64,000 nucleotides of DNA from Methanosarcina sp. MSH10X1 (GCF_004099695.1 NZ_SCHL01000009.1:62001-126000), one strand, 5' to 3'. Counted from the first letter of the stretch, positions 1 through 64,000 are shown. Numbers and translations: made by a program. Notes: generated by a model from the sequence alone, not told the origin.

Positions 1-24
1 TTAACTGCTTTTTTTAATTGCTTA

Positions 25-415
25 TCAGTAACTTATAATTTCAAGCTCTGGCACTTCTTTGAAGTGACTATCTCTGGTAACTATTCTCTCGCCATGAAGT
101 AATGTGATAGCAGCTATGAGTTCATCAAAGGCTCCAATAGCCTTTCCCCTTGAGAGCAAATTTGCAGAGAGGGAAGCAAAGACTTCATAGACTGATTCTT
201 CGAGTTCCAGAACCTGAAACATTCCAGAAGCTTTTTGATTTCTTTCAGGTTTTGATCCGTCTTTCTGGATATATATACTCCCCGATACAGTTCAAGTACA
301 TTAATCTCGGTAGTGCATAAGGGAACATCCTGAACTTTCATTTCAGCCAGCTTCTGGAGTGCCTCCTTATTTCCTCTTAATAGATCAACGATAAAAAAGT
401 ATCAAGCACCGGCAT
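25..415 (-). pseudogene. Frameshifted VapC-type PIN-domain toxin
   Basis: Three reading-frame pieces join into one PIN-domain ribonuclease of about 130 residues. The ATG lies inside the 3' end of vapB and reads MPVLDTF, then shifts in a T6 run near 393-398; adding one T restores FFIVDLLRGN. A middle piece carries TTEINVLELYRG, and a second shift near 222-230 leads to the C-terminal piece with GAFDELIAA and VTRDSHF. The four acidic residues expected of a PIN active site (D in VLDT, E in TEIN, D in FDE, D in TRD) are all still encoded, so decay is recent or the shifts are sequencing errors. Family knowledge: VapC toxins cleave tRNA or rRNA and are neutralised by the VapB encoded just upstream. 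Confidence 0.8.
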
Positions 416-641
416 CAAGATCAACTTCCCTTATCTTTGCCTTTCTCATATCCCTGGAAGCTTTTTCGATTGCGTCCGCAAGTTCGGGATTGGGACCTAT
501 CTCTGCGAGAACTTCCGATAGTTTTCTTTTTCTGGGATAGTACTTGAGGATCACATCCGAGAAGCTATCTTTTTCTGAGGTTTTGAGGCTTTTGAGTTTC
601 TCGTAGGCCTCTTCACTTATGCTGATCGTTCGAGTTGGCAT
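402..641 (-). CDS. VapB-type antitoxin (DUF217-like)
   Basis: A 79-residue protein. The N-terminus ([20 protein letters not shown]) looks like a short strand plus helix DNA-binding and dimerisation part. The charged C-terminal half ([15 protein letters not shown]) would be the toxin-binding tail. This is the usual shape of archaeal VapB proteins of the DUF217/UPF0330 kind. The vapC start lies inside its last codons, giving a 14-bp overlap and translational coupling. The antitoxin frame is intact while the toxin frame is broken, which is the expected order of loss because losing the antitoxin first would be lethal. Such antitoxins normally repress their own operon. Confidence 0.75.
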
Positions 642-680
642 GATATTATTTGTGAATGTATGTGCATTTATATATGTATT

Positions 681-2096
681 TTATACCCAGGATGCAACTG
701 CAGAAATCACAGAACTAATAAAAGATTTATTTTCTATATCCTCATCCTCAATCTCATTTTTAAAAGTACGATTCTGAGGATTATCCGGTAAATGATCCAT
801 ATCTGAATTTCCAATATTACCTCTCAAAGTGTTACTATTTGAGCCAGCAAGTTCAAAGCCATGTTCCCTGTTCGAATTTGCAATGTTGTCAGTTAGAATG
901 TTATCTTTTGAACTCCCCAGATCAATTCCTGCATACATGTTTGAATTTGCAATATTATTGTTTAGCAAACTGTTACTGCAATTAAATAATTTAATTCCAC
1001 CACCATTGTGATTTACAATATTTCCAGTTACTTTATTTTGTATAGAAGAACTTAAAGCTATACCATTATCTTCATTAAAATTTGCAGTGTTGTTATTCAA
1101 TTCAGTGTTTGTTGATTCATGAACATCAAATCCAATACCATTAGAATTTGCCACGTTGTTACTTAAGTGATTATCAGTGGATGCAACTATTGCAATGCCG
1201 AACATATTATTAATTGCAATATTATTCAACCCACTGTTATTATCCGAGTTAACCAGAATGATTCCAACGGCGTTATTTGATAGGATGTTGCTGTCAAACC
1301 TTGAATTGCTTGTATTAAATAAAGCAATGCTCTGGGAGTTGTTTTGGAGAATCTGATCTTTTATTGTCATATTCTGGCAGTTGATGCAATAAATGGCTCC
1401 AGCATTTAAGGTAGAATTTAGAGTAATATTCGAAGCATTTACAAGATAATAGATAGGTTTTCCATTTACAGTATTGGTAGTATCGATATTGTTCTGCATA
1501 CTAGCATTTCTATATGCAACATAAATTTCAAAATTATATGTATTGTTGACAATTGTGTTATTAATAAGCGTATTGTTGCTTGCAAGCTCACTGTCATCTG
1601 GAGACAATCGGATTCCTGACCAGCTATTGTCTGATGCTGTGTTATTGATCAGTATATTGTTTTTAGCAGCATTCCAGAGATGAATTCCTACCGCATTAGC
1701 CTGTAAATGGTTGTTTGCAATAGTGTTATATTGCACACTGTCCAGATAAATTCCACTTCCTGAGCTAGAATTTTTCAAACCAAAACCTTTAATGGTCACG
1801 TTATTCGCGGTTACATGGAAAACATGATCATATGGATGAAGAGCTTGAATTATTGTATCTTCCGGATTTCCCGACTTTGAGACTATTGCTAGCTTCTTAT
1901 TTACATCTACGTTTTCAATATATGTTCCTTTATCAACAAGTATTGTATCTCCATCACTCGAATTATCCACAGCTTGCTGTATAGAGGTATAATTTTCATT
2001 TCCACTGTTATCAACAGTAATTGTATCCGCCGCAACGGTATTTGCATATATTACCAGAAAAGAAAATGCAATTATAAAGTAGATTTTAAAGTGCAG
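681..2096 (-). CDS. NosD-like right-handed beta-helix surface protein
   Basis: Most of the protein is a ladder of Asn-rich repeats (NNTLINNTIVNN, NNIANSN, LTDNIANSN) of about 22-24 residues, typical of right-handed parallel beta-helix (PbH1/NosD) proteins. The start is TATA-free and odd. The first GTG in frame (position 1970) would begin inside the mature domain at DNSSDGDT. The open frame continues upstream and encodes a good signal peptide (KIYFIIAFSFLVIYANTVAA) followed by DTITVDNSGN and YTSIQQAVDN, the normal beginning of this family. It is closed by a TAG, directly followed by CTG at 2094-2096, with AGGGG a few bases upstream. I therefore extend the gene to that CTG. It is probably exported and surface-associated; the substrate is unknown. 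It may be a pseudogene that lost its start. Confidence 0.7.
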   Translation of the reverse strand: MHFKIYFIIAFSFLVIYANTVAADTITVDNSGNENYTSIQQAVDNSSDGDTILVDKGTYIENVDVNKKLAIVSKSGNPEDTIIQALHPYDHVFHVTANNVTIKGFGLKNSSSGSGIYLDSVQYNTIANNHLQANAVGIHLWNAAKNNILINNTASDNSWSGIRLSPDDSELASNNTLINNTIVNNTYNFEIYVAYRNASMQNNIDTTNTVNGKPIYYLVNASNITLNSTLNAGAIYCINCQNMTIKDQILQNNSQSIALFNTSNSRFDSNILSNNAVGIILVNSDNNSGLNNIAINNMFGIAIVASTDNHLSNNVANSNGIGFDVHESTNTELNNNTANFNEDNGIALSSSIQNKVTGNIVNHNGGGIKLFNCSNSLLNNNIANSNMYAGIDLGSSKDNILTDNIANSNREHGFELAGSNSNTLRGNIGNSDMDHLPDNPQNRTFKNEIEDEDIENKSFISSVISAVASWV

Positions 2097-2432
2097 CTAT
2101 ACCCCTTCTGTAGTGCTTTAATTATCATTTGTTTTTTTGCTATAAAACATTAGTGAACTAGTTGGCTAAATACATTAGTAATTTTCACTTTTAGTTGGAA
2201 TAAATACTAAAAAATCGTTAAAGAAGATAATTCCGCAACTTATGTAAATCAGTTAATTGACATTGATATTAAGATAGTACACAAGGGCGATCATTAAATG
2301 ACAAAAAACAAAAATAAATAAATGTATACCATTACAAGATTAAATTAACAGTTTGCTCATTGAATTTTAATAATAACAATCAATTAAAAAATAGAAAAGA
2401 AATAAAGCCGCAAAATGCAGTTTTACTTAAAT
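2097..2432. other. AT-rich intergenic region with duplicated fpoO-type terminator
   Basis: No gene seen. The part from about 2256 to 2425 is similar to 4287-4450: both begin TTGACATTGAT, contain ATTGAATTTTAA, and end in AAAGAAATAAAGC followed by a hairpin (GCNGCAAAA..TGCAG). On the minus strand this hairpin follows the fpoO-like gene and resembles the terminator of the true fpoO. Confidence 0.5.
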
Positions 2433-2897
2433 TTAATGCTCATGAACATGCTCGTGCCCGTATTCACAAGCCGAACGCTCGATCTGCTCTCTTTTGAACC
2501 TGATATAAGTCTCATTGATGGATTCCAAGCAGTTTGTGCAGACATTTACATCTTTTTTTACGATTCCTTTTGAGAAATCGGGAATCTGGATTTCCACGGG
2601 GTAAACCCTGCCTTTTCTACCGCACAGAACGCATTTGTTTCTCCTGCAGGAGAGTTCGTCTTTGTCAATGCTTAGATAGGTTTTCTGGGCGGAATCGAGG
2701 CAGGTCTCACAAAGCTCTTTCCAGGCACCGTTTGAGTAAATGAATTTATGGAAGAGACGAAAGACTCTAACAGGGATACAACCTGATTTTGGATTCAAAA
2801 ATGATAATTTAAATAACCAAACTAGATAAAATATTAAAAATAATCTAGTAAATAGAAAAATTTTGTGAAAAACTCTGTTAGTTAGGACATTAACCAA
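2433..2897 (-). pseudogene. Truncated FpoO-like copy with a replaced N-terminus
   Basis: The C-terminal ~115 residues match FpoO encoded 3 kb away: both contain ELCETC or GLCETC, DSAQKTY, ELSCRRNKC, LCGRKGRVYPVE, PDFSKGIV, FKREQIE and the terminal HGHEHVHEH or YGHEHVHEH. Similarity starts around PVRVF (position ~2780). The FpoO N-terminus with its CDLC motif is missing. In its place stands a ~40-residue hydrophobic stretch (FTRLFLIFYLVWLFKLSF) encoded by AT-rich DNA that looks like former non-coding sequence. The frame is open, so a short membrane-anchored FpoO-like protein could be made, but I see no convincing ribosome-binding site and judge it a remnant of duplication. Confidence 0.7.
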
Positions 2898-3295
2898 ACT
2901 GTTTATAACCCAACTGTTTAATATTTTATAAATTGATGAGAAGAGCTATATTCGAGAAGTTTTTCTTCTTCTCTTAATGCTAATACATACTAACATGCCA
3001 GAAAGGATATCATATCTGGTTGGCCTTAGCATACACTACGTAGAAATTGAGGTGGAACCCTTATGTAAGTAAAAAGTAAATGGAAATATTTTTACTGAGT
3101 AGTTGACTCAAATGGAGATATAATTGATTTCCATTTGTATTCGGTTAAGGAATCTGTTAACTATAAAGTGGCTACTTAAAATTTTTATGCATCTCGATTT
3201 AATCAAAAAGTATACATAAAATCACATAAAAAATAACATATTTACTACAGATAGTATGCTAATCGATGACAAATGAATTGATTTCATGAGATTCA
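2898..3295. other. Intergenic, no feature recognised
   Basis: About 400 bases of AT-rich sequence between the truncated fpoO copy and the 3' end of the membrane-protein gene. No open frame with a family signature, RNA gene or clear repeat was seen. Confidence 0.4.
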
Positions 3296-3856
3296 TTACG
3301 TTATCGCACGGAGCAAAAATGCTAACCCCATAATTGGCATCACTACTAGCCAATAAATCACATAGAGTATCGCGAGACTCGAATACATTGTAGAAGTACC
3401 ATAAAGTGCTCCTTCTATTAAAATCTCCAAGACTGCTAAAAAAAGAGAAAATATAGAAATAATACTCGCTATAGATGAAACTGCAAGATATGCTGTCATT
3501 GAGTAAGGACGTTTATGTAAAGATAAAAAGACCAGTACCGAGAATGGAGACAGTAACGCTAGAAGAACAATAACGATTGGTGTTACAATCTGTATAAGAG
3601 ATGCTCCAACACTAACTTCCCAAAAACATAAGATAGCTATTAAAAGTAGTGAAATGCAAAACGGAATAGCTAGATACCATCTGGGTAGCACTTTTCTTGC
3701 TTCCAACAAAAAAAGCATGGAACCGAAAAGAGAGATAATGCTCATTAATCCTGCAAGGACATATGCATCGTAACCATATCTGAAGTTGATTAATATAACT
3801 GCGATTGCAAGCATAAAAATTACAGACATCAATGATATTGCAATTCTTATTTTCAT
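3296..3856 (-). CDS. Hypothetical six-helix membrane protein
   Basis: A 186-residue protein that I do not recognise. It is almost entirely hydrophobic, with about six predicted membrane segments (residues ~5-25, 31-52, 60-80, 87-111, 121-147, 157-183) and short loops with few charges (EARKVLPRW, LHKRPYS). The start is supported by AAAGGAG seven bases before the ATG. It is a single gene flanked on both sides by several hundred bases of non-coding DNA, so the context gives no functional clue. No transporter or enzyme motif is visible. Confidence 0.6.
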   Translation of the reverse strand: MKIRIAISLMSVIFMLAIAVILINFRYGYDAYVLAGLMSIISLFGSMLFLLEARKVLPRWYLAIPFCISLLLIAILCFWEVSVGASLIQIVTPIVIVLLALLSPFSVLVFLSLHKRPYSMTAYLAVSSIASIISIFSLFLAVLEILIEGALYGTSTMYSSLAILYVIYWLVVMPIMGLAFLLRAIT

Positions 3857-4046
3857 TAAATTTCTCCTTTGAGTTGTAAATTATATTGAAATGTTACAAT
3901 ATCGGTGTTTTTAATGAAAATTTTTTATTAAAATCTTGATCCATGCGCATTTACGAGACCAGATCAACTCCACCGTGAAAAAAATTCTGAAAATATTCAG
4001 ATTTTACAAAAATCTATCTATTTTCCTACTTCTACAACATATATCT
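3857..4046. other. AT-rich upstream region
   Basis: Non-coding DNA between the membrane-protein gene start and the inverted-repeat element. It must contain the promoter of the membrane-protein gene, but no TATA box stands out clearly. Confidence 0.3.
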
Positions 4047-4135
4047 GGTACTGTAAAATCTTCGGGGGATGAGAATTTTTTCCAGTTAGCGTTGGACCTA
4101 TGAATGTGTCCATCCCCCGAAGACTTTACAGAACC
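4047..4135. mobile_element. Inverted-repeat element (MITE-like or IS-end remnant)
   Basis: Two arms of about 25 bp face each other: the left begins GGTACTGTAAAATCTTCGG and the right is the complement of GGTTCTGTAAAGTCTTCGG; both continue into GGGGATG. They differ at two positions and enclose 39 bp with no coding capacity. The arms start with GG and are far more GC-rich than the flanks. This is the layout of a miniature transposable element, or of two IS ends left after deletion of the transposase. No convincing target-site duplication was found. A transcribed hairpin or terminator is the alternative. Confidence 0.6.
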
Positions 4136-4462
4136 ACTTTCTCCATACAACTGTATAAATTTTTTGTTATAAATTATTTATGGACAAGTTAAACAACTGC
4201 TTGATGGAAATCGACTCTTAAATCGAAATATATACTAAGAAAATAGACAAAAAATATAATTATTCAACCTACCTAAAATTAGCTTGTTGACATTGATTTT
4301 GACATAGCAGATGAGTATAGTTACTAAATTACGAAAAAAGGAAAATATCAAACCAACAATTGGAGAATTTAATTCACGGAAGTTTATCTATTGAATTTTA
4401 AATAGTTATTTCAAAAAAATAAGAAAAGAAATAAAGCTGCAAAAATGCAGCTTTACTTAAAT

Positions 4463-4690
4463 TCAGTGCTCATGCACGTGCTCGTGTCCGTGTATACGAC
4501 CCTCTTCATGGGCTTCCTCAAGTTGTTCTCTTTTAAACTTGATATAAGCCTCATTTATGGATTCCAGGCACACCGAGCAAACCGGAGCATCCTTTTTTAC
4601 GAGCCCTTTTTAAAAACTGTGGATCTGCAGTTCAACAGGAGTAACTCCGCCTTTTCTTCCGCAAAGGGAACACTTGCCTCACCTGATTAA
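4463..4690 (-). pseudogene. Second fpoO 3'-end remnant, frameshifted
   Basis: Read on the minus strand this encodes GKCSLCGRKGG, VTPVELQIHSF, then after a one-base shift KKGLVKKDAPVCSVC, LESINEAY, KFKREQLEEAHEEGRIHG and HEHVHEH before TGA. That is the C-terminal half of FpoO. The N-terminal half is missing upstream of ~4690. A perfect hairpin, AAAGCTGC..GCAGCTTT at 4434-4455, follows, as after true fpoO. The downstream flank resembles that of the copy at 2433. The gene is clearly broken. Confidence 0.85.
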
Positions 4691-4747
4691 ATAAGCGGAA
4701 TATGTGTTGGAATGTATTAAGAAAAAAGAACTAGGACTGAAAATGAT

Positions 4748-5014
4748 TCACAATCCACGATAAGCAGAACGCCTATTTCTCACGTAAAAAATGGTTACAC
4801 TCTTCGTTTTGTGCACTACTTCATATATTATTCTGTAATCTCCCACCCGAACACGATACAGATGTTCAGCACCGGACAGTTTTTTTGAATCGGATGGAAG
4901 AGGCACATCTGCAAGCTCCTCAATCTTTTCGAGTATATCAGGAAGCCTGTCTTTTGGCACTCTCTTTAAATCTTTCTCTACACTGGCCTTGAAATCGATT
5001 GTATAAGCTGCCAT
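4748..5014 (-). CDS. RelE/ParE-family toxin
   Basis: An 88-residue basic protein with the RelE pattern: TIDFKASVEKDLKRVPK at the N-terminus, an ILEKIEELADVPLPSDSKKL helix region, and the core LYRVRVGDYRIIYEV followed by IFYVRNRRSAYR. The Arg residues in YRVRVGDYRI and the C-terminal RNRR are those expected of ribosome-dependent mRNA interferases of this superfamily. Its start lies 10 bases after the stop of a short Phd/YefM-like antitoxin gene, so the pair is a toxin-antitoxin operon. Exact subfamily (RelE versus ParE) cannot be decided by eye. Confidence 0.85.
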   Translation of the reverse strand: MAAYTIDFKASVEKDLKRVPKDRLPDILEKIEELADVPLPSDSKKLSGAEHLYRVRVGDYRIIYEVVHKTKSVTIFYVRNRRSAYRGL

Positions 5015-5024
5015 CGCTCTGAAC

Positions 5025-5198
5025 TTACAGTCTTCGTTTCATCTCTTCAAGACTAAAAGTCTTCTCGTTACGTCTCTCTGCAACGATAGCTAGATCATGG
5101 AGATCCTCTTTCATTTTTTCATATTCCTCAATAGGAAGAATTATTGCCACTTTTTCCCCATGCTCATTAACAACGTATTGTCCATGTGTAATGGTCAC
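5025..5198 (-). CDS. Phd/YefM-like antitoxin (short)
   Basis: A 57-residue frame starting at GTG, with AGGTGAT just upstream. It reads MTITHGQYVVNEHGEKVAII, then LPIEEYEKMKEDLHDLAIVA and ends FSLEEMKRRL. The segment QYVVNEHGEKVAIILPIEEYE matches the N-terminal fold of Phd/YefM-type antitoxins (a beta-sheet followed by a helix starting at EEYEK). The C-terminal helix would wrap the RelE-like toxin encoded ten bases downstream. In family members the complex binds its own promoter. The protein is short for the family, but no earlier in-frame ATG/GTG/TTG is present. Confidence 0.75.
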   Translation of the reverse strand: MTITHGQYVVNEHGEKVAIILPIEEYEKMKEDLHDLAIVAERRNEKTFSLEEMKRRL

Positions 5199-5383
5199 AT
5201 AATCACCTTTTTCAGGAAAAATCCCAAAATCTTTTTTATACGCATTTATCTTCCTTTCATGTATAACCTTTTTTCGTCCACTAATCCTAGAGGAAAAATC
5301 ACTTTCTCAAATTAAGGTATTTCATAGCAACTTTAAGAATCAACACTGGAAGACGCCGCAGACACCTTCAGAAGAAAGCCTGC

Positions 5384-5421
5384 TAAAAAAAGAAATAAAA
5401 TAAAGCCGCAAACGCAGCTTT
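5384..5421 (-). terminator. Hairpin plus T-run after fpoO
   Basis: On the minus strand AAAGCTGC-GTTT-GCGGCTTT forms an 8-bp stem (one G-T pair), followed by TTTATTTTATTTCTTTTTTT. It lies directly after the fpoO stop and is the likely end of the 10-kb fpo transcript. Related hairpins follow both fpoO remnants. Confidence 0.65.
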
Positions 5422-5429
5422 ACTTAAAC

Positions 5430-5825
5430 TCAATGCTCGTGAACGTGCTCATGCCCGTGTATTCTGCCCTCTTCATGAGCCTGCTCGATCTGTTCTCTCT
5501 TGAACTTAATATAAGCCGTATTGACCTCTTCCAGGCAAATTGTGCAGACATTTGCTTCTCTTTTTACAATTCCTTTTGAGAAATCAGGGACCTGAAGTTC
5601 CACAGGGTAAACCCTGCCTTTTCTTCCGCATAGAGCACATTTGTTTCTCCTGCAGGAGAGTTCTTCTTTGTCAATGCTAATATAGGTTTTCTGGGCGGAA
5701 TCGAGGCAGGTTTCACAGAGCCCTTTCCAGACACCTTCAGGATAGGCGAATTTGAGAAGGGGAGGGAAAGCACGGACCGGGTTAACGGTCGGGAGTGCAC
5801 GTCCGCAAAGATCGCAATCTGTCAT
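5430..5825 (-). CDS. fpoO: F420H2 dehydrogenase subunit FpoO
   Basis: A 131-residue soluble protein at the end of the fpo operon, 13 bases after fpoN, with AAGGAGGT before the ATG. It has cysteine pairs CDLC (residues 4-7) and CETC, a CRRNKC..CGRKG motif and CTIC, and a His-rich tail HGHEHVHEH. Known: FpoO is specific to the methanosarcinal F420H2 dehydrogenase, has no counterpart in bacterial complex I, and has been suggested to bind an iron-sulfur centre. The paired cysteines fit metal binding (Fe-S or zinc); which one cannot be told here. Two degraded partial copies lie downstream. Confidence 0.92.
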   Translation of the reverse strand: MTDCDLCGRALPTVNPVRAFPPLLKFAYPEGVWKGLCETCLDSAQKTYISIDKEELSCRRNKCALCGRKGRVYPVELQVPDFSKGIVKREANVCTICLEEVNTAYIKFKREQIEQAHEEGRIHGHEHVHEH

Positions 5826-5838
5826 TTCTCATACCTCC

Positions 5839-7284
5839 TTAGATCAACACCTGTGCTGCATCCATTGCCCACTGCAGGAAGGGTTCAGGCCAGAAGCCCA
5901 TAATCAGCACGCCGGCTACTGCAATCAGGAGAGATGCTGCATATGGGAAAGGCATTCCTATTTTTTTTCCTTCAGGGGGCAGGAAATACATGTATCTTAC
6001 AAGCCGTGCATAATAGAACAGCGAAAGGGCACTGTTCAGGACTGCGATTACTGCAAGCCATGCCATACCTGCTTCAATGGCTGAAGAGAAGAGCACCAGC
6101 TTTGCCATAAAACCTGCAGTCTGGGGGATACCTGCAAGCGCAAAGACGAAAACCGTCATTGAGAGAGCAGCCAGTGGCATTGTTTTTCCAAGACCCCTGA
6201 AGCTGTCAAGATGGTCAGGAACATCCAGGTTCCCTGTCCTTTGCGTGGTAATCATCCAGACAACGGTTGCGGTTGCAATAAATGCTCCTCCTTTCATAAA
6301 GGCGTGGGCAAGGGTATAGAAGATTCCGCCTGTAAGCGCCATTGGGGTCATTACCACAAAAGCCATTGCAATATATCCTGCCTGGGCAAGGGAAGAGTAG
6401 GCAAGCATGCGTTTTACGCTGGTCTGGGATACTGCAACCACGTTTCCAAAGGTCATGGTTACGACTGCCAGGATCGCAAAGGCAAATTGCCAGTCAACCT
6501 GAAGAGCTGGAAGAGCCAGGATGAAAACCCTGAAAGCTGCCACAAAACCCATCTTTTTCGACCCGGCTGCAAGCAGGGAGGAAACGACTGATGGGGAGCC
6601 CTGGTAGGTATCCGGAGCCCACATGTGGAAAGGCACAAGCGCCATCTTGAAGCCGAAACCTGCAATAAGCAGCACGACGGCAACAATTCCTATAGGACTC
6701 TGAGCCAGGAAAGCGGCGTTTTCAGCAATCGCAGGAATACTGGTAGTGCCTGTTGCCCCATAGACGAAGGAGATTCCAAAGAGCATAAGCGCTGAAGAAA
6801 CCGCGCCTATTACAAAGTACTTCATGGCGCCTTCGAGCGACTTTGCATTCTGCTTCTCAAAACCTGCAAGTGCAAAGGTTGCAAGACTTGCCAGCTCAAA
6901 GGCACAGAAGAGCAGGATCAGGTCGTTTGCTGATGCAACTACCATCATCCCGAAGGTTGCGAAGAGCACAAGGGTATAGAACTCTTCGGTATGGTCGCTG
7001 TTTTCATTATACTTGATTGAAGCAACCGAAACGATCAGTGCAACTGCCAGGAAGACCAGTTTGAAGAACTGGGAGAGTCCATCGATACTGACTGTATCGT
7101 AAAACATCAGAGCTACGGTCCCGAAACTCTGTATCGTCAGTACCAGAGCTGCAAGCACTCCCAGAGATGCAAGGTAACCCAGCACATTCTTGGTCCTGGG
7201 AGACATGAAGACTCCTATTAGCAGTATGATCAGGCCAGTTGCAACGACTGTGATTTCGGGTGCAAGTAACATGAAATTCACCAT
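5839..7284 (-). CDS. fpoN: F420H2 dehydrogenase subunit FpoN (NuoN-like)
   Basis: A 481-residue membrane protein of the antiporter-like complex I family, with 13-14 hydrophobic helices. The signature region KMALVPFHMWAPDTYQGSPS followed by VSSLLAAGSKKMGFVAAFRV contains the conserved Lys and Pro of proton-channel helices in NuoN/L/M. RMLAYSSLAQAGYIAMAF marks the second half-channel. It is one of three proton-pumping subunits of the Fpo membrane arm. Four bases separate it from fpoM, consistent with co-translation. Confidence 0.95.
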   Translation of the reverse strand: MVNFMLLAPEITVVATGLIILLIGVFMSPRTKNVLGYLASLGVLAALVLTIQSFGTVALMFYDTVSIDGLSQFFKLVFLAVALIVSVASIKYNENSDHTEEFYTLVLFATFGMMVVASANDLILLFCAFELASLATFALAGFEKQNAKSLEGAMKYFVIGAVSSALMLFGISFVYGATGTTSIPAIAENAAFLAQSPIGIVAVVLLIAGFGFKMALVPFHMWAPDTYQGSPSVVSSLLAAGSKKMGFVAAFRVFILALPALQVDWQFAFAILAVVTMTFGNVVAVSQTSVKRMLAYSSLAQAGYIAMAFVVMTPMALTGGIFYTLAHAFMKGGAFIATATVVWMITTQRTGNLDVPDHLDSFRGLGKTMPLAALSMTVFVFALAGIPQTAGFMAKLVLFSSAIEAGMAWLAVIAVLNSALSLFYYARLVRYMYFLPPEGKKIGMPFPYAASLLIAVAGVLIMGFWPEPFLQWAMDAAQVLI

Positions 7285-7287
7285 TTC

Positions 7288-8775
7288 TTACACCCCCAGG
7301 GCAGCCGCAAGGCTTACTATTGCTTCCGAATTCGTAATCATCATATTAAGCACCGGGCTCGGGTTCAGGCCGAAATAGAGCACGAGCAGGGCAATTGCCC
7401 CCATTGAAAAGACCTGAAGGGAATTAATATCGCTGACATCCCCGAGTTTCTCATTGTACACTCCGAACATTGCTCTCTGCATTGCCCAGAGGTGGTAACC
7501 TGCAGTAATCACTATTGCCAGCAGGGCAAACAGAACAAACCCTGGCAGGTTGACGTAGCTGAAGGTAAACACCAGGAACTCGGCAATAAAGCCGCTCAGA
7601 CCTGGCAGGCCAAGGGATGCCATAAAGCCGACCATCATAACCACAGTCAGTTTCGGCATTTTCTTTGCAAGCCCTCCAAGGTTATTGATTATCCTTGTGC
7701 CTGCTGTGGTCTGGATTGCGCCTGCGGACATAAACAGGATGCTCATTATAAGCCCGTGGGAAAACTGCTGGAACATAGCACCTGAAACCGACAGGGCGAT
7801 GAAGCCGGCCGAACCCAGAACGACGAATCCCATATGGCTCAGACTGGAGTAAGCTATCATGCGTTTGAGGTCTTTCTGCCTCAGAGCCACAAGCGCTCCG
7901 TAAACTATACTGAAAGCCCCGAGCAGACCCAGCATTGTAATCATAAGATCAGGGCTGCCAGTGTTAGGGAGCATGGGAAGTGAGATCCTGAAAAGCCCGT
8001 ATCCTCCGATTTTGAGCAGGATAAAAAGTACGCTACCTGCGGTCGGGGCCTCGGTATAAGCATCCGGAAGCCAGGAGTGGAAGGGGAAGACCGGCAGCTT
8101 TGCCAGGAACCCGAATATGATCGAAAGGAAGATCGCATCCCTCAATAGCCCGGATTCGAAGAACTGGAACTGTGCAACCAGCTCTCTTATATCGAAGCTG
8201 GGAGCCCCGGTCTGCTGCCAGGAGGCGTAGAAGAGCCCGAAGATCCCGAGCAGCATTATCAGGGAGGCTACATGCGTGTAAATAAAGAACTTATACGACG
8301 CATGAACCCGCTTTTCTCCTCCCCAGATATTCACCATGAAGAAGAGAGGAATGAGGGTAAGCTCCCAGAAGATATAGAAGACCAGGAAGTCAAGAGCTAC
8401 AAAGACTCCTATAACTGCAGCCTGCATGGTAAGGATGAGCCCGTAGAACCTGTTTGGGGCTTCCCGGTCTTCTTTCCAGCTGAAAAGGATCAGGAGCGGG
8501 ATAACAATTGAATTCAGGAGGATGAGAGGCATGGAAATACCGTCTATTCCTACTGAATAGTTAACCCCTAGCGAGGGAATCCATTCCATAGACTCAAAGA
8601 ACTGCATGGCAGCCGTATTGCTGTCAAAGTTCAGGTAAGCATACAGGGTAAGGCCGAGAGTCGCAAGGGACCCTAACAAGCCCAGTCCTGCAGCCTGTTT
8701 TTTCGTTTTTGTGAAAAAGGTCACGGCTGCGAAAATCAGCGGCACCAGAATCAACAATGATGCGACCGGCAGCAT
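7288..8775 (-). CDS. fpoM: F420H2 dehydrogenase subunit FpoM (NuoM-like)
   Basis: A 495-residue polytopic protein. YSVGIDGISMPLILLNS, FYIFWELTLIPLFFM (with the conserved membrane Glu of the antiporter family), KLPVFPFHSWLPDAYTEAPT and LKRMIAYSSLSHMGFVVLG are hallmark NuoM segments. It forms a proton-translocating unit of the membrane arm between FpoL and FpoN. Its ATG overlaps the fpoL stop by one base (TGATG), a strong sign of translational coupling. Length is normal for NuoM. Confidence 0.95.
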   Translation of the reverse strand: MLPVASLLILVPLIFAAVTFFTKTKKQAAGLGLLGSLATLGLTLYAYLNFDSNTAAMQFFESMEWIPSLGVNYSVGIDGISMPLILLNSIVIPLLILFSWKEDREAPNRFYGLILTMQAAVIGVFVALDFLVFYIFWELTLIPLFFMVNIWGGEKRVHASYKFFIYTHVASLIMLLGIFGLFYASWQQTGAPSFDIRELVAQFQFFESGLLRDAIFLSIIFGFLAKLPVFPFHSWLPDAYTEAPTAGSVLFILLKIGGYGLFRISLPMLPNTGSPDLMITMLGLLGAFSIVYGALVALRQKDLKRMIAYSSLSHMGFVVLGSAGFIALSVSGAMFQQFSHGLIMSILFMSAGAIQTTAGTRIINNLGGLAKKMPKLTVVMMVGFMASLGLPGLSGFIAEFLVFTFSYVNLPGFVLFALLAIVITAGYHLWAMQRAMFGVYNEKLGDVSDINSLQVFSMGAIALLVLYFGLNPSPVLNMMITNSEAIVSLAAALGV

Positions 8776-10793
8776 CAGAGTACCTCCATTATTAGTTTAA
8801 CAAGTATTATTAGCAGGCTCACACCCACAATCACGGCAGCTGCATAAGTCTGGACAACTCCTGTCTGGACTCTCCGGAGCTCCTCACTTACCCCTACTGT
8901 AAGAATTCCAATTCCTTCCACGATGCTGTCAACTATCACATCAAGCACCTGCGTCAGGAGAGCAACGACTCCGTATACGATTCCGAGCGAGAAGAATTCG
9001 GTGTAGATTTCATGCTGGTAATAGCGTTTGTAGAGCAGCCTGTAAATCGGGTTTTTCATGGAAGCAATAGCCCCGAGTTTAATCATTCTCAGGTAATAGA
9101 TCACAAAAGCGACTGCAAGCCCTGCAACTGCAACTATCAAAGGCATCCACAGAACAAGAAGAGGCTCATGACCTGCTGCCTCTACAAGCTCGTTTCCGCC
9201 GATGCCTGCAAGGCTTCCTATATCAACATTCACGAAACTATTGGCAAAGGTCTCTTCAAGGAAAGCCATGAACCCTGTCTGTGTCAGCCCTCCGAACACA
9301 AGGGCAAAGACTGCCAGAATGGAAAGGGGGATAGTCATAATGGCAGGGGATTCGTGCCCGTGATAGTTGCTTCTGGGCTTCCCTGTAAAGGTCATGAAAA
9401 TTAGCCTGAAGATATAAACCGACGTGAGGAGAGCAGCTGCAATTGAGAACAGGTATGGGATCCAGTTGTTACTGTGTTCTCCGAAGAGGTAAGCAGCTTC
9501 AATAATTGCATCCTTTGAGAAGAAACCGCTTGTTCCCATTGAAGTGCCCGGAATTCCGAACCCTGCAAGAGCCAGGGCTGCAATTGCCATGGTTGCCGCT
9601 GTAATGGGCATTACCTTTCCTAAGCCTCCTAGCTCCCTCATGTCCTGGGTGCCTACTGCATGGATTATACTGCCTGCGCAGAGGAAGAGAAGAGCTTTGA
9701 AGAAAGCGTGATTGATAAGATGGAAAATGGAGATTCCGACTGCTTCAAGCCCGATTGTGGCACCAAGACCCAGGCCGAGCATCATGTATCCGAGCTGGCT
9801 GATGGTTGAGAAAGCAAGCACACGCTTGAGATCGTTCATTACAATGCCCATAGTGCCCGCAAAGAGTGCTGTGAAACCTCCGAGGTAGGCAACCACCATA
9901 AGGGAATCAGGGGCTGCAATAAACATAGGGAAGGTTCTTGCAACCAGGTAGACCCCGGCAGTAACCATTGTTGCAGCATGGATAAGGGCTGAAACGGTTG
10001 TCGGGCCTTCCATTGCATCAGGCAGCCAAACATGCAGGGGAAACTGCCCGGACTTTCCTACGGCTCCTCCGAAGAAGAGCAGGGTGATAATAGTAAGGTG
10101 GCTTACTTCAAAGCCGAAAATGTTTGCCTGAAGCGCAGACAGCTGGGGGATGTAGCTGAAGATTTCATCAAAACGGAGCAGGTATGTTCCGTCCTGGAAG
10201 CCTCCTGCGAGTCTCATTAGATCGGAGGTCAGTATGATTATCCCGGTAAGGAACATTACATCTCCGATCCTGGTTGTCAGGAAAGCTTTCTTGGCAGCGG
10301 CTGCAGCCGAGGGCTTCTCATACCAGAAGCCGATAAGGAGAAAGGAGCATAACCCGACAAGTTCCCAGGAAACGAAGAGCTGAAGGATATTATCCGAGAG
10401 CACAAGGGAAAGCATTGCCGCGGTAAAGAGTGCGGTTTCTGCAAAGTACCTGGGTTTTCCGGGATCATGAGACATATAACTGACTGCATAAATGTGGATA
10501 AGCAAGCTCACGAAGGAAACCATTGACAGCATTACCGCAGCCAGAGGATCAATCAAAATTCCGATATTGAGCACTGCAAACCAGGAATATGACTGGCTTA
10601 CAACCTCTTCCGGATTTGCCAGCAGCCCGAGCGTAATCGCTAAAGAGATTACGAAGGAGGCAGCAATTGCCATAATAGGGACGATTGCACCACCTGATGG
10701 CATTTTCTTGCCGAAGAAGAAGGTGATTACAAAAGCCAATGCCGGAAGCAGGGGGATTAAAAATGCAAATTCTTCCAGTGCCGTTTTTACCAC
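8775..10793 (-). CDS. fpoL: F420H2 dehydrogenase subunit FpoL (NuoL-like)
   Basis: A 672-residue protein, the distal antiporter-like subunit. Visible motifs are [18 protein letters not shown] (conserved Glu), [40 protein letters not shown] and [19 protein letters not shown]. The C-terminus (residues ~560-672) has the extra helices that form the lateral arm in NuoL. It starts seven bases before the fpoK stop. Length agrees with the family (600-680). Confidence 0.95.
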
Positions 10794-11089
10794 CTCAGGA
10801 TGTTGAGCTCATCAAGATTGATCTTATCGTGCATTCTATAGATTGCCATGAAGATCGCAAACCCGACTGCTGCTTCGGCAGCTGCAAGTGCGATTGAGAA
10901 CATGGCGAAAACCTGCCCGTCCAGGGTATTCGTGTAACTTGAGAAAGCTACAAGGTTCAGGTTTGCAGAGTTGAGCATGAGCTCAATGCACATAATTATC
11001 CTGATGCCGTTTTTATGTGTCATTACACCGTAGAGTCCGATTGAAAAGAGCAGGGCTGAAAGCCCAAGGTAAAAGCTTAAAGGGATCAT
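10787..11089 (-). CDS. fpoK: F420H2 dehydrogenase subunit FpoK (NuoK-like)
   Basis: A 100-residue three-helix protein. [20 protein letters not shown] followed by [13 protein letters not shown] carries the conserved membrane-embedded Glu of Nuo[20 protein letters not shown] carries the second Glu. It is a small proton-pathway subunit between the FpoH/J region and FpoN. Four-base ATGA overlap with fpoJ2 and a seven-base overlap with fpoL show tight coupling. Confidence 0.94.
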
Positions 11090-11337
11090 TGGTTGCCCTC
11101 CCCTTTTGCCATGTAGATCGCTCCTATAAGAGATGCGAGCAGGACAATTGAAAGGACTTCGAAAGGCGCTACGAATTGAGTAAAGATCAGCATACCTATA
11201 GCCTCTATATTACTCTGGTCAGCAGGGTTTGCGGGAAGTTCGGAAACCGTATCCCAGGAAGTTCCAAAAGCTCCGACTACCACGACAGCTGTGAAGAGCA
11301 GGGCTACAAAAAAGGCTAAAAGCCGATCAGTCCGCAC
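11086..11337 (-). CDS. fpoJ2: F420H2 dehydrogenase subunit FpoJ, C-terminal part (FpoJ2)
   Basis: About 83 residues with two membrane helices ([20 protein letters not shown] and [17 protein letters not shown]). [20 protein letters not shown] corresponds to the C-terminal half of NuoJ. An ATG further upstream (11379) lies deep inside fpoJ1. I prefer the GTG at 11337, which has GGGGGTGA just upstream and gives [10 protein letters not shown]. In bacteria NuoJ is one chain; here two overlapping genes encode it, an arrangement I recall for other Methanosarcina fpo operons (13 genes A-O with J1 and J2). Confidence 0.85.
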
Positions 11338-11647
11338 CGGGTTCACCCCCGATCTCACGTTTTGTAAGCATAACTGCAAAAAGAATCAGCACTCCGATTG
11401 CTCCTATATAAATCAGCACCTGGATGACTCCAAGGAACTGTGCGTTTAAGAGGATGTAGAGAGCTGCAACTCCGAACATGCACATGACCAGAGCAAGTCC
11501 AGCCCGGACAATATCCTTTGCGATTACTACGTAGATTGCAAAGAATACTGTGGCAACAGCAAGAAGCCCGAAAATAGCCATTTTAACAGCTGCTCCGATC
11601 GTCTCAAATCCAATCGTCTCAAGTCCGATCGTCTCAAGTCCGATCAT
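11327..11647 (-). CDS. fpoJ1: F420H2 dehydrogenase subunit FpoJ, N-terminal part (FpoJ1)
   Basis: A 106-residue protein with three membrane helices equivalent to the first three of NuoJ: MAIFGLLAVATVFFAIYVVI, LVMCMFGVAALYILLNAQFL and VLIYIGAIGVLILFAVMLTK. AQFLGVIQVLIYIGAIGVLI is the typical NuoJ signature. The N-terminus is unusual: IGLETIGLETIGFETIG arises from three 15-bp direct repeats at the start of the gene. It overlaps fpoI by four bases (ATGA) and fpoJ2 by a few codons. Confidence 0.88.
   Translation of the reverse strand: MIGLETIGLETIGFETIGAAVKMAIFGLLAVATVFFAIYVVIAKDIVRAGLALVMCMFGVAALYILLNAQFLGVIQVLIYIGAIGVLILFAVMLTKREIGGEPGAD
11594..11647 (-). repeat. 15-bp triplicate repeat at the fpoJ1 start
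   Basis: The unit GGACTTGAGACGATC (minus strand) occurs three times with one or two changes and encodes G-L/F-E-T-I each time. It is in frame and adds residues to the cytoplasm- or membrane-edge N-terminus. It looks like slippage expansion of the native start codons. Confidence 0.8.
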
Positions 11648-12054
11648 CTCTCGTCACCTTTTTCAAGATCGACTTCCCGGGAGAGTTTATCAGGGGTCAT
11701 AAGCAGGTCCTTATGTTTCCATTTAATGAGACCTTTAGTGTATTCCTTACCGCTTGAGAGCGCGCTTTTCGGGCACTGGTCGATGCAGAGCCCGCAGAAA
11801 AGGCAGTGCCCTATATCAATCTGGGGGAACCAGCGCTGTTTTTCACTGCCTGGCGCAATCGGAGCTTTTACGATCTTGATTGCAGCGTTAGGGCAGGTAT
11901 TGGCGCAAATGCCACAGCCTATGCATTTACTTTTATCCAGTATCTGAAGCCCCCTGAACCGGTCGGAAAGCTCGCTGCATTTTTCCGGATACATCCGGGT
12001 TACTGCAGGCTTGGGGATGTTTTTAATCGCGTACTTAATATTTTTAAGAACCAT
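11644..12054 (-). CDS. fpoI: F420H2 dehydrogenase subunit FpoI (NuoI-like ferredoxin)
   Basis: A 136-residue protein with two [4Fe-4S] motifs, CIGCGICANTCPNA (residues ~45-58) and CLFCGLCIDQCPKSA (~85-99). These are the ligands of clusters N6a and N6b in NuoI. It passes electrons from the input module toward FpoB. In Fpo the input partner is FpoF, encoded elsewhere, instead of NuoEFG. Four bases separate it from fpoH. Confidence 0.95.
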   Translation of the reverse strand: MVLKNIKYAIKNIPKPAVTRMYPEKCSELSDRFRGLQILDKSKCIGCGICANTCPNAAIKIVKAPIAPGSEKQRWFPQIDIGHCLFCGLCIDQCPKSALSSGKEYTKGLIKWKHKDLLMTPDKLSREVDLEKGDER

Positions 12055-12058
12055 GATC

Positions 12059-13099
12059 TCACGCTCCCAGGTAGAGTCCGAGCCCTACTGCCCAGACCAG
12101 ATTTAAAAGGGCAAGGGGAAACAGCTTTTTCCAGCTAAGGTCGACAACCTGATCGATCCTGAATCTCGGAACAGCCCATCTGAGGCCTATAATTACCATA
12201 AGTACAAAGACGACTTTTATAAGCAGGAAACCTGTAGGGGCGATAAGGCCGAGCACGGCATTGTTTGCAACAAAGCCAGGTACGTTCCAGCCGCCGAGGA
12301 AGAGCAGGGCTACAAGGAAAGAACCAAGGATCATGTGGATATATTCGGCAAAGAAACCGAGTCCGAAACGCATTCCACAGTATTCCGTAATCCAGCCTGC
12401 TATAAGTTCTTCTTCGGATTCATTCTGGTCAAAAGGAAGCCTTCCCATATCGGCCATAAGTGATACAAAGAATACGAAGCACCCAAGGGGCTGCAGGAAG
12501 ATATTCCAGAGCAAGCCCTGTGATCTTGAAATTTCCACAATGCTCAGGGAGCCTGTCATAACAGCTACACTTACTACGCTTAATCCTAGAGGGACTTCAT
12601 ACCCTACCATCCGGGCGAAATTTCGGAAAGCCCCGAGCAGGGAATACTTATTATTCGAGCCGTAAGCCACCATGAAAATCCCGAAAATCGAGATTGCAGA
12701 CATTGCTTCAATGTAAAGCACACTGATATCCATCTGGGTGACTGCAAGCGGGTACTCGACCCCATTAATAAAGACCGCGCCTACAGGAATGGCAACCAGC
12801 ATAAGAAAAACCGAACCAATCATAAAGATATTAGCATTATTGAAAAGTAAACTGTCAGCATTCAGCGGCTTTAAGTCTTCTTTCGTAAAAAGCTTGATTG
12901 CATCGGCTACAAGCTGCAAGAGCCCGTATTTTCCAACGCGGCAGGGTCCCATCCTGGACTGGATATCGGCAGAAAGCTTTCGTTCAAGCCATACGGCTCC
13001 CATTGCTCCGAGGAAAATAACTCCAATCAGAGAAAGGCCAACTGTCCCGCGGATCCAGGGAAGTAAAGGAAGTATAAATTCAGGAATTTCTATCGGCAT
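12059..13099 (-). CDS. fpoH: F420H2 dehydrogenase subunit FpoH (NuoH-like)
   Basis: A 346-residue, eight-helix protein that holds the quinone (here methanophenazine) entry site. Hallmarks are GAVWLERKLSADIQSRMGP, LLQLVADAIKLFTKEDLKP, RLPFDQNESEEELIAGW and the C-terminal LRWAVPRFRIDQ. I place the start at the ATG preceded by AGGTGA at proper spacing (MPIEIPEF). The earlier in-frame ATG would overlap fpoD by 17 bases without a good ribosome site. Confidence 0.95.
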   Translation of the reverse strand: MPIEIPEFILPLLPWIRGTVGLSLIGVIFLGAMGAVWLERKLSADIQSRMGPCRVGKYGLLQLVADAIKLFTKEDLKPLNADSLLFNNANIFMIGSVFLMLVAIPVGAVFINGVEYPLAVTQMDISVLYIEAMSAISIFGIFMVAYGSNNKYSLLGAFRNFARMVGYEVPLGLSVVSVAVMTGSLSIVEISRSQGLLWNIFLQPLGCFVFFVSLMADMGRLPFDQNESEEELIAGWITEYCGMRFGLGFFAEYIHMILGSFLVALLFLGGWNVPGFVANNAVLGLIAPTGFLLIKVVFVLMVIIGLRWAVPRFRIDQVVDLSWKKLFPLALLNLVWAVGLGLYLGA

Positions 13100-13106
13100 T
13101 TTATAA

Positions 13107-14231
13107 TCACCTGTCCGCCTCACTGGTACAGCCGTCCATGCTGCCCGAGATTGCTGCTACATCCGCAACCGTCGTACCTTTTATAAGAGGGGGCAGAGCT
13201 TGCAGGGTTGGGTAATAAGGCCCTCTGATCTTGACTCTGTAAGGCTTGTCCGAGCCATCGGAAATCATGTACATTCCCATTTCCCCTCTCGGGTCTTCCA
13301 CCCTGTGGAATACCTCACCGGCCGGAACTCTCATTACCGGAGTTCTCCTGCCGTACAGGGTATCCTCCGGGAAGATCGGGCCGCCTGGGAGCTGGTCAAG
13401 ACACTGTTCTATTATGTAGATACTTTCCCTTATCTCGTTAAGCCTGACCTGTACTCTTGCAAAGCTGTCTCCTGCGGTTTCCGTGCAGATTTTAAAGTCC
13501 AGGTCTTTGTAAACCAGGTAAGGCTCGTTTTTCCGGATATCGAAAGGTACGCCGGTTGCACGCAGGGCAGGCCCTGAAACCCCAAGGCTCTTTGCAGCAT
13601 CTGCAGTCAGGGTGCCAACTCCAACAGTTCTTTCCCTGTAGATCCTGTCAGTACGGAACATTTCCTCAAAGTCGTTGATGGCTTTTTTAAGGTTGTTCAG
13701 GACAGGAATCGCCTTTTCTTTAAAGCCATCCGGAAGGTCATCGCGTACTCCTCCGAACCTGAGATAGCTGTGAGTGATTCTAGCTCCGGTTACCATATCA
13801 ATCAGCCCTAGAACCTCTTCCCTTTCCCTGATCGTGTACATGAACATGGACATGAAGCCGATGAATTCCCCGAACTCGCCCATACCCAGCAGGTGGCTCT
13901 GAAGCCTTGTGAGCTCCTCAAGAATAACCCTGATATACTGAGCCCGCTCAGGCGGCTCGATACCTAACAGTTTCTCGGTACAGCCTACAAAACATTCCTC
14001 ATTTACAAGGGCTACAAGGTAACAGATTCGATCCACGATCGTAATTCCCTGGAGATAGGTCTTGTTCTCCAGGATTTTTTCAATACCTTTGTGAATGTAT
14101 CCCAGTTCTACCTCGGCATCCACTACAGTTTCCCCTCTTAATCTCAGGTTTAACCTGAAGGGACCGGGCTGCATGGGATGCTGGGGGCCCAGGTGTATGA
14201 TCATCTCATTTGATCCAAGCTTTTCTTCCAT
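13107..14231 (-). CDS. fpoD: F420H2 dehydrogenase subunit FpoD (NuoD-like)
   Basis: A 374-residue homologue of the 49-kDa subunit of complex I and of NiFe-hydrogenase large subunits. It begins IIHLGPQHPMQPGPFRLNL, has ELGYIHKGIEKI, VDRICYLVALVNEECFVGC (where hydrogenases and NuoD share architecture), and GGVRDDLPDGF. With FpoB it forms the cavity where methanophenazine is reduced next to the terminal cluster. Nickel-binding CxxC motifs of hydrogenases are absent, as expected for a dehydrogenase. Confidence 0.95.
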   Translation of the reverse strand: MEEKLGSNEMIIHLGPQHPMQPGPFRLNLRLRGETVVDAEVELGYIHKGIEKILENKTYLQGITIVDRICYLVALVNEECFVGCTEKLLGIEPPERAQYIRVILEELTRLQSHLLGMGEFGEFIGFMSMFMYTIREREEVLGLIDMVTGARITHSYLRFGGVRDDLPDGFKEKAIPVLNNLKKAINDFEEMFRTDRIYRERTVGVGTLTADAAKSLGVSGPALRATGVPFDIRKNEPYLVYKDLDFKICTETAGDSFARVQVRLNEIRESIYIIEQCLDQLPGGPIFPEDTLYGRRTPVMRVPAGEVFHRVEDPRGEMGMYMISDGSDKPYRVKIRGPYYPTLQALPPLIKGTTVADVAAISGSMDGCTSEADR

Positions 14232-14240
14232 TTTTCACCC

Positions 14241-14717
14241 TCACACCAGATTCCTGGCTGTCTTGTTCGGGAAGCCCTCGTAATCTTTCCTGAGGGGCCA
14301 TTCTCCAAGCATATCTTCGGGAAGTACAAGTGGCTTCAAGTTAGGGTGATTTTTAAACAGAATCCCGAAAAGCTCGTATGTTTCCCTTTCATACCAGTTT
14401 GCGTTCCAGTACACCGATACAATGGATTCGACTTCCGGGCTATCCCTCGGAAGCCTGGCCTTAAGCATAAGAACCACTGGATGGTCGTATGATGCGATAT
14501 GATAGACTACTTCAAGCTCATTCCTTTTTATGTAGTCCACCCCGCAGACTGAGCATAGGTGGTCGAATTGAAGAGCATCCTTGAGATACTGACAGACTTC
14601 CTTTGCCTTCTCTTTGTCCACATATGCCCTGGCACGGATTTCGGAATCGGCAGTTGCTTCGGAAATTGCCTCAGGAAATTTACCTGTTAATGACTTGAGA
14701 ATTTCTGTAACGTCCAT
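14241..14717 (-). CDS. fpoC: F420H2 dehydrogenase subunit FpoC (NuoC-like)
   Basis: A 158-residue protein of the 30-kDa complex I family. The signature YWNANWYERETYELFGILF followed by NHPNL and LPEDMLGEWPLRKDYEGFP is the conserved C-terminal segment. It is a structural subunit of the connecting module that contacts FpoD and FpoB and carries no cofactor. GAGGG precedes the ATG. A 46-bp gap separates it from fpoB. Confidence 0.95.
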   Translation of the reverse strand: MDVTEILKSLTGKFPEAISEATADSEIRARAYVDKEKAKEVCQYLKDALQFDHLCSVCGVDYIKRNELEVVYHIASYDHPVVLMLKARLPRDSPEVESIVSVYWNANWYERETYELFGILFKNHPNLKPLVLPEDMLGEWPLRKDYEGFPNKTARNLV

Positions 14718-14763
14718 AATTTTCCCTCAAATGAATCTAAGAGCCGGGAGAATCTCAGTAACT

Positions 14764-15315
14764 TTAATACTCCGTGCCCCGGTCCTTTTTGGCTTTGATT
14801 TTTTCCTGAAGCTCCACAAATCCCTGAAGCAGGGCTTCGGGCCTTGGAGGACATCCCGGAATGTAAACATCAATCGGGAAGATTTCATCGATATTCTGCA
14901 CAGTGCTGTAGGATTCGTAGAAGGGTCCGCCACTTATGGAGCAATCTCCCATAGAGATTACCCATTTAGGCGCAGGCATCTGCTCCCAGAGTCTCTTTAA
15001 AGCAGGCAGGTATTTCTTTGTCACATACCCACTGATTATCATGACATCAGCCTGCCTCGGGGAGTTCCTTGGAATGATCCCGAAACGGTCAGTGTCATAG
15101 TGGGCACAGCCTGTGGCGATCATTTCAACACCGCAGCAGCCCATAGGCTGAGTCATAAACCACAGCGAGTTTTTCCTTCCCCAGTTGATAATATCCTGAG
15201 CCTTGGATTTCTTGATAAGATTATGAATCGCACTGGTTGTAGTCGTGATAACTCCGGGAATTTCTTCGGAGATTTCATCGGATTTACTCGTCTTTTTCTC
15301 CTTTACTTCACCCAT
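14764..15315 (-). CDS. fpoB: F420H2 dehydrogenase subunit FpoB (NuoB-like)
   Basis: A 183-residue subunit that binds the terminal cluster N2. All ligands are visible: the tandem cysteines in QPMGCCGVEMIATG, the Cys in MGDCSISGGPF and the Cys in VYIPGCPPRPEALLQGF. Electrons from FpoI leave here to methanophenazine at the FpoB/D/H interface. The start overlaps the fpoA 3' end by 13 bp. Confidence 0.96.
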   Translation of the reverse strand: MGEVKEKKTSKSDEISEEIPGVITTTTSAIHNLIKKSKAQDIINWGRKNSLWFMTQPMGCCGVEMIATGCAHYDTDRFGIIPRNSPRQADVMIISGYVTKKYLPALKRLWEQMPAPKWVISMGDCSISGGPFYESYSTVQNIDEIFPIDVYIPGCPPRPEALLQGFVELQEKIKAKKDRGTEY

Positions 15316-15677
15316 GTGAGAGCCTCCTTCTTCCAGAGATAAATGTATCCGAAGAGCAGTATGAAAACAAAGATAAACATCTCAACTATTGCGATAGAAG
15401 TGATCCCGTGTCCCTTATAGACTGTGACCCACGGATAAAGGAAAAGCACTTCAACGTCAAAGAGTACAAAAGCAATTGCATAAAGATAATACTCAACATT
15501 GAACTGGATCCTTGCGGTCCCTGTGGGTACCGAACCCGATTCGTATGTCGTGTATTTGCCGGCTGCCCTGCTCCTGGGACTCAGTTGCTTTACCATAAAC
15601 ATTGTCATCGGAGGCATAACAAGTGCCACGACAAGAAATATTGCAACTGGTATGTAGCTATCAATTATTTCAGACAT
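15303..15677 (-). CDS. fpoA: F420H2 dehydrogenase subunit FpoA (NuoA-like)
   Basis: First gene of the operon, a 124-residue three-helix membrane protein. YTTYESGSVPTGTARIQFNV followed by EYYLYAIAFVLFDVEVLFLYPW is the diagnostic NuoA segment with its membrane acidic residues. I choose the ATG preceded by AGGTGATATTA. The GTG nine bases earlier belongs to that ribosome-binding site. FpoA packs against FpoH at the joint of membrane and peripheral arms. Confidence 0.94.
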   Translation of the reverse strand: MSEIIDSYIPVAIFLVVALVMPPMTMFMVKQLSPRSRAAGKYTTYESGSVPTGTARIQFNVEYYLYAIAFVLFDVEVLFLYPWVTVYKGHGITSIAIVEMFIFVFILLFGYIYLWKKEALTWVK

Positions 15678-16678
15678 TAATATCACCTGTTAAAGTGCAA
15701 CAACCTGAATTGCAGCGTTACATGACATGGATGTGGGTTTCTGGACAAAAAACTGCGTCCGAGCATCCGGTTTTAATGAAATCGCATTCGGCCCCGACAC
15801 AGGTCCCTTGAAAATGCCTGAATCCACAGGTCCTTAATTGAAATAAAAGGATTCCCGTATACAGGCATTTGCTTCCGGGCTCTGAAAGTTTAGATTCATT
15901 TGCCCAGGATTGTGTAGTAAATTACCAGAAGTGCAGGAGAACTCCTGCTTCAGGCAGTATAAGATCCATTGAATGGAATTAATATGATTAATAGTTAAGA
16001 TTACAGGACTCTATAATTACTCCTGCAAATGAATGTAAGGATATTTATAATTATTTGCTAAATAATTAATATTATATAAATATTAAGATTAAATAAATGG
16101 ATTAAATAAATAGATTAGATAAATAAATCTTCTTTTAAATTATGAATATGTATAAAAAATAACATCAAACGCATTGGCCCGTTTATGAGATTATATACAA
16201 GCCATAATTATATAATTGCTCTTATGATGCACACAACTTTAATAATATAATTTATTGTATATATAAGTGATTCTACCGAATACAAATAATTATATATAGA
16301 GTTTAATTATTCCAGATTGAATAAAAAAACTGCAAAATAGTATAAATAATCGTGACAAATACAATAGACAAAGCTTCTCAGGTCATTTGAAAACAAAAAT
16401 AGTAAAAGACTAAAAAATAGTCAAGACCTTCCTGCCGCAGACTCTGAAACGGAATCTTTCGTTACCACTTTTGAGGCAAATTACTGAAAACAATATTAAC
16501 TTCGCAGGAACATGTTATAAAACATTTAGTAAGGAATAGATAAATCACCTATCACCGATTGCAACATATAATCGCCATATCCATGGATAAAAAATACGCT
16601 TCCGGATATAATCCTGAGAATACACTGTACCAATACATTATAATAAGTCTTTCATGATAGGAAAGCTGGTGGAATCGC
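15678..16678. other. 1-kb divergent promoter and leader region of the fpo operon
   Basis: No gene. The fpo-proximal 250 bp have ordinary base composition with a direct repeat ACAGGTCC (near 15798 and 15826) and an inverted pair AATGCCTG/CAGGCATT (15813-15820 and 15862-15869). The centre (about 16,000-16,350) is extremely AT-rich. It would hold the divergent promoters of fpoA (minus) and of the ferredoxin operon (plus). A long fpo 5' leader is likely. Confidence 0.55.
16073..16080 (-). promoter_or_regulatory. Candidate TATA box for the fpo operon
   Basis: TTTATATA on the minus strand matches the archaeal box A consensus. If used, transcription would begin about 25 bp further and give an fpoA leader of roughly 370 nt. 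Other AT-rich octamers nearby could serve equally well. Confidence 0.3.
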
Positions 16679-16840
16679 ATGAAGATTAACGAAAACTGTG
16701 TAGGGTGCGGCCAGTGCGCTTCTTTTTGCAAGAAAGGGGCAATAGAGGTAAAGGGAAAGGCACGAGTTACTGATGCCTGTGTAGACTGCGGAATCTGTAT
16801 GCTCTACTGCCCTGTTAAAGCCATAGAGGTGCCGGCGTGA
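16679..16840 (+). CDS. Mini-ferredoxin, two [4Fe-4S] motifs
   Basis: A 53-residue protein. It contains CVGCGQCASFCKKGA and CVDCGICMLYCPVKA, each a CxxCxxC plus CP/CK pattern, with little other sequence. The second motif is canonical; the first has CK in place of CP. Its stop codon overlaps the GTG start of the flavoprotein gene (GTGA), so the two proteins are made together and the ferredoxin is presumably the electron donor or acceptor of that flavoprotein. Confidence 0.9.
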   Translation: MKINENCVGCGQCASFCKKGAIEVKGKARVTDACVDCGICMLYCPVKAIEVPA

Positions 16841-18114
16841 AAGCGATTATAATTGGTGCGGGGCTTGGAGGACTTTTAAGTGCGGCCAGACTCTCAAAGG
16901 CAGGATACGAGGTTGAGGTTTATGAACGGCTTCCTATCACAGGAGGAAGGTTTACAAACCTGAATTATAAAGGATTCCAGCTTTCGAGCGGAGCTTTTCA
17001 TATCCTGCCCCACGGACCTTCCGGTCCTCTGGCTCAGTTTCTCAATGAAATCGGAGCCAACGTTGAGATTGTACGGTCAGAAACGACAACCGTGCGAGTG
17101 CCTCTGAAAAAGGGCATCCCGGATTATGGGAAAGGCTTCAAGGATATTTCTTTTTCCGACTTTTCTACGCTTCTCTCCCATAAAGACCGCCTGAAGATTG
17201 CCTTTCTTATAGTCAGTACACGAAAAAACCGCCCTTCAGGATTTACTCTCCAGACCTGGCTAAGGACCCAGGTTAAGGATGAATGGCTTGTAAAATTTGC
17301 CGATGCTTTCTGCGGCTGGGCGCTCAGCCTTAGAAGTGACGAAGTCCCTGTGGAAGAAATCTTCGAGATCATTGAAAACATGTATAGATTCGGCGGTCCG
17401 GGCGTTCCCATCGGCGGGTGCAAGGGAGTAATCGATGCTCTGGAAAGCGTAATTGCCACATATGGCGGAAAGATCCATACCGGCACCGAAGTTTTAAAAA
17501 TCTTTATGGAGGGCGGTAAAGCCGCAGGCGTGCTTATTGGCGAGGAGGTTCATAAAGCAGACTTGATAGTGAGCAATCTGGGTCATGTTGCAACGGCCTG
17601 CCTGTGCGAGGAAGCCCTCTCAGGAGAGAAAAACTCAGGATACCTCCAGAAGCTTGAAACCCTGAAGCCGTCTGCCGGTATAAAGATCTGCCTTGCTGCG
17701 GACGAGCCGCTTGTAGGGCATACCGGCGTCCTTCTGACCCCTTATGCGAAAAGGGTAAATGGGATCGACGAGGTTACCCAGGTTGACCCGGGGCTCGCTC
17801 CGCCCGGTAAGCACCTTACAATGTCCCACCAGTACGTAGCCCCTGAGAATGTGAAAAATCTCGAGGCTGAAATCGAATTAGGGCTTCAGGATCTTAAAGA
17901 AATCTTTCCCGGTAAAAAATACGAAGTCCTGCTCATCCAGTCATACCACGACAGCTGGCCGGTAAATAGGGCAGCTTCAGGTACGGACCCTGGCAATGAA
18001 ACCCCGATTCCCGGACTTTATGTTGTGGGGGACGGAGCCAAGGGGAGAGGAGGCATTGAAGTCGAAGGCGTAGCCCTTGGTGTGACTGCAACCATGAAGA
18101 AAATTCTCGGCTAA
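16837..18114 (+). CDS. FAD-dependent oxidoreductase, phytoene desaturase (CrtI)-like
   Basis: A 425-residue protein with an N-terminal dinucleotide-binding fold (IIIGAGLGGLLSAARL, then VEVYERLPITGGR) and the C-terminal FAD motif PGLYVVGDGAKGRGGIEVEG. Both are typical of the CrtI/amine-oxidase superfamily that desaturates or saturates isoprenoids. Translation starts at GTG, overlapping the upstream mini-ferredoxin. Substrate is unknown. Being next to fpo, and organised exactly like the ferredoxin-geranylgeranyl reductase pair 7 kb away, it may act on a polyprenyl chain such as that of methanophenazine. That is inference only. Confidence 0.8.
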   Translation: MKAIIIGAGLGGLLSAARLSKAGYEVEVYERLPITGGRFTNLNYKGFQLSSGAFHILPHGPSGPLAQFLNEIGANVEIVRSETTTVRVPLKKGIPDYGKGFKDISFSDFSTLLSHKDRLKIAFLIVSTRKNRPSGFTLQTWLRTQVKDEWLVKFADAFCGWALSLRSDEVPVEEIFEIIENMYRFGGPGVPIGGCKGVIDALESVIATYGGKIHTGTEVLKIFMEGGKAAGVLIGEEVHKADLIVSNLGHVATACLCEEALSGEKNSGYLQKLETLKPSAGIKICLAADEPLVGHTGVLLTPYAKRVNGIDEVTQVDPGLAPPGKHLTMSHQYVAPENVKNLEAEIELGLQDLKEIFPGKKYEVLLIQSYHDSWPVNRAASGTDPGNETPIPGLYVVGDGAKGRGGIEVEGVALGVTATMKKILG

Positions 18115-18137
18115 ACAAACCCAGCAGGTGTTAAACC

Positions 18138-19139
18138 ATTCCACCGAAAAATCCCGATTTTGTAACTTACTCGAAAAACGTTTTCATCCCTGTAACCAAT
18201 ATCTGCAGGAATCGCTGCGGGTACTGCGGCTTTCGGCGAGAGCCCGCTCAACCGGGCGCCAAGCTTATGAAACCCGAAGAAATCCTTCCTGTACTTGAAA
18301 ATGGGGTAAAGGCGGGATGCACTGAAGCTCTTTTCACCTTCGGCGAATTTCCGGAGGAGGTGCCGGAGTACAGGAAGTGGCTCAAAGAACTCGGTTATTC
18401 CTCCACCCTGGAATACCTGCTCTTTCTATGTGAAACTGCAATCGAAATCGGAATCCTCCCTCATACGAATGCAGGAGTCATGACACGCTCGGAGCTGAAG
18501 GCTTTAAAGCCTTTGAATGCAAGCATGGGGCTTATGCTGGAGAGCACGGCAATCCTTGACGCCCATAAGGACTGCCCGGGAAAACTTCCCGAACTCAGGC
18601 TTGATACCATCCGGGAAGCCGGGAAGCTCAGGATTCCCTATACTACAGGCCTTCTTGTAGGGATCGGGGAGAGACGGGGGGATAGAATCGAGTCCCTTGA
18701 AGCTATTGCGGATCTTCATAGAAAATATGGGCATATTCAGGAGGTTATTATCCAGAACTTCGCCCCAAAGCCCGGAACACCCATGGAAGCCTTCCCTGAG
18801 CCTGCAGTCGAGGAAATGATTGATACTATAAAGCTTGCCAGACAGATTCTTCCGCCTGGTGTGGCAGTGCAGGTTGCCCCAAACCTTATAGACCCTAAAG
18901 CCCTTATCGCAAAAGGGGTTAGTGACCTTGGAGGCATATCCCCGCTGACAATTGACTGGATTAATCCTGAAGCCGAGTGGCCGGATGTGATGAATTTGCA
19001 GGAGAGACTAGGATCGATTTTGCTAAGGGAACGCCTGCCAATTTACCCTCATTATGTAAAAAGAGGATGGTATTCGGAAAGGATAGGCGGGCTGGTAGCA
19101 CAGCTTTCGGATACGGAAGGTTACAGGAAACAGCCCTGA
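18138..19139 (+). CDS. cofG: FO synthase subunit CofG (radical SAM)
   Basis: With CofH it makes 7,8-didemethyl-8-hydroxy-5-deazariboflavin (FO), the chromophore of F420. The radical-SAM cluster motif CRNRCGYC lies in VFIPVTNICRNRCGYCGF near the N-terminus; further family marks are VGIGERRGDRIESL, QNFAPKPGTPMEAF and GGISPLTIDWINPEAEWP. The first ATG in frame (18267) lies after the cluster motif and cannot be the start. The frame is open from 18135, and the only codon at a proper distance from AGGTG (18126-18130) is ATT at 18138, giving IPPKNPDFVTYSKN. So the gene uses an ATT start or carries a small start-region mutation. About 333 residues, normal for CofG. Confidence 0.9.
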   Translation: MPPKNPDFVTYSKNVFIPVTNICRNRCGYCGFRREPAQPGAKLMKPEEILPVLENGVKAGCTEALFTFGEFPEEVPEYRKWLKELGYSSTLEYLLFLCETAIEIGILPHTNAGVMTRSELKALKPLNASMGLMLESTAILDAHKDCPGKLPELRLDTIREAGKLRIPYTTGLLVGIGERRGDRIESLEAIADLHRKYGHIQEVIIQNFAPKPGTPMEAFPEPAVEEMIDTIKLARQILPPGVAVQVAPNLIDPKALIAKGVSDLGGISPLTIDWINPEAEWPDVMNLQERLGSILLRERLPIYPHYVKRGWYSERIGGLVAQLSDTEGYRKQP

Positions 19140-19164
19140 TCAGGGCATGCGGAGAATTAGAAAA

Positions 19165-20292
19165 ATGAACAGCAAAATTCCCGAAGACCTTATAGAACGC
19201 GCATATCAGGGAAAGAGCACAAAGGAAGACGGGCTTCTTCTCATGGATATACCTCCTTTCGAACTCTTCAGGTTTGCGGATGAACTCCGCTCCCTTACGG
19301 CAGGAGATACGGTTACTTACGTCGTAAACAGGAATATTAACTTTACCAGCAGGTGTGTGGGAACCTGCGGGTTTTGCGCATTCAGGACGAATAATGGCAA
19401 GGTTCTCACCCTTGAGGAAATAATGGCAAAGGTAAGGGAGGCAGCGCAGGCTAATGCTACCGAAGTTTGTATCCAGGGGGGGCTTCTGCCTGACGCAGAC
19501 CTGGATTTTTACCTCGGGATTGTAGAAGCCGTAAAAGCCGAGTTTCCTGAAATCCATATCCATGCTTTTTCGCCAATGGAAGTTTACCATATTTCCCGTA
19601 TCAGCGAAGTCCCGGTAAAAGAAGCCCTGCTAAGTCTTAGGCGGAGCGGGCTTGACACCATGCCAGGCACTGCAGCCGAGATTCTTTCGGACAGGGTGCG
19701 GGAGATTATCTGTCCCTCAAAACTTAAGACCTCGCAGTGGATCGAGGTGGTCAGCCAGGCACATGCTGCAGGCATTCCCACAACAGCGACAATGATGTAT
19801 GGGCATGTTGAGACCCCGGAGGAAAGGATCGACCATATGTTGATCATCAGGGAAATCCAGAAAGGAACAGGCGGAATTACGGAATTTGTGCCTCTGCCTT
19901 TTATGCCCTATAACAACCCGGTTGGGGAAAAATTGATAAAAGAAGGCCGATATGCTACGCCTGGTATTGAGGATCTGAAAACCTATGCAATTTCCCGTAT
20001 TCTTCTTAACGGGCATGTAAACAATATTCAGGCAAGCTGGGTGAAATTAGGAAAAAGACTTGCACAATTTGCCCTTCATTGCGGGGCTAACGATCTTGGG
20101 GGCACCCTTATGGAAGAAAGCATTTCCAGATCGGCAGGAGCTTCTAACGGTGAGGAAATCTCCGTAGAAGAACTGGAATGGATAATCTATGGAGCCGGAA
20201 GAGTTCCGGAAGAAAGAACCACTCTGTACGGAAGAGTGAATGAGCTGGTTTCGGGAAATCCGAAGCGATCAGGGTGCGGAGTCTCAGAATAA
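19165..20292 (+). CDS. cofH1: FO synthase subunit CofH, paralogue 1
   Basis: A 375-residue radical-SAM enzyme that joins 5-amino-6-ribitylaminouracil to the hydroxybenzyl part of tyrosine, the step before CofG. Cluster motif CVGTCGFCAF near residue 70, then EVCIQGGLLPDADLDFYLGI, IHAFSPMEVYHISR and TATMMYGHVETPEERIDHM are CofH hallmarks. I choose the ATG at 19165 (MNSKIPEDL), preceded by GGAG; an earlier ATG at 19147 is followed by this ribosome site. It begins 25 bases after cofG and is followed by a second cofH. Confidence 0.92.
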   Translation: MNSKIPEDLIERAYQGKSTKEDGLLLMDIPPFELFRFADELRSLTAGDTVTYVVNRNINFTSRCVGTCGFCAFRTNNGKVLTLEEIMAKVREAAQANATEVCIQGGLLPDADLDFYLGIVEAVKAEFPEIHIHAFSPMEVYHISRISEVPVKEALLSLRRSGLDTMPGTAAEILSDRVREIICPSKLKTSQWIEVVSQAHAAGIPTTATMMYGHVETPEERIDHMLIIREIQKGTGGITEFVPLPFMPYNNPVGEKLIKEGRYATPGIEDLKTYAISRILLNGHVNNIQASWVKLGKRLAQFALHCGANDLGGTLMEESISRSAGASNGEEISVEELEWIIYGAGRVPEERTTLYGRVNELVSGNPKRSGCGVSE

Positions 20293-20330
20293 ACCTATCA
20301 AATCGGGTAGAGATATTAGCTTAAACAGGA

Positions 20331-21494
20331 ATGATCGGGATGTACATGAAGAAACCGGCAGCAATTCCCAATGATGTCCTTGAAAGGGCACATCAGGGAA
20401 ACTGTACTAAAGAGGATGCGCTTATCCTGCTTGAAGGAAGCCCATTTGAGTTATTCGAACTTGCCGATACCCTGCGTGCCCATGCCGTAGGCGATACTGT
20501 TAGTTATGTCACGAACAGGAACATTTACATTACAAATAAATGCGCAGGAAACTGCGGATTCTGCGCCTACAGGACGGAAAAAGGGTATATACTGAGCGTG
20601 GAAGAAATCCTGAAAAAGGTTGGGGATGCAAGGAAAGCCGGGGTTGTCGAGGTCTGCGTCCAGGGAGGCTATATCCCGGAAATAGATATAGAATTTTATC
20701 TCGAGATTGTGGAGTCAATAAAAGCCGAATTTCCTGAGCTCTGCATTCATGCCTTTTCCCCTATGGAGGTTTATTATGCGGCAGGAATCTCAGGCATGTC
20801 CGTAAAAGAGGCTCTGCGTAAGCTTAAGGAAAGCGGGCTTGAATCTCTTACCGGAACTTCAGCCGAAATCCTTTCCGATAGGGTGAGAAAAATAATCTGC
20901 CCCGGAAAAATCAACACCCAGCAATGGATCGATACCATAAAGGCTGCACACAAAGCCGGGATTTCTACTAATGCGACCATTATGTACGGACACGTGGAGA
21001 CAGTCGAGGAACGTCTGGACCATATTTTTACAATTCGTGAAATCCAGAGAGAGACCGGTGGGTTTTCGGAACTCATTCCAATGTCCTTTTTGCCCTATAA
21101 TAACAGGATAGGAGAAAAAATGCTGGCATCCGGTAAATTCGCAAGCACAGGACTTGAAGACCTGCAGCTCATTGCAATTTCCCGTATAATTCTGCACACT
21201 TACGTAAACAATATTCAGGCCACCTGGGTTAAGCTTGGGAAAAAACTTGCACAGTTCGCCCTCCAGTGCGGAGCGAACGACCTCGGAGGCACGCTTATGG
21301 AAGACCAGATCTCAACAGCGTCCGGAGGAAACCACGGGGAATATGTATCTCCTGCCGAGTTCGAATGGATGATAAAAGGGGCAGGAAGAATCCCGGTGCA
21401 GAGGGATACTCTCTACCGGAAAGTCGAGCCAGGTTTCCCTAACAGAGCCAATCTTCCAGCCTTCGGAAAAACAAAAATCAGCAGCAGAGAGTAA
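20331..21494 (+). CDS. cofH2: FO synthase subunit CofH, paralogue 2
   Basis: A 387-residue paralogue of the preceding gene, similar along its whole length: cluster motif CAGNCGFCAY, EVCVQGGYIPEIDIEFYLEI, IHAFSPMEVYYAAG and TNATIMYGHVETVEERLDHI. Start is one of three close ATGs (20331, 20340, 20346); AGGA just before them fits the second. Two cofH genes are, to my recollection, usual in Methanosarcina. The pair may be redundant or one copy may serve a related reaction. The C-terminus has an extra basic tail. Confidence 0.9.
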   Translation: MIGMYMKKPAAIPNDVLERAHQGNCTKEDALILLEGSPFELFELADTLRAHAVGDTVSYVTNRNIYITNKCAGNCGFCAYRTEKGYILSVEEILKKVGDARKAGVVEVCVQGGYIPEIDIEFYLEIVESIKAEFPELCIHAFSPMEVYYAAGISGMSVKEALRKLKESGLESLTGTSAEILSDRVRKIICPGKINTQQWIDTIKAAHKAGISTNATIMYGHVETVEERLDHIFTIREIQRETGGFSELIPMSFLPYNNRIGEKMLASGKFASTGLEDLQLIAISRIILHTYVNNIQATWVKLGKKLAQFALQCGANDLGGTLMEDQISTASGGNHGEYVSPAEFEWMIKGAGRIPVQRDTLYRKVEPGFPNRANLPAFGKTKISSRE

Positions 21495-21500
21495 ACGCCA

Positions 21501-21525
21501 GGTCCCGTCTCGGGAGGACGGGACC
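21501..21525 (+). terminator. Strong hairpin after cofH2
   Basis: GGTCCCGTC and GACGGGACC form a perfect 9-bp stem with a 7-base loop, six bases past the cofH2 stop. No long T-run follows, so it may act as a transcript-end or stabilising structure. It sits at the border of the repeat cluster. Confidence 0.55.
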
Positions 21526-21529
21526 CTTA

Positions 21530-21840
21530 TCGCAAGCCTTTTCAAAAAATCCTTGACCGCAAGCCTTTTCAAAAAAGGCTTGAGCGAAAACCTTTTCAAA
21601 AAATCCTTGACCGCAAGCTTTTTCAAAAAATCCTTGACCGCAAGCCTTTTCAAAAAAGGCTTGAGCGAAAACCTTTTGAGAAAAGGTTTTATCGAAAACT
21701 CTGATTTATCGAAACCGGCAAAGCGGCGTGATAAACCGGCGCAACGGTTTCAACGCAAGCCTTTTCAAAAAAGGTTTGAGCGAAAACCTTTTGAGAAAAG
21801 GTTTTATCGAAAACTCTGATTTATCGAAACCGGTGTAACC
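21530..21840. repeat. Dispersed hairpin-rich repeat cluster, copy 1
   Basis: Short units such as CGCAAGCCTTTTCAAAAAA and GGCTTGAGCGAAAACCTTTT are repeated about ten times. Complementary pieces (AAGCCTTTT/AAAAGGCTT, AAAACCTTTT/AAAAGGTTTT) can form many hairpins. Two longer copies end in TTTTATCGAAAACTCTGATT and TATCGAAACCGG. All open frames here are by-products of the repeats (monotonous F-K-K-x-L patterns) and are not genes. The same family recurs near 24.8, 36.5, 46.2 and 58.8 kb. Confidence 0.9.
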
Positions 21841-22005
21841 GGGGCGGGCTCAATCGATGCTACGCTTGCGGAACAACGGTCGCGGCTCAAGAGGGCTTAA
21901 TTGTAATGGTGTGATAACTAAAATAAGCAGGGCTGTTGAGAACACCTGCGAGCCTGAACGGAAGGAGATGAACGAATTTTTCGGGCAGCAGGGGTTTTAA
22001 TTAAT

Positions 22006-22013
22006 TATATAAA
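22006..22013 (+). promoter_or_regulatory. Likely TATA box of cofC
   Basis: TATATAAA lies 64 bases before the cofC ATG, predicting a leader of about 40 nt that contains the CAGGAG ribosome site. It implies that cofC is transcribed separately from cofGH, beyond the repeat cluster. Confidence 0.5.
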
Positions 22014-22076
22014 TTTCAATGATAAGATTAATATTTACTCTTATTTGTGTTTTAATTTATATTTTCAGGAGTCCAG

Positions 22077-22703
22077 ATGAAAGCTGTAATTCCCTATAAA
22101 AAAACCAGTGCTAAATCCAGATTATCCCCTGTCCTGAGCCTGGAAGAGAGAGAAGAGTTTGTGGAATTAATGTTAAATCAGGTAATAGATACCCTTAAGG
22201 AAGCCGGAATTGGAACAATCGATATTCTCAGTCCTTCGAGATACGGGCTTGAGAGCATGACGAAAGCCAGTGTGCTTCTGGATGAAAACGACCTGAACGA
22301 GGCTCTTAACCGATATCTTGAGCAGGCTGAGGAGCCGGTTATGATTGTTATGGCTGACCTTCCCCTTCTTTCTCCAGGTCATGTTAAAGGGATAATTTCA
22401 ACAGAAAGAGATGTTTGTATTGTCCCTGGAAAAGGCGGGGGTACAAATATATTGTTTATCAAAAACCCTTCAGGCTACAGGGTCAGGTATTACGGATCGA
22501 GTTTTCTGACGCACTGCTCGATTGCAAAAAACACAGGGCAGGATGTTGAGATATATGATTCCTTCCTTGCAGGCACCGATATAGATGAGCCCGAAGACCT
22601 GGTCGAACTGTTTATACACGGAAGCGGAGCTGCGAAAGAGTATATAAGCAAAAAGTTCAGGCTTGAGATTAGCAGAGGAAGAGTAAGGCTGGCTCCGGTT
22701 TGA
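22077..22703 (+). CDS. cofC: 2-phospho-L-lactate guanylyltransferase CofC
   Basis: A 208-residue nucleotidyltransferase that activates 2-phospholactate with GTP for transfer to FO, making F420-0. Family features: MKAVIPYKKTSAKSRLSP (the P-loop-like N-terminus with Lys residues), VMIVMADLPLLSPGHV (metal-binding Asp), VPGKGGGTNILFIKNP and YGSSFLTHCSIAKNTGQ. CAGGAG precedes the ATG. It completes a cofG-H-H-C cluster, although other steps (CofD, CofE) are not in this window. Confidence 0.93.
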   Translation: MKAVIPYKKTSAKSRLSPVLSLEEREEFVELMLNQVIDTLKEAGIGTIDILSPSRYGLESMTKASVLLDENDLNEALNRYLEQAEEPVMIVMADLPLLSPGHVKGIISTERDVCIVPGKGGGTNILFIKNPSGYRVRYYGSSFLTHCSIAKNTGQDVEIYDSFLAGTDIDEPEDLVELFIHGSGAAKEYISKKFRLEISRGRVRLAPV

Positions 22704-23273
22704 AATTATCGGGTGACGATTTTTAACTATCGAAACAGAAAGATTATATGGAATTTGAAAGAAACTGTTATGTGTACAGTAAGAACTGGATTAGCAGAAC
22801 TGACTGGTGGGAAAGGCTCTGGGGGACAGAACCAGTTTTGTATGCATAGATGTACATCCAGTAGCTTTATGTTTAGTAGCCTTATATTTAGAAACCTTAT
22901 ATTGAGACGGAAAAGAAAGGTAAAACCTGAATTTTCCAATCCGATTTCAAATCAAAAAGTATAAATATAATTTATCAGTTAGTTTGAATTCGAATAATAT
23001 AGAAACAAACTAATATTTAGAGCATTACGGTTCAAGTAATTAACCTGTAAGCAAATCGAGCTTGTCTGAAAAAATGCGGCTTCGCAAATTAGAGAAAACC
23101 TTAATTTTCAGGAGTTAAAGGTTGGAAGTGAAAATATTTCAGACCTGGCAGATATAATCAACAAAAAAATATATGATAGAGAACTGTTATTACTGCCTTA
23201 AATTGCGAAAATTTGCCAAACTGCCTAACACCCATATTTACCTTATTTGCCTTTAAAAGTTACAGGTGAGCTG
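22704..23273. other. Intergenic region upstream of ferredoxin 2
   Basis: About 570 bases between cofC and the second mini-ferredoxin. It is AT-rich, with a short series of near-identical pieces near 22855-22910 (TAGTAGCCTTATATTTAG, TAGAAACCTTATATT). I see no gene. The promoter of the ferredoxin-reductase operon should lie in its last 150 bases. Confidence 0.4.
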
Positions 23274-23450
23274 GTGAGCATCAAGATAAACCGATATAAA
23301 TGTGGATACTGTGGTGCCTGTGTAGGAGTCTGCCCTAAGGGAGCACTCGAACTTGTAGAGACCCTGGTCGAAGTAGATGAAAGTACGTGTATCGCATGCG
23401 GGATATGCGATCGCATCTGCCCTGTGGGAGCAATTGAGGTAATGAAATGA
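23274..23450 (+). CDS. Mini-ferredoxin, two [4Fe-4S] motifs, paired with GGR
   Basis: A 58-residue ferredoxin with [15 protein letters not shown] and [16 protein letters not shown] place the start at the GTG ([10 protein letters not shown]) that follows AGGTGA; an ATG 27 bases upstream is possible. Its stop overlaps the ATG of the geranylgeranyl reductase gene (ATGA). Known from M. acetivorans: a ferredoxin gene next to GGR is needed for full lipid saturation by that enzyme, which fits this layout well. Confidence 0.92.
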
Positions 23451-24670
23451 AGGACAGGTACGATGTTTTAGTGATAGGAGCAGGTCCTGCAGGTTCCATT
23501 GCTGCCAGAACTGCAGCCGAGAAGGGACTTGATGTGCTTTTAATCGAGAAACGGCAGGAGATAGGTGATCCTGTACGCTGCGCTGAAGGCGTCAACAAAG
23601 AATATCTCAAAAAACATGTGGAAATTGACAAGAGATGGATTTGTGCTGACCTTAAAGCTTCCTTTATTTACGCTCCGGATGGTACTCGGATAGAAATGGC
23701 AGAGGAAATCTCTGGTGGAGAAGTAGGTTACGTCCTTGAGAGAAAAGTGTTCGACCGGGCCCTTGCAGAACATGCCGCTGCCGCCGGGGCGGAAGTGAGA
23801 GTAAAAACCCGAGCAACTGACCTGATAATCGAGGATGGCTTCGTCAGGGGAGCCAGGCTAATGCATATTGGAAATATGTATGATGTGCGTGCCAGCATAG
23901 TTATAGGGGCTGACGGGGTCGAGTCAAAGGTAGGAAGATGGGCAGGTATCGATACTTCCTTAAAACCCATAGATATAGAAACCTGCACCCAGTACCTGAT
24001 AGCCGGAGAAGGTATAGACCAGGACCATTGCGAGTTTTATATAGGAAATGAGATTGCACCGGGCGGCTATGTATGGATCTTTCCGAAAGGCGAAGGCAAA
24101 GCCAATGTAGGGATTGGAATTCTCGGGAACAGGACGGGAAAATTTAAACCCAGACCTGTAGATTACCTTAACAGCTTTCTGGATAAGAAATTTCCCAATG
24201 CCAGTGTAGTCGAGATGGTCTATGGAGGAGTTCCGGTATCGGGCAGCATTGAGAAAACTTCCGCTAACGGGTTGATGCTAATCGGAGATGCTGCCCGGCA
24301 ATCCGACCCGATTACAGGGGGCGGAATTCTAAACGCTATGGAAGCAGGGAAACTGGCAGGAGAAGCTGCATATACCGCCATATCCGCGGGGGATGTTTCT
24401 CTTCAGAAACTTGAAGAAGTTTATGAGAAGCGGTGGAGGGCAACCATAGGGCATGACATTGACATGAGCCTTATCGTAAAGAATTGCTTTATCAATCTAA
24501 GCGACGAAGACCTGAACTCCCTTGCTCATTCCCTGAAAGATGTAAAATTTGATAGGATGAGCCTCCTCGATTTGTTACAGGCTCTCTTTAAAGCCAACAG
24601 AAAACTTCTCTGGGATCTTCGAGTACTCTTCAAAGATGCTGCAAAAGAAGTAGCAAGAAATAAGTTATAA
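23447..24670 (+). CDS. Geranylgeranyl reductase (digeranylgeranylglycerophospholipid reductase)
   Basis: A 407-residue flavoprotein that hydrogenates the double bonds of archaeal membrane lipids. The N-terminal FAD motif is [21 protein letters not shown], followed by [16 protein letters not shown], whose RCAEG is typical of archaeal GGRs. [19 protein letters not shown] and [20 protein letters not shown] complete the FAD and substrate sites. It is translationally coupled to the mini-ferredoxin that presumably reduces it. Length fits the family (390-410). Confidence 0.93.
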
Positions 24671-24694
24671 AGCCCGGAATCCGGGCATTTTTTT
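24671..24694 (+). terminator. Terminator after geranylgeranyl reductase
   Basis: GCCCGG-AAT-CCGGGC followed by ATTTTTTTC, immediately after the stop codon: a compact 6-bp GC stem with a T-run. Confidence 0.75.
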
Positions 24695-24755
24695 CATCTA
24701 ATTAAATTTCCTTTTTTAGTTTTACAGGACTTTTCACAACTGTTGTCCCGAAACC

Positions 24756-25190
24756 GTTGCGCCGGTTTCTCACGCTCCGGTTACATCGGTTTAGATAAAG
24801 CATGATTTTCGCTCAAGCCTTTTTGTAAAAGGCTTGTGATCAAACTTTTTTTGAAAAAGTTTGCGTTGCGCCGGTCGATCACGCTCCGGTTACACCGGTC
24901 TAGATAAAGCATGGTTTTCGCTCAAGCCTTTTTGTAAAAGGCTTGTGATCAAACTTTTTTTGAAAAAGTTTGCGTTGCGCCGGTCGATCACGCTCCGGTT
25001 ACACCGGTCTAGATAAAGCATGGTTTTCGTTCAAGCCTTTTTGTAAAAGGCTTGTGATCAAACTTTTTTTGAAAAAGTTTGCGATAAAAGTTTTATCGAA
25101 AAAGTTTTCGCTCAAGCCTTTTTTGAAAAGGCTTGCGGGCAAGGATTTTTTGAAAAGGCTTGCGGGCAAGGATTTTTTGAAAAATCGTGG
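24756..25190. repeat. Dispersed repeat cluster, copy 2, with a 109-bp unit in triplicate
   Basis: A 109-bp unit begins GTTGCGCCGG at 24756, 24865 and 24974. Each contains CACGCTCCGGTTACACCGG, TAGATAAAGCATGGTTTTCG, a hairpin AAGCCTTTTTGTAAAAGGCTT and a second AAACTTTTTTTGAAAAAGTTT. After the third unit shorter pieces (GCTTGCGGGCAAGGATTTTT) run up to the trkH1 stop codon. Units 2 and 3 are almost identical, so the amplification is recent. Confidence 0.92.
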
Positions 25191-25191
25191 G

Positions 25192-26622
25192 TCAGCGGTT
25201 CCAGAATTCGGGCGTAAAGAGTAAAATCACAGTATAAACTTCAAGCCTGCCGATCCACATATTCGCAATCAGGACCAGTTTTCCCAGCGGAGGGATGGGG
25301 TCAAAACTGCCCATCGGGCCTACAACATTCAGGCCTGGTCCTATATTACCGAGGGTGGCTATGGACGCAGTAACTGAGGTTATTATATCCATGCCCAGAA
25401 CTGAGAGAATAAGGGCGCTTGAGACAAAGATAAGCAGATATATGGCAACAAATGAGACAATGGAATTGACGATCTCCTCAGGCACGTTTCTATTGTTAAA
25501 TTTAACACCTTTTATGGCTCTCGGATGAAGAGCCTTAAAGAGTTCCATTCTACTGTGCTTAAGGAGGATAAGAATACGTACAACCTTGATGCCTCCGCCT
25601 GTAGAACCGGCACAGGCACCAATAAACATGACTATAATAAGTATCATTTTCGCAGAATCGGACCAGAGATTAAAATCGGTTGTCGCGAACCCGGTGCTGG
25701 TCATAATCGTAACTATATGGAAGATTGAAAACCTGAAAGAATCAAAAACGTCTGTGCCGAGGTCTCGCCAGAGCAGGAAGGTAAGAAGCCCGCTTGCAGC
25801 GAGGATCAGAGCAGTGTAGAACCGAAATTCTTCGTCCTTAAAAAGAAGATTTTTGTCTACAAATATTGCTCGATAGTAAAGGGCAAAGTTTGCACCGGCA
25901 ACGAAAGTGAAAAACGTTATTATATACTCAACAAGAGGGCTATAAAAAGCCCCAACGCTCAATGTGTAATTGGAGAAACCTCCGCAAGCCATTGTGGTAA
26001 ACATATGATTAAGTGAGTCATAAAGAGAAACTCCTGCAAGCATAAGGGCGACAACCTGCAGGAAGGAGATTACAAAATAGATCATCCAGAGGATTCTTGC
26101 GGTTTCCCTTACCCTTGGCTTCAGCTTGTCCTCGGTAGGTCCAGGCGCTTCAGCCCGGAAAAGCTGCCTGCCCGCAACCCCGAGTTTTGGCAGGATGGCA
26201 ATGAAAAGCACTATGATACCCATGCCCCCAAGCCACTGGATCATGCCGCGCCAGAAAAGGATGCCTTTAGGATGACTTTCAATGTCTGTTAAGATTGTCG
26301 AACCCGTGGTGGTAAATCCTGACATGGATTCGAAGAGAGAGTTCAGAGGAGAGATTCCATCCAGCACGAAAGGTATGGCTCCGAAAAATGCAGCTGCAAG
26401 CCAGCCCAGGGCGACTATTGCAAAGCCTTCTTTGCGCATCCACTCTTCTTCGGTCTTATAGGAGAGCAGGAGAAAGCCTGTAAGAGTGGTTATGAGAACC
26501 GAAACCAGAAAAGGAGTTAAACTCTCTCCGTAATAGTATGAGACTCCTAGGGGCACTAACATGAGCAGACCAAGGAGCCTTAGTAAGCCTCCAAGTACAT
26601 ACAGGACAATTCTAAAATTCAT
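25192..26622 (-). CDS. trkH: Trk potassium uptake membrane subunit TrkH, copy 1
   Basis: A 476-residue potassium-translocating subunit. The four pore-loop signatures with their conserved glycines are visible: MSGFTTTGST, TMACGGFSNYT, MTSTGFATTDF and TLGNIGPGLNVVGP. It works with a cytosolic TrkA gate, encoded 56 bp upstream. ATG preceded by GAGGATC. Its C-terminus (LLFTPEFWNR) abuts the repeat cluster directly. About 65-70 percent of positions appear shared with copy 2. Confidence 0.93.
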   Translation of the reverse strand: MNFRIVLYVLGGLLRLLGLLMLVPLGVSYYYGESLTPFLVSVLITTLTGFLLLSYKTEEEWMRKEGFAIVALGWLAAAFFGAIPFVLDGISPLNSLFESMSGFTTTGSTILTDIESHPKGILFWRGMIQWLGGMGIIVLFIAILPKLGVAGRQLFRAEAPGPTEDKLKPRVRETARILWMIYFVISFLQVVALMLAGVSLYDSLNHMFTTMACGGFSNYTLSVGAFYSPLVEYIITFFTFVAGANFALYYRAIFVDKNLLFKDEEFRFYTALILAASGLLTFLLWRDLGTDVFDSFRFSIFHIVTIMTSTGFATTDFNLWSDSAKMILIIVMFIGACAGSTGGGIKVVRILILLKHSRMELFKALHPRAIKGVKFNNRNVPEEIVNSIVSFVAIYLLIFVSSALILSVLGMDIITSVTASIATLGNIGPGLNVVGPMGSFDPIPPLGKLVLIANMWIGRLEVYTVILLFTPEFWNR

Positions 26623-26678
26623 GCGGATCCTCTGTTTTAAAGCCTGTTAGACCCTTTCGAATTTTTTGTATTTATTCT

Positions 26679-28025
26679 TTACTTAAAAAACTTCTCTACC
26701 GCCGAAACCGCAGAGGACAGCGCAAAAACTATTACCCTATCTCCTTCACGAATTACGGTATCTCCTCTGGGTATAATCGTGTCATCGTTGTGAACCACCA
26801 TGGTAACGAGCGCCCCTTTAGGAAATTTAACCCTGTCAAGGGATTTTCCTATGATTTTTGAACTTCTTGAAGCCGTATATTCAATGATCTCCGCCTTTTC
26901 GCCTTCCAGGGTGGCAAGTTTTTCAATACCCCTGCCCATTGTAAGCTTAAGTACCTCGTTTACGGTTGCTTCCCTAGGACTGACTGCCATGTCTATGCCA
27001 ATCATTTCGAAGAGGGGCACGTAATCCGAACGGTCAGCTCTGGCGATCACCTTCCTGGCTCCCATTTGCTTCGCCAGAAGCGAACACAGGAGATTTTTCT
27101 CATCATTATCCGTAACTGCAAGCACGACATCCATGTCTTCAATATTCTCTTCTCTCAAAAGGTTGACATCGGTGCCGTCCCCGTTTAAGATGAGGGCATT
27201 TTCCAGCATCTCAGCCACTTCTATGCAGCGGCTTTTCCTGTACTCGATAATCTTAAGGTCTGCATTTTCGTCTTTGTCAATCAGTTTAGCCAGATAAAAG
27301 CCTACAATTCCGCAGCCTATGAGGAGAATTCTGTTCCTATGAGGCCCCCTATTCCCGAAGATTCGTCCAAGTTCTTCCAGGGCTCTGGGCTTGCCTACAA
27401 CTACTACATGATCATTTGCACGAATAACATCATCCCCATGAGGTATGACTATTTCGTGTTTCCGAAAGATCGCACTTACAATGCAGCAGTCATCAAGCTT
27501 GAGATCACGTATTTGCTGCCCTACAAGCCTGTTGTCAGAACGGATGGCGAATTCCATCATCTGTACTTTTCCCCCGGCAAAAACTTCCGTATCTATAGCT
27601 GAAGGGGTTGAGAGTACCTCGGCAACCTCCGAAGCAAGCGCAAGTTCAGGGCAGATCATGACATCGACTCCGACCTGAGCCCTTGAAGTTACAGGCACAT
27701 CTATATAATCAGGATTGCTGACTCTGGCGATTGTCTTTGTTTCTCTCCAGCCGGGATGGGACCTTATGATAAGTTTTGCAGTCATGCAGGCAACAATATT
27801 GACTTCGTCGACCCCTGTGACAGCAACCAGGATATCTACATCGTGAAGGATACTTGCGAGAATATCAGCATTTGCACCATTTCCCGCCAGAACCTGAACA
27901 TCGAGCTCATCTGCCCTTCGTGCAACCTCCTCATTTTTCTCAACAACAATTACGTCATGTGTGAGGGAAAGAAACTTTGCGATATGATATCCAACCTCGC
28001 CTGCCCCTATAACTACGGCTTTCAT
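26679..28025 (-). CDS. trkA: Trk potassium uptake regulatory subunit TrkA, copy 1
   Basis: A 448-residue protein with two tandem NAD-binding RCK units. GAGEVGYHIAKFL starts the first Rossmann fold and IGCGIVGFYLAKLIDK (near residue 231) the second; each is followed by a TrkA-C lobe (residues ~140-220 and ~365-448, with GKSLDRVKFPKGALV). It gates TrkH in response to nucleotides. Transcribed before trkH1 in the same direction. Confidence 0.93.
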   Translation of the reverse strand: MKAVVIGAGEVGYHIAKFLSLTHDVIVVEKNEEVARRADELDVQVLAGNGANADILASILHDVDILVAVTGVDEVNIVACMTAKLIIRSHPGWRETKTIARVSNPDYIDVPVTSRAQVGVDVMICPELALASEVAEVLSTPSAIDTEVFAGGKVQMMEFAIRSDNRLVGQQIRDLKLDDCCIVSAIFRKHEIVIPHGDDVIRANDHVVVVGKPRALEELGRIFGNRGPHRNRILLIGCGIVGFYLAKLIDKDENADLKIIEYRKSRCIEVAEMLENALILNGDGTDVNLLREENIEDMDVVLAVTDNDEKNLLCSLLAKQMGARKVIARADRSDYVPLFEMIGIDMAVSPREATVNEVLKLTMGRGIEKLATLEGEKAEIIEYTASRSSKIIGKSLDRVKFPKGALVTMVVHNDDTIIPRGDTVIREGDRVIVFALSSAVSAVEKFFK

Positions 28026-28354
28026 AAGATTTCCTCAAAAAAGCTTGATTTCAGATAAATAAACCTGTTTGCTTAAGTAATCTTGGAAAAAGAAAACGTA
28101 AATAGTCGTGTTTATGATAAGTATTATGCAGTACTACCATAAAAAACCTTCAATGGGAAAATAGGGGATTGAACCCGGAGTCGTAGCAAGGGGCAAGCCG
28201 TCAAGAACTTAATTTCATGGAAAAGAATAAGACAAAGGATATAGGAACGGTTTAATTTCCTGAGAGCAATTCGCTTTTCAAGGAATTGTTTACTTCCAAA
28301 GCAGTGTTCTCCCAGGAATAGTCTGCCTTTTAAGGTTTAGACGAATTCCGATTT
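28026..28354. other. Intergenic region between the two trk pairs
   Basis: About 330 bases. It should contain the promoter of the trkA1-trkH1 pair (minus strand) and the end of the trkA2-trkH2 transcript. Near 28250-28330 the pieces TTTCCTGAGAGCAATTCG and TTCCCAGGAATAG suggest a weak hairpin, but no clear terminator or gene is seen. Confidence 0.35.
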
Positions 28355-29785
28355 TCAGGAGTGCCAGAAATCGCTTGTAAAGAGTACAAGTACGGTGTAA
28401 ACCTCAAGCCTGCCTACCCACATATTATTAATAAGAATGATTTTGCCGAGCGGCGGGATTGATTCAAAGTTTGCCATAGGCCCTACAATATTAAAACCCG
28501 GGCCTATATTTCCGAGAGTCGTTATCGAAGCTGTAAACGAGCTTATCATATCAACTCCCAATAGTGCTAGAAGCACCGTACCTACGACGAAAACGCCGAT
28601 ATAAAGCACAACAAAAGACAGGATTGACTGCAAAACGTCATCAGGTACTGCTTTGTTGTTAAATCGGATAGGTCTGACGAGTCTGGGGTGAATAAACTTA
28701 AAGAGCTCCCTCCTTGCATATTTTAACATCAATAGAAAACGCACAACCTTCATGCCGCCGCCTGTAGAACCGGCACACCCTCCGATAAACATTACTGCAA
28801 GAACCAGAATTTTTGCTGAATCCTTCCACAGGTTAAAATCAATTGAAGCAAAGCCGGTAGCTGTCATAATAGAGGTTATCTGGAATATGGCATAACGGAA
28901 AGAATTGAATGGAGAAAATCCCATATCTTTGAATAGAACAAGTGTAAGTAAACCTGTAAAACCCAGAATAAAATAAGAATACGCCCTGAATTCCTCATCT
29001 CGAAAGATGGCACTTTTATTGACACGGATAGCCCGGTAGTAGAGAGCAAAGTTAGCCCCCGCAACAAACATAAAAAATGTGAGGATAAATTCGATTACAG
29101 GACTGCCAAAAGCTTCTATGCCTGCATTGTAGGTAGAAAATCCCCCGCAAGCCATGCAGGCAAAGGTGTGATTGAGAGCATCGTAAAGAGACATTCCTGC
29201 CAGCACCAGAGCCATAACTTCAAGGGCAGAGATAAGAATATAGAGTGTCCACAGAATCCTTGTGGTTTCCCTTATTCTTGGCTTCAGCTTATCTTCGGTC
29301 GGACCAGGAGCCTCGGCCCTGAATAGCTGGCGGCCGGCAACTCCAAGCTTTGGTAGAATTGCTATGAAAAGTACGATAATCCCCATGCCCCCAAGCCAGG
29401 CAGTGAAAGATCGCCAGAAGAGAAGACCTCTGGAATGAGCTTCAATATCCACGAGAATTGAAGAACCCGTTGAAGTAAAACCTGACATTGTTTCAAAAAC
29501 GGCATCAATAAAAGAGATTCCTTCAAAAAGAAAGGGAATAGCCCCGAAAATAGCTGCTGCAAGCCAGCTCAAAGACACAATGGCAAGCGCCTCTTTTTGT
29601 TGCCAATCCTCATGGCCTTTAAACCGCATAAGGAGCAAGCCAGCAATAAGGGTTATGAAAAAAGAAACAACAAAGGGTAGCAGCGGTTCCCGGTAGTAAA
29701 AAGCTACTAAAAGGGGAACAAGCATTGTAAACGCCAGAAGGAACAGAATTTTCCCTAATGCATTGAAAACTGCCTTGTTATCTAT
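28355..29785 (-). CDS. trkH: Trk potassium uptake membrane subunit TrkH, copy 2
   Basis: Paralogue of copy 1 with the same four pore loops (MSGFTSTGSS, CMACGGFSTYN, MTATGFASIDF, TLGNIGPGFNIVGP). The first ATG (29725) would delete the first 20 residues. The open frame continues upstream to the trkA2 stop and reads DNKAVFNALGKILFLLAFT before that Met, which aligns without gaps with NFRIVLYVLGGLLRLLGLL of copy 1. The codon aligned with the copy 1 ATG is ATA (29783-29785). I extend the gene to it; either ATA is used as a start or the gene now makes a shorter protein. Confidence 0.85.
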   Translation of the reverse strand: MDNKAVFNALGKILFLLAFTMLVPLLVAFYYREPLLPFVVSFFITLIAGLLLMRFKGHEDWQQKEALAIVSLSWLAAAIFGAIPFLFEGISFIDAVFETMSGFTSTGSSILVDIEAHSRGLLFWRSFTAWLGGMGIIVLFIAILPKLGVAGRQLFRAEAPGPTEDKLKPRIRETTRILWTLYILISALEVMALVLAGMSLYDALNHTFACMACGGFSTYNAGIEAFGSPVIEFILTFFMFVAGANFALYYRAIRVNKSAIFRDEEFRAYSYFILGFTGLLTLVLFKDMGFSPFNSFRYAIFQITSIMTATGFASIDFNLWKDSAKILVLAVMFIGGCAGSTGGGMKVVRFLLMLKYARRELFKFIHPRLVRPIRFNNKAVPDDVLQSILSFVVLYIGVFVVGTVLLALLGVDMISSFTASITTLGNIGPGFNIVGPMANFESIPPLGKIILINNMWVGRLEVYTVLVLFTSDFWHS

Positions 29786-29809
29786 AAGAAACCACCCGCC
29801 TTTTAAAAC

Positions 29810-31156
29810 TCATCTGAAAAATTTCTCTATTTCCGAGATTGCAGAAGCCATTGAAAAAATGACCACCCTGTCCTGGTTTTCAATAACGAAATCTCCTCTG
29901 GGAACTATAGTATCCTTTCCCCGAACCACCATATTGATGAGAGCTCCTCTGGGGAACTTTACTTTGTTTAAAGGTTTCCCGACAATTTTCGAGCTTTCGG
30001 AAGCCGTATATTCGATGATTTCCGCTCTTTCGCCTTCAATAGTTGTCAGGGTTTGTATTCCCCTGCCCATTGTAAGCTTAAGTACCTCATTTACGGTCGC
30101 TTCCCTGGGGCTGACTGCCATATCTATGCCGACCATTTCAAACAAAGGAAGATAGTCTGAACGGTCAGCCCTTGCAATTACTTTCTTTGCACCAAGCTGC
30201 TTTGCAAGCAGAGCACACAGAAGATTTTTCTCATCACTGTCTGTGACTGCAATAACAACATCCATCCTCTCGATATTCTCTTCCCTGAGCAAATTGAGAT
30301 CAGTACCATCCCCATTTAAAACCAGGGCATTTTCCAGAGTCTCGGCAACTTCTATGCAACGGCTTTTCCTGTGCTCAATAATTTTCAGGTCGGCATTCTC
30401 TTCTTTATCTATCAGTTTGGCCAGGTAAAAGCCTACAATCCCGCAGCCTATAATAAGAACTCTATTTTTATGGTGTATTTCACTCCCGAAAACACTGCCC
30501 ATGCCTTCCATAGCCTCAGGTTTACCCACAACTACTACATGGTCATTTGCCTTTATAACGTCGCTTCCATGCGGAATAATTATTTCATGTTCACGGAAAA
30601 CCGCACTTACAATGCAGCAGTCAGCAAGCCGGAGGTCCTTCATCCTCTTTCCTACAAGCCTGCTTTCGGGACTTATTGCGAACTCAGTCATTCGGACTTT
30701 TCCCTCGGCAAACATCTCGGCATCTATGGCTGATGGGCTTGACAGGATTTCAGCAACTTCGGAAGCAAGTGCAAGCTCAGGACAGATCATAAGATCGACT
30801 CCAACCTGAGCCCTTGAGGTTACAGGCGAATCTATGTAGTCCGGATTGCTGACTCTGGCAATGGTTTTAGTTTCTTTCCATTCGGGCTTGCCCCGAGTGA
30901 TTAGCTTGGCAGTCATGCAGGCTACAATGTTGACTTCGTCGACCCCTGTGACAGCCACTAGCAGATCAGTGCCCTGAAGAATTTTTGAGAGAAGCTCGGC
31001 ATTTGCCCCATTTCCTTCGATAGCAAGGACATCAAGTTCGTCTGCTCTTCTTAATGCTTCTTCAGCTTTTTCAATAATTATTACATCGTTTTTTGGGGAA
31101 AGAGCCTTTGCAATATGATAACCTACTTCCCCTGCGCCAATAATTATAACCTTCAT
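29810..31156 (-). CDS. trkA: Trk potassium uptake regulatory subunit TrkA, copy 2
   Basis: A 448-residue TrkA with two RCK units, same length as copy 1 and highly similar (GAGEVGYHIAKAL, IGCGIVGFYLAKLIDKEENA, MAVSPREATVNEVLKLTMGR). It is followed after 24 bp by trkH2. The duplication thus covered the whole trkA-trkH operon, and both pairs remain intact apart from the trkH2 start. The two pairs may differ in affinity or in osmotic regulation. Confidence 0.93.
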   Translation of the reverse strand: MKVIIIGAGEVGYHIAKALSPKNDVIIIEKAEEALRRADELDVLAIEGNGANAELLSKILQGTDLLVAVTGVDEVNIVACMTAKLITRGKPEWKETKTIARVSNPDYIDSPVTSRAQVGVDLMICPELALASEVAEILSSPSAIDAEMFAEGKVRMTEFAISPESRLVGKRMKDLRLADCCIVSAVFREHEIIIPHGSDVIKANDHVVVVGKPEAMEGMGSVFGSEIHHKNRVLIIGCGIVGFYLAKLIDKEENADLKIIEHRKSRCIEVAETLENALVLNGDGTDLNLLREENIERMDVVIAVTDSDEKNLLCALLAKQLGAKKVIARADRSDYLPLFEMVGIDMAVSPREATVNEVLKLTMGRGIQTLTTIEGERAEIIEYTASESSKIVGKPLNKVKFPRGALINMVVRGKDTIVPRGDFVIENQDRVVIFSMASAISEIEKFFR

Positions 31157-31812
31157 ATCACACCTTCAGAAAAACTGTTTTTAACTGACCTGATATTATA
31201 AAATCTGACGGACCAGAAGCAACAGGTATGGAATAAATCGAGATAGAAAAAATTCAACGAAAAAATATACAAAGTTAAGAGAAAGTGGAGAGGACAAAAA
31301 TATAAAATGCAGTCAGATAGATTGTTTTTAATGAAATTGATCAGCGTATTGACCATCTCTGGAATTTAATGTTTTGAAACAGAACTTATAAGGCCAGTTT
31401 TTTGCAAAGCTACTTCAGATTAAAGCTCTGGTAAAGTTTTAAACTTAAGCAGTTATATATATAAATCTTTTCAGATTTTTGCAAATAAATAAAAAAGTAA
31501 ACCAGAACTATAGAAATAAAATAACGGAGAAAGGAAAAAAGCAGAAGGGATAAAGGAATAGGAAACCCCACAGACACGTCAGGGAAGGCTAAAATCCGGG
31601 TGTTAATAGATAAAAAAGCGTTTAATTGGAGAAAAAGACCAGATTGGAAATAAGAAGGAAATGTAACCCGGGAAAAAGATAAAAATAGAGAGCCCGGAAC
31701 AAAAATGAAGTACTTCGGAATTAGGAAAGAAGGTGTCAATATTGAAGAGGAAGAAATCCAGCATTAAAGAAGAGACCATTTAAAAAGGTAAAAGCGCGGC
31801 TAAAAGCTGCTC
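31157..31812. other. Intergenic region between trkA2 and dnaJ
   Basis: About 650 bases. The trkA2-proximal part would carry its promoter. The middle is purine-rich on the plus strand (many GAAAGG, AGAAGG and GGAAAA pieces), which creates long but featureless open frames on the minus strand; I regard these as spurious. No RNA gene or repeat recognised. Confidence 0.4.
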
Positions 31813-32982
31813 TTAGCCCTCAAAAGCATCCTTTACCTTATCAAAAAATCCCTTGTTTTTCCTGGATTTCTCTGTAGATTTATCGTGTCTGCCTTTCTCA
31901 TTTCCGTCGGTATTTTTGCTGCTGCTCAAAGCTTCGAACTGGCGAAGAAGTTCTTTTTGTTCGTGACTGAGTTTTATTGGAGTCCTGATTACAACCCTGA
32001 CGAGCTGGTCACCTTTTCTGCTTCCGTGCAGGTGCTGGATACCTTTATCTTTAAGTCTGAATACGGAGTGGGTCTGAGTTCCTGCAGGGATATTCATCTT
32101 GACCTTTCCGTAAAGGGTATCGACCATAATATCCGTCCCGATTGCGGCCTGGGCAAATGAAATAGGAAGCTCGGAAATCACGTCATAATCCACCCTCTTA
32201 AAGTAGTTATGCTCCATCACATGAAGTACGACATAAAGATCTCCGGACGGTGCTCCGGGTTCTCCCGAATCTCCCTCTCCGCTAAGCCTCAGGCTCATGC
32301 CTGAATCGGCTCCTGCAGGCACGTTTACTGTTATCTTTCTAGTGTTCCGGACTCTTCCCGTGCCGCTACAGACCGGGCATGGAGACTCAATAACCTGACC
32401 CCTGCCGTGACAGGTAGTGCAGGCTGTAGTGCTTATAAACTGCATACCCAATCCGGAGCGCGTAGTGCGGATCTGCCCAGTACCGCCGCATGTGGGGCAG
32501 CGTTTCGGGCTTGTGCCAGGTTTGGCCCCGGTTCCGGAACAATTAGAACACCTTTCCGTCCTCGGAACGTCGATATCTTTACGGACTCCAAAGGCTGCTT
32601 CTTCGAAGGTGATATAAAGGTCATACTGGAGATCGGATCCTCTCCTCGGCCCCATAGGGCCTCTTCTGCCTCCTCCTCCGCCGAAAAACATCTCGAATAT
32701 ATCCCCGAAACCGCCGAAATCTGCACCCCGGAAGATATCTTCTGCGCTGTACTGCCCGTTTATTCCGGCATGCCCGAAGCGGTCGTACTGAGTCCGTTTC
32801 TCAGGATCTGAAAGTACTGCATAAGCCTCGGAGATCTCCTTGAACTTTTCCTCAGACCCGGCTTCTTTATTCCTATCAGGATGGTATTTTAGCGCAAGTT
32901 TTCGATACGTTTTCTTTATATCCTCAGGTGAGGCATCTCTGGATAATCCAAGAATTTCGTAATAATCACGTGTTGTGGCCAT
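31813..32982 (-). CDS. dnaJ: Chaperone DnaJ
   Basis: A 389-residue type I Hsp40. J domain at residues 5-70 with the HPD motif in [12 protein letters not shown], a Gly/Phe-rich linker ([19 protein letters not shown]), four zinc-binding CxxCxGxG repeats ([32 protein letters not shown]) and the C-terminal substrate-binding domain. It stimulates the DnaK ATPase and delivers unfolded clients. Last gene of grpE-dnaK-dnaJ. Confidence 0.97.
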
Positions 32983-33087
32983 CAGGATTCCCTGTTGTTT
33001 TAAAAAAGATAAAACTCCGGAGCCTGCAAGCAGGTTTCCGGTAAGGCCTGAGAATCTCCAGGCCTGTCTTTATTACTTGGTTTCTCC

Positions 33088-34941
33088 TTATTTACGCTTT
33101 TCGTCGTCAACTACTTCATAATCAGCGTCAACGACCGTCTCGTCAGGACCTTTGGCGTCAGCACTCCCCGCCCCGCCTGCAGCTTCCTGCTGAGCCTGCT
33201 GGGCTCTCTGGTACATTGCAGTGGAGATCGGGTATACGGCTTCCTGAAGAGCTTCGGTTTTTGCCTTAATATCTTCGCTGTCCTTACCTTCAAGAGCTTT
33301 CTTAAGGTCGTCGATGGCGGCATTTACCTTTGACTTCTGGTCCTCTGTAGCCACATCTGCGGATTCCTTCAAAGTCTTTTCCGCAGCATTGATCAGGGCT
33401 TCGGCATTGTTCCTGTTTTCAACTTCTTCTTTGCGCTTTCTGTCTTCCTCGGCATGCATTTCCGCATCTTTGACCATGCGCTCGATCTCGGCATCCGTAA
33501 GTCCGCCTGGCTTCTGGATGGATATGGACTGTTCCTTACCTGTTCCAAGGTCTTTTGCACCAACGTGCAGTATACCGTTTGCGTCGATATCAAAGGTAAC
33601 CTCAATCTGCGGGATGCCTCTCGGAGCCGGGGGAATGCCGTCCAGAGTAAAGCGCCCAAGGGTCTTGTTTTCAGAAGCAATTCCCCTTTCCCCCTGAAGG
33701 ACATGAATCTCTACAGACGGCTGATTGTCAGCTGCGGTTGAGAAAACCTGGCTTTTCTTGGTAGGAATTGTCGTGTTTCTCTGAATCAACGGGGTAGCTA
33801 TGCCTCCGAGCGTCTCAATTCCGAGGGTCAGAGGAGTGACATCAAGCAGCAGGACGTCTTTGACTTCGCCCCCGAGCACACCGGCCTGGATGGCTGCCCC
33901 GATTGCAACGGCTTCATCAGGGTTGATGTTTTTGTAGGGTTTTTTGCCTGTGAAATTCTCAACAAGCTCGACTACCGCAGGCATCCTTGTGGCGCCTCCG
34001 ACCAGAATCACTTTGTCAAGGTCGTTTGGAGTAAGTTTTGCATCGCTGAGAGCCTGGCGCATGGATACGAGGGTCTTTTCAAGAAGATCCTCGGTCATCT
34101 TCTGGAACTGGGCTCTGGTCAGGTCAATATCAAGGTGCTTGGGATCCCCATCCGGACCAACTGTAAGGAAGGGAAGGTTGATATTAGTACTGGCAACGCC
34201 TGACAGCTCGATTTTGGCTTTTTCTGCAGCATCGGTTAAACGCTGGAGTACGGACTTGTCTTTAGAGAGATCGATTCCTTCGATTTTCCTGAACTCGGCA
34301 AGCAGATAATTAACAATGCGCTGGTCAAAATCGTCTCCTCCGAGGTGGGTATCGCCGCTTGTGGACTTTACCTCAAAGACTCCTCCTCCGAGTTCGAGAA
34401 TGGATACGTCAAAGGTTCCGCCTCCAAGGTCGTAAACAAGAATAGTTTGCTCGATATCTCCTTTGTCGAGCCCGTAAGCCAGGGATGCGGCAGTTGGCTC
34501 ATTGATTATCCTCAGGACGTCAAGGCCTGCAATAGCCCCTGCGTCCTTTGTAGCCTGCCTCTGGGCGTCATTAAAATATGCAGGAACCGTGATAACAGCC
34601 TGTTTAATCGCTTCTCCGAGATAAGCTTCCGCATCGGTTTTGAGCTTCTGGAGAATCATTGCGGAAATTTCCTGCGGTGTGTATTGCTTTCCCTGCAGGG
34701 TGACCCTGTAATTGGCGTCTCCCATATGCCTTTTAATGGAATAAACAGTATTTTCAGGATTCGAAACAGCCTGCCTCTTTGCAACCTGGCCTACAAGTTT
34801 CTCCCCTTTTTTGGAGAATCCGACCACTGAAGGGGTCGTTCTGGCGCCTTCGGCATTCGGGATCACGACAGCTTCCCCGCCTTCCATTACTGCCATGCAT
34901 GAGTTCGTAGTACCAAGGTCAATACCCAGTATTTTTGCCAT
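33088..34941 (-). CDS. dnaK: Chaperone DnaK (Hsp70)
   Basis: A 617-residue Hsp70. Nucleotide-binding domain with [27 protein letters not shown] and [13 protein letters not shown]; substrate-binding domain from about residue 370 ([17 protein letters not shown]); helical lid and a C-terminal tail rich in acidic residues. In archaea the Hsp70 system is thought to have come from bacteria by transfer, and in Methanosarcina it coexists with both group I and II chaperonins. The gap to grpE (173 bp) holds a repeated motif CTAGATTAC.TRGTTA.ATTT. Confidence 0.97.
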
Positions 34942-35114
34942 GTTTTATCCTCACTAGATTACTTGGTTAGATTTTTCAATTAAAATTTTAGATAAAAATA
35001 TTTAGACAAATCATTGAATTAAATTATTTATTAAGTTATCTGACTAGATTACCTAGTTAAATTTAAGAGTTAAGTCCTATCTGATTCAGGAGTAAAGTTA
35101 TGCCTGAATCTTCT
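34942..35114 (-). promoter_or_regulatory. grpE-dnaK spacer with a 21-bp direct repeat
   Basis: CTAGATTACTTGGTTAGATTT (one base longer than quoted elsewhere) near 34954 and a variant with C, A and A changes near 35044 form a direct repeat 90 bp apart in an AT-rich spacer. It may contain a separate dnaK promoter. No function is proven. Confidence 0.35.
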
Positions 35115-35744
35115 TTATTCCCCGGCCTCATCAGGGTTTCTGGCCACTGAGACCATAGCAGGCCTGACAACTTTCGAATTAAGAGCGTATCCGGCTTTAT
35201 AGACCTCTACTATAGTATTGTCTGGAACTTCAGAGGTCTCGACATGCTGAACTGCCTCGTGCCTGTGAGGGTCAAATTCACTGGCTTTTTCACTCTTAAC
35301 TTTCTCAAGCCCATACTTTTCGAGGATTGAGAAAAATTGTCTTGAAAGCTGTTCTATTCCGCTGACAATCGAGCTCATATCCTCTGCGGTTTTTGCAGAT
35401 TTAAGAGCGCGATCGAAATTGTCCGTTACTTCAAGGAAGTCGAGAAGTACCTGTTCGAGCACGGCTTTCCGGCTTTCTTCCATCTGGCGGGCGGTCCGTT
35501 TTCTGAAATTGTCAAAGTCTGCTGCAAGCCGGAAAAGCTGGTCCTTGAGAATCTGGTTCTCTTCCTGACACAGGACTTCAGGGCTTTTTTCAGTTTCGGA
35601 ACCGTCAGAAGCTTCTTCGGGTTTATCCCGTGCTTCATTAGCCTCTCCCGCTGAAGAACCAGAATTCCGGGCATCAGGATTTTCAGCCCCAGGCTGGGTA
35701 TCTTCTTTAGAATCCGTATTTTCTTCTTTATTGAATATTCTCAT
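35115..35744 (-). CDS. grpE: Nucleotide exchange factor GrpE
   Basis: A 209-residue protein. An acidic, low-complexity N-terminus (residues 1-65), a long coiled coil (ENQILKDQLFRLAADFDNFR, then KRTARQMEESR) and the C-terminal beta domain with EFDPHRHEAVQ, VVEVYKAGYAL-like text and KVVRPAMVSVA. It releases ADP from DnaK. Gene order grpE-dnaK-dnaJ without hrcA suggests archaeal heat-shock control of the promoter instead of HrcA/CIRCE. Confidence 0.95.
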   Translation of the reverse strand: MRIFNKEENTDSKEDTQPGAENPDARNSGSSAGEANEARDKPEEASDGSETEKSPEVLCQEENQILKDQLFRLAADFDNFRKRTARQMEESRKAVLEQVLLDFLEVTDNFDRALKSAKTAEDMSSIVSGIEQLSRQFFSILEKYGLEKVKSEKASEFDPHRHEAVQHVETSEVPDNTIVEVYKAGYALNSKVVRPAMVSVARNPDEAGE

Positions 35745-35871
35745 TAGTCGATCCCCATCAAGTAATTATAACGGTTTCGCTCGTCCTGATCTGTGATTGT
35801 TTGTAATTCTATAAATACTTTTTGGACAATTGAAAGAATATATTACTCATGTAGGAAAAGAAAAAGAAAAA

Positions 35872-36330
35872 TCAGTAAAAGTGGTTTTGAAGTTTGTAGG
35901 ACAGTGCTTTGAGCATTATGACACTTGCAATCATGGAAGCCGCAACTGCAGAAATCACCTGATCCCATCCTATGGCCGAAATTCCTCCTCCCAGTGCGAA
36001 CTGCACGCCGCCTACGAGTGAAACGAACACGAAGGAAAAGCCGAAACCTGCAAGAGCTCCTCCAACAAGGGAACTTAGAGTGTCAAGCCCATGTCTTTCG
36101 TAAAAAACCATGCCTGCAATAAACATTACCGCAAAGATCAAAAGCACAACTGCGGTGGGCAATGGACTTTCTTTTGTGGAAAAAATCTCAAAGAGCCCGA
36201 GCGCCATATCAACCAGAAATATGCCCATAAGAACTGCAATAGAAAGGGTTTTCACAAAAGGGTTTTCAAAGACCGACTGAGAGTTAGGGTTTTTGCTGCT
36301 AATATTACCAGGCACCTTTATGTTTTGCAA
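35872..36330 (-). CDS. Hypothetical four-helix membrane protein
   Basis: A 152-residue protein that I do not recognise. After a polar N-terminus (~25 residues, rich in Asn and Ser) it has about four membrane segments: TLSIAVLMGIFLVDMALGLF, AVVLLIFAVMFIAGMVFY, LVGGALAGFGFSFVFVSLVG and VISAVAASMIASVIMLKAL. Gly-rich helices and a central ERHGLD loop are the only notable features. It stands alone between grpE and a repeat cluster. Confidence 0.6.
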   Translation of the reverse strand: MQNIKVPGNISSKNPNSQSVFENPFVKTLSIAVLMGIFLVDMALGLFEIFSTKESPLPTAVVLLIFAVMFIAGMVFYERHGLDTLSSLVGGALAGFGFSFVFVSLVGGVQFALGGGISAIGWDQVISAVAASMIASVIMLKALSYKLQNHFY

Positions 36331-36414
36331 TGTATAACTTTTAAAGTATAAACTGTATAATTTATATAAACTTTTACATATTCAATTTAGCTCCTAATTC
36401 AAGGCATTAGCCAC

Positions 36415-36668
36415 ACCATTGACCCGCAAGCGTGGCGTCGCTTGAGCCCGCCCCGGTTGCATCGTTTAGATAAATCAGGGTTTTCGATAAAACCTTTTCT
36501 CAAAAGGTTTTCGCTCAAGCCGTTTTTGAAAAGGCTTGCGTTGAAACCGTTGCGCCGGTTTATCACGCTCCGGTTACATCGTTTAGATAAAGCATGCGTT
36601 TTTGATAAAACTTTTTTGAAAAAGTTTTCGCTCAAGCCTTTTTTGAAAAGGCTTGCGGTCAAACATTT
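36415..36668. repeat. Dispersed repeat cluster, copy 3
   Basis: Two units related to the 24.8-kb repeats: CGGTTGCATCGTTTAGATAA and CGGTTACATCGTTTAGATAA, each followed by hairpins built from AAAACCTTTTCTCAAAAGGTTTT, AAGCCTTTTTTGAAAAGGCTT (quoted in part) or AAACTTTTTTGAAAAAGTTT. The cluster ends 55 bp before mfnD. Confidence 0.9.
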
Positions 36669-36697
36669 TTCTTAGAATTTTTGGCTTGCAAAAGTAA

Positions 36698-36705
36698 TAT
36701 ATAAA
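36698..36705 (+). promoter_or_regulatory. TATA box of the mfnD operon (leaderless)
   Basis: TATATAAA is centred about 26 bp before the mfnD ATG, the usual distance to the archaeal transcription start. No ribosome-binding site precedes the ATG (TTTTTCCTTTCCA). Together this predicts a leaderless mRNA beginning at or next to the ATG. Confidence 0.65.
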
Positions 36706-36726
36706 TGACCGGGTTTTTCCTTTCCA

Positions 36727-37686
36727 ATGAAAATCCTGATTGCAGAATTTGCTGTCGGTACGGATATTGAGAAATCCCTTATCCCTGAGGGGGCGGCTAT
36801 GCTTAAGACCCTTGCGGAAAGTTTTGTCCGGCTTGGGCATGAGGTTTACTACCCGTCAGCAGGCACAAAAATCTGTGCAGGCACATGCATAGAGTCTACA
36901 GCCGAAAGTTTCAGGCAGGTGATTGAGAGGACGGCAAAGGACTGTGATGCAGGGCTGGTTATTGCCCCTGATTCAATGCTTTCCGAGCTGAATGAAGTTC
37001 TTGAAGAAAATACCGCAAACCTGGGATGTCCACCCCGGTCGGCAGCCTGCTGTGCGGATAAGCTGCTCTGTACGAAAATTCTGAAGAAAGCCGGAATTAA
37101 GACCCCTGAGCTTGCAGGAAAAGCCGAAAAGGGAAAGAGGTATGTTACAAAACCCAGATTCGGTTGCGGAGCCGAGGAAACATATCTGGTCACAGGATTC
37201 GAGAACAGGGAAGGACTTATTGCAAGCGAGTATATAGAAGGAAAGCACCTGAGTGTAAGCCTTATTGCAGGAAGAACCCCACTTCCCCTGACTGTAAACC
37301 GTCAGTTCATAGAATTTGGTGAAAAAGATATAGAAACCGGCGAAAGTGGGAAAACAGGAGTTTCCGGCATAAAATACAATGGCAGCCTTACTCCTTACCA
37401 CACTCCTGGCAGAGAAGAACTTTATGAAACCGCAATCTCCACAGCAAAATGCCTGAACTGCTTCGGATATGTGGGCGTGGATATTGTATTCGCCGACTTT
37501 CCGTATGTAGTGGATGTAAACCCGAGACCCACTGCCTCACTTTTCGGGATCAGCCGTGTTATGCGGGAGGAAATAGGAGACCTGCTTTTGAAAAATAAGT
37601 TTGGAGAACTGCCTGACTCGGTAAACCTGGAAGGAGAATACCGCTTTTCAAAAGATGGGCTTGGAGAACTTTTCGGAAGAGCGTGA
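36727..37686 (+). CDS. mfnD: Tyramine--L-glutamate ligase MfnD (ATP-grasp)
   Basis: A 319-residue ATP-grasp protein. KPRFGCGAEETYLVTGF and SEYIEGKHLSVSLIAG form the ATP-binding region; VDIVFADFPYVVDVNPRPTA supplies the metal-binding Asp/Asn residues. ATP-grasp ligases next to MfnF and MfnE make the gamma-glutamyl-tyramine unit of methanofuran, the first C1 carrier of methanogenesis from CO2. The assignment rests on the family plus the mfnD-mfnF-mfnE order. Confidence 0.8.
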   Translation: MKILIAEFAVGTDIEKSLIPEGAAMLKTLAESFVRLGHEVYYPSAGTKICAGTCIESTAESFRQVIERTAKDCDAGLVIAPDSMLSELNEVLEENTANLGCPPRSAACCADKLLCTKILKKAGIKTPELAGKAEKGKRYVTKPRFGCGAEETYLVTGFENREGLIASEYIEGKHLSVSLIAGRTPLPLTVNRQFIEFGEKDIETGESGKTGVSGIKYNGSLTPYHTPGREELYETAISTAKCLNCFGYVGVDIVFADFPYVVDVNPRPTASLFGISRVMREEIGDLLLKNKFGELPDSVNLEGEYRFSKDGLGELFGRA

Positions 37687-37762
37687 AAGATGGGTAGAGG
37701 CTAAAAGCCGGAAAAGAGCAAATACTAGAACTTGAAAAAAGAACAGAATAAAGGGCTCAAAA

Positions 37763-38737
37763 ATGAATTCGAAGATTATCGGGCTTGATATTGGAGGAGC
37801 GAATACCAAACTTGCTTCTTCGGACGGAAAGATTATAGAACTGCATTATTTACCTCTCTGGAAAAATACACGGCTTCCTGAGGTTTTAAAGGAAATTGCG
37901 CAAAGGATGCAGCCCGAAAAAATTGCTGTTGTTATGACCGGAGAACTTGCAGACTGTTTTGAGGATAAGGAACAGGGCATTCGCTTCATAAAGTCATGTG
38001 TCGATTCTGCCTTTGAACCTTCAAAGGTGTCTTACATAAACAGTATGGGCAGGTTTCAGCGCGAGGCTGGTGATATAAGAGAACTTGCTGCTGCCAACTG
38101 GGCGGCTTCAGCCAGACTGGCCGGAAAAGAGTTCGGAGATTGCATTTTTGTTGATGTAGGGAGTACCACAAGCGATATTATTCCGATCCTATCAGGCGAA
38201 CATAAAGCAGGACTTACTGATTTTGACCGGCTGTGCAGGAGCGAACTTGTATATGCAGGCACGCTCAGGACAAACCTTGCCGCGCTTCTCGGGAAAGTAA
38301 AGCTTGAAAGGGGCCTGTGCAGGACGGCTTCAGAACTCTTTGCTACAACTGCGGACGCTTATCTCCTGCTTGGTAAAATCGATGAAAGCGCGTACACATG
38401 CGAAACCGCTGACGGAGCAGGCAGGAGCAAAACCGATGCTATACGCAGGCTTGCAAGGCTGGTCTGTGCAGACCTTTCCGAAATCCGGGAAGAGGAAATT
38501 TATGAAATCGCAGGTCAGGTAAAGGAAAAACAGGTTTCTGCCCTCGCCGAGGCGATTTCAGAGGTTGCGAAAAGAAACGGGCTTAAAAAAATCGCAGCCG
38601 CAGGCCTCGGAGAATTCCTGATAAAGGAAGCTGCAGAGAGGCTTGGCTTTGAATTTATCTCAGTATCCGGACATTGGGGCGAGGAAATTTCAAAAGTTTT
38701 TCCGGCGTACGCAGCTGCCAGGCTCCTCGATGCCTGA
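37763..38737 (+). CDS. mfnF: Methanofuran biosynthesis protein MfnF (ASKHA fold)
   Basis: A 324-residue protein of the hydantoinase/acetate-kinase-like fold, with IIGLDIGGANTKLA at the N-terminus and a second phosphate-binding loop IFVDVGSTTSDIIPI near residue 130; IAAAGLGEFLIKEAAERLG lies near the C-terminus. Formerly annotated as an H4MPT-linked C1-transfer protein. Known: MfnF couples the aminomethylfuran diphosphate to gamma-glutamyltyramine. Preceded by AAAGGG; 76 bp after mfnD. Confidence 0.82.
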   Translation: MNSKIIGLDIGGANTKLASSDGKIIELHYLPLWKNTRLPEVLKEIAQRMQPEKIAVVMTGELADCFEDKEQGIRFIKSCVDSAFEPSKVSYINSMGRFQREAGDIRELAAANWAASARLAGKEFGDCIFVDVGSTTSDIIPILSGEHKAGLTDFDRLCRSELVYAGTLRTNLAALLGKVKLERGLCRTASELFATTADAYLLLGKIDESAYTCETADGAGRSKTDAIRRLARLVCADLSEIREEEIYEIAGQVKEKQVSALAEAISEVAKRNGLKKIAAAGLGEFLIKEAAERLGFEFISVSGHWGEEISKVFPAYAAARLLDA

Positions 38738-38801
38738 ATTCTTCACTTCAGGACAGCCTAATAGAGGTGAAATAATCCCTTTCAGAAAGGAAAAGAAAAC
38801 T

Positions 38802-39470
38802 ATGAGGGTGGTGCTCAAAATCGGTGGAAGCCTTATCAAGGAGGCTCCAGTCCTTGTAAAAAGGCTGGCAAAGGAATTTGGCTCAGAAATCCCCGAAACT
38901 TCAGGAGGAGAGTACGCAGCCGAAAGACTGCCTTTTTCCATTCTCATAGTGCCCGGAGGAGGCATTTTTGCTGATGTAGTCAGGGAAACCGATGAAAAGT
39001 TTTCTCTGGGCTCCGATGCAGCCCACTGGATGGCTATACTCGGAATGGAACAGTACGCCTGCTACCTTCGGGACAAAACCGGTGCAATAGTTATAGAAAC
39101 GATAGCAGAACTGCCTCAGGGAGTCTCTATTCTTTTTCCATACAGGTTCCTGAGAAAAGAAGATCCCCTGCCCCATACCTGGGATGTGACTTCCGATACA
39201 ATCGCAGCCTGGGTTGCAAAGCAAGCCGGAGCAGCATTGATAAAGGCTACGGATGTAGACGGCATCTTCAGGGATGGAAAATTAGTCAGGGAAATTTCTG
39301 CTGCCTGTTGCACCGGAGACCGCGCAAGCTGCATTGATCCTGCCCTGCCGGAGTTTCTTCGGGAAAACAGAATGGATTGCCTGATCGTAAACGGAAAATG
39401 TCCGGATAGGGTTATTCGGGCTGTGTACGGAAAGCCTGTGCACGGCACTATGGTAAAGGGGAATATTTAA
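38802..39470 (+). CDS. mfnE: [5-(aminomethyl)furan-3-yl]methyl phosphate kinase MfnE
   Basis: A 222-residue amino-acid-kinase family protein. VVLKIGGSLIKEAP is the phosphate-binding start; ILIVPGGGIFADVVRETDEK, WDVTSDTIAAWVAKQAGAAL and IKATDVDGIF follow in order. It phosphorylates the furan precursor to the diphosphate used by MfnF. I start at the ATG giving MRVVLKIGG, preceded by GAAAGGAAAAG. An upstream in-frame ATG would overlap mfnF by about 95 bases and read implausible sequence. Confidence 0.83.
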   Translation: MRVVLKIGGSLIKEAPVLVKRLAKEFGSEIPETSGGEYAAERLPFSILIVPGGGIFADVVRETDEKFSLGSDAAHWMAILGMEQYACYLRDKTGAIVIETIAELPQGVSILFPYRFLRKEDPLPHTWDVTSDTIAAWVAKQAGAALIKATDVDGIFRDGKLVREISAACCTGDRASCIDPALPEFLRENRMDCLIVNGKCPDRVIRAVYGKPVHGTMVKGNI

Positions 39471-39654
39471 ATCGTATATCGTATATGACTAGGGGAGAAG
39501 CAAAGCATATCGCAAAGCGTATCCAAAAGCATTAATTAAATTCAGTTCATTAAATCTGCTAATGTTAACAAAGGTGCCAGGAAAGCAGAAGCTCGATGCT
39601 AAAGAAGGCACCCGATTCATCGGTAACTCGTTACAGATTTACTATTAGAATTAA

Positions 39655-39843
<189 letters not shown>

Positions 39844-39931
39844 TCAAGGCAAATCCCCGATCGCTTCTAATGCTCGTGTGAACGGGGTAAAATCAATTAA
39901 AAATCAGATAAAAATATAAAGAGGTATCATA

Positions 39932-40201
39932 ATGGGTGATGTTGCAGCAAAAATTAAAATTATGCCAGAAAGCGTTGAAACCGACCTTGCAGAATTGAAG
40001 GAAAAGGTAAAATCCGTAATTCCTGCCGGGGCAGACCTTCACGGCGACATTGTCGAAGAACCTATTGCATTTGGCTTGAAAGCTTTGATTGTGACCTTAA
40101 TCGTTAACGACGAGGAAGGCGGAACTGAGCCTGCAGAAGAAGCCTTTGCAAAAGTTCCCGGTGTCGAGAACGTACAGGTTCTTGAAGCCTACCGTATTTA
40201 A
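39932..40201 (+). CDS. Translation elongation factor aEF1B (EF-1 beta)
   Basis: An 89-residue guanine-nucleotide exchange factor for aEF1A. KIKIMPESVETDLAELKEKV, then EEPIAFGLKALIVTLIVNDE and the terminal VENVQVLEAYRI match the archaeal EF-1 beta domain, which corresponds to the C-terminal catalytic part of the eukaryotic factor. Complete length. Cotranscription with the small zinc-ribbon gene is likely. Confidence 0.95.
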   Translation: MGDVAAKIKIMPESVETDLAELKEKVKSVIPAGADLHGDIVEEPIAFGLKALIVTLIVNDEEGGTEPAEEAFAKVPGVENVQVLEAYRI

Positions 40202-40257
40202 GAGGAGAAAAAACCCGGACAACGCGTCCGGAAAAACACCTTTTCACATTCTCCTCT
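40201..40257 (+). terminator. Nested hairpin after aEF1B
   Basis: AGAGGAGAA (40201-40209) pairs with TTCTCCTCT (40249-40257), and inside it CCGGAC-AACGC-GTCCGG forms a second stem. It lies between aEF1B and the tRNA gene and probably ends the aEF1B message. Confidence 0.55.
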
Positions 40258-40265
40258 CTTTAAAA

Positions 40266-40337
40266 GGGCTCGTAGATCAGGGGAAGATCGTTACGTTCGC
40301 AACGTAAAGGCCGCGGGTTCGAATCCCGCCGAGTCCA
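40266..40337 (+). tRNA. tRNA-Ala (anticodon CGC)
   Basis: A 72-nt cloverleaf: acceptor GGGCTCG/CGAGTCC, D stem GATC/GATC, anticodon stem TTACG/CGTAA with loop TTCGCAA (anticodon CGC, reading GCG), variable loop AGGCC, T stem GCGGG/CCCGC with TTCGAAT, discriminator A. The third acceptor pair is G3-U70, the identity element of alanine tRNA. CCA is not encoded. Confidence 0.96.
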
Positions 40338-40823
40338 TTAGATTCTTCAAAAATTCAGGCTTTTTTAAAAACTTGCTTGCTCAAAAAACAATTTATTCGC
40401 ATAAAATGGAAATGTAAGCTTTTTTCTACAAGGTTAACGGCTTAAAATTAATCTATGATTTTATCCATAACGTTGTGAAACCGAATAAGTGGAGATAGCT
40501 TGCCCAATACTCCTGTTTCTAGCGGATATCCAGAAAGATTTTTTCCCGTATACTCCGTATTATGCGATCTATTTTTAAACAAATCATGCCGAACTTCCGA
40601 AAATCCAGATAGATATCATATACTTTTTAAATAGTGGATGCATATGGGCCAACATATTTTTCTAACCTAGATAAGCCAGGAAGCCTCGGACTAAAGAAAA
40701 TAAGAAGTGGAGAAATGGGGAGAAATCCTCAAAAGATATTTTTAGCCTGGACTTCGATAACGATGCTGATATCTGTTTCTGTCAACTGGCAAATACCCAG
40801 ATTAAGAAAACGGGGGATTGTAA
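40338..40823. other. Intergenic region before the PAS kinase
   Basis: About 490 bases with no recognised gene. A short frame near 40634-40828 has no family features. The promoter of the kinase gene is expected in the second half. Confidence 0.4.
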
Positions 40824-43800
40824 ATTAAAAGTAATGATTTGCTTGATGAAGCAGAAGAGATAGGGGAATCAAACAAAGAGAGAATGGTAGCGGAACTTTC
40901 TCCGAAGAACCCCACTATTTTCCTGAAACTGGGAAAAGAAGGTACTGTCCTCTGGGCTAACAGAGCAGCTGATGCTCTTCTCGAATTTTGGGGCATAAAA
41001 AAAGGAGAAAAAGCTCCTCAGGAGCTAAGACATAATATAAGAAGAGTCCTCGCACAGAAGAGCCCGAAAAATCTTGAAATTCAAGCAGGAAAAACAACGT
41101 ATGCTGTAGTAATCTATCCTTTTCCGGAAGAGAACTATGTGAATCTTCAGGGGGTTGACATCAGTTTCAGGGTTCTTGCCGAAGAAAGATTCCGTAAAAA
41201 GGAAAAACAGTATATGTCCCTGAGCCACCTGGGCAAGATCTCCCTGACATGTAAAGACCTCCAGGCTATTCTGGGAGAAAGTGCCCTGCTTATTGCCAGG
41301 AGTCTTAATACGGAATTCTCCAGAATTCTGGAACTCAAGCCCGATGGAACCTTTATCGTGAGGGCAGGATATGGCTGGAAGGAAAAGCCTGGGGACAATA
41401 CTGTAGGAGAAAAGTCTCAGGCAGAACATACTCTTTTTTTGAAAAGACCGATCATCCTGGGGGATATTCAAACTGAAACGCGTTTTGAATGCAGTGAATT
41501 TCTCAGGCGGCATGGTATAGCCAGCGGAGTAACAGTCCTTATAGGAGACGTGAATAAGCCTTTCGGGATAATGGAAGTCTACAGCCGGGAGAAGAAAGGG
41601 TTTACTGAAGATGATATTTATTTTCTGGATTCTGCTGCTTTTTTGCTGTCTGAGATCATAGAACGCCTGCGTGCCGAGGAAAAACTCCGGATTCATCAGC
41701 ATGAGCTGGAAAAACTCATTGAAAAAAGAACCCTGGAATACACAGAGGCAAATGAGAAACTTGTAAGCGAAGTGGCGGAAAGGAGAAAAATTGAAAAAAG
41801 CCTCAGGAATAGCCTGAAGTTTCTTGAAACTCTTCTGGATACAATACCTGCGCCTGTATTTTATAAAGATAGTGAGGGCAGGTATCTGGGCTGCAATGAT
41901 ATATTAGCCAGGCAGGTCCTGGGACTGGAAAAGGAAGAGATTATAGGAAAGACCTTTGCCGAAGCGTACAGACAGTCTCCAGGCGGAATCTCGCTTGAAA
42001 TCCCTCAGGATGACCTGGAACTGTTGCGGAAAGGGGGAAGCGATACCTATGAGAAGGAAATCACGTGTGCCGACGGTGTAAAAAGGGACTTTCTGGCGAG
42101 CAGGGCAACTTTTCCCGACGAGGAAGGAAAGACAAGAAATATAGTTACCGTACTGCTTGATGTAACCGGACTCAGGAAAGCCGAAAGTAAGCTTCAGAAC
42201 AATGTGCGGTTTCTGGAAACCCTGCTTGATAGTATTCCGAGCCCTGTGTTCCAGAGAGATTTGAATGAGATATATGTAAATTGCAATGAGAGTTTTGCCA
42301 GACAGATTATGGGGCTTTCCAAAGACGAAGTTATAGGGGGTTCTTTCAGGGAGTTTCAGAAAAGAATCCCGAAAGAACTTGCAGAGATTTATCATAAGGA
42401 TGACAGGAGCCTTATTGAAAAAAGGGGAAGCAATTATTACGAAACTAGAGTGATCTGTGCCGATGGTGTGGAACGGGATTTCATATTCCATAAAGCCACC
42501 TACCAGGACAGTTCAGGAAAAGTAGCAGGCGTTGTCGGTGTAATGCTGGATATAACCCAGCGTAAAGAGGCTGAAAAAACCGTCAGGAAAAGCGAAGAGA
42601 AGTATCGGAGTGTCGCCGAACAGACAGGACAGCTTATATATGACTATGATATCAAATCCGGGCGGATTGACTGGGCAGGAGCCATTTCGCAGCTTACGGG
42701 CTATAGCCCTGACGAGTTCAAACAGGTAAATGCTGAAGGCTGGATAGCGAATATCCATAAAGAAGATCGGGAAAAAGCCTGGGGAGCCCATGAGAACGGT
42801 ATGAAATCCGGGGGAAGATGCCTTGGAGAATACAGGTTCAAAAAGAAGGATGGGAGTTATTTCCATGTCGAAGACAGCAGCATTTACCTGTTAGACGAAA
42901 AAGGTAGGGTATATCGGGCTGTGGGAGTAATAAAGGATATAACCGAAAGAAAACTTGCCAGGGAAATTCTTGAAAGAAATGAGGAGAGGTACAGGGCAGT
43001 TGCAGTGCAGACAGGACAGCTCATTTATGATTACGACGTGAAAAATAATCACAGTTCCTGGGCAGGTGCAATTGAGGAGCTCACAGGCTATAGCTTTGAA
43101 GAGGTACAGGGCTTTACTTCTGACTTCTGGACTGACCATGTCCATCCAGAAGATCGGGAAAAAGCTGTAAAGGCCCATGCGAATTGCATGGAAAGAGGTG
43201 AGAAATACCTTGAAGAATACCGATTCCGGAGAAAGGATGGAAGTTATTTTTCCGTAGAAGATAGTGGCGTTTACCTGAAAGACGAAAGCAGGGGCATATA
43301 CAGGGTACTCGGGGTCATTAAAGATATTACTGAGAGGAAGAAAGCAACCGAAAAGGTTCGGAGAAGTGAGGAAAAGTACCGGATCGCTGCTGAACAGACA
43401 GGCCAGATAGTGTACGACTATAATACGAAAACCGAAGATGTAGACTGGGCGGGAGCTATTGCAGAGCTTACCGGCTACAGCTCGGAGGAATTTGGGAGGA
43501 TCAATCCTGAGATCTGGCTGGAGCATATTCACCCTGACGACCGTGAAAAAGTGATGGAGAATGTCAGGCTCTTCTTTGAAAAAGGGGAAAGATTAAGGGA
43601 AGAATTCAGGTTCCGTAGAAAGGATGGAAGTTATATTTATGTAGAGGACCGGGGAATCCTCCTGAGAGATGAGGAGGGGAGCGCTTACAGACTGCTTGGG
43701 GTGATGAAAGATATAACCAAGCTGAAACTCGTTCAGGAAAATCTTGAGAAAAGCGAGGAAAGATACCGGACTGCTGCCGAACAGACAGGCCAGATAGTAT

Positions 43801-45203
43801 ACGATTACGACAGGCTCACGGGTAAAATACAATGGGCTGGAGCTATTAAAGAACTCACCCAGTACAATCTGGAGGAGTTCCGGAACTTTAACAGGAAGAC
43901 CTGGGAAACGCATATCCATATGGATGACCGGAAAGGAATTATTGAAGAGCTTGAGAAGTACAGGGAAAGAGGAGAGAGATTCGCCACTGAATACAGATTC
44001 AGAAAGAAAGACGGAACTTATCTGTATGTGGAAGACAGCGGAATTTTCCTGAAAGACGAAAAGGGATACTCTTACAGGGATATAGGGGTAATGAAAGATA
44101 TTACAGGGATAAAACTGGCGTCAAAGAAACTGAAAGAGAGTGAAGAGCGATACAGATCCTTTATGAAGAATTTCAGGGGTATAGCTTTCCAGGGGACTCT
44201 GGATTTCATACCTATCCTGGTGGACGGGAGTGTGGAGGAAATTACAGGATATGGGGCAGACGATTTTATCTCAGGGAAAGTAAACTGGCATCAGATTGTT
44301 CTTCCTGAAGATCGACACAGGCTTGTTAATAATAATGAGAGACTGATGAATAATCCGCTGCTTCTTATAGAGCATGAATACCGTATAAGGCACAGGAATG
44401 GTAAAATAAAATGGGTCCGTGAGATTATTCAGAATGTCTCGGATCTAACAGGAAAGCAAAGAATCCTGCAGGGAGCGGTATATGATATAACCGTGCAAAA
44501 AGAAGCCGAAGAGTCGCTGAAGAAAGTAGATGAAATCCGTAAAAAAGAGATCCATCACCGCATAAAAAATAATCTCCAGGTAATTTCCAGCCTGCTAGAA
44601 CTCCAGGCTGAAAGGTTCAGCGAAAAGGAAGTCCTTGAGGCTTTCCGTGAGAGCCAGAACAGGGTTGCCACCATGGCTATAATCCATGAGGAACTGTACA
44701 GGTCAAGAAATAACGAGACCCTTGATTTCTCGGAATACCTTCAAAAATTGACTGTAGATCTTCTTCGCTCTTACACTGTCAGAAAAGACGATATAAGGAT
44801 GGTGCTGGATATTGAGGAGACTTTTCTCGGGATGGACACGGCAGTTCCCCTTGGGATAATTATTAATGAGCTCGTGTCCAATTCTCTGAAACATGCTTTT
44901 CCTCAGGATAGAAAAGGAGAAATCCGGATAAAACTCTGCAGGGCTGAGGAGAAGGATAAGAATAAAAGTATAAGTAATAGCACCAATAATATTGATGCTA
45001 AGAGCTCAGTTGACAAAAGTAATCAATATTCGCTGGTAGTTTCGGACAATGGGTTGGGTTTTCCGGAAAATCTTGATTTCAGGAATACTGGCTCTCTGGG
45101 TCTGCAACTTGTAAACATTCTTGTTGAACAACTGGAGGGTACAATCGAGCTTCAAAAAGGTGCAGGGACTACCTTCAAAATATTGTTTGAGGAAGACGAC
45201 TGA
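40824..45203 (+). CDS. Multi-PAS/GAF sensor histidine kinase (HisKA_2 type)
   Basis: About 1,459 residues, soluble. Order: divergent PAS (residues ~25-110), GAF (~130-280), coiled coil (~290-325), two related PAS (~326-580), four near-identical PAS (~584-1098, each with QTGQ.(I/V)YDY, W-AGAI..LT.Y and FRRKDGSY..VED), a seventh PAS (~1099-1225), HisKA_2 with KKEIHHRIKNNLQVISSLLE, and a HATPase with NELVSNSLKHAF and DNGLGFPENL. An Asn/Ser/Lys-rich insert sits between N and G boxes. No membrane segment, so it senses a cytoplasmic signal. ATG is absent at the start: ATT (40824) follows GGGGGA at good spacing, TTG (40839) is the first standard codon. A receiver gene follows. Confidence 0.88.
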   Translation: MKSNDLLDEAEEIGESNKERMVAELSPKNPTIFLKLGKEGTVLWANRAADALLEFWGIKKGEKAPQELRHNIRRVLAQKSPKNLEIQAGKTTYAVVIYPFPEENYVNLQGVDISFRVLAEERFRKKEKQYMSLSHLGKISLTCKDLQAILGESALLIARSLNTEFSRILELKPDGTFIVRAGYGWKEKPGDNTVGEKSQAEHTLFLKRPIILGDIQTETRFECSEFLRRHGIASGVTVLIGDVNKPFGIMEVYSREKKGFTEDDIYFLDSAAFLLSEIIERLRAEEKLRIHQHELEKLIEKRTLEYTEANEKLVSEVAERRKIEKSLRNSLKFLETLLDTIPAPVFYKDSEGRYLGCNDILARQVLGLEKEEIIGKTFAEAYRQSPGGISLEIPQDDLELLRKGGSDTYEKEITCADGVKRDFLASRATFPDEEGKTRNIVTVLLDVTGLRKAESKLQNNVRFLETLLDSIPSPVFQRDLNEIYVNCNESFARQIMGLSKDEVIGGSFREFQKRIPKELAEIYHKDDRSLIEKRGSNYYETRVICADGVERDFIFHKATYQDSSGKVAGVVGVMLDITQRKEAEKTVRKSEEKYRSVAEQTGQLIYDYDIKSGRIDWAGAISQLTGYSPDEFKQVNAEGWIANIHKEDREKAWGAHENGMKSGGRCLGEYRFKKKDGSYFHVEDSSIYLLDEKGRVYRAVGVIKDITERKLAREILERNEERYRAVAVQTGQLIYDYDVKNNHSSWAGAIEELTGYSFEEVQGFTSDFWTDHVHPEDREKAVKAHANCMERGEKYLEEYRFRRKDGSYFSVEDSGVYLKDESRGIYRVLGVIKDITERKKATEKVRRSEEKYRIAAEQTGQIVYDYNTKTEDVDWAGAIAELTGYSSEEFGRINPEIWLEHIHPDDREKVMENVRLFFEKGERLREEFRFRRKDGSYIYVEDRGILLRDEEGSAYRLLGVMKDITKLKLVQENLEKSEERYRTAAEQTGQIVYDYDRLTGKIQWAGAIKELTQYNLEEFRNFNRKTWETHIHMDDRKGIIEELEKYRERGERFATEYRFRKKDGTYLYVEDSGIFLKDEKGYSYRDIGVMKDITGIKLASKKLKESEERYRSFMKNFRGIAFQGTLDFIPILVDGSVEEITGYGADDFISGKVNWHQIVLPEDRHRLVNNNERLMNNPLLLIEHEYRIRHRNGKIKWVREIIQNVSDLTGKQRILQGAVYDITVQKEAEESLKKVDEIRKKEIHHRIKNNLQVISSLLELQAERFSEKEVLEAFRESQNRVATMAIIHEELYRSRNNETLDFSEYLQKLTVDLLRSYTVRKDDIRMVLDIEETFLGMDTAVPLGIIINELVSNSLKHAFPQDRKGEIRIKLCRAEEKDKNKSISNSTNNIDAKSSVDKSNQYSLVVSDNGLGFPENLDFRNTGSLGLQLVNILVEQLEGTIELQKGAGTTFKILFEEDD

Positions 45204-45241
45204 TTATCCGGAGGCTTATCCGACATTAAAGGGGAGATACA

Positions 45242-45673
45242 ATGAAAAAAGCAAAAATTCTGGTTGTCGAAGACCAGAATATCGTGGCTCTTAATATTAG
45301 AAATAAATTGAAAAATCTTGGTTACACTGTACCGGGTACTGCGTCAACAGGAGAGGAAGCAATAAGAAAAGCAGAGTTGACGAATGCAGACCTTGTCCTT
45401 ATGGATATTATGCTGAAAGGGGAAATGGACGGAATCGAAGCTGCCCGTGAAATTAAAAGTCGGCTCCGGATTCCAGTGCTTTATCTCACCGCTTATACTG
45501 ACGACGAGACTCTGGAGAGGGCAAAAACGACAGAGCCTGCAGGATATATTTCAAAACCTTTTAAAGAAGAAGACCTGCACAGCAATATAGAAATGGCTCT
45601 CCACAAGCACAGAGCCGAGAAAAAAGAAGCTGAAAAAGAAGCCGAAAAAGAAAGTGGAAAACCCACTGAATAA
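45242..45673 (+). CDS. Stand-alone response regulator receiver 1
   Basis: A 143-residue single REC domain. KILVVEDQNIVALNIRNKLK holds the acidic pocket, VLMDIMLKGEMDGIEAA the phospho-acceptor Asp, PVLYLTAYTDDETLE the conserved Thr region and GYISKPFKEEDL the Lys. A repetitive charged tail (EKKEAEKEAEKE) replaces an output domain. It starts 38 bp after the large kinase, preceded by GGGGAG, so it is very probably that kinase's partner. Output must be by protein contact. Confidence 0.92.
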   Translation: MKKAKILVVEDQNIVALNIRNKLKNLGYTVPGTASTGEEAIRKAELTNADLVLMDIMLKGEMDGIEAAREIKSRLRIPVLYLTAYTDDETLERAKTTEPAGYISKPFKEEDLHSNIEMALHKHRAEKKEAEKEAEKESGKPTE

Positions 45674-46059
45674 TTTTCACCCCATACCGGACCCTATGAG
45701 GTCTCAATGAAAAACTTTAGAGGAAATCCTTGCGGACACAGGGTATTAAAAACTCCTGAAAGATGAAATTGAAAACAAGAGAATAGTTTCAAGCACTTAT
45801 GGGAGAATCCTCTATATCTCTTTTATATTAGAAACAAATGTCAGTTTTTCTCATAAAAGTGGCACATCATACCAGAACTGGAAATGTGCAGCCACTCATT
45901 TTTCAAGAATATTATTTCCCGGATCAGGAACCGGAAAAAGTTTAGAATTTCAACATTACAGCGAGCCTTCTTATACCCCAGACCATTTATATCACAGCCA
46001 ACACGAAAAATATGCCCATGCCTGTTAGTAGTTCGCTTTAGCGCAAGTGTTGACCCGCG
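45674..46059. other. Intergenic, no gene recognised
   Basis: Non-coding DNA between the first receiver gene and the repeat cluster. No signature, RNA gene or clear promoter visible. Confidence 0.35.
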
Positions 46060-46470
46060 ACCGTTGACCCGAAACCGTTGACCCGAAACCGTTGCGCCGG
46101 TTTATCACGCTCCGGTTAAGCCGTTTTAGATAAAGCATGCGTTTTTGATCAAACTTTTTTTGAAAAAGTTTGCGCTCAAGCCTTTTTTGAAAAGGCTTGC
46201 GTTGCGCCGGTCGATCACGCTCCGGTTACACCGTTTAGATAAATCAGGGTTTTTGATAAAACTTTTTCTCAAAAGGTTTTCGCTCAAGCCTTTTTTGAAA
46301 AGGCTTGCGTTGCGCCGGTTTATCACGCTGATAGTGACGTTTTCGATAAAGCATGGTTTTTGATAAAACTTTTTTTGAAAAAGTTTTCGCTCAAGCCTTT
46401 TTTGAAAAGGCTTGCGGTCAAGGATTTTTTGAAAAGGCTTGCGGTCAAGCTTATTTAAAAAAGGCTTGTG
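46060..46470. repeat. Dispersed repeat cluster, copy 4
   Basis: Starts with three tandem pieces of GACCCGAAACCGTT (46058-46091 region), then three units of the family: CACGCTCCGGTTA-ACCGTTTTAGATAA type, each with AAGCCTTTTTTGAAAAGGCT and AAACTTTTTTTGAAAAAGTT hairpins, ending in GCTTGCGGTCAAG repeats. It splits the two receiver genes. One unit is damaged (CACGCTGATAGTGACG). Confidence 0.9.
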
Positions 46471-46785
46471 AAAAGGGCTGCGGACTCCCGAGGCGCCGGG
46501 CCGTCCTCCTGAGGCGGAATTCGGGCGAGACGGGACTCGGGAAACAGTAAAATTAATAAAAAAAGAGCTTATAATAACTGTGTAACTTTTGGTGGTCAAA
46601 ATGCACAAACCTGAACACAGGGGATTATAAATAATATTAGCTATACTTATCCGGGTTGCAGCCTGAAATTACTTCTTTGAGGGGAAAATCAAGATAATCA
46701 GACGTAATTTTAGAAGAGATTATAAAACCGGGGCTGATGGAAAAATTAAAGGAATACTCAAGAAGAGATAAAAATGGGTGAAAAA
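46471..46785. other. Spacer between repeat cluster and receiver 2
   Basis: About 315 bases. It opens with a GC-rich stretch (CGGACTCCCGAGGCGCCGG) containing hairpin-forming TCCCGAG/GGCGGAATTCGGG pieces and then becomes AT-rich. It should contain the promoter of receiver 2. Confidence 0.35.
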
Positions 46786-47175
46786 ATGGAAAAAACAAAA
46801 ATTCTGGTTGTTGAAGACCAGACAATTGTAGCTCTCAATATTAAGAACAGGCTGAAAAATATGGGGTATGCCGTTCCAGGTACTGCTGTTTCAGGGGAAG
46901 AGGCAATAAAAGAGGCTGAGCTTACGGACGCTGACCTGGTTTTAATGGATATTATGCTAAAAGGGGATATGGACGGGATTGAAGCGTCCAGGATCATTAA
47001 ATCGCGCTTCGGAATACCCGTGATTTACCTCACTGCCTGTACGGATTTCGAGACCCTCGAGCGAGCGAAATTAACAGAACCGGAGGGTTACATTTCCAAG
47101 CCATTTAAAGAGGAAGATCTCTGCAAGATTATAGAAGCAGCCCTTCTTAAAAGTCAATCAAAAAAGAAAGATTGA
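46786..47175 (+). CDS. Stand-alone response regulator receiver 2
   Basis: A 129-residue receiver domain nearly identical in layout to receiver 1: KILVVEDQTIVALNIKNRLK, VLMDIMLKGDMDGIEAS, PVIYLTACTDFETLE and GYISKPFKEEDL. The long charged tail is reduced to SQSKKKD. I start at the ATG aligned with receiver 1 and preceded by GGTGA (an ATG four codons earlier is possible). No kinase gene adjoins it. It looks like a duplicate separated from receiver 1 by the repeat cluster. Confidence 0.92.
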   Translation: MEKTKILVVEDQTIVALNIKNRLKNMGYAVPGTAVSGEEAIKEAELTDADLVLMDIMLKGDMDGIEASRIIKSRFGIPVIYLTACTDFETLERAKLTEPEGYISKPFKEEDLCKIIEAALLKSQSKKKD

Positions 47176-47340
47176 AAAGGCTTGTGACCACACGTGAGAG
47201 TATGCTCGAAGCTCGGTTCAGGAATCTTGTCAATTAGAGTAAATAATGCCATTAATGTCCTGAGCAATGGCATGCTAAAAAATTAAATGTTATCATAAAA
47301 TTAATTAAAAATAAATTAGAAGAAAGAATCAGCGCCTTTT

Positions 47341-48657
47341 TCAAAGCTTAAGGACTTTTGCTTCTCTCATAGCATTGGAAACCATAGTGTCGATGTCCAT
47401 TTTTCGTTCCTCAAGTACAATAAGGTCGTAATTTGCTCCTATTTCCGGACGCTCCGGCACAGCAGTGCAGCTGCCAGCAGGTCGGCTGGAGATATCATAA
47501 GTTCCTATTCTGCGGGCAGTATCTATGATCTCGGTCTTATCAAGAGCAATCAGAGGATGATAAATTGGGATGGCGAGCTGATAGATTTCGGCATACATGT
47601 TAGCAGCGGTCTGGGAAGCCACCTGCCCAAGGGAAGAGCCTGTAATAATTCCGCTTGCACCTTCTTTTTTCATAACCTCGTAGGCTTCCCTATACATCAT
47701 GCGCTTGCATAGGAGACAGGTATTTTTCCGGTTACAGATGTCGATAAAAGCCCGAAGGTTCGGGCCGTGGGGAATCTCATAAGTCTTAAATTGATGACCG
47801 GGCGCCCATTTCTGGAGCTGGCGAATGCAATCAAAAGCACGCTCTCTTGCAGCATTCTCGGCATAAGGGGAGTTATTACAGTAGACAGGAATAATCATAA
47901 CTCCACGCTTCATCATAAGCCAGGCTGCTACAGGAGAATCAAGCCCGCCTGACATCAAAACTACCATACTGCCCTGAGTGCCCAGGGGAAGTCCACCGGC
48001 TCCTTTAAAAGTTTCCAGATAAACATAAGCCAGATTTTGCCGCATTTCAACAAAGATTTCCCTGTCAGGAGAAGTCAGGTTAACTCCGGGATGTTTTCCT
48101 TCTTTTTCCAGGGCATTCCAGACAGCGTCCCCGCAGGTCCTGCCTATGTCCGCGGAAGAAAAAGAATGATTTCCGCTTCTTCTTGCTCTGATTGCAAAAG
48201 ACTCGCCTTCAAGAACCAGGTCTTTAGCCAGGAGAGCGCATACAGTGGCTGCATGCTCAAGAGTAGGCTCTGCTGTCAATGCAGGAGAAGTTGAGACAAC
48301 CCCAAAAACGTCAGCAGCAGCTTCGGCTGCATGGGCATCCGCAGTCTCGATAAATATCCTGCCCCATTCCCGCCTTATCCGGGAATATGTAATTTCCCTC
48401 GAATCCAGCATTGCCTCAATATTCTTCATAAGAATTTTTTCATACCAGTTCCTGACTCCGGTACTTTTAAGGGCGAGTTCGCCATAGCGGACTATAACCA
48501 CGTCAGATTGAATTTCAGGCTCGAAAGAAGGGGTGGAATCAGGGTTTCCCTCATTTCCAGTGTAACCTTTCGATGCATTCCTGATGATTTTTCTTTCTCT
48601 CGCGGTATAAACATCAGCCTCAGGCTTTGCTTCGATCTCATTGGAATTCTTTGTCAT
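47341..48657 (-). CDS. thiI: tRNA 4-thiouridine synthase ThiI
   Basis: A 438-residue enzyme that thiolates U8 of tRNA and may help thiamine synthesis. A variable N-terminal extension (~50 residues) precedes the ferredoxin-like and THUMP domains (VVIVRYGELALKSTGVR, FGVVSTSPA). The PP-loop is MVVLMSGGLDSPVAAWLM. No C-terminal rhodanese domain. Cysteines in NRKNTCLLCKRMMYREA and PAGSC fit the Fe-S-dependent methanogen type. It could be leaderless; no clear ribosome site precedes the ATG. Confidence 0.93.
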   Translation of the reverse strand: MTKNSNEIEAKPEADVYTARERKIIRNASKGYTGNEGNPDSTPSFEPEIQSDVVIVRYGELALKSTGVRNWYEKILMKNIEAMLDSREITYSRIRREWGRIFIETADAHAAEAAADVFGVVSTSPALTAEPTLEHAATVCALLAKDLVLEGESFAIRARRSGNHSFSSADIGRTCGDAVWNALEKEGKHPGVNLTSPDREIFVEMRQNLAYVYLETFKGAGGLPLGTQGSMVVLMSGGLDSPVAAWLMMKRGVMIIPVYCNNSPYAENAARERAFDCIRQLQKWAPGHQFKTYEIPHGPNLRAFIDICNRKNTCLLCKRMMYREAYEVMKKEGASGIITGSSLGQVASQTAANMYAEIYQLAIPIYHPLIALDKTEIIDTARRIGTYDISSRPAGSCTAVPERPEIGANYDLIVLEERKMDIDTMVSNAMREAKVLKL

Positions 48658-48960
48658 GGATATGTAAGGTTAGGATGGCATGAAGTTTAAACCTTTCAGG
48701 AAAAAGAATTTTGTCCATGGAAAAAGTAAACAGGCCAGAGCGGTAGAATGAAAAATGCTAGAAGCATGAGAGCATAGAAAGCACAAACTTTTACAGCAAC
48801 CGGAAATGCATAAAAATGTAAGATCGTAAAGGACAGCCTGTGCACTTATTTACTTCCTGTCAAAAAAATTCTGTCAGAGAATATTCTTAAAAGAAACCGT
48901 GCCGGTATGCACTTCACTGCACACCGAGCTTCTGAATTTCAATTTTCCGGGATTCGAATT
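48658..48960. other. Intergenic between thiI and the TPR gene
   Basis: About 300 bases containing the thiI promoter region and the 3' side of the TPR gene. No gene or structured RNA recognised. Confidence 0.35.
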
Positions 48961-51900
48961 TTAGCCGGCTTCCGGAATACGCCATTCTTCATCAGTATTT
49001 GCTCTTCCCTCATCAGGTTCGGGCACATACCAGTAACCTGGAGCCTGGTCTCCCTGCCCTTCATCAAGTTCAGGAGTATAGCTACTGGTATTGTTTTCCA
49101 GGCTGTCGAAAGTCTCCCGGGTATAGTTGCCGGTATTATTTTCCGGATTTTCAGGAGGTGTCTGGACAGTTCCTGACAGAGAAAGCCCGGTCATATTCTT
49201 ACTTACGTTTTCATCTCCTCCGTACCATCTTGAGGGCAGAGAGTAATTTAGAGAGCCGTCATAGGTTTCAGGAAGGAAGAACCGAGTTCCTTTTTTCTGC
49301 AGGGCATCCACAAAACCAGGATCGATCTCTTCGAGTTTTGCCTTGCACGCATCACCCTCATCTAATTTCTTTATACTGTATAGGGCAAACCGCTTGTTGT
49401 AAAGGGTCGAGGATGAGTCCGGATCGATTGCAAGAGCATTGTCGTAGCATAAAATTGCCTCTTCGATGTTTCCCATCATATTGTTGATGTATCCCTTGTT
49501 ATACCAGGCTGTGATACAGTCAGGTTTAAGCTGAACCACTCTGTCGAAACAATTCAGGGCAGCCTTGTTGCTGCTTACTGTGAGATAGGCACATCCCTGT
49601 AAGTACAGTGCTGTAGCATTATCTGGATCGTACTCCAGAGCCTTGTTGTAGCAGTCAATCGCCTCCTGAGGTCTCTCCAGTTTATAGAGTGCAAAACCTT
49701 TGTTGTTGTAAGCATCAGCATTCCCTGGATCCAGCTCAAGAATCCTGTCGTAACAGCCTATTGCTCCCTCAAAGTCTTCACTATCTTCCAGGGCTTTCCC
49801 CTGCATGTAAATTACTTCCATGTTATCCGGGGAGATTTCAAGAATTCTCTCATAACATGCAGCAGCTTCCTCATACCTGCCAAGCTCTTCATATAACGAG
49901 GCTTTCTCAGCCAGAACCTGGGAGTTGCCAGGCTCAAGCTCAATAATTCTATCGTAGTCAGCCAGCGCATCGTCGGATTTATTGGATTTCGACAGAGCAT
50001 GGGCCCGGCTCCTGAGAGCTTCAAGGTTCTCAGGCTCAGAGCTGAGGAGAGTAGTATAACAGGAGACAGCCTCCTCATACCGGCCCAGGTTCGAGAGGGC
50101 AAGACCTTTCCCAAGAAGCGCATCAGAATTGCTTGAGTTCAGAGCAAGCACCTGATCGTAGTAACTTATTGCTTCTTCGAGCCTTCCGAGATCACTTACA
50201 CTGGAAGCTATTCCGTACCAGGCTGTGCTTGACTGAGGGTCAATATCCAGGGCTTTCTGGTAGCATTCCACCGCTTCCTCGCTTCTATCGAGCCTGTCAA
50301 GTATCGAGCCTTTTTGATACCAAACGTCAGCACTCATGGGACTGATCGCCAGTACCATATCATAGCAGGTAAGGGCATCCTCATACATTCCTAGATTACT
50401 GTAGATCGAAGCCTTCCCACACCATGGTGCATCGTAACCGAACTCCGGGATGAATGAGTTAAGGTCCTCAGAGGGCCTGGATTCGTCTTTTGAATTTGCA
50501 TAATTGTGATTCAGAAGATAAGGCCAGAAACCTCCCGAAAGCGCTTGAGCGGGATTGGCTTCTACACTAATATTTTTAACAGGACCGGATACGGAAGTTT
50601 CTGTTGAACGCTGGTCCAGGTTTTCGTTGAGTTTAAAACGAGCAGCAGAATACTCGGGATCGATCCGGAGAGTCTGGTTATAGCAATCTGAAGCTTCAAT
50701 ATGTTTTCCTAGTTCGTCGAGAACAAGGCCTTTATTGTACCAGGCGTCGGCGCTGTCTGGAGCGGATTCAAGGACTTTATTGTAGCACTCGAGAGAGCTT
50801 TCATATTCCCCAAGCTTTGCAAGAGCAAAAGCCTTACCATACCATGCAAGAGTATAATTTCCGTCGATTTTAAGAGCTTTATCGTAGCTTTTTACCGAAC
50901 CGTCGTAGTCCTTGATTTTCGAAGAATCGAGACCTTTCTTGTACCAGACTTTAGCGTGCCCGGGATCCAGTTTCAGAGCTCTGTCATAACACTCAATGGC
51001 TTCCTCATACCTTCCAAGCCTGTCAAGGTCCATGCCCTTCATGTACCAGACAACAGCATATCCTGACTCAGTTTCAAGAACCTCATCATAGCACTCAAGT
51101 GCAGTTTCGTATTTTCCAAGCTTATCAAGAGAAAGGGCTTTCTCGTACCAGATTTTGACCACAGGAGACTTAAATTCAGGATTTTCGGAATAAGAGGGAA
51201 GGGAAGCTTCGTAAACGCTCAACTGTTCGAGCAGCTTACCTCCAGCCTCCTGAACCTGGATCCCAGTATCCGGATTAAGTGCCCTATCGTAGCAGGCTAT
51301 TGCGGCATCATATTGCCCTGCCTTATTAAGCAAAGCGCCTTTATTGTACCATGCCTCGGAATCGCCCGGATTATAAGCCAGAAGCTCATCGTAGCACTTC
51401 AAAGCTTCATCATTTCTCCCGAGTTTTTCAAGACATAAACATTTTCTTTGCAGGGCATCAAGATTTTCAGGCTCCGAGAGAAGAACGAAATCATAGCAGG
51501 CAAGAGCCTCCTCGTATACTCCCATCCTTTCCAGATTAACTCCTTTATTATGCCAGGCGTTTACCAGGTCAGGATTAAAAGAAATCGCTTTGTCGTAACA
51601 ATCGACTGCAGCTTCGTAATCCCCGGATTTATCAAAGATTACTCCTTTCTGATACCAGAGCTCAGAATTGTCAGGAGTAATATCGAGAGCCCTGTCAAAG
51701 AGCTTCATTGCCTCTGGATATTGCTCGAGTCCGATGTAAGCCATTCCCTGCATCTGCAGGGATCTGGAAGAGTTGGAATTCAGTTCAATAGATTTATCAT
51801 AAGAAGCCAGAGTTTCCTCATCGAGCCCCATCTGCTCGGAAGCAAGGGCTCTTCGGTACCAGACTGTCGAGACATAGGTATCGGCAGCAAAGCTCTTATC

Positions 51901-52371
51901 ATAGCAGTTGATTGCCTCAACATATTTCTTCAGTTCAAGGAATTCGTCACCTTTATCAGACCAGTTGCCAGAAGAAACCGGAAAGGTCGAAATAGCCTTC
52001 TCATAACAGTTAATTGCTTCTTCATTCTCTCCCAGTTCGGCCAGAGAGCATCCCTTTCCATACCAGGCAAGTGAGGAGTTCGAGTCGATCTTCAGTGCAT
52101 CGTTATAACAGTCTATCGAGAGCTCATATTCTTTAAGAGAGTATAACGCGTGTCCCTTATCAATAAAGCCTTCTATGGAAGCTGGACGCTGTGAGATTAC
52201 GTCACCAAGATCAGGAGCGATTTTCGCTTCAGGCTTTTCTTTATCTTCCACAGCCAGTTCCTGGTCCGTAATAGCTCCTCCCACAGGTAAAAAACCTGAG
52301 AAGTAATATAACATCAAAGTAAGGAGAATAAAGGAAATAGCAGTCAAATTATTTTTCTTAACTGAGCTCAT
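48961..52371 (-). CDS. Giant membrane-anchored TPR-repeat protein
   Basis: A 1,136-residue protein. One N-terminal hydrophobic segment (AISFILLTLMLYYFSGFLPV) acts as signal or anchor. About 25 tetratricopeptide repeats follow, each near 34 residues with the pattern W-Y-x-K-G..L..LG.YEEA..CYD.AL...P. They form two arrays (about residues 65-600 and 650-1040) separated by a non-repeat linker with SRPSEDLNSFIPEFG. The C-terminal 100 residues are Asn/Glu/Gly-rich with PEL/EPDEG motifs. It is a protein-interaction scaffold, probably outside the membrane. Partners unknown. Confidence 0.88.
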   Translation of the reverse strand: MSSVKKNNLTAISFILLTLMLYYFSGFLPVGGAITDQELAVEDKEKPEAKIAPDLGDVISQRPASIEGFIDKGHALYSLKEYELSIDCYNDALKIDSNSSLAWYGKGCSLAELGENEEAINCYEKAISTFPVSSGNWSDKGDEFLELKKYVEAINCYDKSFAADTYVSTVWYRRALASEQMGLDEETLASYDKSIELNSNSSRSLQMQGMAYIGLEQYPEAMKLFDRALDITPDNSELWYQKGVIFDKSGDYEAAVDCYDKAISFNPDLVNAWHNKGVNLERMGVYEEALACYDFVLLSEPENLDALQRKCLCLEKLGRNDEALKCYDELLAYNPGDSEAWYNKGALLNKAGQYDAAIACYDRALNPDTGIQVQEAGGKLLEQLSVYEASLPSYSENPEFKSPVVKIWYEKALSLDKLGKYETALECYDEVLETESGYAVVWYMKGMDLDRLGRYEEAIECYDRALKLDPGHAKVWYKKGLDSSKIKDYDGSVKSYDKALKIDGNYTLAWYGKAFALAKLGEYESSLECYNKVLESAPDSADAWYNKGLVLDELGKHIEASDCYNQTLRIDPEYSAARFKLNENLDQRSTETSVSGPVKNISVEANPAQALSGGFWPYLLNHNYANSKDESRPSEDLNSFIPEFGYDAPWCGKASIYSNLGMYEDALTCYDMVLAISPMSADVWYQKGSILDRLDRSEEAVECYQKALDIDPQSSTAWYGIASSVSDLGRLEEAISYYDQVLALNSSNSDALLGKGLALSNLGRYEEAVSCYTTLLSSEPENLEALRSRAHALSKSNKSDDALADYDRIIELEPGNSQVLAEKASLYEELGRYEEAAACYERILEISPDNMEVIYMQGKALEDSEDFEGAIGCYDRILELDPGNADAYNNKGFALYKLERPQEAIDCYNKALEYDPDNATALYLQGCAYLTVSSNKAALNCFDRVVQLKPDCITAWYNKGYINNMMGNIEEAILCYDNALAIDPDSSSTLYNKRFALYSIKKLDEGDACKAKLEEIDPGFVDALQKKGTRFFLPETYDGSLNYSLPSRWYGGDENVSKNMTGLSLSGTVQTPPENPENNTGNYTRETFDSLENNTSSYTPELDEGQGDQAPGYWYVPEPDEGRANTDEEWRIPEAG

Positions 52372-52812
52372 TAAATACCCCGATTTATTCTAATGAGTTC
52401 TTATTAAAATATCTCACAGAATAATCCACTATCATTATATTCACTATGCTGTACCGTTTAATAATTGAGTACTGTACCGTTTAATAATTGAGTAGGCGAG
52501 AACAAACAAAGAATAAAAGTAACTAGATAAATTCCTTTTGCTCCTTTCGTATATAATTTATCCAGTTTGAGGCTCATCACTAAACATTATTACTTAGTTT
52601 TAGAAGTACCCCCATATAAAATTTATGTAGTTTAAAAGGAATTTCCGGATTTTTACTATATTTAGCGCAACAGTATATTATTGTTATAGAAATAATATAC
52701 AGTAAGATAAAAAAGCTATGATAATAAGAATAGAATTATTGGTGTAAGTACAGCCTCAAAACCTTCGTAGACATGCGGAAATCCTATACATCTGAACTCC
52801 TATTGCAAAAGC
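52372..52812. other. AT-rich intergenic region
   Basis: About 440 bases upstream of the TPR gene. CTGTACCGTTTAATAATTGA is repeated in tandem near 52450-52492. The TPR-gene promoter (minus strand) must lie here. No gene seen. Confidence 0.4.
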
Positions 52813-53608
52813 ATGCAGAAAGAAGACCTGGAACTCTTCAAAAAGTGGTTTCTGGATTACGCAGGCCGATTCTCCTCTATGGAACCTATGTTGAAGAAAA
52901 TATAAACCTGTAAATCGAACATACGGCAAGAGTCTGTGAAAATATCCTTTTACTTGCTAAACTGAAGAAATTGGCGAAGAAGGCTGCAGGCTCGCCGAAG
53001 CAATAGCTTTATTTCATGTCCTGGGCCGCTTTGAGCAGTTTAAAAAATACAGGACGTTTAAGGACTCTGAGTCTGGAAATCATGCTCTGCCCAGGGTGAA
53101 GATTCTTGAAGATACCGGAATTCTTTTCCATTTCCCCCGCAGGGAGAAAACTTTAATCCTCAAAGCTGTGGAGTGCCATAATCTAAAAGAAATTCCCGAA
53201 TGTGCAGAAAATTCTACGGAATTTCTATTTTACTCAAAACTGATACGGGATGCAGATAAGCTTGATATCCTGAAACTTGTGAGTGAAGATTACGAGAAAG
53301 AGAAAATTCAGGAATCCGGCTCTTGAATTCGATACGCCTGATACGCCCTGGTGTTCGGAAAACGTAGTTGCGGATATTCTGAGCAACCGAATGGTAAAGC
53401 TCACAGACATCAGAAACCGGAATGATATAAAACTAATTCGCTTGAGCTGGATTTTTGACATTAACTTTCCGACACTCCTGCCCTTCTCGGAGAACGCGGC
53501 TATATCGATAAAATTCTGTCCTCAATGCCTGAAACCGAAGAAGTGCAGGCTATATGCAAGCATCTTGAAAGCTGTTTGAATGCGGTTGAAACCGAAGCCG
53601 GAATATAA
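52813..53608 (+). pseudogene. Decayed HD-domain phosphohydrolase
   Basis: Fragments in different frames line up as one HD-superfamily hydrolase of about 250 residues. MQKEDLELFKKWFLDYAGRF starts it, then IEHTARVCENILLLAKL, then EACRLAEAIALFHVLGRFEQ, the piece with RDADKLDILKLV, and a C-terminal DTPWCSENVVADILSNR... ending NAVETEAGI. At least three frameshifts are needed. The name-giving HD pair reads HV (CAT GTC), so the catalytic Asp is also lost. The active enzyme would have hydrolysed phosphoesters or nucleotides. Confidence 0.82.
53096..53326 (+). pseudogene. Longest intact frame of the decayed HD-domain gene
   Basis: This 76-residue frame is the middle piece of the broken HD-domain gene listed as 52813-53608. 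It reads ILEDTGILFHFPRREKTLIL and VECHNLKEIPEC, then RDADKLDILKLVSEDYEKEK. The RDADKLD motif is the conserved second half of the HD metal site. It should not be taken as an independent gene. Confidence 0.7.
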
Positions 53609-53695
53609 GATATTAAAAAGGGAAGTCAGAATTAGGGTTAGTAGCCTTGAAGCTTGAAAATCAAGTTAAGCTGAAGCGCTAAACTCAATTGGAAA

Positions 53696-53854
53696 ATTAG
53701 ATTTAATCGAAATAAATTAGATTTAACTGAAATAAATTAGATTAATCAAAATAAATTAGGTTTAATCAAAATAAATTAGGTTTAATCAAAATAAATTGGA
53801 TTTAACTGGAAGAAATTAGATTTGAATGAAATAAATTAGGTTTAACTGAAATAT
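53696..53854. repeat. 20-bp tandem repeat, eight units
   Basis: Units such as ATTAGATTTAATCGAAATAA and ATTAGGTTTAATCAAAATAA follow one another eight times; one lacks a base. The array is preceded by CTAAACTCAATT at 53679-53690, the reverse complement of a motif repeated on the other side of the next gene. Confidence 0.9.
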
Positions 53855-53921
53855 AGGAAGGAAAAGACAATAGATAAATATTTTAAAATGATTTCTCGGA
53901 AGAGAAAGAACAATCCGGAAT

Positions 53922-54158
53922 TCATTCCATATATCTTCTACGATATTCATTGCCCAGACTTCGGCGATAATCCGAACGAACCTGGTTTCTCAACTGTTCT
54001 TCAAGCATTGATTCCAGGAAATCCTCTTTAAGTTCTTCCAATCTGTTTTGGTCGTCTTCCTCAAATTCGGGTTTACTCCGATTTTTCTCCTCGGTTTCGG
54101 GTCTATTTTGATTCATCTCTTCTGTCCCCCGTCTACTGTAATCCTTTTCCTCTGTCAT
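53922..54158 (-). CDS. Small highly charged hypothetical protein
   Basis: A 78-residue protein with no recognised family. Two thirds of the residues are charged or amide: RGTEEMNQNRPETEEKNRSK and FEEDDQNRLEELKEDFLES. The C-terminal half predicts one amphipathic helix (LESMLEEQLRNQVRSDYRRS) and ends in RRRYME. GGGTGACTTTGAA lies before the ATG, a plausible ribosome site. It sits between two AT-rich repeat arrays in opposite orientation, so either the gene or the arrays are mobile or fast evolving. Confidence 0.55.
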   Translation of the reverse strand: MTEEKDYSRRGTEEMNQNRPETEEKNRSKPEFEEDDQNRLEELKEDFLESMLEEQLRNQVRSDYRRSLGNEYRRRYME

Positions 54159-54320
54159 TTCAAAGTCACCCTGAATCGTTCAATGGTGAAAATCTTTTAA
54201 TCGTAACTTATGACTTTATTCAAACTTACCATTCGATAACTTGAAACGGAACTTTATTTTAATTGGATTTATTCTGATTGAATATTATTTAAATCAACTC
54301 TTACCTTAATCAATTTTACT

Positions 54321-54403
54321 TTAATTGAGTTTAGTTTTAATTGACCTTTACATTAATTGAGTTTAGTTTTAATTAACCTTTACTTTTATTGAGTTTAGCT
54401 TAG
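54321..54403. repeat. 32-bp tandem repeat, about two and a half units
   Basis: TTAATTGAGTTTAGTTTTAA followed by TTRACCTTTACA/T starts at 54321, 54353 and (partial) 54385. The surrounding 54,190-54,440 is full of diverged TTTAATTGA pieces. AATTGAGTTTAG is the complement of the motif at the start of the 53.7-kb array. Confidence 0.8.
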
Positions 54404-54484
54404 CTAGAATTTTATTTGAACTGGAATTTAGCTTTAATACAATTTTTCAGATCTTTCTTACTGGTTCAAACCCGGAAAGGGTCT

Positions 54485-55234
54485 TCAGGACTTATCAATT
54501 GCCTTGAGTCCGGAAGGCTGTTCAATGAATTCTACCTCAAGTCCGGGTATTTCGAGCAGCCTGGAGCATAGAGCTTCCATGCCCGGATTTTCCGTGGCAT
54601 AATGAGTGGCATCAATCAGGCAGAGATCTCCATAATCACGAAGAATATTATGCTTGAGTTCGGAAGATATGAAAGCATCGACTCTATTTACTCTGGCGAT
54701 TTCAAGGAATTCAGTTGAAAAACCGCTGCCTCCGACGACCATTACACGCTTTATCCTTTCTTTTTCTCCTGCATATACTACGGGAGTTTTCAGGGATTCC
54801 GAGACACGGGATGCCAGTTCAGCCGGGGAACAGGGCTCGGTCTCTCCTATTCTGCCTATTTCTGCCTTAATTATATTTCTCAGTCCAAGCCTTGAGGCAA
54901 GCACGTCATTGATGCCTCCCTCAGCCCTGTCATAATTTGTGTGCATACTGTAAAGGGAAATTTCGTTCTCAAGGGCAAGTTTGAGGCATTCTGCCAGGGG
55001 CTTTGAAATTTTGTTTATCGGATGGAAGATAAGGGTATGGTGAGTAACCAGCAGATCTGCTTTAATTTCTGCGGCTTTTTTAAGCACGCAATAGGTGGCA
55101 TCCAGGGCAACTGCAATCTTTTTTATATCGTTTTCCAGGTTGAGAATCAGCCCGATCCTGCCTTCATCAAAGTCTTCAGCAAGTTCGGGTGGTGCAACTT
55201 CTTCGAGAATCTCTACAACTTTTGCAAGTTCCAT
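54485..55234 (-). CDS. Nif3-like dinuclear metal-centre protein (DUF34)
   Basis: A 249-residue protein of the Nif3/YbgI family, often listed as GTP cyclohydrolase 1 type 2 homologue. VTHHTLIFHPINKIS and YSMHTNYDRAEGG carry the His and Asp metal ligands; VVGGSGFSTEFL and DATHYATENPGMEAL supply the rest. AGGAGGT stands just before the chosen ATG (MELAKVVEIL); an earlier ATG adds 26 residues not expected in the family. Biochemical role remains uncertain in all organisms. Confidence 0.9.
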   Translation of the reverse strand: MELAKVVEILEEVAPPELAEDFDEGRIGLILNLENDIKKIAVALDATYCVLKKAAEIKADLLVTHHTLIFHPINKISKPLAECLKLALENEISLYSMHTNYDRAEGGINDVLASRLGLRNIIKAEIGRIGETEPCSPAELASRVSESLKTPVVYAGEKERIKRVMVVGGSGFSTEFLEIARVNRVDAFISSELKHNILRDYGDLCLIDATHYATENPGMEALCSRLLEIPGLEVEFIEQPSGLKAIDKS

Positions 55235-55760
55235 AAAAAACCTCCTATATTCGGGCAAAACTGCTGCTTCTATAGGATTTGAATATTTCCCCTTCCGATC
55301 AGCCGGATACAAGCAGCCTTAAAAAGAAATCACCTCTGATATTAGAAGTTTTTTAAAGATTTCAAACAATACAAAAAATTAAAATATCTTACACTAAGAT
55401 AGTTTATAGTGTCTGGATTTATTGAGTTCGGACAAAATCTCTTATTAAATGGTTTTAGTGCTGAAAATGTAAACCAGCAAATTAAGAATTAGTAAAAGGT
55501 CCTGAAGTTAAAGAAGAAAGCTACGGTATTAGAATTAAGAAGGCAAGGAAAGGTTAAAAATCAGAAATTGTAGGGGAGTGCTGGGGCGGAAATAATGCAT
55601 CGAATAGTAGAATACGGCATATCATTACAGTGACATTTTATTTTTATGTATAATTTAAATATAATAATATTTGAAAAGCCGTAATTATTACAGAAATCCA
55701 GATTGTATGCTTCCAGTGCGCAGATCCGGTATAATAGTGTAAAATCCAAGGAAGGTAACT
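55235..55760. other. AT-rich divergent promoter region
   Basis: About 525 bases between the divergently read Nif3-like gene and the surface-protein gene. It contains TATA-like stretches (TATTTTTATGTATAATTTAAAT near 55640, quoted here only in part as TATAATTTAAAT). No gene recognised. Confidence 0.4.
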
Positions 55761-57356
55761 ATGGCTAAGAAGCTTGCACTGATTGCACTACTTGTCGTTT
55801 TCTCCGTTTCGGTTCTCTCAATGACTGCCCTTGCGGCAGAAGATGTTGAGTGGGTAGAAAAACATGATGGAACTAAACTGTACTGGGGGGAGTCGGTAAC
55901 AGTTGACGGCTATGTTATAAAGGCAGAAGATTTTAATGAAAACGAGCAGGTATACGTTTCAATCTCAAAAGAAGGGGAAAAATTGAAGACTGGTCCACTT
56001 TCCGCAGGTTCGGAAGTTGGATATGATGACAGGATAAAAGTTTATGCCCAGGAAGTGGATCCAAACTATGAAACTATCAAGAGGGACGGGAAGGAGTTAA
56101 GGACAGGAAACTGGAACCCTTATGCGGAACTTGACATCCTTGTGAGAGGGGAGCCAGAGTTTGACATCGAAGTTAAGACCCGAAAAGATACGTATGACTC
56201 CAAATCGTCTGGGGATAGCTGGATCGATGTATCAATAAAGCTTGAGAATGAAGGAGAAGCAAAGGCTGAAGATACAGTGCTAACCATCGATACGGCGGAA
56301 ATGGAAATCCTTAAAGGAAAGACTAAGTACACACTCGGGGAAGTTCTTAAAGAAGAGATTCTTGAACCTGTGAATATAACCCTGAAAGCTCCATCCCCCT
56401 GGATCGATACTGACCTGAACATAACCGCAAAAACTACATGCGTGGATGTAAGGGGCGATAAGTATGAGCACACAGGTTCGAAAGTCATAAAAATTGAGAA
56501 AAGATGGGGACTTGTTATTACAAAGAGCGTTACAAAAGATAACCACATGGGAAAACCTGTGCATGTCTCGGTCAGCGTACTGAATGAGGGACTCTGCGAT
56601 ATAAATGATATACTGCTTAAGGATTCGATCGTTTCCGGAATGCATCTTGAGAAAGCTGAGACACTCGAAAAGACCCTTTCCCTTAAGTCCGGGGAAAGAG
56701 CCGAAAAAGTTTTCGAATACGTCCTGATTCCGGAAATTCCCGGTGAATTTACCTTCCCGCAAACGCTGGCTACCTTTACCCTGCCCAACGGGCAGAATGG
56801 GGACTCAGGTTCGAATAATTCGGAAAAGATAAAAGTTTACGGTCCTGACATCGTGGTTACAAAAACCGTTAATAAGCAGCAGCTTAATCCCGGAGACGAA
56901 CTGACTGTGACTGTCACTGCAAAGAACACCGGGAACGTTGATGCAAGTGTAACATTAACCGATACTGTACCTCCCGAAGCTAAATTTATTAGCGGTGAAA
57001 CGAGCTTTAGGCAGGTTCTCGAAAGTGAGGGAGGTTCAGAAACAATAACTTACATCATGCAAATGCATAAGGAAGGAGAAATCCGCTTGCCAGCCTGCAA
57101 AGCAACTTTTCTCGATCTTGATAAGTATTCGGGAGAGGTTATTTCGGATGCTCCTGTCGTTTATGTAGGAGTACCGATTCCGCTTGAGGGGAGCAGTACG
57201 CAGCCTGAAGGAGTGACGGAATCCAACCAGGAGAAAAATAGCTCCTTAAACACCCTTGCGGAAGAAGATAACGGAGAAACTCCCGGATTCAGTGTTATCC
57301 TTGCTGCAGTGGGACTTCTCGCAGTCACAGGCTTCCTGAGAAAGAGGCGGACCTGA
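55761..57356 (+). CDS. Secreted surface protein with PGF-CTERM sorting signal
   Basis: A 531-residue exported protein: signal peptide LALIALLVVFSVSVLSMTAL-AA, then beta-rich domains. Three repeats of conserved-repeat (DUF11/CARDB-like) type show the pattern KSVTKDNHMGKPVHVSVSV, VTKTVNKQQLNPGDELTVTV with DTVPPEA. The tail TPGFSVILAAVGLLAVTGFL-RKRRT is a PGF-CTERM signal: PGF motif, membrane helix and basic end, the target of archaeosortase A for lipid attachment. GGAAGGT before the ATG. Likely part of the S-layer-associated cell envelope. Confidence 0.9.
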   Translation: MAKKLALIALLVVFSVSVLSMTALAAEDVEWVEKHDGTKLYWGESVTVDGYVIKAEDFNENEQVYVSISKEGEKLKTGPLSAGSEVGYDDRIKVYAQEVDPNYETIKRDGKELRTGNWNPYAELDILVRGEPEFDIEVKTRKDTYDSKSSGDSWIDVSIKLENEGEAKAEDTVLTIDTAEMEILKGKTKYTLGEVLKEEILEPVNITLKAPSPWIDTDLNITAKTTCVDVRGDKYEHTGSKVIKIEKRWGLVITKSVTKDNHMGKPVHVSVSVLNEGLCDINDILLKDSIVSGMHLEKAETLEKTLSLKSGERAEKVFEYVLIPEIPGEFTFPQTLATFTLPNGQNGDSGSNNSEKIKVYGPDIVVTKTVNKQQLNPGDELTVTVTAKNTGNVDASVTLTDTVPPEAKFISGETSFRQVLESEGGSETITYIMQMHKEGEIRLPACKATFLDLDKYSGEVISDAPVVYVGVPIPLEGSSTQPEGVTESNQEKNSSLNTLAEEDNGETPGFSVILAAVGLLAVTGFLRKRRT

Positions 57357-57742
57357 AGGGAATTCAGGATCAAAACCGGAAGAAGCGGAATAAGGAAAAC
57401 ATGGGTACATTTCCGTATTTCCCATGTTTCCTGTTTTCCTTAATTATTAAAAACCCGGTGGAGTTTTCCCTGCTGACAGTAGAACAAATTCCTGAGAAAC
57501 CAGTATAAACAGTTACAACCCGATTATAATATTCCATTTTAATCGTTTTCCGGTTGCTCTTTTCGCAACTAATTCCTTTTTCCGTTATCCGCCCTGATCT
57601 CCCCTGCCATTCATGAAAACAGGATATAATACGAATCTCTTACCTTGATTTACCTTAAGATACTTCTGCATAAAAGCAGAATACATTAGTAGCAGGAAGC
57701 TAATACCCCATTTATCTTCTTGAAATGAAAAAAGGAGTTAAG
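57357..57742 (+). terminator. Intergenic region with terminator-like hairpin
   Basis: GGAAAACATGGG (57394-57405) pairs with CCCATGTTTCC (57421-57431) around TACATTTCCGTATTT, followed by TGTTTTCCTTAATTATT. This probably ends the surface-protein transcript. The remaining 300 bases to the DHH gene are pyrimidine-rich with no recognised gene. Confidence 0.5.
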
Positions 57743-58720
57743 ATGAGAGAACCTCAGAATCGGCTTAAAGCGAAGACTCTGGTGCTTACTCACGGGGATT
57801 CGGATGGGATCTGCTCGGGTGCGATTGCAAAAACCGCTTATCCGGATGCGTATGTATATTTTACGAATCCTGTTAACCTTCTTGACAAACTAGGGCTTAT
57901 AGGGGATGTGAAAAACCTTATTATCTGCGATATCGCAATAGATGAGAGGAACTGTTCTGAACTGCATGCAGTACTTAACGGACTTGCGAAAAAATGCAAC
58001 CTTTACTATATCGACCACCACCCTCTGCCGGAGAGTTGTGAGAAAGAAAGCTGGTTTTATCATGAGCCTGGAGCCTGTTCCTCAGAACTGACCTACAGGC
58101 TTTTTGAGAGGCGCCTGAACAGGGATATGCGAAGGGTGGCAATCTACGGAGCAATTGGGGATTTCTGCGACAATACCTTACATGTAAAAAGCTGGGTCAA
58201 AGACTGGGATAAAAGAAACCTTTATTTTCAGGCAGGAACTCTGACCCAGGCTGTCCTGTATAAGGGAAAAGAGTATGAGTTCAAGAGAGGTCTGCTCGAA
58301 CCTCTCTCAAAGGATATTGTCCCTTCAAGTATTCCTCAACTGCTTGAGCTTGCCAGGGAAGCTGCTATTAACGAGGAAAAGATAAGGCTTTTCGTTAAGG
58401 AAAACGTGAGAGCCCTGAAAAACTGCGCGTATATTGTAAATACCAATAACTCCATTTCAAAGGCAGCAATCTATGCAGCCTCCTACGGCAGGCGTGACGT
58501 AGGGATTGCAGCCGAACACCGTGAGAGAAAGGAAGCTTACGACCTGAGTATCCGCTCGCGGGGAGAGGTCAACATAGACCGTATTCTTCGCTCAGTCGCC
58601 CCGAAATTCGGAGGAAGCGGCGGGGGACATCCTCTTGCGGCAGGCGCTCGAATACCTGAAAATTCCCTTAATGCATTTCTCAGGGCTTTTGATAAAGCAC
58701 TGGGAGAGGCAAATGGGTAA
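57743..58720 (+). CDS. DHH/DHHA1-family phosphoesterase (RecJ-like)
   Basis: A 325-residue phosphoesterase. LVLTHGDSDGICSGAIAK is motif I, LIICDIAIDERN motif II, LYYIDHHPLPES motif III with the DHH triad, and AIYGAIGDFCDNT motif IV. The C-terminal DHHA1 domain ends with PKFGGSGGGHPLAAGARIP. Such archaeal RecJ-like proteins degrade single-stranded DNA or RNA, or cyclic or nano-oligonucleotides. I use the second ATG (MREPQNRL), which has AAGGAG before it. Confidence 0.88.
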   Translation: MREPQNRLKAKTLVLTHGDSDGICSGAIAKTAYPDAYVYFTNPVNLLDKLGLIGDVKNLIICDIAIDERNCSELHAVLNGLAKKCNLYYIDHHPLPESCEKESWFYHEPGACSSELTYRLFERRLNRDMRRVAIYGAIGDFCDNTLHVKSWVKDWDKRNLYFQAGTLTQAVLYKGKEYEFKRGLLEPLSKDIVPSSIPQLLELAREAAINEEKIRLFVKENVRALKNCAYIVNTNNSISKAAIYAASYGRRDVGIAAEHRERKEAYDLSIRSRGEVNIDRILRSVAPKFGGSGGGHPLAAGARIPENSLNAFLRAFDKALGEANG

Positions 58721-58795
58721 AAAACAACGGGACCAGCAATCGGAGAGCTATGTGACCACGCCGGCGATGCCATTTACGATAAGAAATTTTAAAAA

Positions 58796-58830
58796 AATTT
58801 CGCTCAAGCCTTTTTTGAAAAGGCTTGGAG
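58796..58830. repeat. Solo unit of the dispersed repeat family
   Basis: AAATTTCGCTCAAGCC followed by TTTTTTGAAAAGGCTTGG: a single hairpin of the family seen at 21.6, 24.9, 36.5 and 46.2 kb. It runs directly into GGAGGT, the ribosome site of engB. Confidence 0.85.
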
Positions 58831-58840
58831 GTAAAAAACA

Positions 58841-59470
58841 ATGGAAACCAGTAAAACTGCAGCTGAAAACGGAGTAAGCTTTGAGATTATCTTTGTGGGC
58901 CGCTCAAACGTGGGCAAATCTTCTCTGCTTAGAGAGCTCTTCGGGGCAAAAGTAAGGGTTGGGAGACGCCCTGGCGTTACCCTGCGCCCCAGACATGCCC
59001 AGGCATCGGACCTTCTTATCACGGATATGCCTGGATTCGGCTTCATGAGCGGAGTGAAAGACCGGAAACAGGACATCGTAAAAGACCAGACAGTACGCTA
59101 TATTGAAAAGAATGCTGAAAGGATCAAAATCGGGGTTCTTGTAATAGACGGCCCGGCTTTCCCGCAAATCGTTGACCGCTGGGACTTGAGAGACCAGATC
59201 CCGGTAGATGTTGAGATGTTCGATTTCCTCAGGGAAGTAGGGATTGACACTATTGTCGTTTCAAATAAAATGGACAAAGTAAATGAAAACGAGTACGACC
59301 CTCTCCTTGACGAGATTGCAGTCCGGCTCGGGCTTGAGCCGCCCTGGAAGAACTGGAAGCATATCATAGCCCCTATAAGCGCCAAGAAAGGAGACCTGAA
59401 AGCCATAAAGGGCCTTCTTCGGGACAGGCTGCACGAAATGAAAAGGGATGACCTGTTCAAATATGTTTGA
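58841..59470 (+). CDS. engB: GTP-binding protein EngB
   Basis: A 209-residue TrmE-Era-EngA-EngB family GTPase. G1 is FVGRSNVGKSSLLREL, G2 the Thr in RPGVTLRP, G3 ITDMPGFGFMSG, G4 VVSNKMDKVN, G5 APISAKKGD. In bacteria the family (YsxC/YihA) assists large ribosomal subunit assembly; the archaeal role is presumed similar. GGAGGT eight bases before the ATG is provided by the edge of a repeat unit. Confidence 0.92.
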   Translation: METSKTAAENGVSFEIIFVGRSNVGKSSLLRELFGAKVRVGRRPGVTLRPRHAQASDLLITDMPGFGFMSGVKDRKQDIVKDQTVRYIEKNAERIKIGVLVIDGPAFPQIVDRWDLRDQIPVDVEMFDFLREVGIDTIVVSNKMDKVNENEYDPLLDEIAVRLGLEPPWKNWKHIIAPISAKKGDLKAIKGLLRDRLHEMKRDDLFKYV

Positions 59471-59508
59471 TTTTTGAAAAATTTTCATCCTTATGCATAA
59501 TTACCAAT

Positions 59509-59530
59509 AAATTCGCTCAGAAGCGAATTT
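59509..59530 (+). terminator. Hairpin after engB
   Basis: AAATTCGCT-CAGA-AGCGAATTT, a perfect 9-bp stem followed by TTACAG, 39 bases past the engB stop. On the minus strand the same sequence would overlap the decayed 5' end of a regulator gene copy. Confidence 0.55.
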
Positions 59531-59554
59531 TACAGTACTCAGTTTTACAATTCA

Positions 59555-59906
59555 AAAAGCCGTTCATTTCCTGTGCCGCTTCTACAGATTCTTTTTCTTA
59601 CTTTCTTATTTAATTCTTCTAATACAATATGTCACTTTATCTTCTACCGAATCTGGACATGGGTATTATTTTTGCTATTTTGTCATTCATAGAAGAGAAA
59701 AACATAAGATTATTTGCTAAAAGTAAGGTCGAATTTTTGACGTTGATTAGAACTCTGAAACTTCATTATTTTCGATGAAAAACCGGATCGACTTGATGAA
59801 TGTTAATCAGACTGATGAAAATTCATCGATGCAGTAAATTTATATTAGAAGTTTAAAACTGTTTTTAGTGTAATGTTCAGAGAAGACTGTAGGAGGAAAT
59901 ATTCTC
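59555..59906 (+). promoter_or_regulatory. Duplicated promoter block A, upstream of the UPF0228 gene
   Basis: About 330 bases similar to 61,640-61,960. Shared pieces in the same order: TTCATTT.CTTGT.CCGC.TCTACAG, AGATTATTTGCTAAAAGTA, GGTCGAATTTT, TGAAACTT..TATTTT.GATGAAAAA, GATGTTAATCA and AGAAGTTTAAAACT.TTTTT. It includes the palindrome GATGAA-AA-TTCATC. At its left end the complementary strand keeps ATGAACGGCTTT, the start of a lost divergent regulator gene (MNGF.. compared with MNDF.. of the intact one). Confidence 0.8.
59814..59827. promoter_or_regulatory. Palindromic operator candidate A
   Basis: GATGAA-AA-TTCATC, about 85 bases before the UPF0228 start and near a TTTATATT box. The same palindrome with a three-base centre occurs at the equivalent place before the C39-like peptidase gene. 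A dimeric winged-helix regulator could bind it. Confidence 0.5.
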
Positions 59907-60536
59907 ATGAAGAGAAAATCAATTTATAAAATATTGTTTATTGTCGCCGTTATTGTTTTTCTGATTATAATAACACTGGTACTGTTTGCTCCAACACACG
60001 TCGAGTCGAATATATCAGTTGACATGGAAACACCAGTTGATACGAAAACTCCAGTTAAAGAATCGCAAGTAGGTGGCTTAGCTATCCGGTTTGAAGAAGG
60101 AGTTACTGAACCCGAAGTTAAAAATATTCTTGAAAAATGCAACCTGAACATTTATATGCTGGATTATGATGTAGAAGATTTCGCAGACAAATATTACATA
60201 AAGGTAGATGAAAATAAAAGAGATGAATTGAAAAAAGAGGAGAATTGGAATGATCCTATATACCCTGAAATCCCTGAACCCAGATTCCCTGAAATCAATA
60301 AGGGAAATTATTATTACATTCTTGTATCCGAAGAAGGTCTCGAGGATGAAAGTTTTCTTAAGGTGATGGAAAAATATAATCTTCAGATTAAAAAGTTTGT
60401 CTGGTGTTATGTTCGTTTTGAAAAGTCGGATGACTCTAAGTATTGGATTCCAGAGAAAGATGCACTTAGAATAAAAAATAATCTTGAAATGAATGAAACG
60501 GTTTTGAATGTATTCCCTGACTATATTGATGGGTAA
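59907..60536 (+). CDS. UPF0228 family protein
   Basis: A 209-residue protein. One N-terminal membrane helix (ILFIVAVIVFLIIITLVLFA), a short Thr/Val-rich stalk with repeated TPV, then a soluble domain with VGGLAIRFEEGVTEPEVKNI, YDVEDFADKYYIKVDENKR, YYYILVSEEGLEDESFL and VLNVFPDYIDG. These match UPF0228, a family I know only from Methanosarcina, where it occurs in several copies. It is probably exported and anchored; function unknown. GTAGGAGG precedes the ATG. Its promoter region is shared with the peptidase gene 2 kb downstream. Confidence 0.85.
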   Translation: MKRKSIYKILFIVAVIVFLIIITLVLFAPTHVESNISVDMETPVDTKTPVKESQVGGLAIRFEEGVTEPEVKNILEKCNLNIYMLDYDVEDFADKYYIKVDENKRDELKKEENWNDPIYPEIPEPRFPEINKGNYYYILVSEEGLEDESFLKVMEKYNLQIKKFVWCYVRFEKSDDSKYWIPEKDALRIKNNLEMNETVLNVFPDYIDG

Positions 60537-60840
60537 ATTGTGCTGCAATGATAATTTATTGCAGAAGTGTTAATGAAATTATCGTGGAGTTACAAACAGA
60601 ATGTTGGAATGTGACTATTCAGCCTGAATAAAACAATATCAACAATGAACAAATTTCGATAAGTTATTTTTCTTAAATTGTTGACTATTGATTGCGTTTT
60701 TGTGTTTTTCATCAATAGTATCATACTTATCTTTCAAATAAGAATCGATATCAATCAACTGATTTTTGGGAGGCTGAATAGTTACAGCAAGTAGATAATT
60801 ATGGCACACCCAGGTATTTGAAATGAGAAAAACAGACACT
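60537..60840. other. Intergenic between convergent genes
   Basis: About 300 bases. CTGCAAT (60543-60549) and ATTGCAG (60558-60564) form a small hairpin just after the UPF0228 stop, a likely terminator. A short minus-strand frame crossing into the regulator gene has no family features and I reject it. Confidence 0.45.
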
Positions 60841-61650
60841 TCAAAAACAGGTCTCTGAGTGAATATTGCAGTACTCAAAAAGCCTCTCTCCCCACTCAAT
60901 AGCCTTCGGATCAGGACTGAACAAACCTGTGCTTATGTCATATTCAGTGCCGCGTTTTTTGTACAGGCTTAAGGCCAGGCATTTATCCGTAACAATTAGC
61001 CCCATTTTAATAGCTTCATTCATGAATTTTAACTTAAAATTGCTATAGTTTTTCAGTATCTCTAACTTTTCTATATAGAGCGATTGTTTTAATTCTTCTG
61101 CAACATGAAGAGGAACTATAAGTTCAACAGGAATTCCTTCTTTCACTTTTTCCGAGATAGAATCAGCATATCCTTCGGTTATTACGGATGATATGCCATA
61201 CATATGGTTTGCTTCTTTAATCATTTTTAATTGATTGCTGTAAGCACTAAGGATTTTTGTTCTTCTGTCACGGAGAATTTTAGAATTATAAAGGTATCCA
61301 ATCTCTTTTAGCAAAGGGTTGGGAATTCCTTCTAAATAATGTGTAGACCAGAAATATTTGAATTTATTAATCGTCCCAACTGTTGCAAAAGAGTCAGCTA
61401 CTCCTGAAGCCACAATTTTTCCTACAGGTGTTAGGTAATACTCGCGTCCTTTTGCTTCTATAAGGTGATCTTCTTCCAGTTTCCTGAGCTTTGGAATTAC
61501 TGCCTGAGATGTACTTCCTGTAATTTCACGCAACTGGGAAAGCTTTTTGCTGGTATCGTTTAATGATAGAAGTATCTCGGTTAGAAGTCTTGACCTGTAT
61601 ATTGCCTGAACATCATCTTCCATTTCATTATATATTTCGAAGTCATTCAT
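60841..61650 (-). CDS. Winged-helix regulator with DUF1724 (Msr-like)
   Basis: A 269-residue transcription regulator. An N-terminal winged helix (residues ~20-85: LTEILLSLNDTSKKLSQLRE, STSQAVIPKLRKLEEDHLIE) is followed by a DUF1724 domain (~125-265, with GIPVELIVPLHVAEELKQSL, FKLKFMNEAIKMGLIVTDKC and GLFSPDPKAIEWGERLFEYC). In M. acetivorans DUF1724 proteins (Msr) control methyltransferase genes. It is divergent from the peptidase gene across promoter block B, so it probably controls that gene and, through the copied block, the UPF0228 gene. Confidence 0.85.
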   Translation of the reverse strand: MNDFEIYNEMEDDVQAIYRSRLLTEILLSLNDTSKKLSQLREITGSTSQAVIPKLRKLEEDHLIEAKGREYYLTPVGKIVASGVADSFATVGTINKFKYFWSTHYLEGIPNPLLKEIGYLYNSKILRDRRTKILSAYSNQLKMIKEANHMYGISSVITEGYADSISEKVKEGIPVELIVPLHVAEELKQSLYIEKLEILKNYSNFKLKFMNEAIKMGLIVTDKCLALSLYKKRGTEYDISTGLFSPDPKAIEWGERLFEYCNIHSETCF

Positions 61651-61970
61651 TTTCTTGTCGCCGCATCTACAGATTTTTTATTACTTCCTTATCAAATTAT
61701 TTTAGCACAATATATTCTTTTCTTTTGTTGGGGAATGTTTGTTGCTACCTTTTTTGTTAATTTTATAGCTTGGTGAAGAAAAGTACTTCAAGATTATTTG
61801 CTAAAAGTAGGTCGAATTTTAGATGTCGATTAAAGCTATGAAACTTTACTATTTTTGATGAAAAAGAGAAGTGGTTTAATGGATGTTAATCAAGCTGATG
61901 AAAAATTCATCACCGTAATAAATGTATAGGAGAAGTTTAAAACTATTTTTGAATGTGAAGTTCAAACTAA
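61640..61970. promoter_or_regulatory. Duplicated promoter block B, between regulator and peptidase genes
   Basis: Counterpart of block A. Begins at the regulator start codon and runs toward the peptidase gene with the same ordered motifs (CTACAGATT, AGATTATTTGCTAAAAGTA, GGTCGAATTTTA, GATGTTAATCA, palindrome, AGAAGTTTAAAACTATTTTT). Here it is a true divergent intergenic region. GTGAAGTTCAAACTAACCTTCCAG..GAACTTCAC (61946-62000) adds a long hairpin-forming inverted pair not present in block A. Confidence 0.8.
61897..61911. promoter_or_regulatory. Palindromic operator candidate B
   Basis: GATGAA-AAA-TTCATC at the position equivalent to candidate A, followed by a TAATAAATGTATAGG TATA-like stretch. 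Confidence 0.5.
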
Positions 61971-61999
61971 CCTTCCAGAGCACATTTGAACTTCACATG
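61947..61999 (+). promoter_or_regulatory. Inverted repeat in the peptidase leader
   Basis: TGTGAAGTTCAAA near 61947 and TTTGAACTTCACA near 61987 are exact complements of 13 bases around a ~27-base loop. It lies in the presumed 5' leader of the peptidase gene, after the TATA-like stretch, and could be an RNA hairpin or an attenuator. Confidence 0.6.
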
Positions 62000-62083
62000 C
62001 CCTGAGGCAAGGAAATGATAGCTTTAAGAGTACTTAAGGTTTGTCTGGGCCTTGTCTCCTGGGAATTAAACAGGAGAGAAAAT

Positions 62084-63295
62084 ATGACAATGAAATATAA
62101 ATTTAGAGTAAGTGTATTACTTGCAGGATTGCTATTGCTGAGTGTTGTATACATTCTACCTGCATCTGCATCTATCGATGAAAAAACAATCGAAAAGAAT
62201 TATGTTTCATTACAAGAGGCAGAAGTACATGCCAAAACAGCTCTCTACGATTTCTTATTGATTGGTGCCCCAGGCTCCAACTCTACGGATTGGACAAATG
62301 CAACAGTAAATTCAGATCCCCTTATAATATACGATATTAATGGGAAAAAACTTTTTTACCAATTTACAGTTGAAAATAATGGGATAAATATAGGGGCAAT
62401 AAAAGTTGCTGCAAGCAAAGTGCTTGGAGATCCCATCCGGACAATAGAATTCTATTCTGAGGACTGGAATATGAAAACGGAAGTTGAGAATGCAAAAAAA
62501 TTGGTCGCAAAAGATCATAAAAATGCAAATGTTACATCCTCAAAAGTTGTATGTTATAGCTACCCGAAAATAGGAATAATGGCAGACATCCAAGAATCCA
62601 AATCTAAAGAAGAAAAAAGCAGATTGTTTGATTTCTCTGGTTCTAAAATTATTGACGAGAGCATAAATAATACTAACTCTTCTGAAGTTACTGAGGTATG
62701 GTCATTATATTCGGAAATACCTGACGAAGAGCTAGAGGAACGACTAACAGCTTGGGATGAATATGATAAACGAGCAAAGAAAATTGCAGATAATAATTTT
62801 GAAGGAAACGAAGTCCAGATAAAGATTGCTGGAGTTCAAAAAACACTTCCTTTCACTCGTTATGTGCAAGAAAACGACTATTATTGTGCACCAGCTACAG
62901 GAAAGATGATTGCAAAATACTATAACGTCACACATACTCAGAGCTATATCGCTGATAAGATGCTTGTAGTAGCTGGTCTAGGAACTAGTGAAAATGATCA
63001 AGTCAAGTATTACAAATACAGTTATGGGTTAGACAAATGGGGTTCTTACAGCGACTCTAGCCCAACATGGCTTGAAGCTAAAAACGAAATCTATGCCAAT
63101 AGACCTTTAGCAACTTTGCTAAGTAGCGGTCATACAAGAGCTTGTGCAGGCTACTGTCAGGGAACTGATGGAAAGTATTACCTGTACATATATGATCCCT
63201 GGAATCCCAGTTTTGGAACTAAATATCCGGGAGGCATATATTGGGAAAACTGGGACTCAATTGCTCATAGCCATCATATCATTGTTAAGGACTAA
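62084..63295 (+). CDS. Exported C39-like (papain-fold) cysteine peptidase
   Basis: A 403-residue protein with signal peptide (SVLLAGLLLLSVVYILPASA), a ~190-residue N-terminal domain with a YVSLQEAEVHAKTALYDFL start, and a C-terminal peptidase domain. Likely catalytic residues: Cys268 in DYYCAPATGKMIAKYY, His350 in SSGHTRACAGYC and Asp371 in YIYDPWNP. This order matches Peptidase_C39_2. AGGAGA before the chosen ATG; an upstream frame extension lacks a ribosome site. The substrate is unknown: adhesin or peptide processing are options. Regulated by the divergent DUF1724 protein, by inference. Confidence 0.85.
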   Translation: MTMKYKFRVSVLLAGLLLLSVVYILPASASIDEKTIEKNYVSLQEAEVHAKTALYDFLLIGAPGSNSTDWTNATVNSDPLIIYDINGKKLFYQFTVENNGINIGAIKVAASKVLGDPIRTIEFYSEDWNMKTEVENAKKLVAKDHKNANVTSSKVVCYSYPKIGIMADIQESKSKEEKSRLFDFSGSKIIDESINNTNSSEVTEVWSLYSEIPDEELEERLTAWDEYDKRAKKIADNNFEGNEVQIKIAGVQKTLPFTRYVQENDYYCAPATGKMIAKYYNVTHTQSYIADKMLVVAGLGTSENDQVKYYKYSYGLDKWGSYSDSSPTWLEAKNEIYANRPLATLLSSGHTRACAGYCQGTDGKYYLYIYDPWNPSFGTKYPGGIYWENWDSIAHSHHIIVKD

Positions 63296-63491
63296 AAAAT
63301 GAAAGTACTTAAAATGTTTTTATTTTAAAATGGGGAATATTTTTTGGCTTGTGTACTTGAGTTAACAAAACCAGTACACTAAGCCACTTATTTATTAAAA
63401 ATAGTTAGGAATTTATTAAATATATTCATTATTCTTGATTTCAAATCAATTTTTCAACATAATTTCAACATAAATAGATGAGGGGTATACT

Positions 63492-64000
63492 TTGAAAAAA
63501 GCAACCACAACTATTTTTATCTGTCTGCTGACAGTATCGTTAGTTTTTATCTCCGGATGTACTAATAATCAAGATAATTTAGCCCAAGGAAAGAATCCTG
63601 GGAACATAACAAATGAAACTCCAAACAAAAATGTTTCAGATAAAGAATATGCAAGCAACATAAATTCTCTTAAGCTTGAAAGGCAGAATTCTTTTTCCAA
63701 ATATTATAGTAAAGAAAATCCGCAGTTTGAAGCAAATGTTCCTTCTTATTCTTTGCCTATTGAAGCTTTCGAAATTTCAAATTATGATAATTTCACCCAG
63801 AAAATTCCCCTCACGAATGAAAGCAGGGATTTATTGTACAAAAATGGGTTTGTTGTGATTGAAAATGGAACTGAAAATCTGTTTACAGCAGGGCAGATAC
63901 TGGTAAATTATACTTACCGGGATCTGAAAGTAGCTGATATTCCTATCTTTATCACATCAGATTCTCTCCTTCATCTTTACCATATCCAGTTTGACGAGAC
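63492..64000 (+). CDS. DUF3160 lipoprotein (partial, runs off the window)
   Basis: The first 169 residues of a lipoprotein. TTG start after AGGGGT; signal peptide with lipobox FISGC (Cys at residue 23); a Asn/Lys-rich linker; then LPIEAFEISNYDNF, YKNGFVVIENGTENLFTAG, LKVADIPIFITSDSLLHLYH and IQFDE, the conserved start of DUF3160. DUF3160 proteins are large exported proteins of unknown function, common in Methanosarcina. 196 bp after the peptidase gene, possibly co-regulated. Confidence 0.85.
   Translation, partial: MKKATTTIFICLLTVSLVFISGCTNNQDNLAQGKNPGNITNETPNKNVSDKEYASNINSLKLERQNSFSKYYSKENPQFEANVPSYSLPIEAFEISNYDNFTQKIPLTNESRDLLYKNGFVVIENGTENLFTAGQILVNYTYRDLKVADIPIFITSDSLLHLYHIQFDE

Follow-up and report, generated by a model that had tools for sequence, protein, structure and literature searches.

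Why do two similar DNA blocks stand before unrelated genes for exported proteins in a Methanosarcina genome? We analysed a window of 64,000 nucleotides from Methanosarcina sp. MSH10X1 (GCF_004099695.1 NZ_SCHL01000009.1:62001-126000). An earlier sequence-only reading had noticed ordered motifs common to a block before a UPF0228 gene (block A) and a block before a C39-like peptidase gene (block B), and had explained them by the duplication of a regulator-plus-promoter unit. The blocks, their putative promoter elements and the neighbouring genes are as follows.

59,556-59,567, minus strand: remnant at the left end of block A of the start (MNGF) of a FilR1-type regulator that has been lost, aligned to MNDF
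59,557-59,879, plus strand: block A, an intergenic block of the regulator/effector kind, ahead of the UPF0228 gene (73% identity to block B; tree)
59,907-60,536, plus strand: UPF0228 protein with N-terminal membrane anchor (Pfam PF05727, E 1.2e-35, 122.6 bits, cut-off 25)
60,841-61,650, minus strand: winged-helix regulator of the FilR1/DUF1724 type, pointing away from the effector gene (Pfam)
61,640-61,964, plus strand: block B, divergent promoter block separating the regulator and peptidase genes (alignment, genus matches, co-evolution with the regulator)
61,709-61,717, minus strand: putative regulator TATA box (conserved columns ACATAATATATTC, by inspection)
61,920-61,929, plus strand: putative effector-mRNA TATA box, ~24-30 nt before the leader described below (conserved TAAATGTATAGG)
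62,084-63,295, plus strand: exported C39-like cysteine peptidase, signal peptide and C39_2 domain (PF13529, Peptidase_C39_2, E 2.2e-10, 41.7 bits, cut-off 24)
63,492-64,000, plus strand: DUF3160 lipoprotein, start only (Pfam)

Local alignment of the two blocks (59,557-59,879 against 61,640-61,964) gave 250 identical columns out of 341 (73%) and a score of 213, compared with a mean of 22.8 (s.d. 2.8, maximum 34) for 500 dinucleotide-shuffled pairs. A blastn search inside the window returned the same match with E ~4e-43. The common motifs therefore reflect true homology, and identity at background level is excluded. Absence from relatives is excluded as well: another contig (C7) of the same genome has a third copy at its edge, and 23 of the 31 Methanosarcina genomes have matches, with up to ten copies each (ten in G010). 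Most of these matches are 73-87% identical and span most or all of the 325 bp. Plasmids had no match, and the block was rejected as a plasmid element.

The protein names given by the sequence-only reading (UPF0228, DUF1724 regulator, C39-like peptidase, DUF3160) were borne out by Pfam. The regulator contains FilR1_middle (the former DUF1724; PF08350, E 2.7e-26, 92.5 bits, cut-off 27) and an HVO_A0261_N winged helix (PF25213, E 9.4e-9, 35.5 bits, cut-off 35). The peptidase start is best placed at 62,084, and its N-terminus is signal-like. A search for relatives of the regulator and the peptidase among solved structures found none. Elsewhere in the window, the exported protein encoded at 55,761-57,356 carries a PGF-CTERM anchor as well as DUF11/CARDB repeats. 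Beyond the window end, a second UPF0228 gene follows the DUF3160 gene (L057:15935-16579), so that the order is C39 - DUF3160 - UPF0228.

The repeated block is one of dozens of Methanosarcina copies of a regulator-plus-promoter cassette. The usual layout of well-preserved copies is a FilR1-type regulator on the minus strand, the block, and an exported-protein gene on the plus strand; in most of them the left end of the block and the regulator start codon overlap, and the exported-protein gene begins ~77 or 120 bp past the block. This recurrent layout confirms that a regulator-plus-promoter unit exists and has multiplied before unrelated exported-protein genes. As had been suspected, the block was found elsewhere in the genus directly before UPF0228, C39-peptidase and DUF3160 genes, and relatives of the DUF3160 gene are directly preceded by the block (L044) or by the leader described below (L153). 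Regulator distances correlate with block distances (Mantel r 0.75; 0 of 2000 permutations as high), whereas effector class is unrelated to block distance (p=0.69). Regulator and block therefore move together as one unit, and the effectors are exchanged.

How block A came to stand without a regulator can be read from its left end, where the minus strand (59,567-59,556) is ATG AAC GGC TTT; the encoded MNGF aligns with the regulator start MNDF, as the sequence-only reading had seen. No regulator sequence was found beyond MNGF at block A. The EngB GTPase gene ends 87 bp before the block, and six related loci (L043, L048, L053, L054, L055 and L068) have kept a regulator between EngB and the block. 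In a related locus of genome G021 the order is still EngB, broken regulator, block, UPF0228, and we conclude from it that block A lost its regulator. Most simply, block A is an old EngB-site copy whose regulator disappeared except for MNGF. In the block tree, A and the EngB-site copies from other species fall together in a clade of 21 copies (support 0.999), with B outside, which argues that the lineages of A and B are older than the species. Judged by this tree, A and B are old paralogues. Of the proposed duplication before a different exported-protein gene, the multiplied unit and the lost regulator at A were retained, and recent local copying was not. A recent tandem duplication from A to B was rejected on the position of B outside the A clade.

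Cassette effectors have a signal peptide in common (MIANRKFGIGALLAAMLLVGMAFVPAVSAQ or close to it) and differ in the mature part. Several of those linked to the block have no known domains; the others are C39-like peptidases, M12 reprolysin-like and M10 matrixin metallopeptidases, a possible serine protease and a glycine-rich hydrophobic family that comes with a 61-aa membrane protein. The cassettes might be toxin-immunity or protease-inhibitor competition modules, in which a variable secreted effector is accompanied by a small membrane partner. Diverse effectors behind one signal peptide would fit this idea, and so would the recurrent gene pairs: UPF0228 lies 4-31 bp behind a C39-like peptidase in four loci (L042, L074, L108, L150), family c2 occurs with the 61-aa membrane protein in six loci, and c1 occurs with c4 or c0. 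The pairs of C39 peptidase and UPF0228 suggest an effector and a protective (inhibitor or immunity) partner. However, many of the products that can be recognised are ordinary peptidases, which could serve the nutrition of the cell, and the AlphaFold model of UPF0228 is too poor to compare. We therefore regard competition modules as a tentative reading and on the whole a doubtful one. An inhibitor fold for UPF0228 was unsupported, the AlphaFold model being unusable (mean pLDDT 49, pTM 0.32) and a search among solved structures having found no relative. A separate observation is that c2, an exported protein with a glycine-rich hydrophobic C-terminus, is followed by the 61-aa membrane protein c5 in L039, L059, L063, L064 and L065; this arrangement resembles a bacteriocin-immunity pair.

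The sequence-only reading had overlooked that the cassette is genus-wide and that block B runs on into a leader RNA that is structured and bears an antisense promoter motif. It had ended block B at 61,970, but in an alignment of 46 copies conservation runs on past the block to the peptidase start codon at 62,084. The leader family was defined by three helices (P1, P2 and P3) with compensatory change, a match to the covariance models R1 and R2, and a start codon within ~20 nt. Such a leader was found in the window behind block B and not at block A. Its parts are listed below.

61,951-62,083, plus strand: structured 5' leader RNA of the peptidase mRNA (R1 132.5 bits, R2 119.3 bits; family covariation)
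61,953-61,966 and 61,985-61,998, strand not assigned: arms of the palindromic hairpin P1 (fold, covariation)
62,004-62,012, plus strand: P2 5' arm GAGGCAAGG, also Shine-Dalgarno of the upstream ORF (fold, covariation)
62,015-62,083, plus strand: upstream ORF, beginning MIALRVLKVC... and sharing the reading frame of the peptidase (translation)
62,031-62,038, minus strand: putative antisense-RNA TATA box CTTAAGTA, a weak match in the window copy, with an RNA start near 62,008
62,050-62,058, plus strand: P2 3' arm CCTTGTCTC, of which CTC is common to the anti-Shine-Dalgarno hairpin P4 (fold)
62,056-62,061 and 62,071-62,076, plus strand: P4 hairpin CTCCTG/CAGGAG (swap tests, fold of the window copy)

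The leader folds into P1 (GUGAAGUUCAAA/UUUGAACUUCAC), P2 (GAGGCAAGG/CCUUGCCUC), which encloses P3, and P4, where the Shine-Dalgarno sequence replaces the P2 5' arm as the partner of CCUC or CUCC in the P2 3' arm. In the predicted fold of the window copy, P4 sequesters the Shine-Dalgarno at 62,072-62,076. When conserved RNA structure was sought on either strand of the part of block B that directly precedes the leader, P1 alone was convincing. The best TATA match upstream of the wide leader members peaks at -24. The leader is absent from the UPF0228-type copies, block A among them, and is thus not needed for every target. In one leader (L070:5682-5881) unrelated sequence, which may be an insertion element, takes over after P1. 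Effector family c14 (L049:4795-5247, L059:16612-17055) has no signal peptide and leaders without a stable P4; in no other block-type copy were both rules seen to be broken at once.

Covariation supports the helices. In 96 model-aligned leaders, 21 of the 28 base pairs have two-sided (compensatory) changes and 90.3% of the cells are paired, a value that drops to 56-62% after a slide by one column. Cells with two-sided changes numbered 145 against 44.6 in shuffles, and on all five measures 0 of 500 shuffles did as well; these counts are of cells, not of independent events, and the alignment was fitted to the structure and hence leans towards it. The swap test is independent of the alignment. Here P4 arms from the same leader paired better than swapped arms in two separate sets (-10.3 against -8.5 and -9.35 against -7.37 kcal/mol; 0 of 5000 permutations). 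From folding and covariation together, most cassette copies, block B included, are predicted to end in a previously uncatalogued RNA switch. No Rfam family matched the leader except RF02792 on the opposite strand, so that Rfam 15 holds nothing of the family beyond this one antisense branch, and no earlier description of the family was found in the open-access literature.

The leader occurs far beyond the FilR1-type regulator. R1 leaders were found in 27 of the 31 Methanosarcina genomes and in 92 of 186 genomes (18 of 27 genera) of the order. In a sample of the phylum 83 of 393 genomes matched, with R2 adding other families, including Methanoculleus. Covariance-model leaders thus span the Methanosarcinales and Methanomicrobiales (named matches are in Methanosarcina, Methanohalophilus and Methanoculleus), with up to 35 copies per genome. 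The other 310 of the 393 genomes had no match at E 1e-4, which, although the model E-values are rough, argues for the specificity of the model; viral contigs searched for the leader pattern lacked it. Most leader copies have no FilR-type regulator nearby, so that the regulator looks like a local extra within a larger set under RNA control. By a simple hydrophobicity rule, a signal-like N-terminus was found in 63 of 64 leader products (members with an ORF starting within 20 nt) as opposed to 10 of 43 window ORFs, and in 20 of 22 products from more distant genomes. After removal of the signal peptide, 110 distinct products fell into 34 unrelated clusters of mature parts, with peptidases as the largest recognisable class.

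The opposite strand of the leader carries a signal of its own. A canonical TATA-like element in antisense orientation lies within P3 in 64 of 82 wide leaders (7.4 expected) and in 33 of 38 block-type leaders (3.6 expected), while the sense strand of the same stretch shows no excess (8 against 9.2 expected). Its position predicts an RNA start near leader nt 58. The 5' end of sRNA162, which was mapped by RACE in Methanosarcina mazei (PMC3510493), falls at leader nt 55-59 in 18 loci, and all ten of the best RF02792 loci that were fetched have an R2 leader opposite, with the sRNA 5' end at about nt 56. RF02792 also matches another locus of Methanosarcina sp. MSH10X1 (C55:46,749); in the window (57,000-64,000) it gave no match at E up to 1 (family cut-off 78 bits). 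In M. mazei the mapped 5' ends of sRNA162 and MM2442 mRNA overlap by 65 nt, and binding occurs via sRNA162 nt 1-65 (PMC3510493). The present system resembles sRNA162/MM2442 (RF02792) in combining an antisense RNA and an mRNA leader with overlapping 5' ends, sORFs and a nearby ArsR-type regulator. It differs in that sRNA162/MM2442 was presented as an isolated case (plus sRNA171), with a model of the sRNA strand only; the leader family, the P2/P4 switch, the spread to other genera and orders and the link to exported proteins do not appear in that paper (PMC3510493). Mispairs, again counted as cells, differ between the helices: P1 has 92 A.C and 42 G.U, pointing to the antisense RNA (where A.C becomes G.U), whereas P3 has 106 G.U and 13 A.C, pointing to the sense RNA, with P2 in the same direction. 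P1 therefore seems to be kept as an antisense hairpin, and P2 and P3 as sense structures. An antisense RNA may be made in the window copy as well, although the poor TATA match there speaks against it.

We propose that the leader serves the antisense-gated translation of inducible secreted proteins. The exported-protein mRNA of a complete cassette, such as that of block B, would start with a ~130-nt leader acting as a two-state translation switch. In one state the C-rich segment (GCCUC or CUCC) would pair with the upstream GAGGC arm (P2) and leave the effector Shine-Dalgarno open; in the other it would pair with the Shine-Dalgarno itself (P4) and close the site. The opposite-strand promoter inside the leader would produce an antisense RNA, the first ~58 nt of which would span P1 and extend into the 5' arm of P2. 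Binding of this RNA would prevent P2, shut P4 and stop translation. The regulator would set transcription of the cassette and the antisense RNA its translation. We give a probability of roughly 0.6 to the reading that such an antisense-gated two-state leader, a FilR1-type regulator and an exchangeable exported gene together explain the window. The products presumably work extracellularly, as inducible hydrolases or as factors in competition.

Folding of 89 leaders agreed with this scheme, the values being folding-energy predictions that assume full hybridisation. In free leaders P2 formed and most copies had an open Shine-Dalgarno, the accessibility of which had a mean of 0.53 and a median of 0.64 (window copy 0.69). 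Blocking nt 1-48 (P1 alone) gave a mean of 0.60, and blocking nt 1-59, which broke P2 and let P4 form, a mean of 0.08 (window copy 0.001); in the latter case accessibility fell by more than 0.1 in 67 of 89 leaders and rose in none. In the more distant leaders the mean went from 0.44 to 0.05, several being closed in both states. In many leaders the fold is partly or fully closed even with nothing bound, so default states appear to differ. On these predictions antisense binding would repress through P4. The hok/sok and plasmid copy-number RNAs also use complementary hairpins on two strands, with antisense binding altering access to the Shine-Dalgarno. They would work like the proposed leader, the likeness being one of mechanism; the leader is set apart by its archaeal host, its chromosomal secreted-protein families and the antisense promoter motif within it.

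A rival for the trigger is attenuation by a short upstream ORF, in which ribosomes on the GAGG of P2 would close the effector site and ribosomes at the uORF stop inside P4 would open it, so that the leader could report translation or secretion status. The uORF Shine-Dalgarno coincides with the P2 arm, the frame is open for at least 14 codons in 56 of 72 leaders with a repeated peptide M(I/L)ALRxLKACLILPxE, and sORFs were noted in the MM2442 5' UTR by Jager et al. (PMC3510493). Yet the start codon is canonical in only 51 of 72 leaders, many have UGA or a frameshift after 3-4 codons, some Methanoculleus-type leaders have no start codon at this position, and the window uORF runs into the peptidase. 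Attenuation is accordingly unlikely, and the uORF was rejected as a universal trigger on the lack of start-codon conservation. The window uORF has no stop, so a longer peptidase beginning MIALRVLKVC is possible; the same holds for a matrixin copy in L059 (4061-4672). Weighing against the antisense-gated switch, overexpression of sRNA162 in M. mazei lowered MM2442 mRNA only slightly, and its 5' fragment had no obvious phenotype (PMC3510493).

The model of the sequence-only reading, in which the block is a DNA promoter with regulator operators and transcription alone sets the regulon, draws on the conservation of the block, its co-inheritance with the regulator and dyads such as TGATGAAAAATTCATCA just 5' of the putative TATA box. 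FilR1 of Methanosaeta harundinacea, which has the FilR1_middle domain in common with the window regulator, binds its own promoter in ChIP and EMSA (PMC3991700). FilR1 differs in having a receiver domain and belonging to a two-component system; a Pfam search found no receiver domain in the window regulator. The regulator probably binds the block, but a purely transcriptional model leaves the covariation, the common anti-Shine-Dalgarno and the many regulator-less leaders unexplained, and we consider it quite improbable. Transcriptional control is likely to complement the RNA switch and not to replace it.

A metabolite riboswitch or RNA thermometer, both of which usually act through two exclusive helices around the Shine-Dalgarno, is very unlikely, as the helices vary, no long invariant pocket was seen apart from short P1 arms and a GCCC.GAGGC stretch (the alignment has few invariant positions beyond the stems) and the embedded antisense promoter motif and sRNA162 offer a ready trigger. 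In anti-Shine-Dalgarno riboswitches, too, one segment has two alternative partners, an upstream arm and the Shine-Dalgarno; the leader has this alternative pairing, and differs in that no ligand pocket was seen and that an RNA is its proposed trigger.

The antisense-gated leader would extend well past this window. It is conceivable, at somewhat less than even odds, that one such switch class controls much of the inducible secretome of Methanosarcinales and Methanomicrobiales (peptidases and possibly competition toxins with partner proteins), with new secreted proteins attached by recombination behind a constant signal peptide. To our knowledge, archaea have few known cis-regulatory RNAs whose mechanism can be tested. 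The present family is abundant, almost wholly linked to exported proteins and found in a genus amenable to genetics. With it, sRNA162/MM2442 is no longer a lone case but part of a family, and there is a way to approach what methanogens secrete and when.

At five loci (L148, L150, L158, L115 and L159) R1 matches both strands around a common P1, as if divergent leaders shared the palindrome. Several of the upstream minus-strand genes at such pairs also encode exported proteins.
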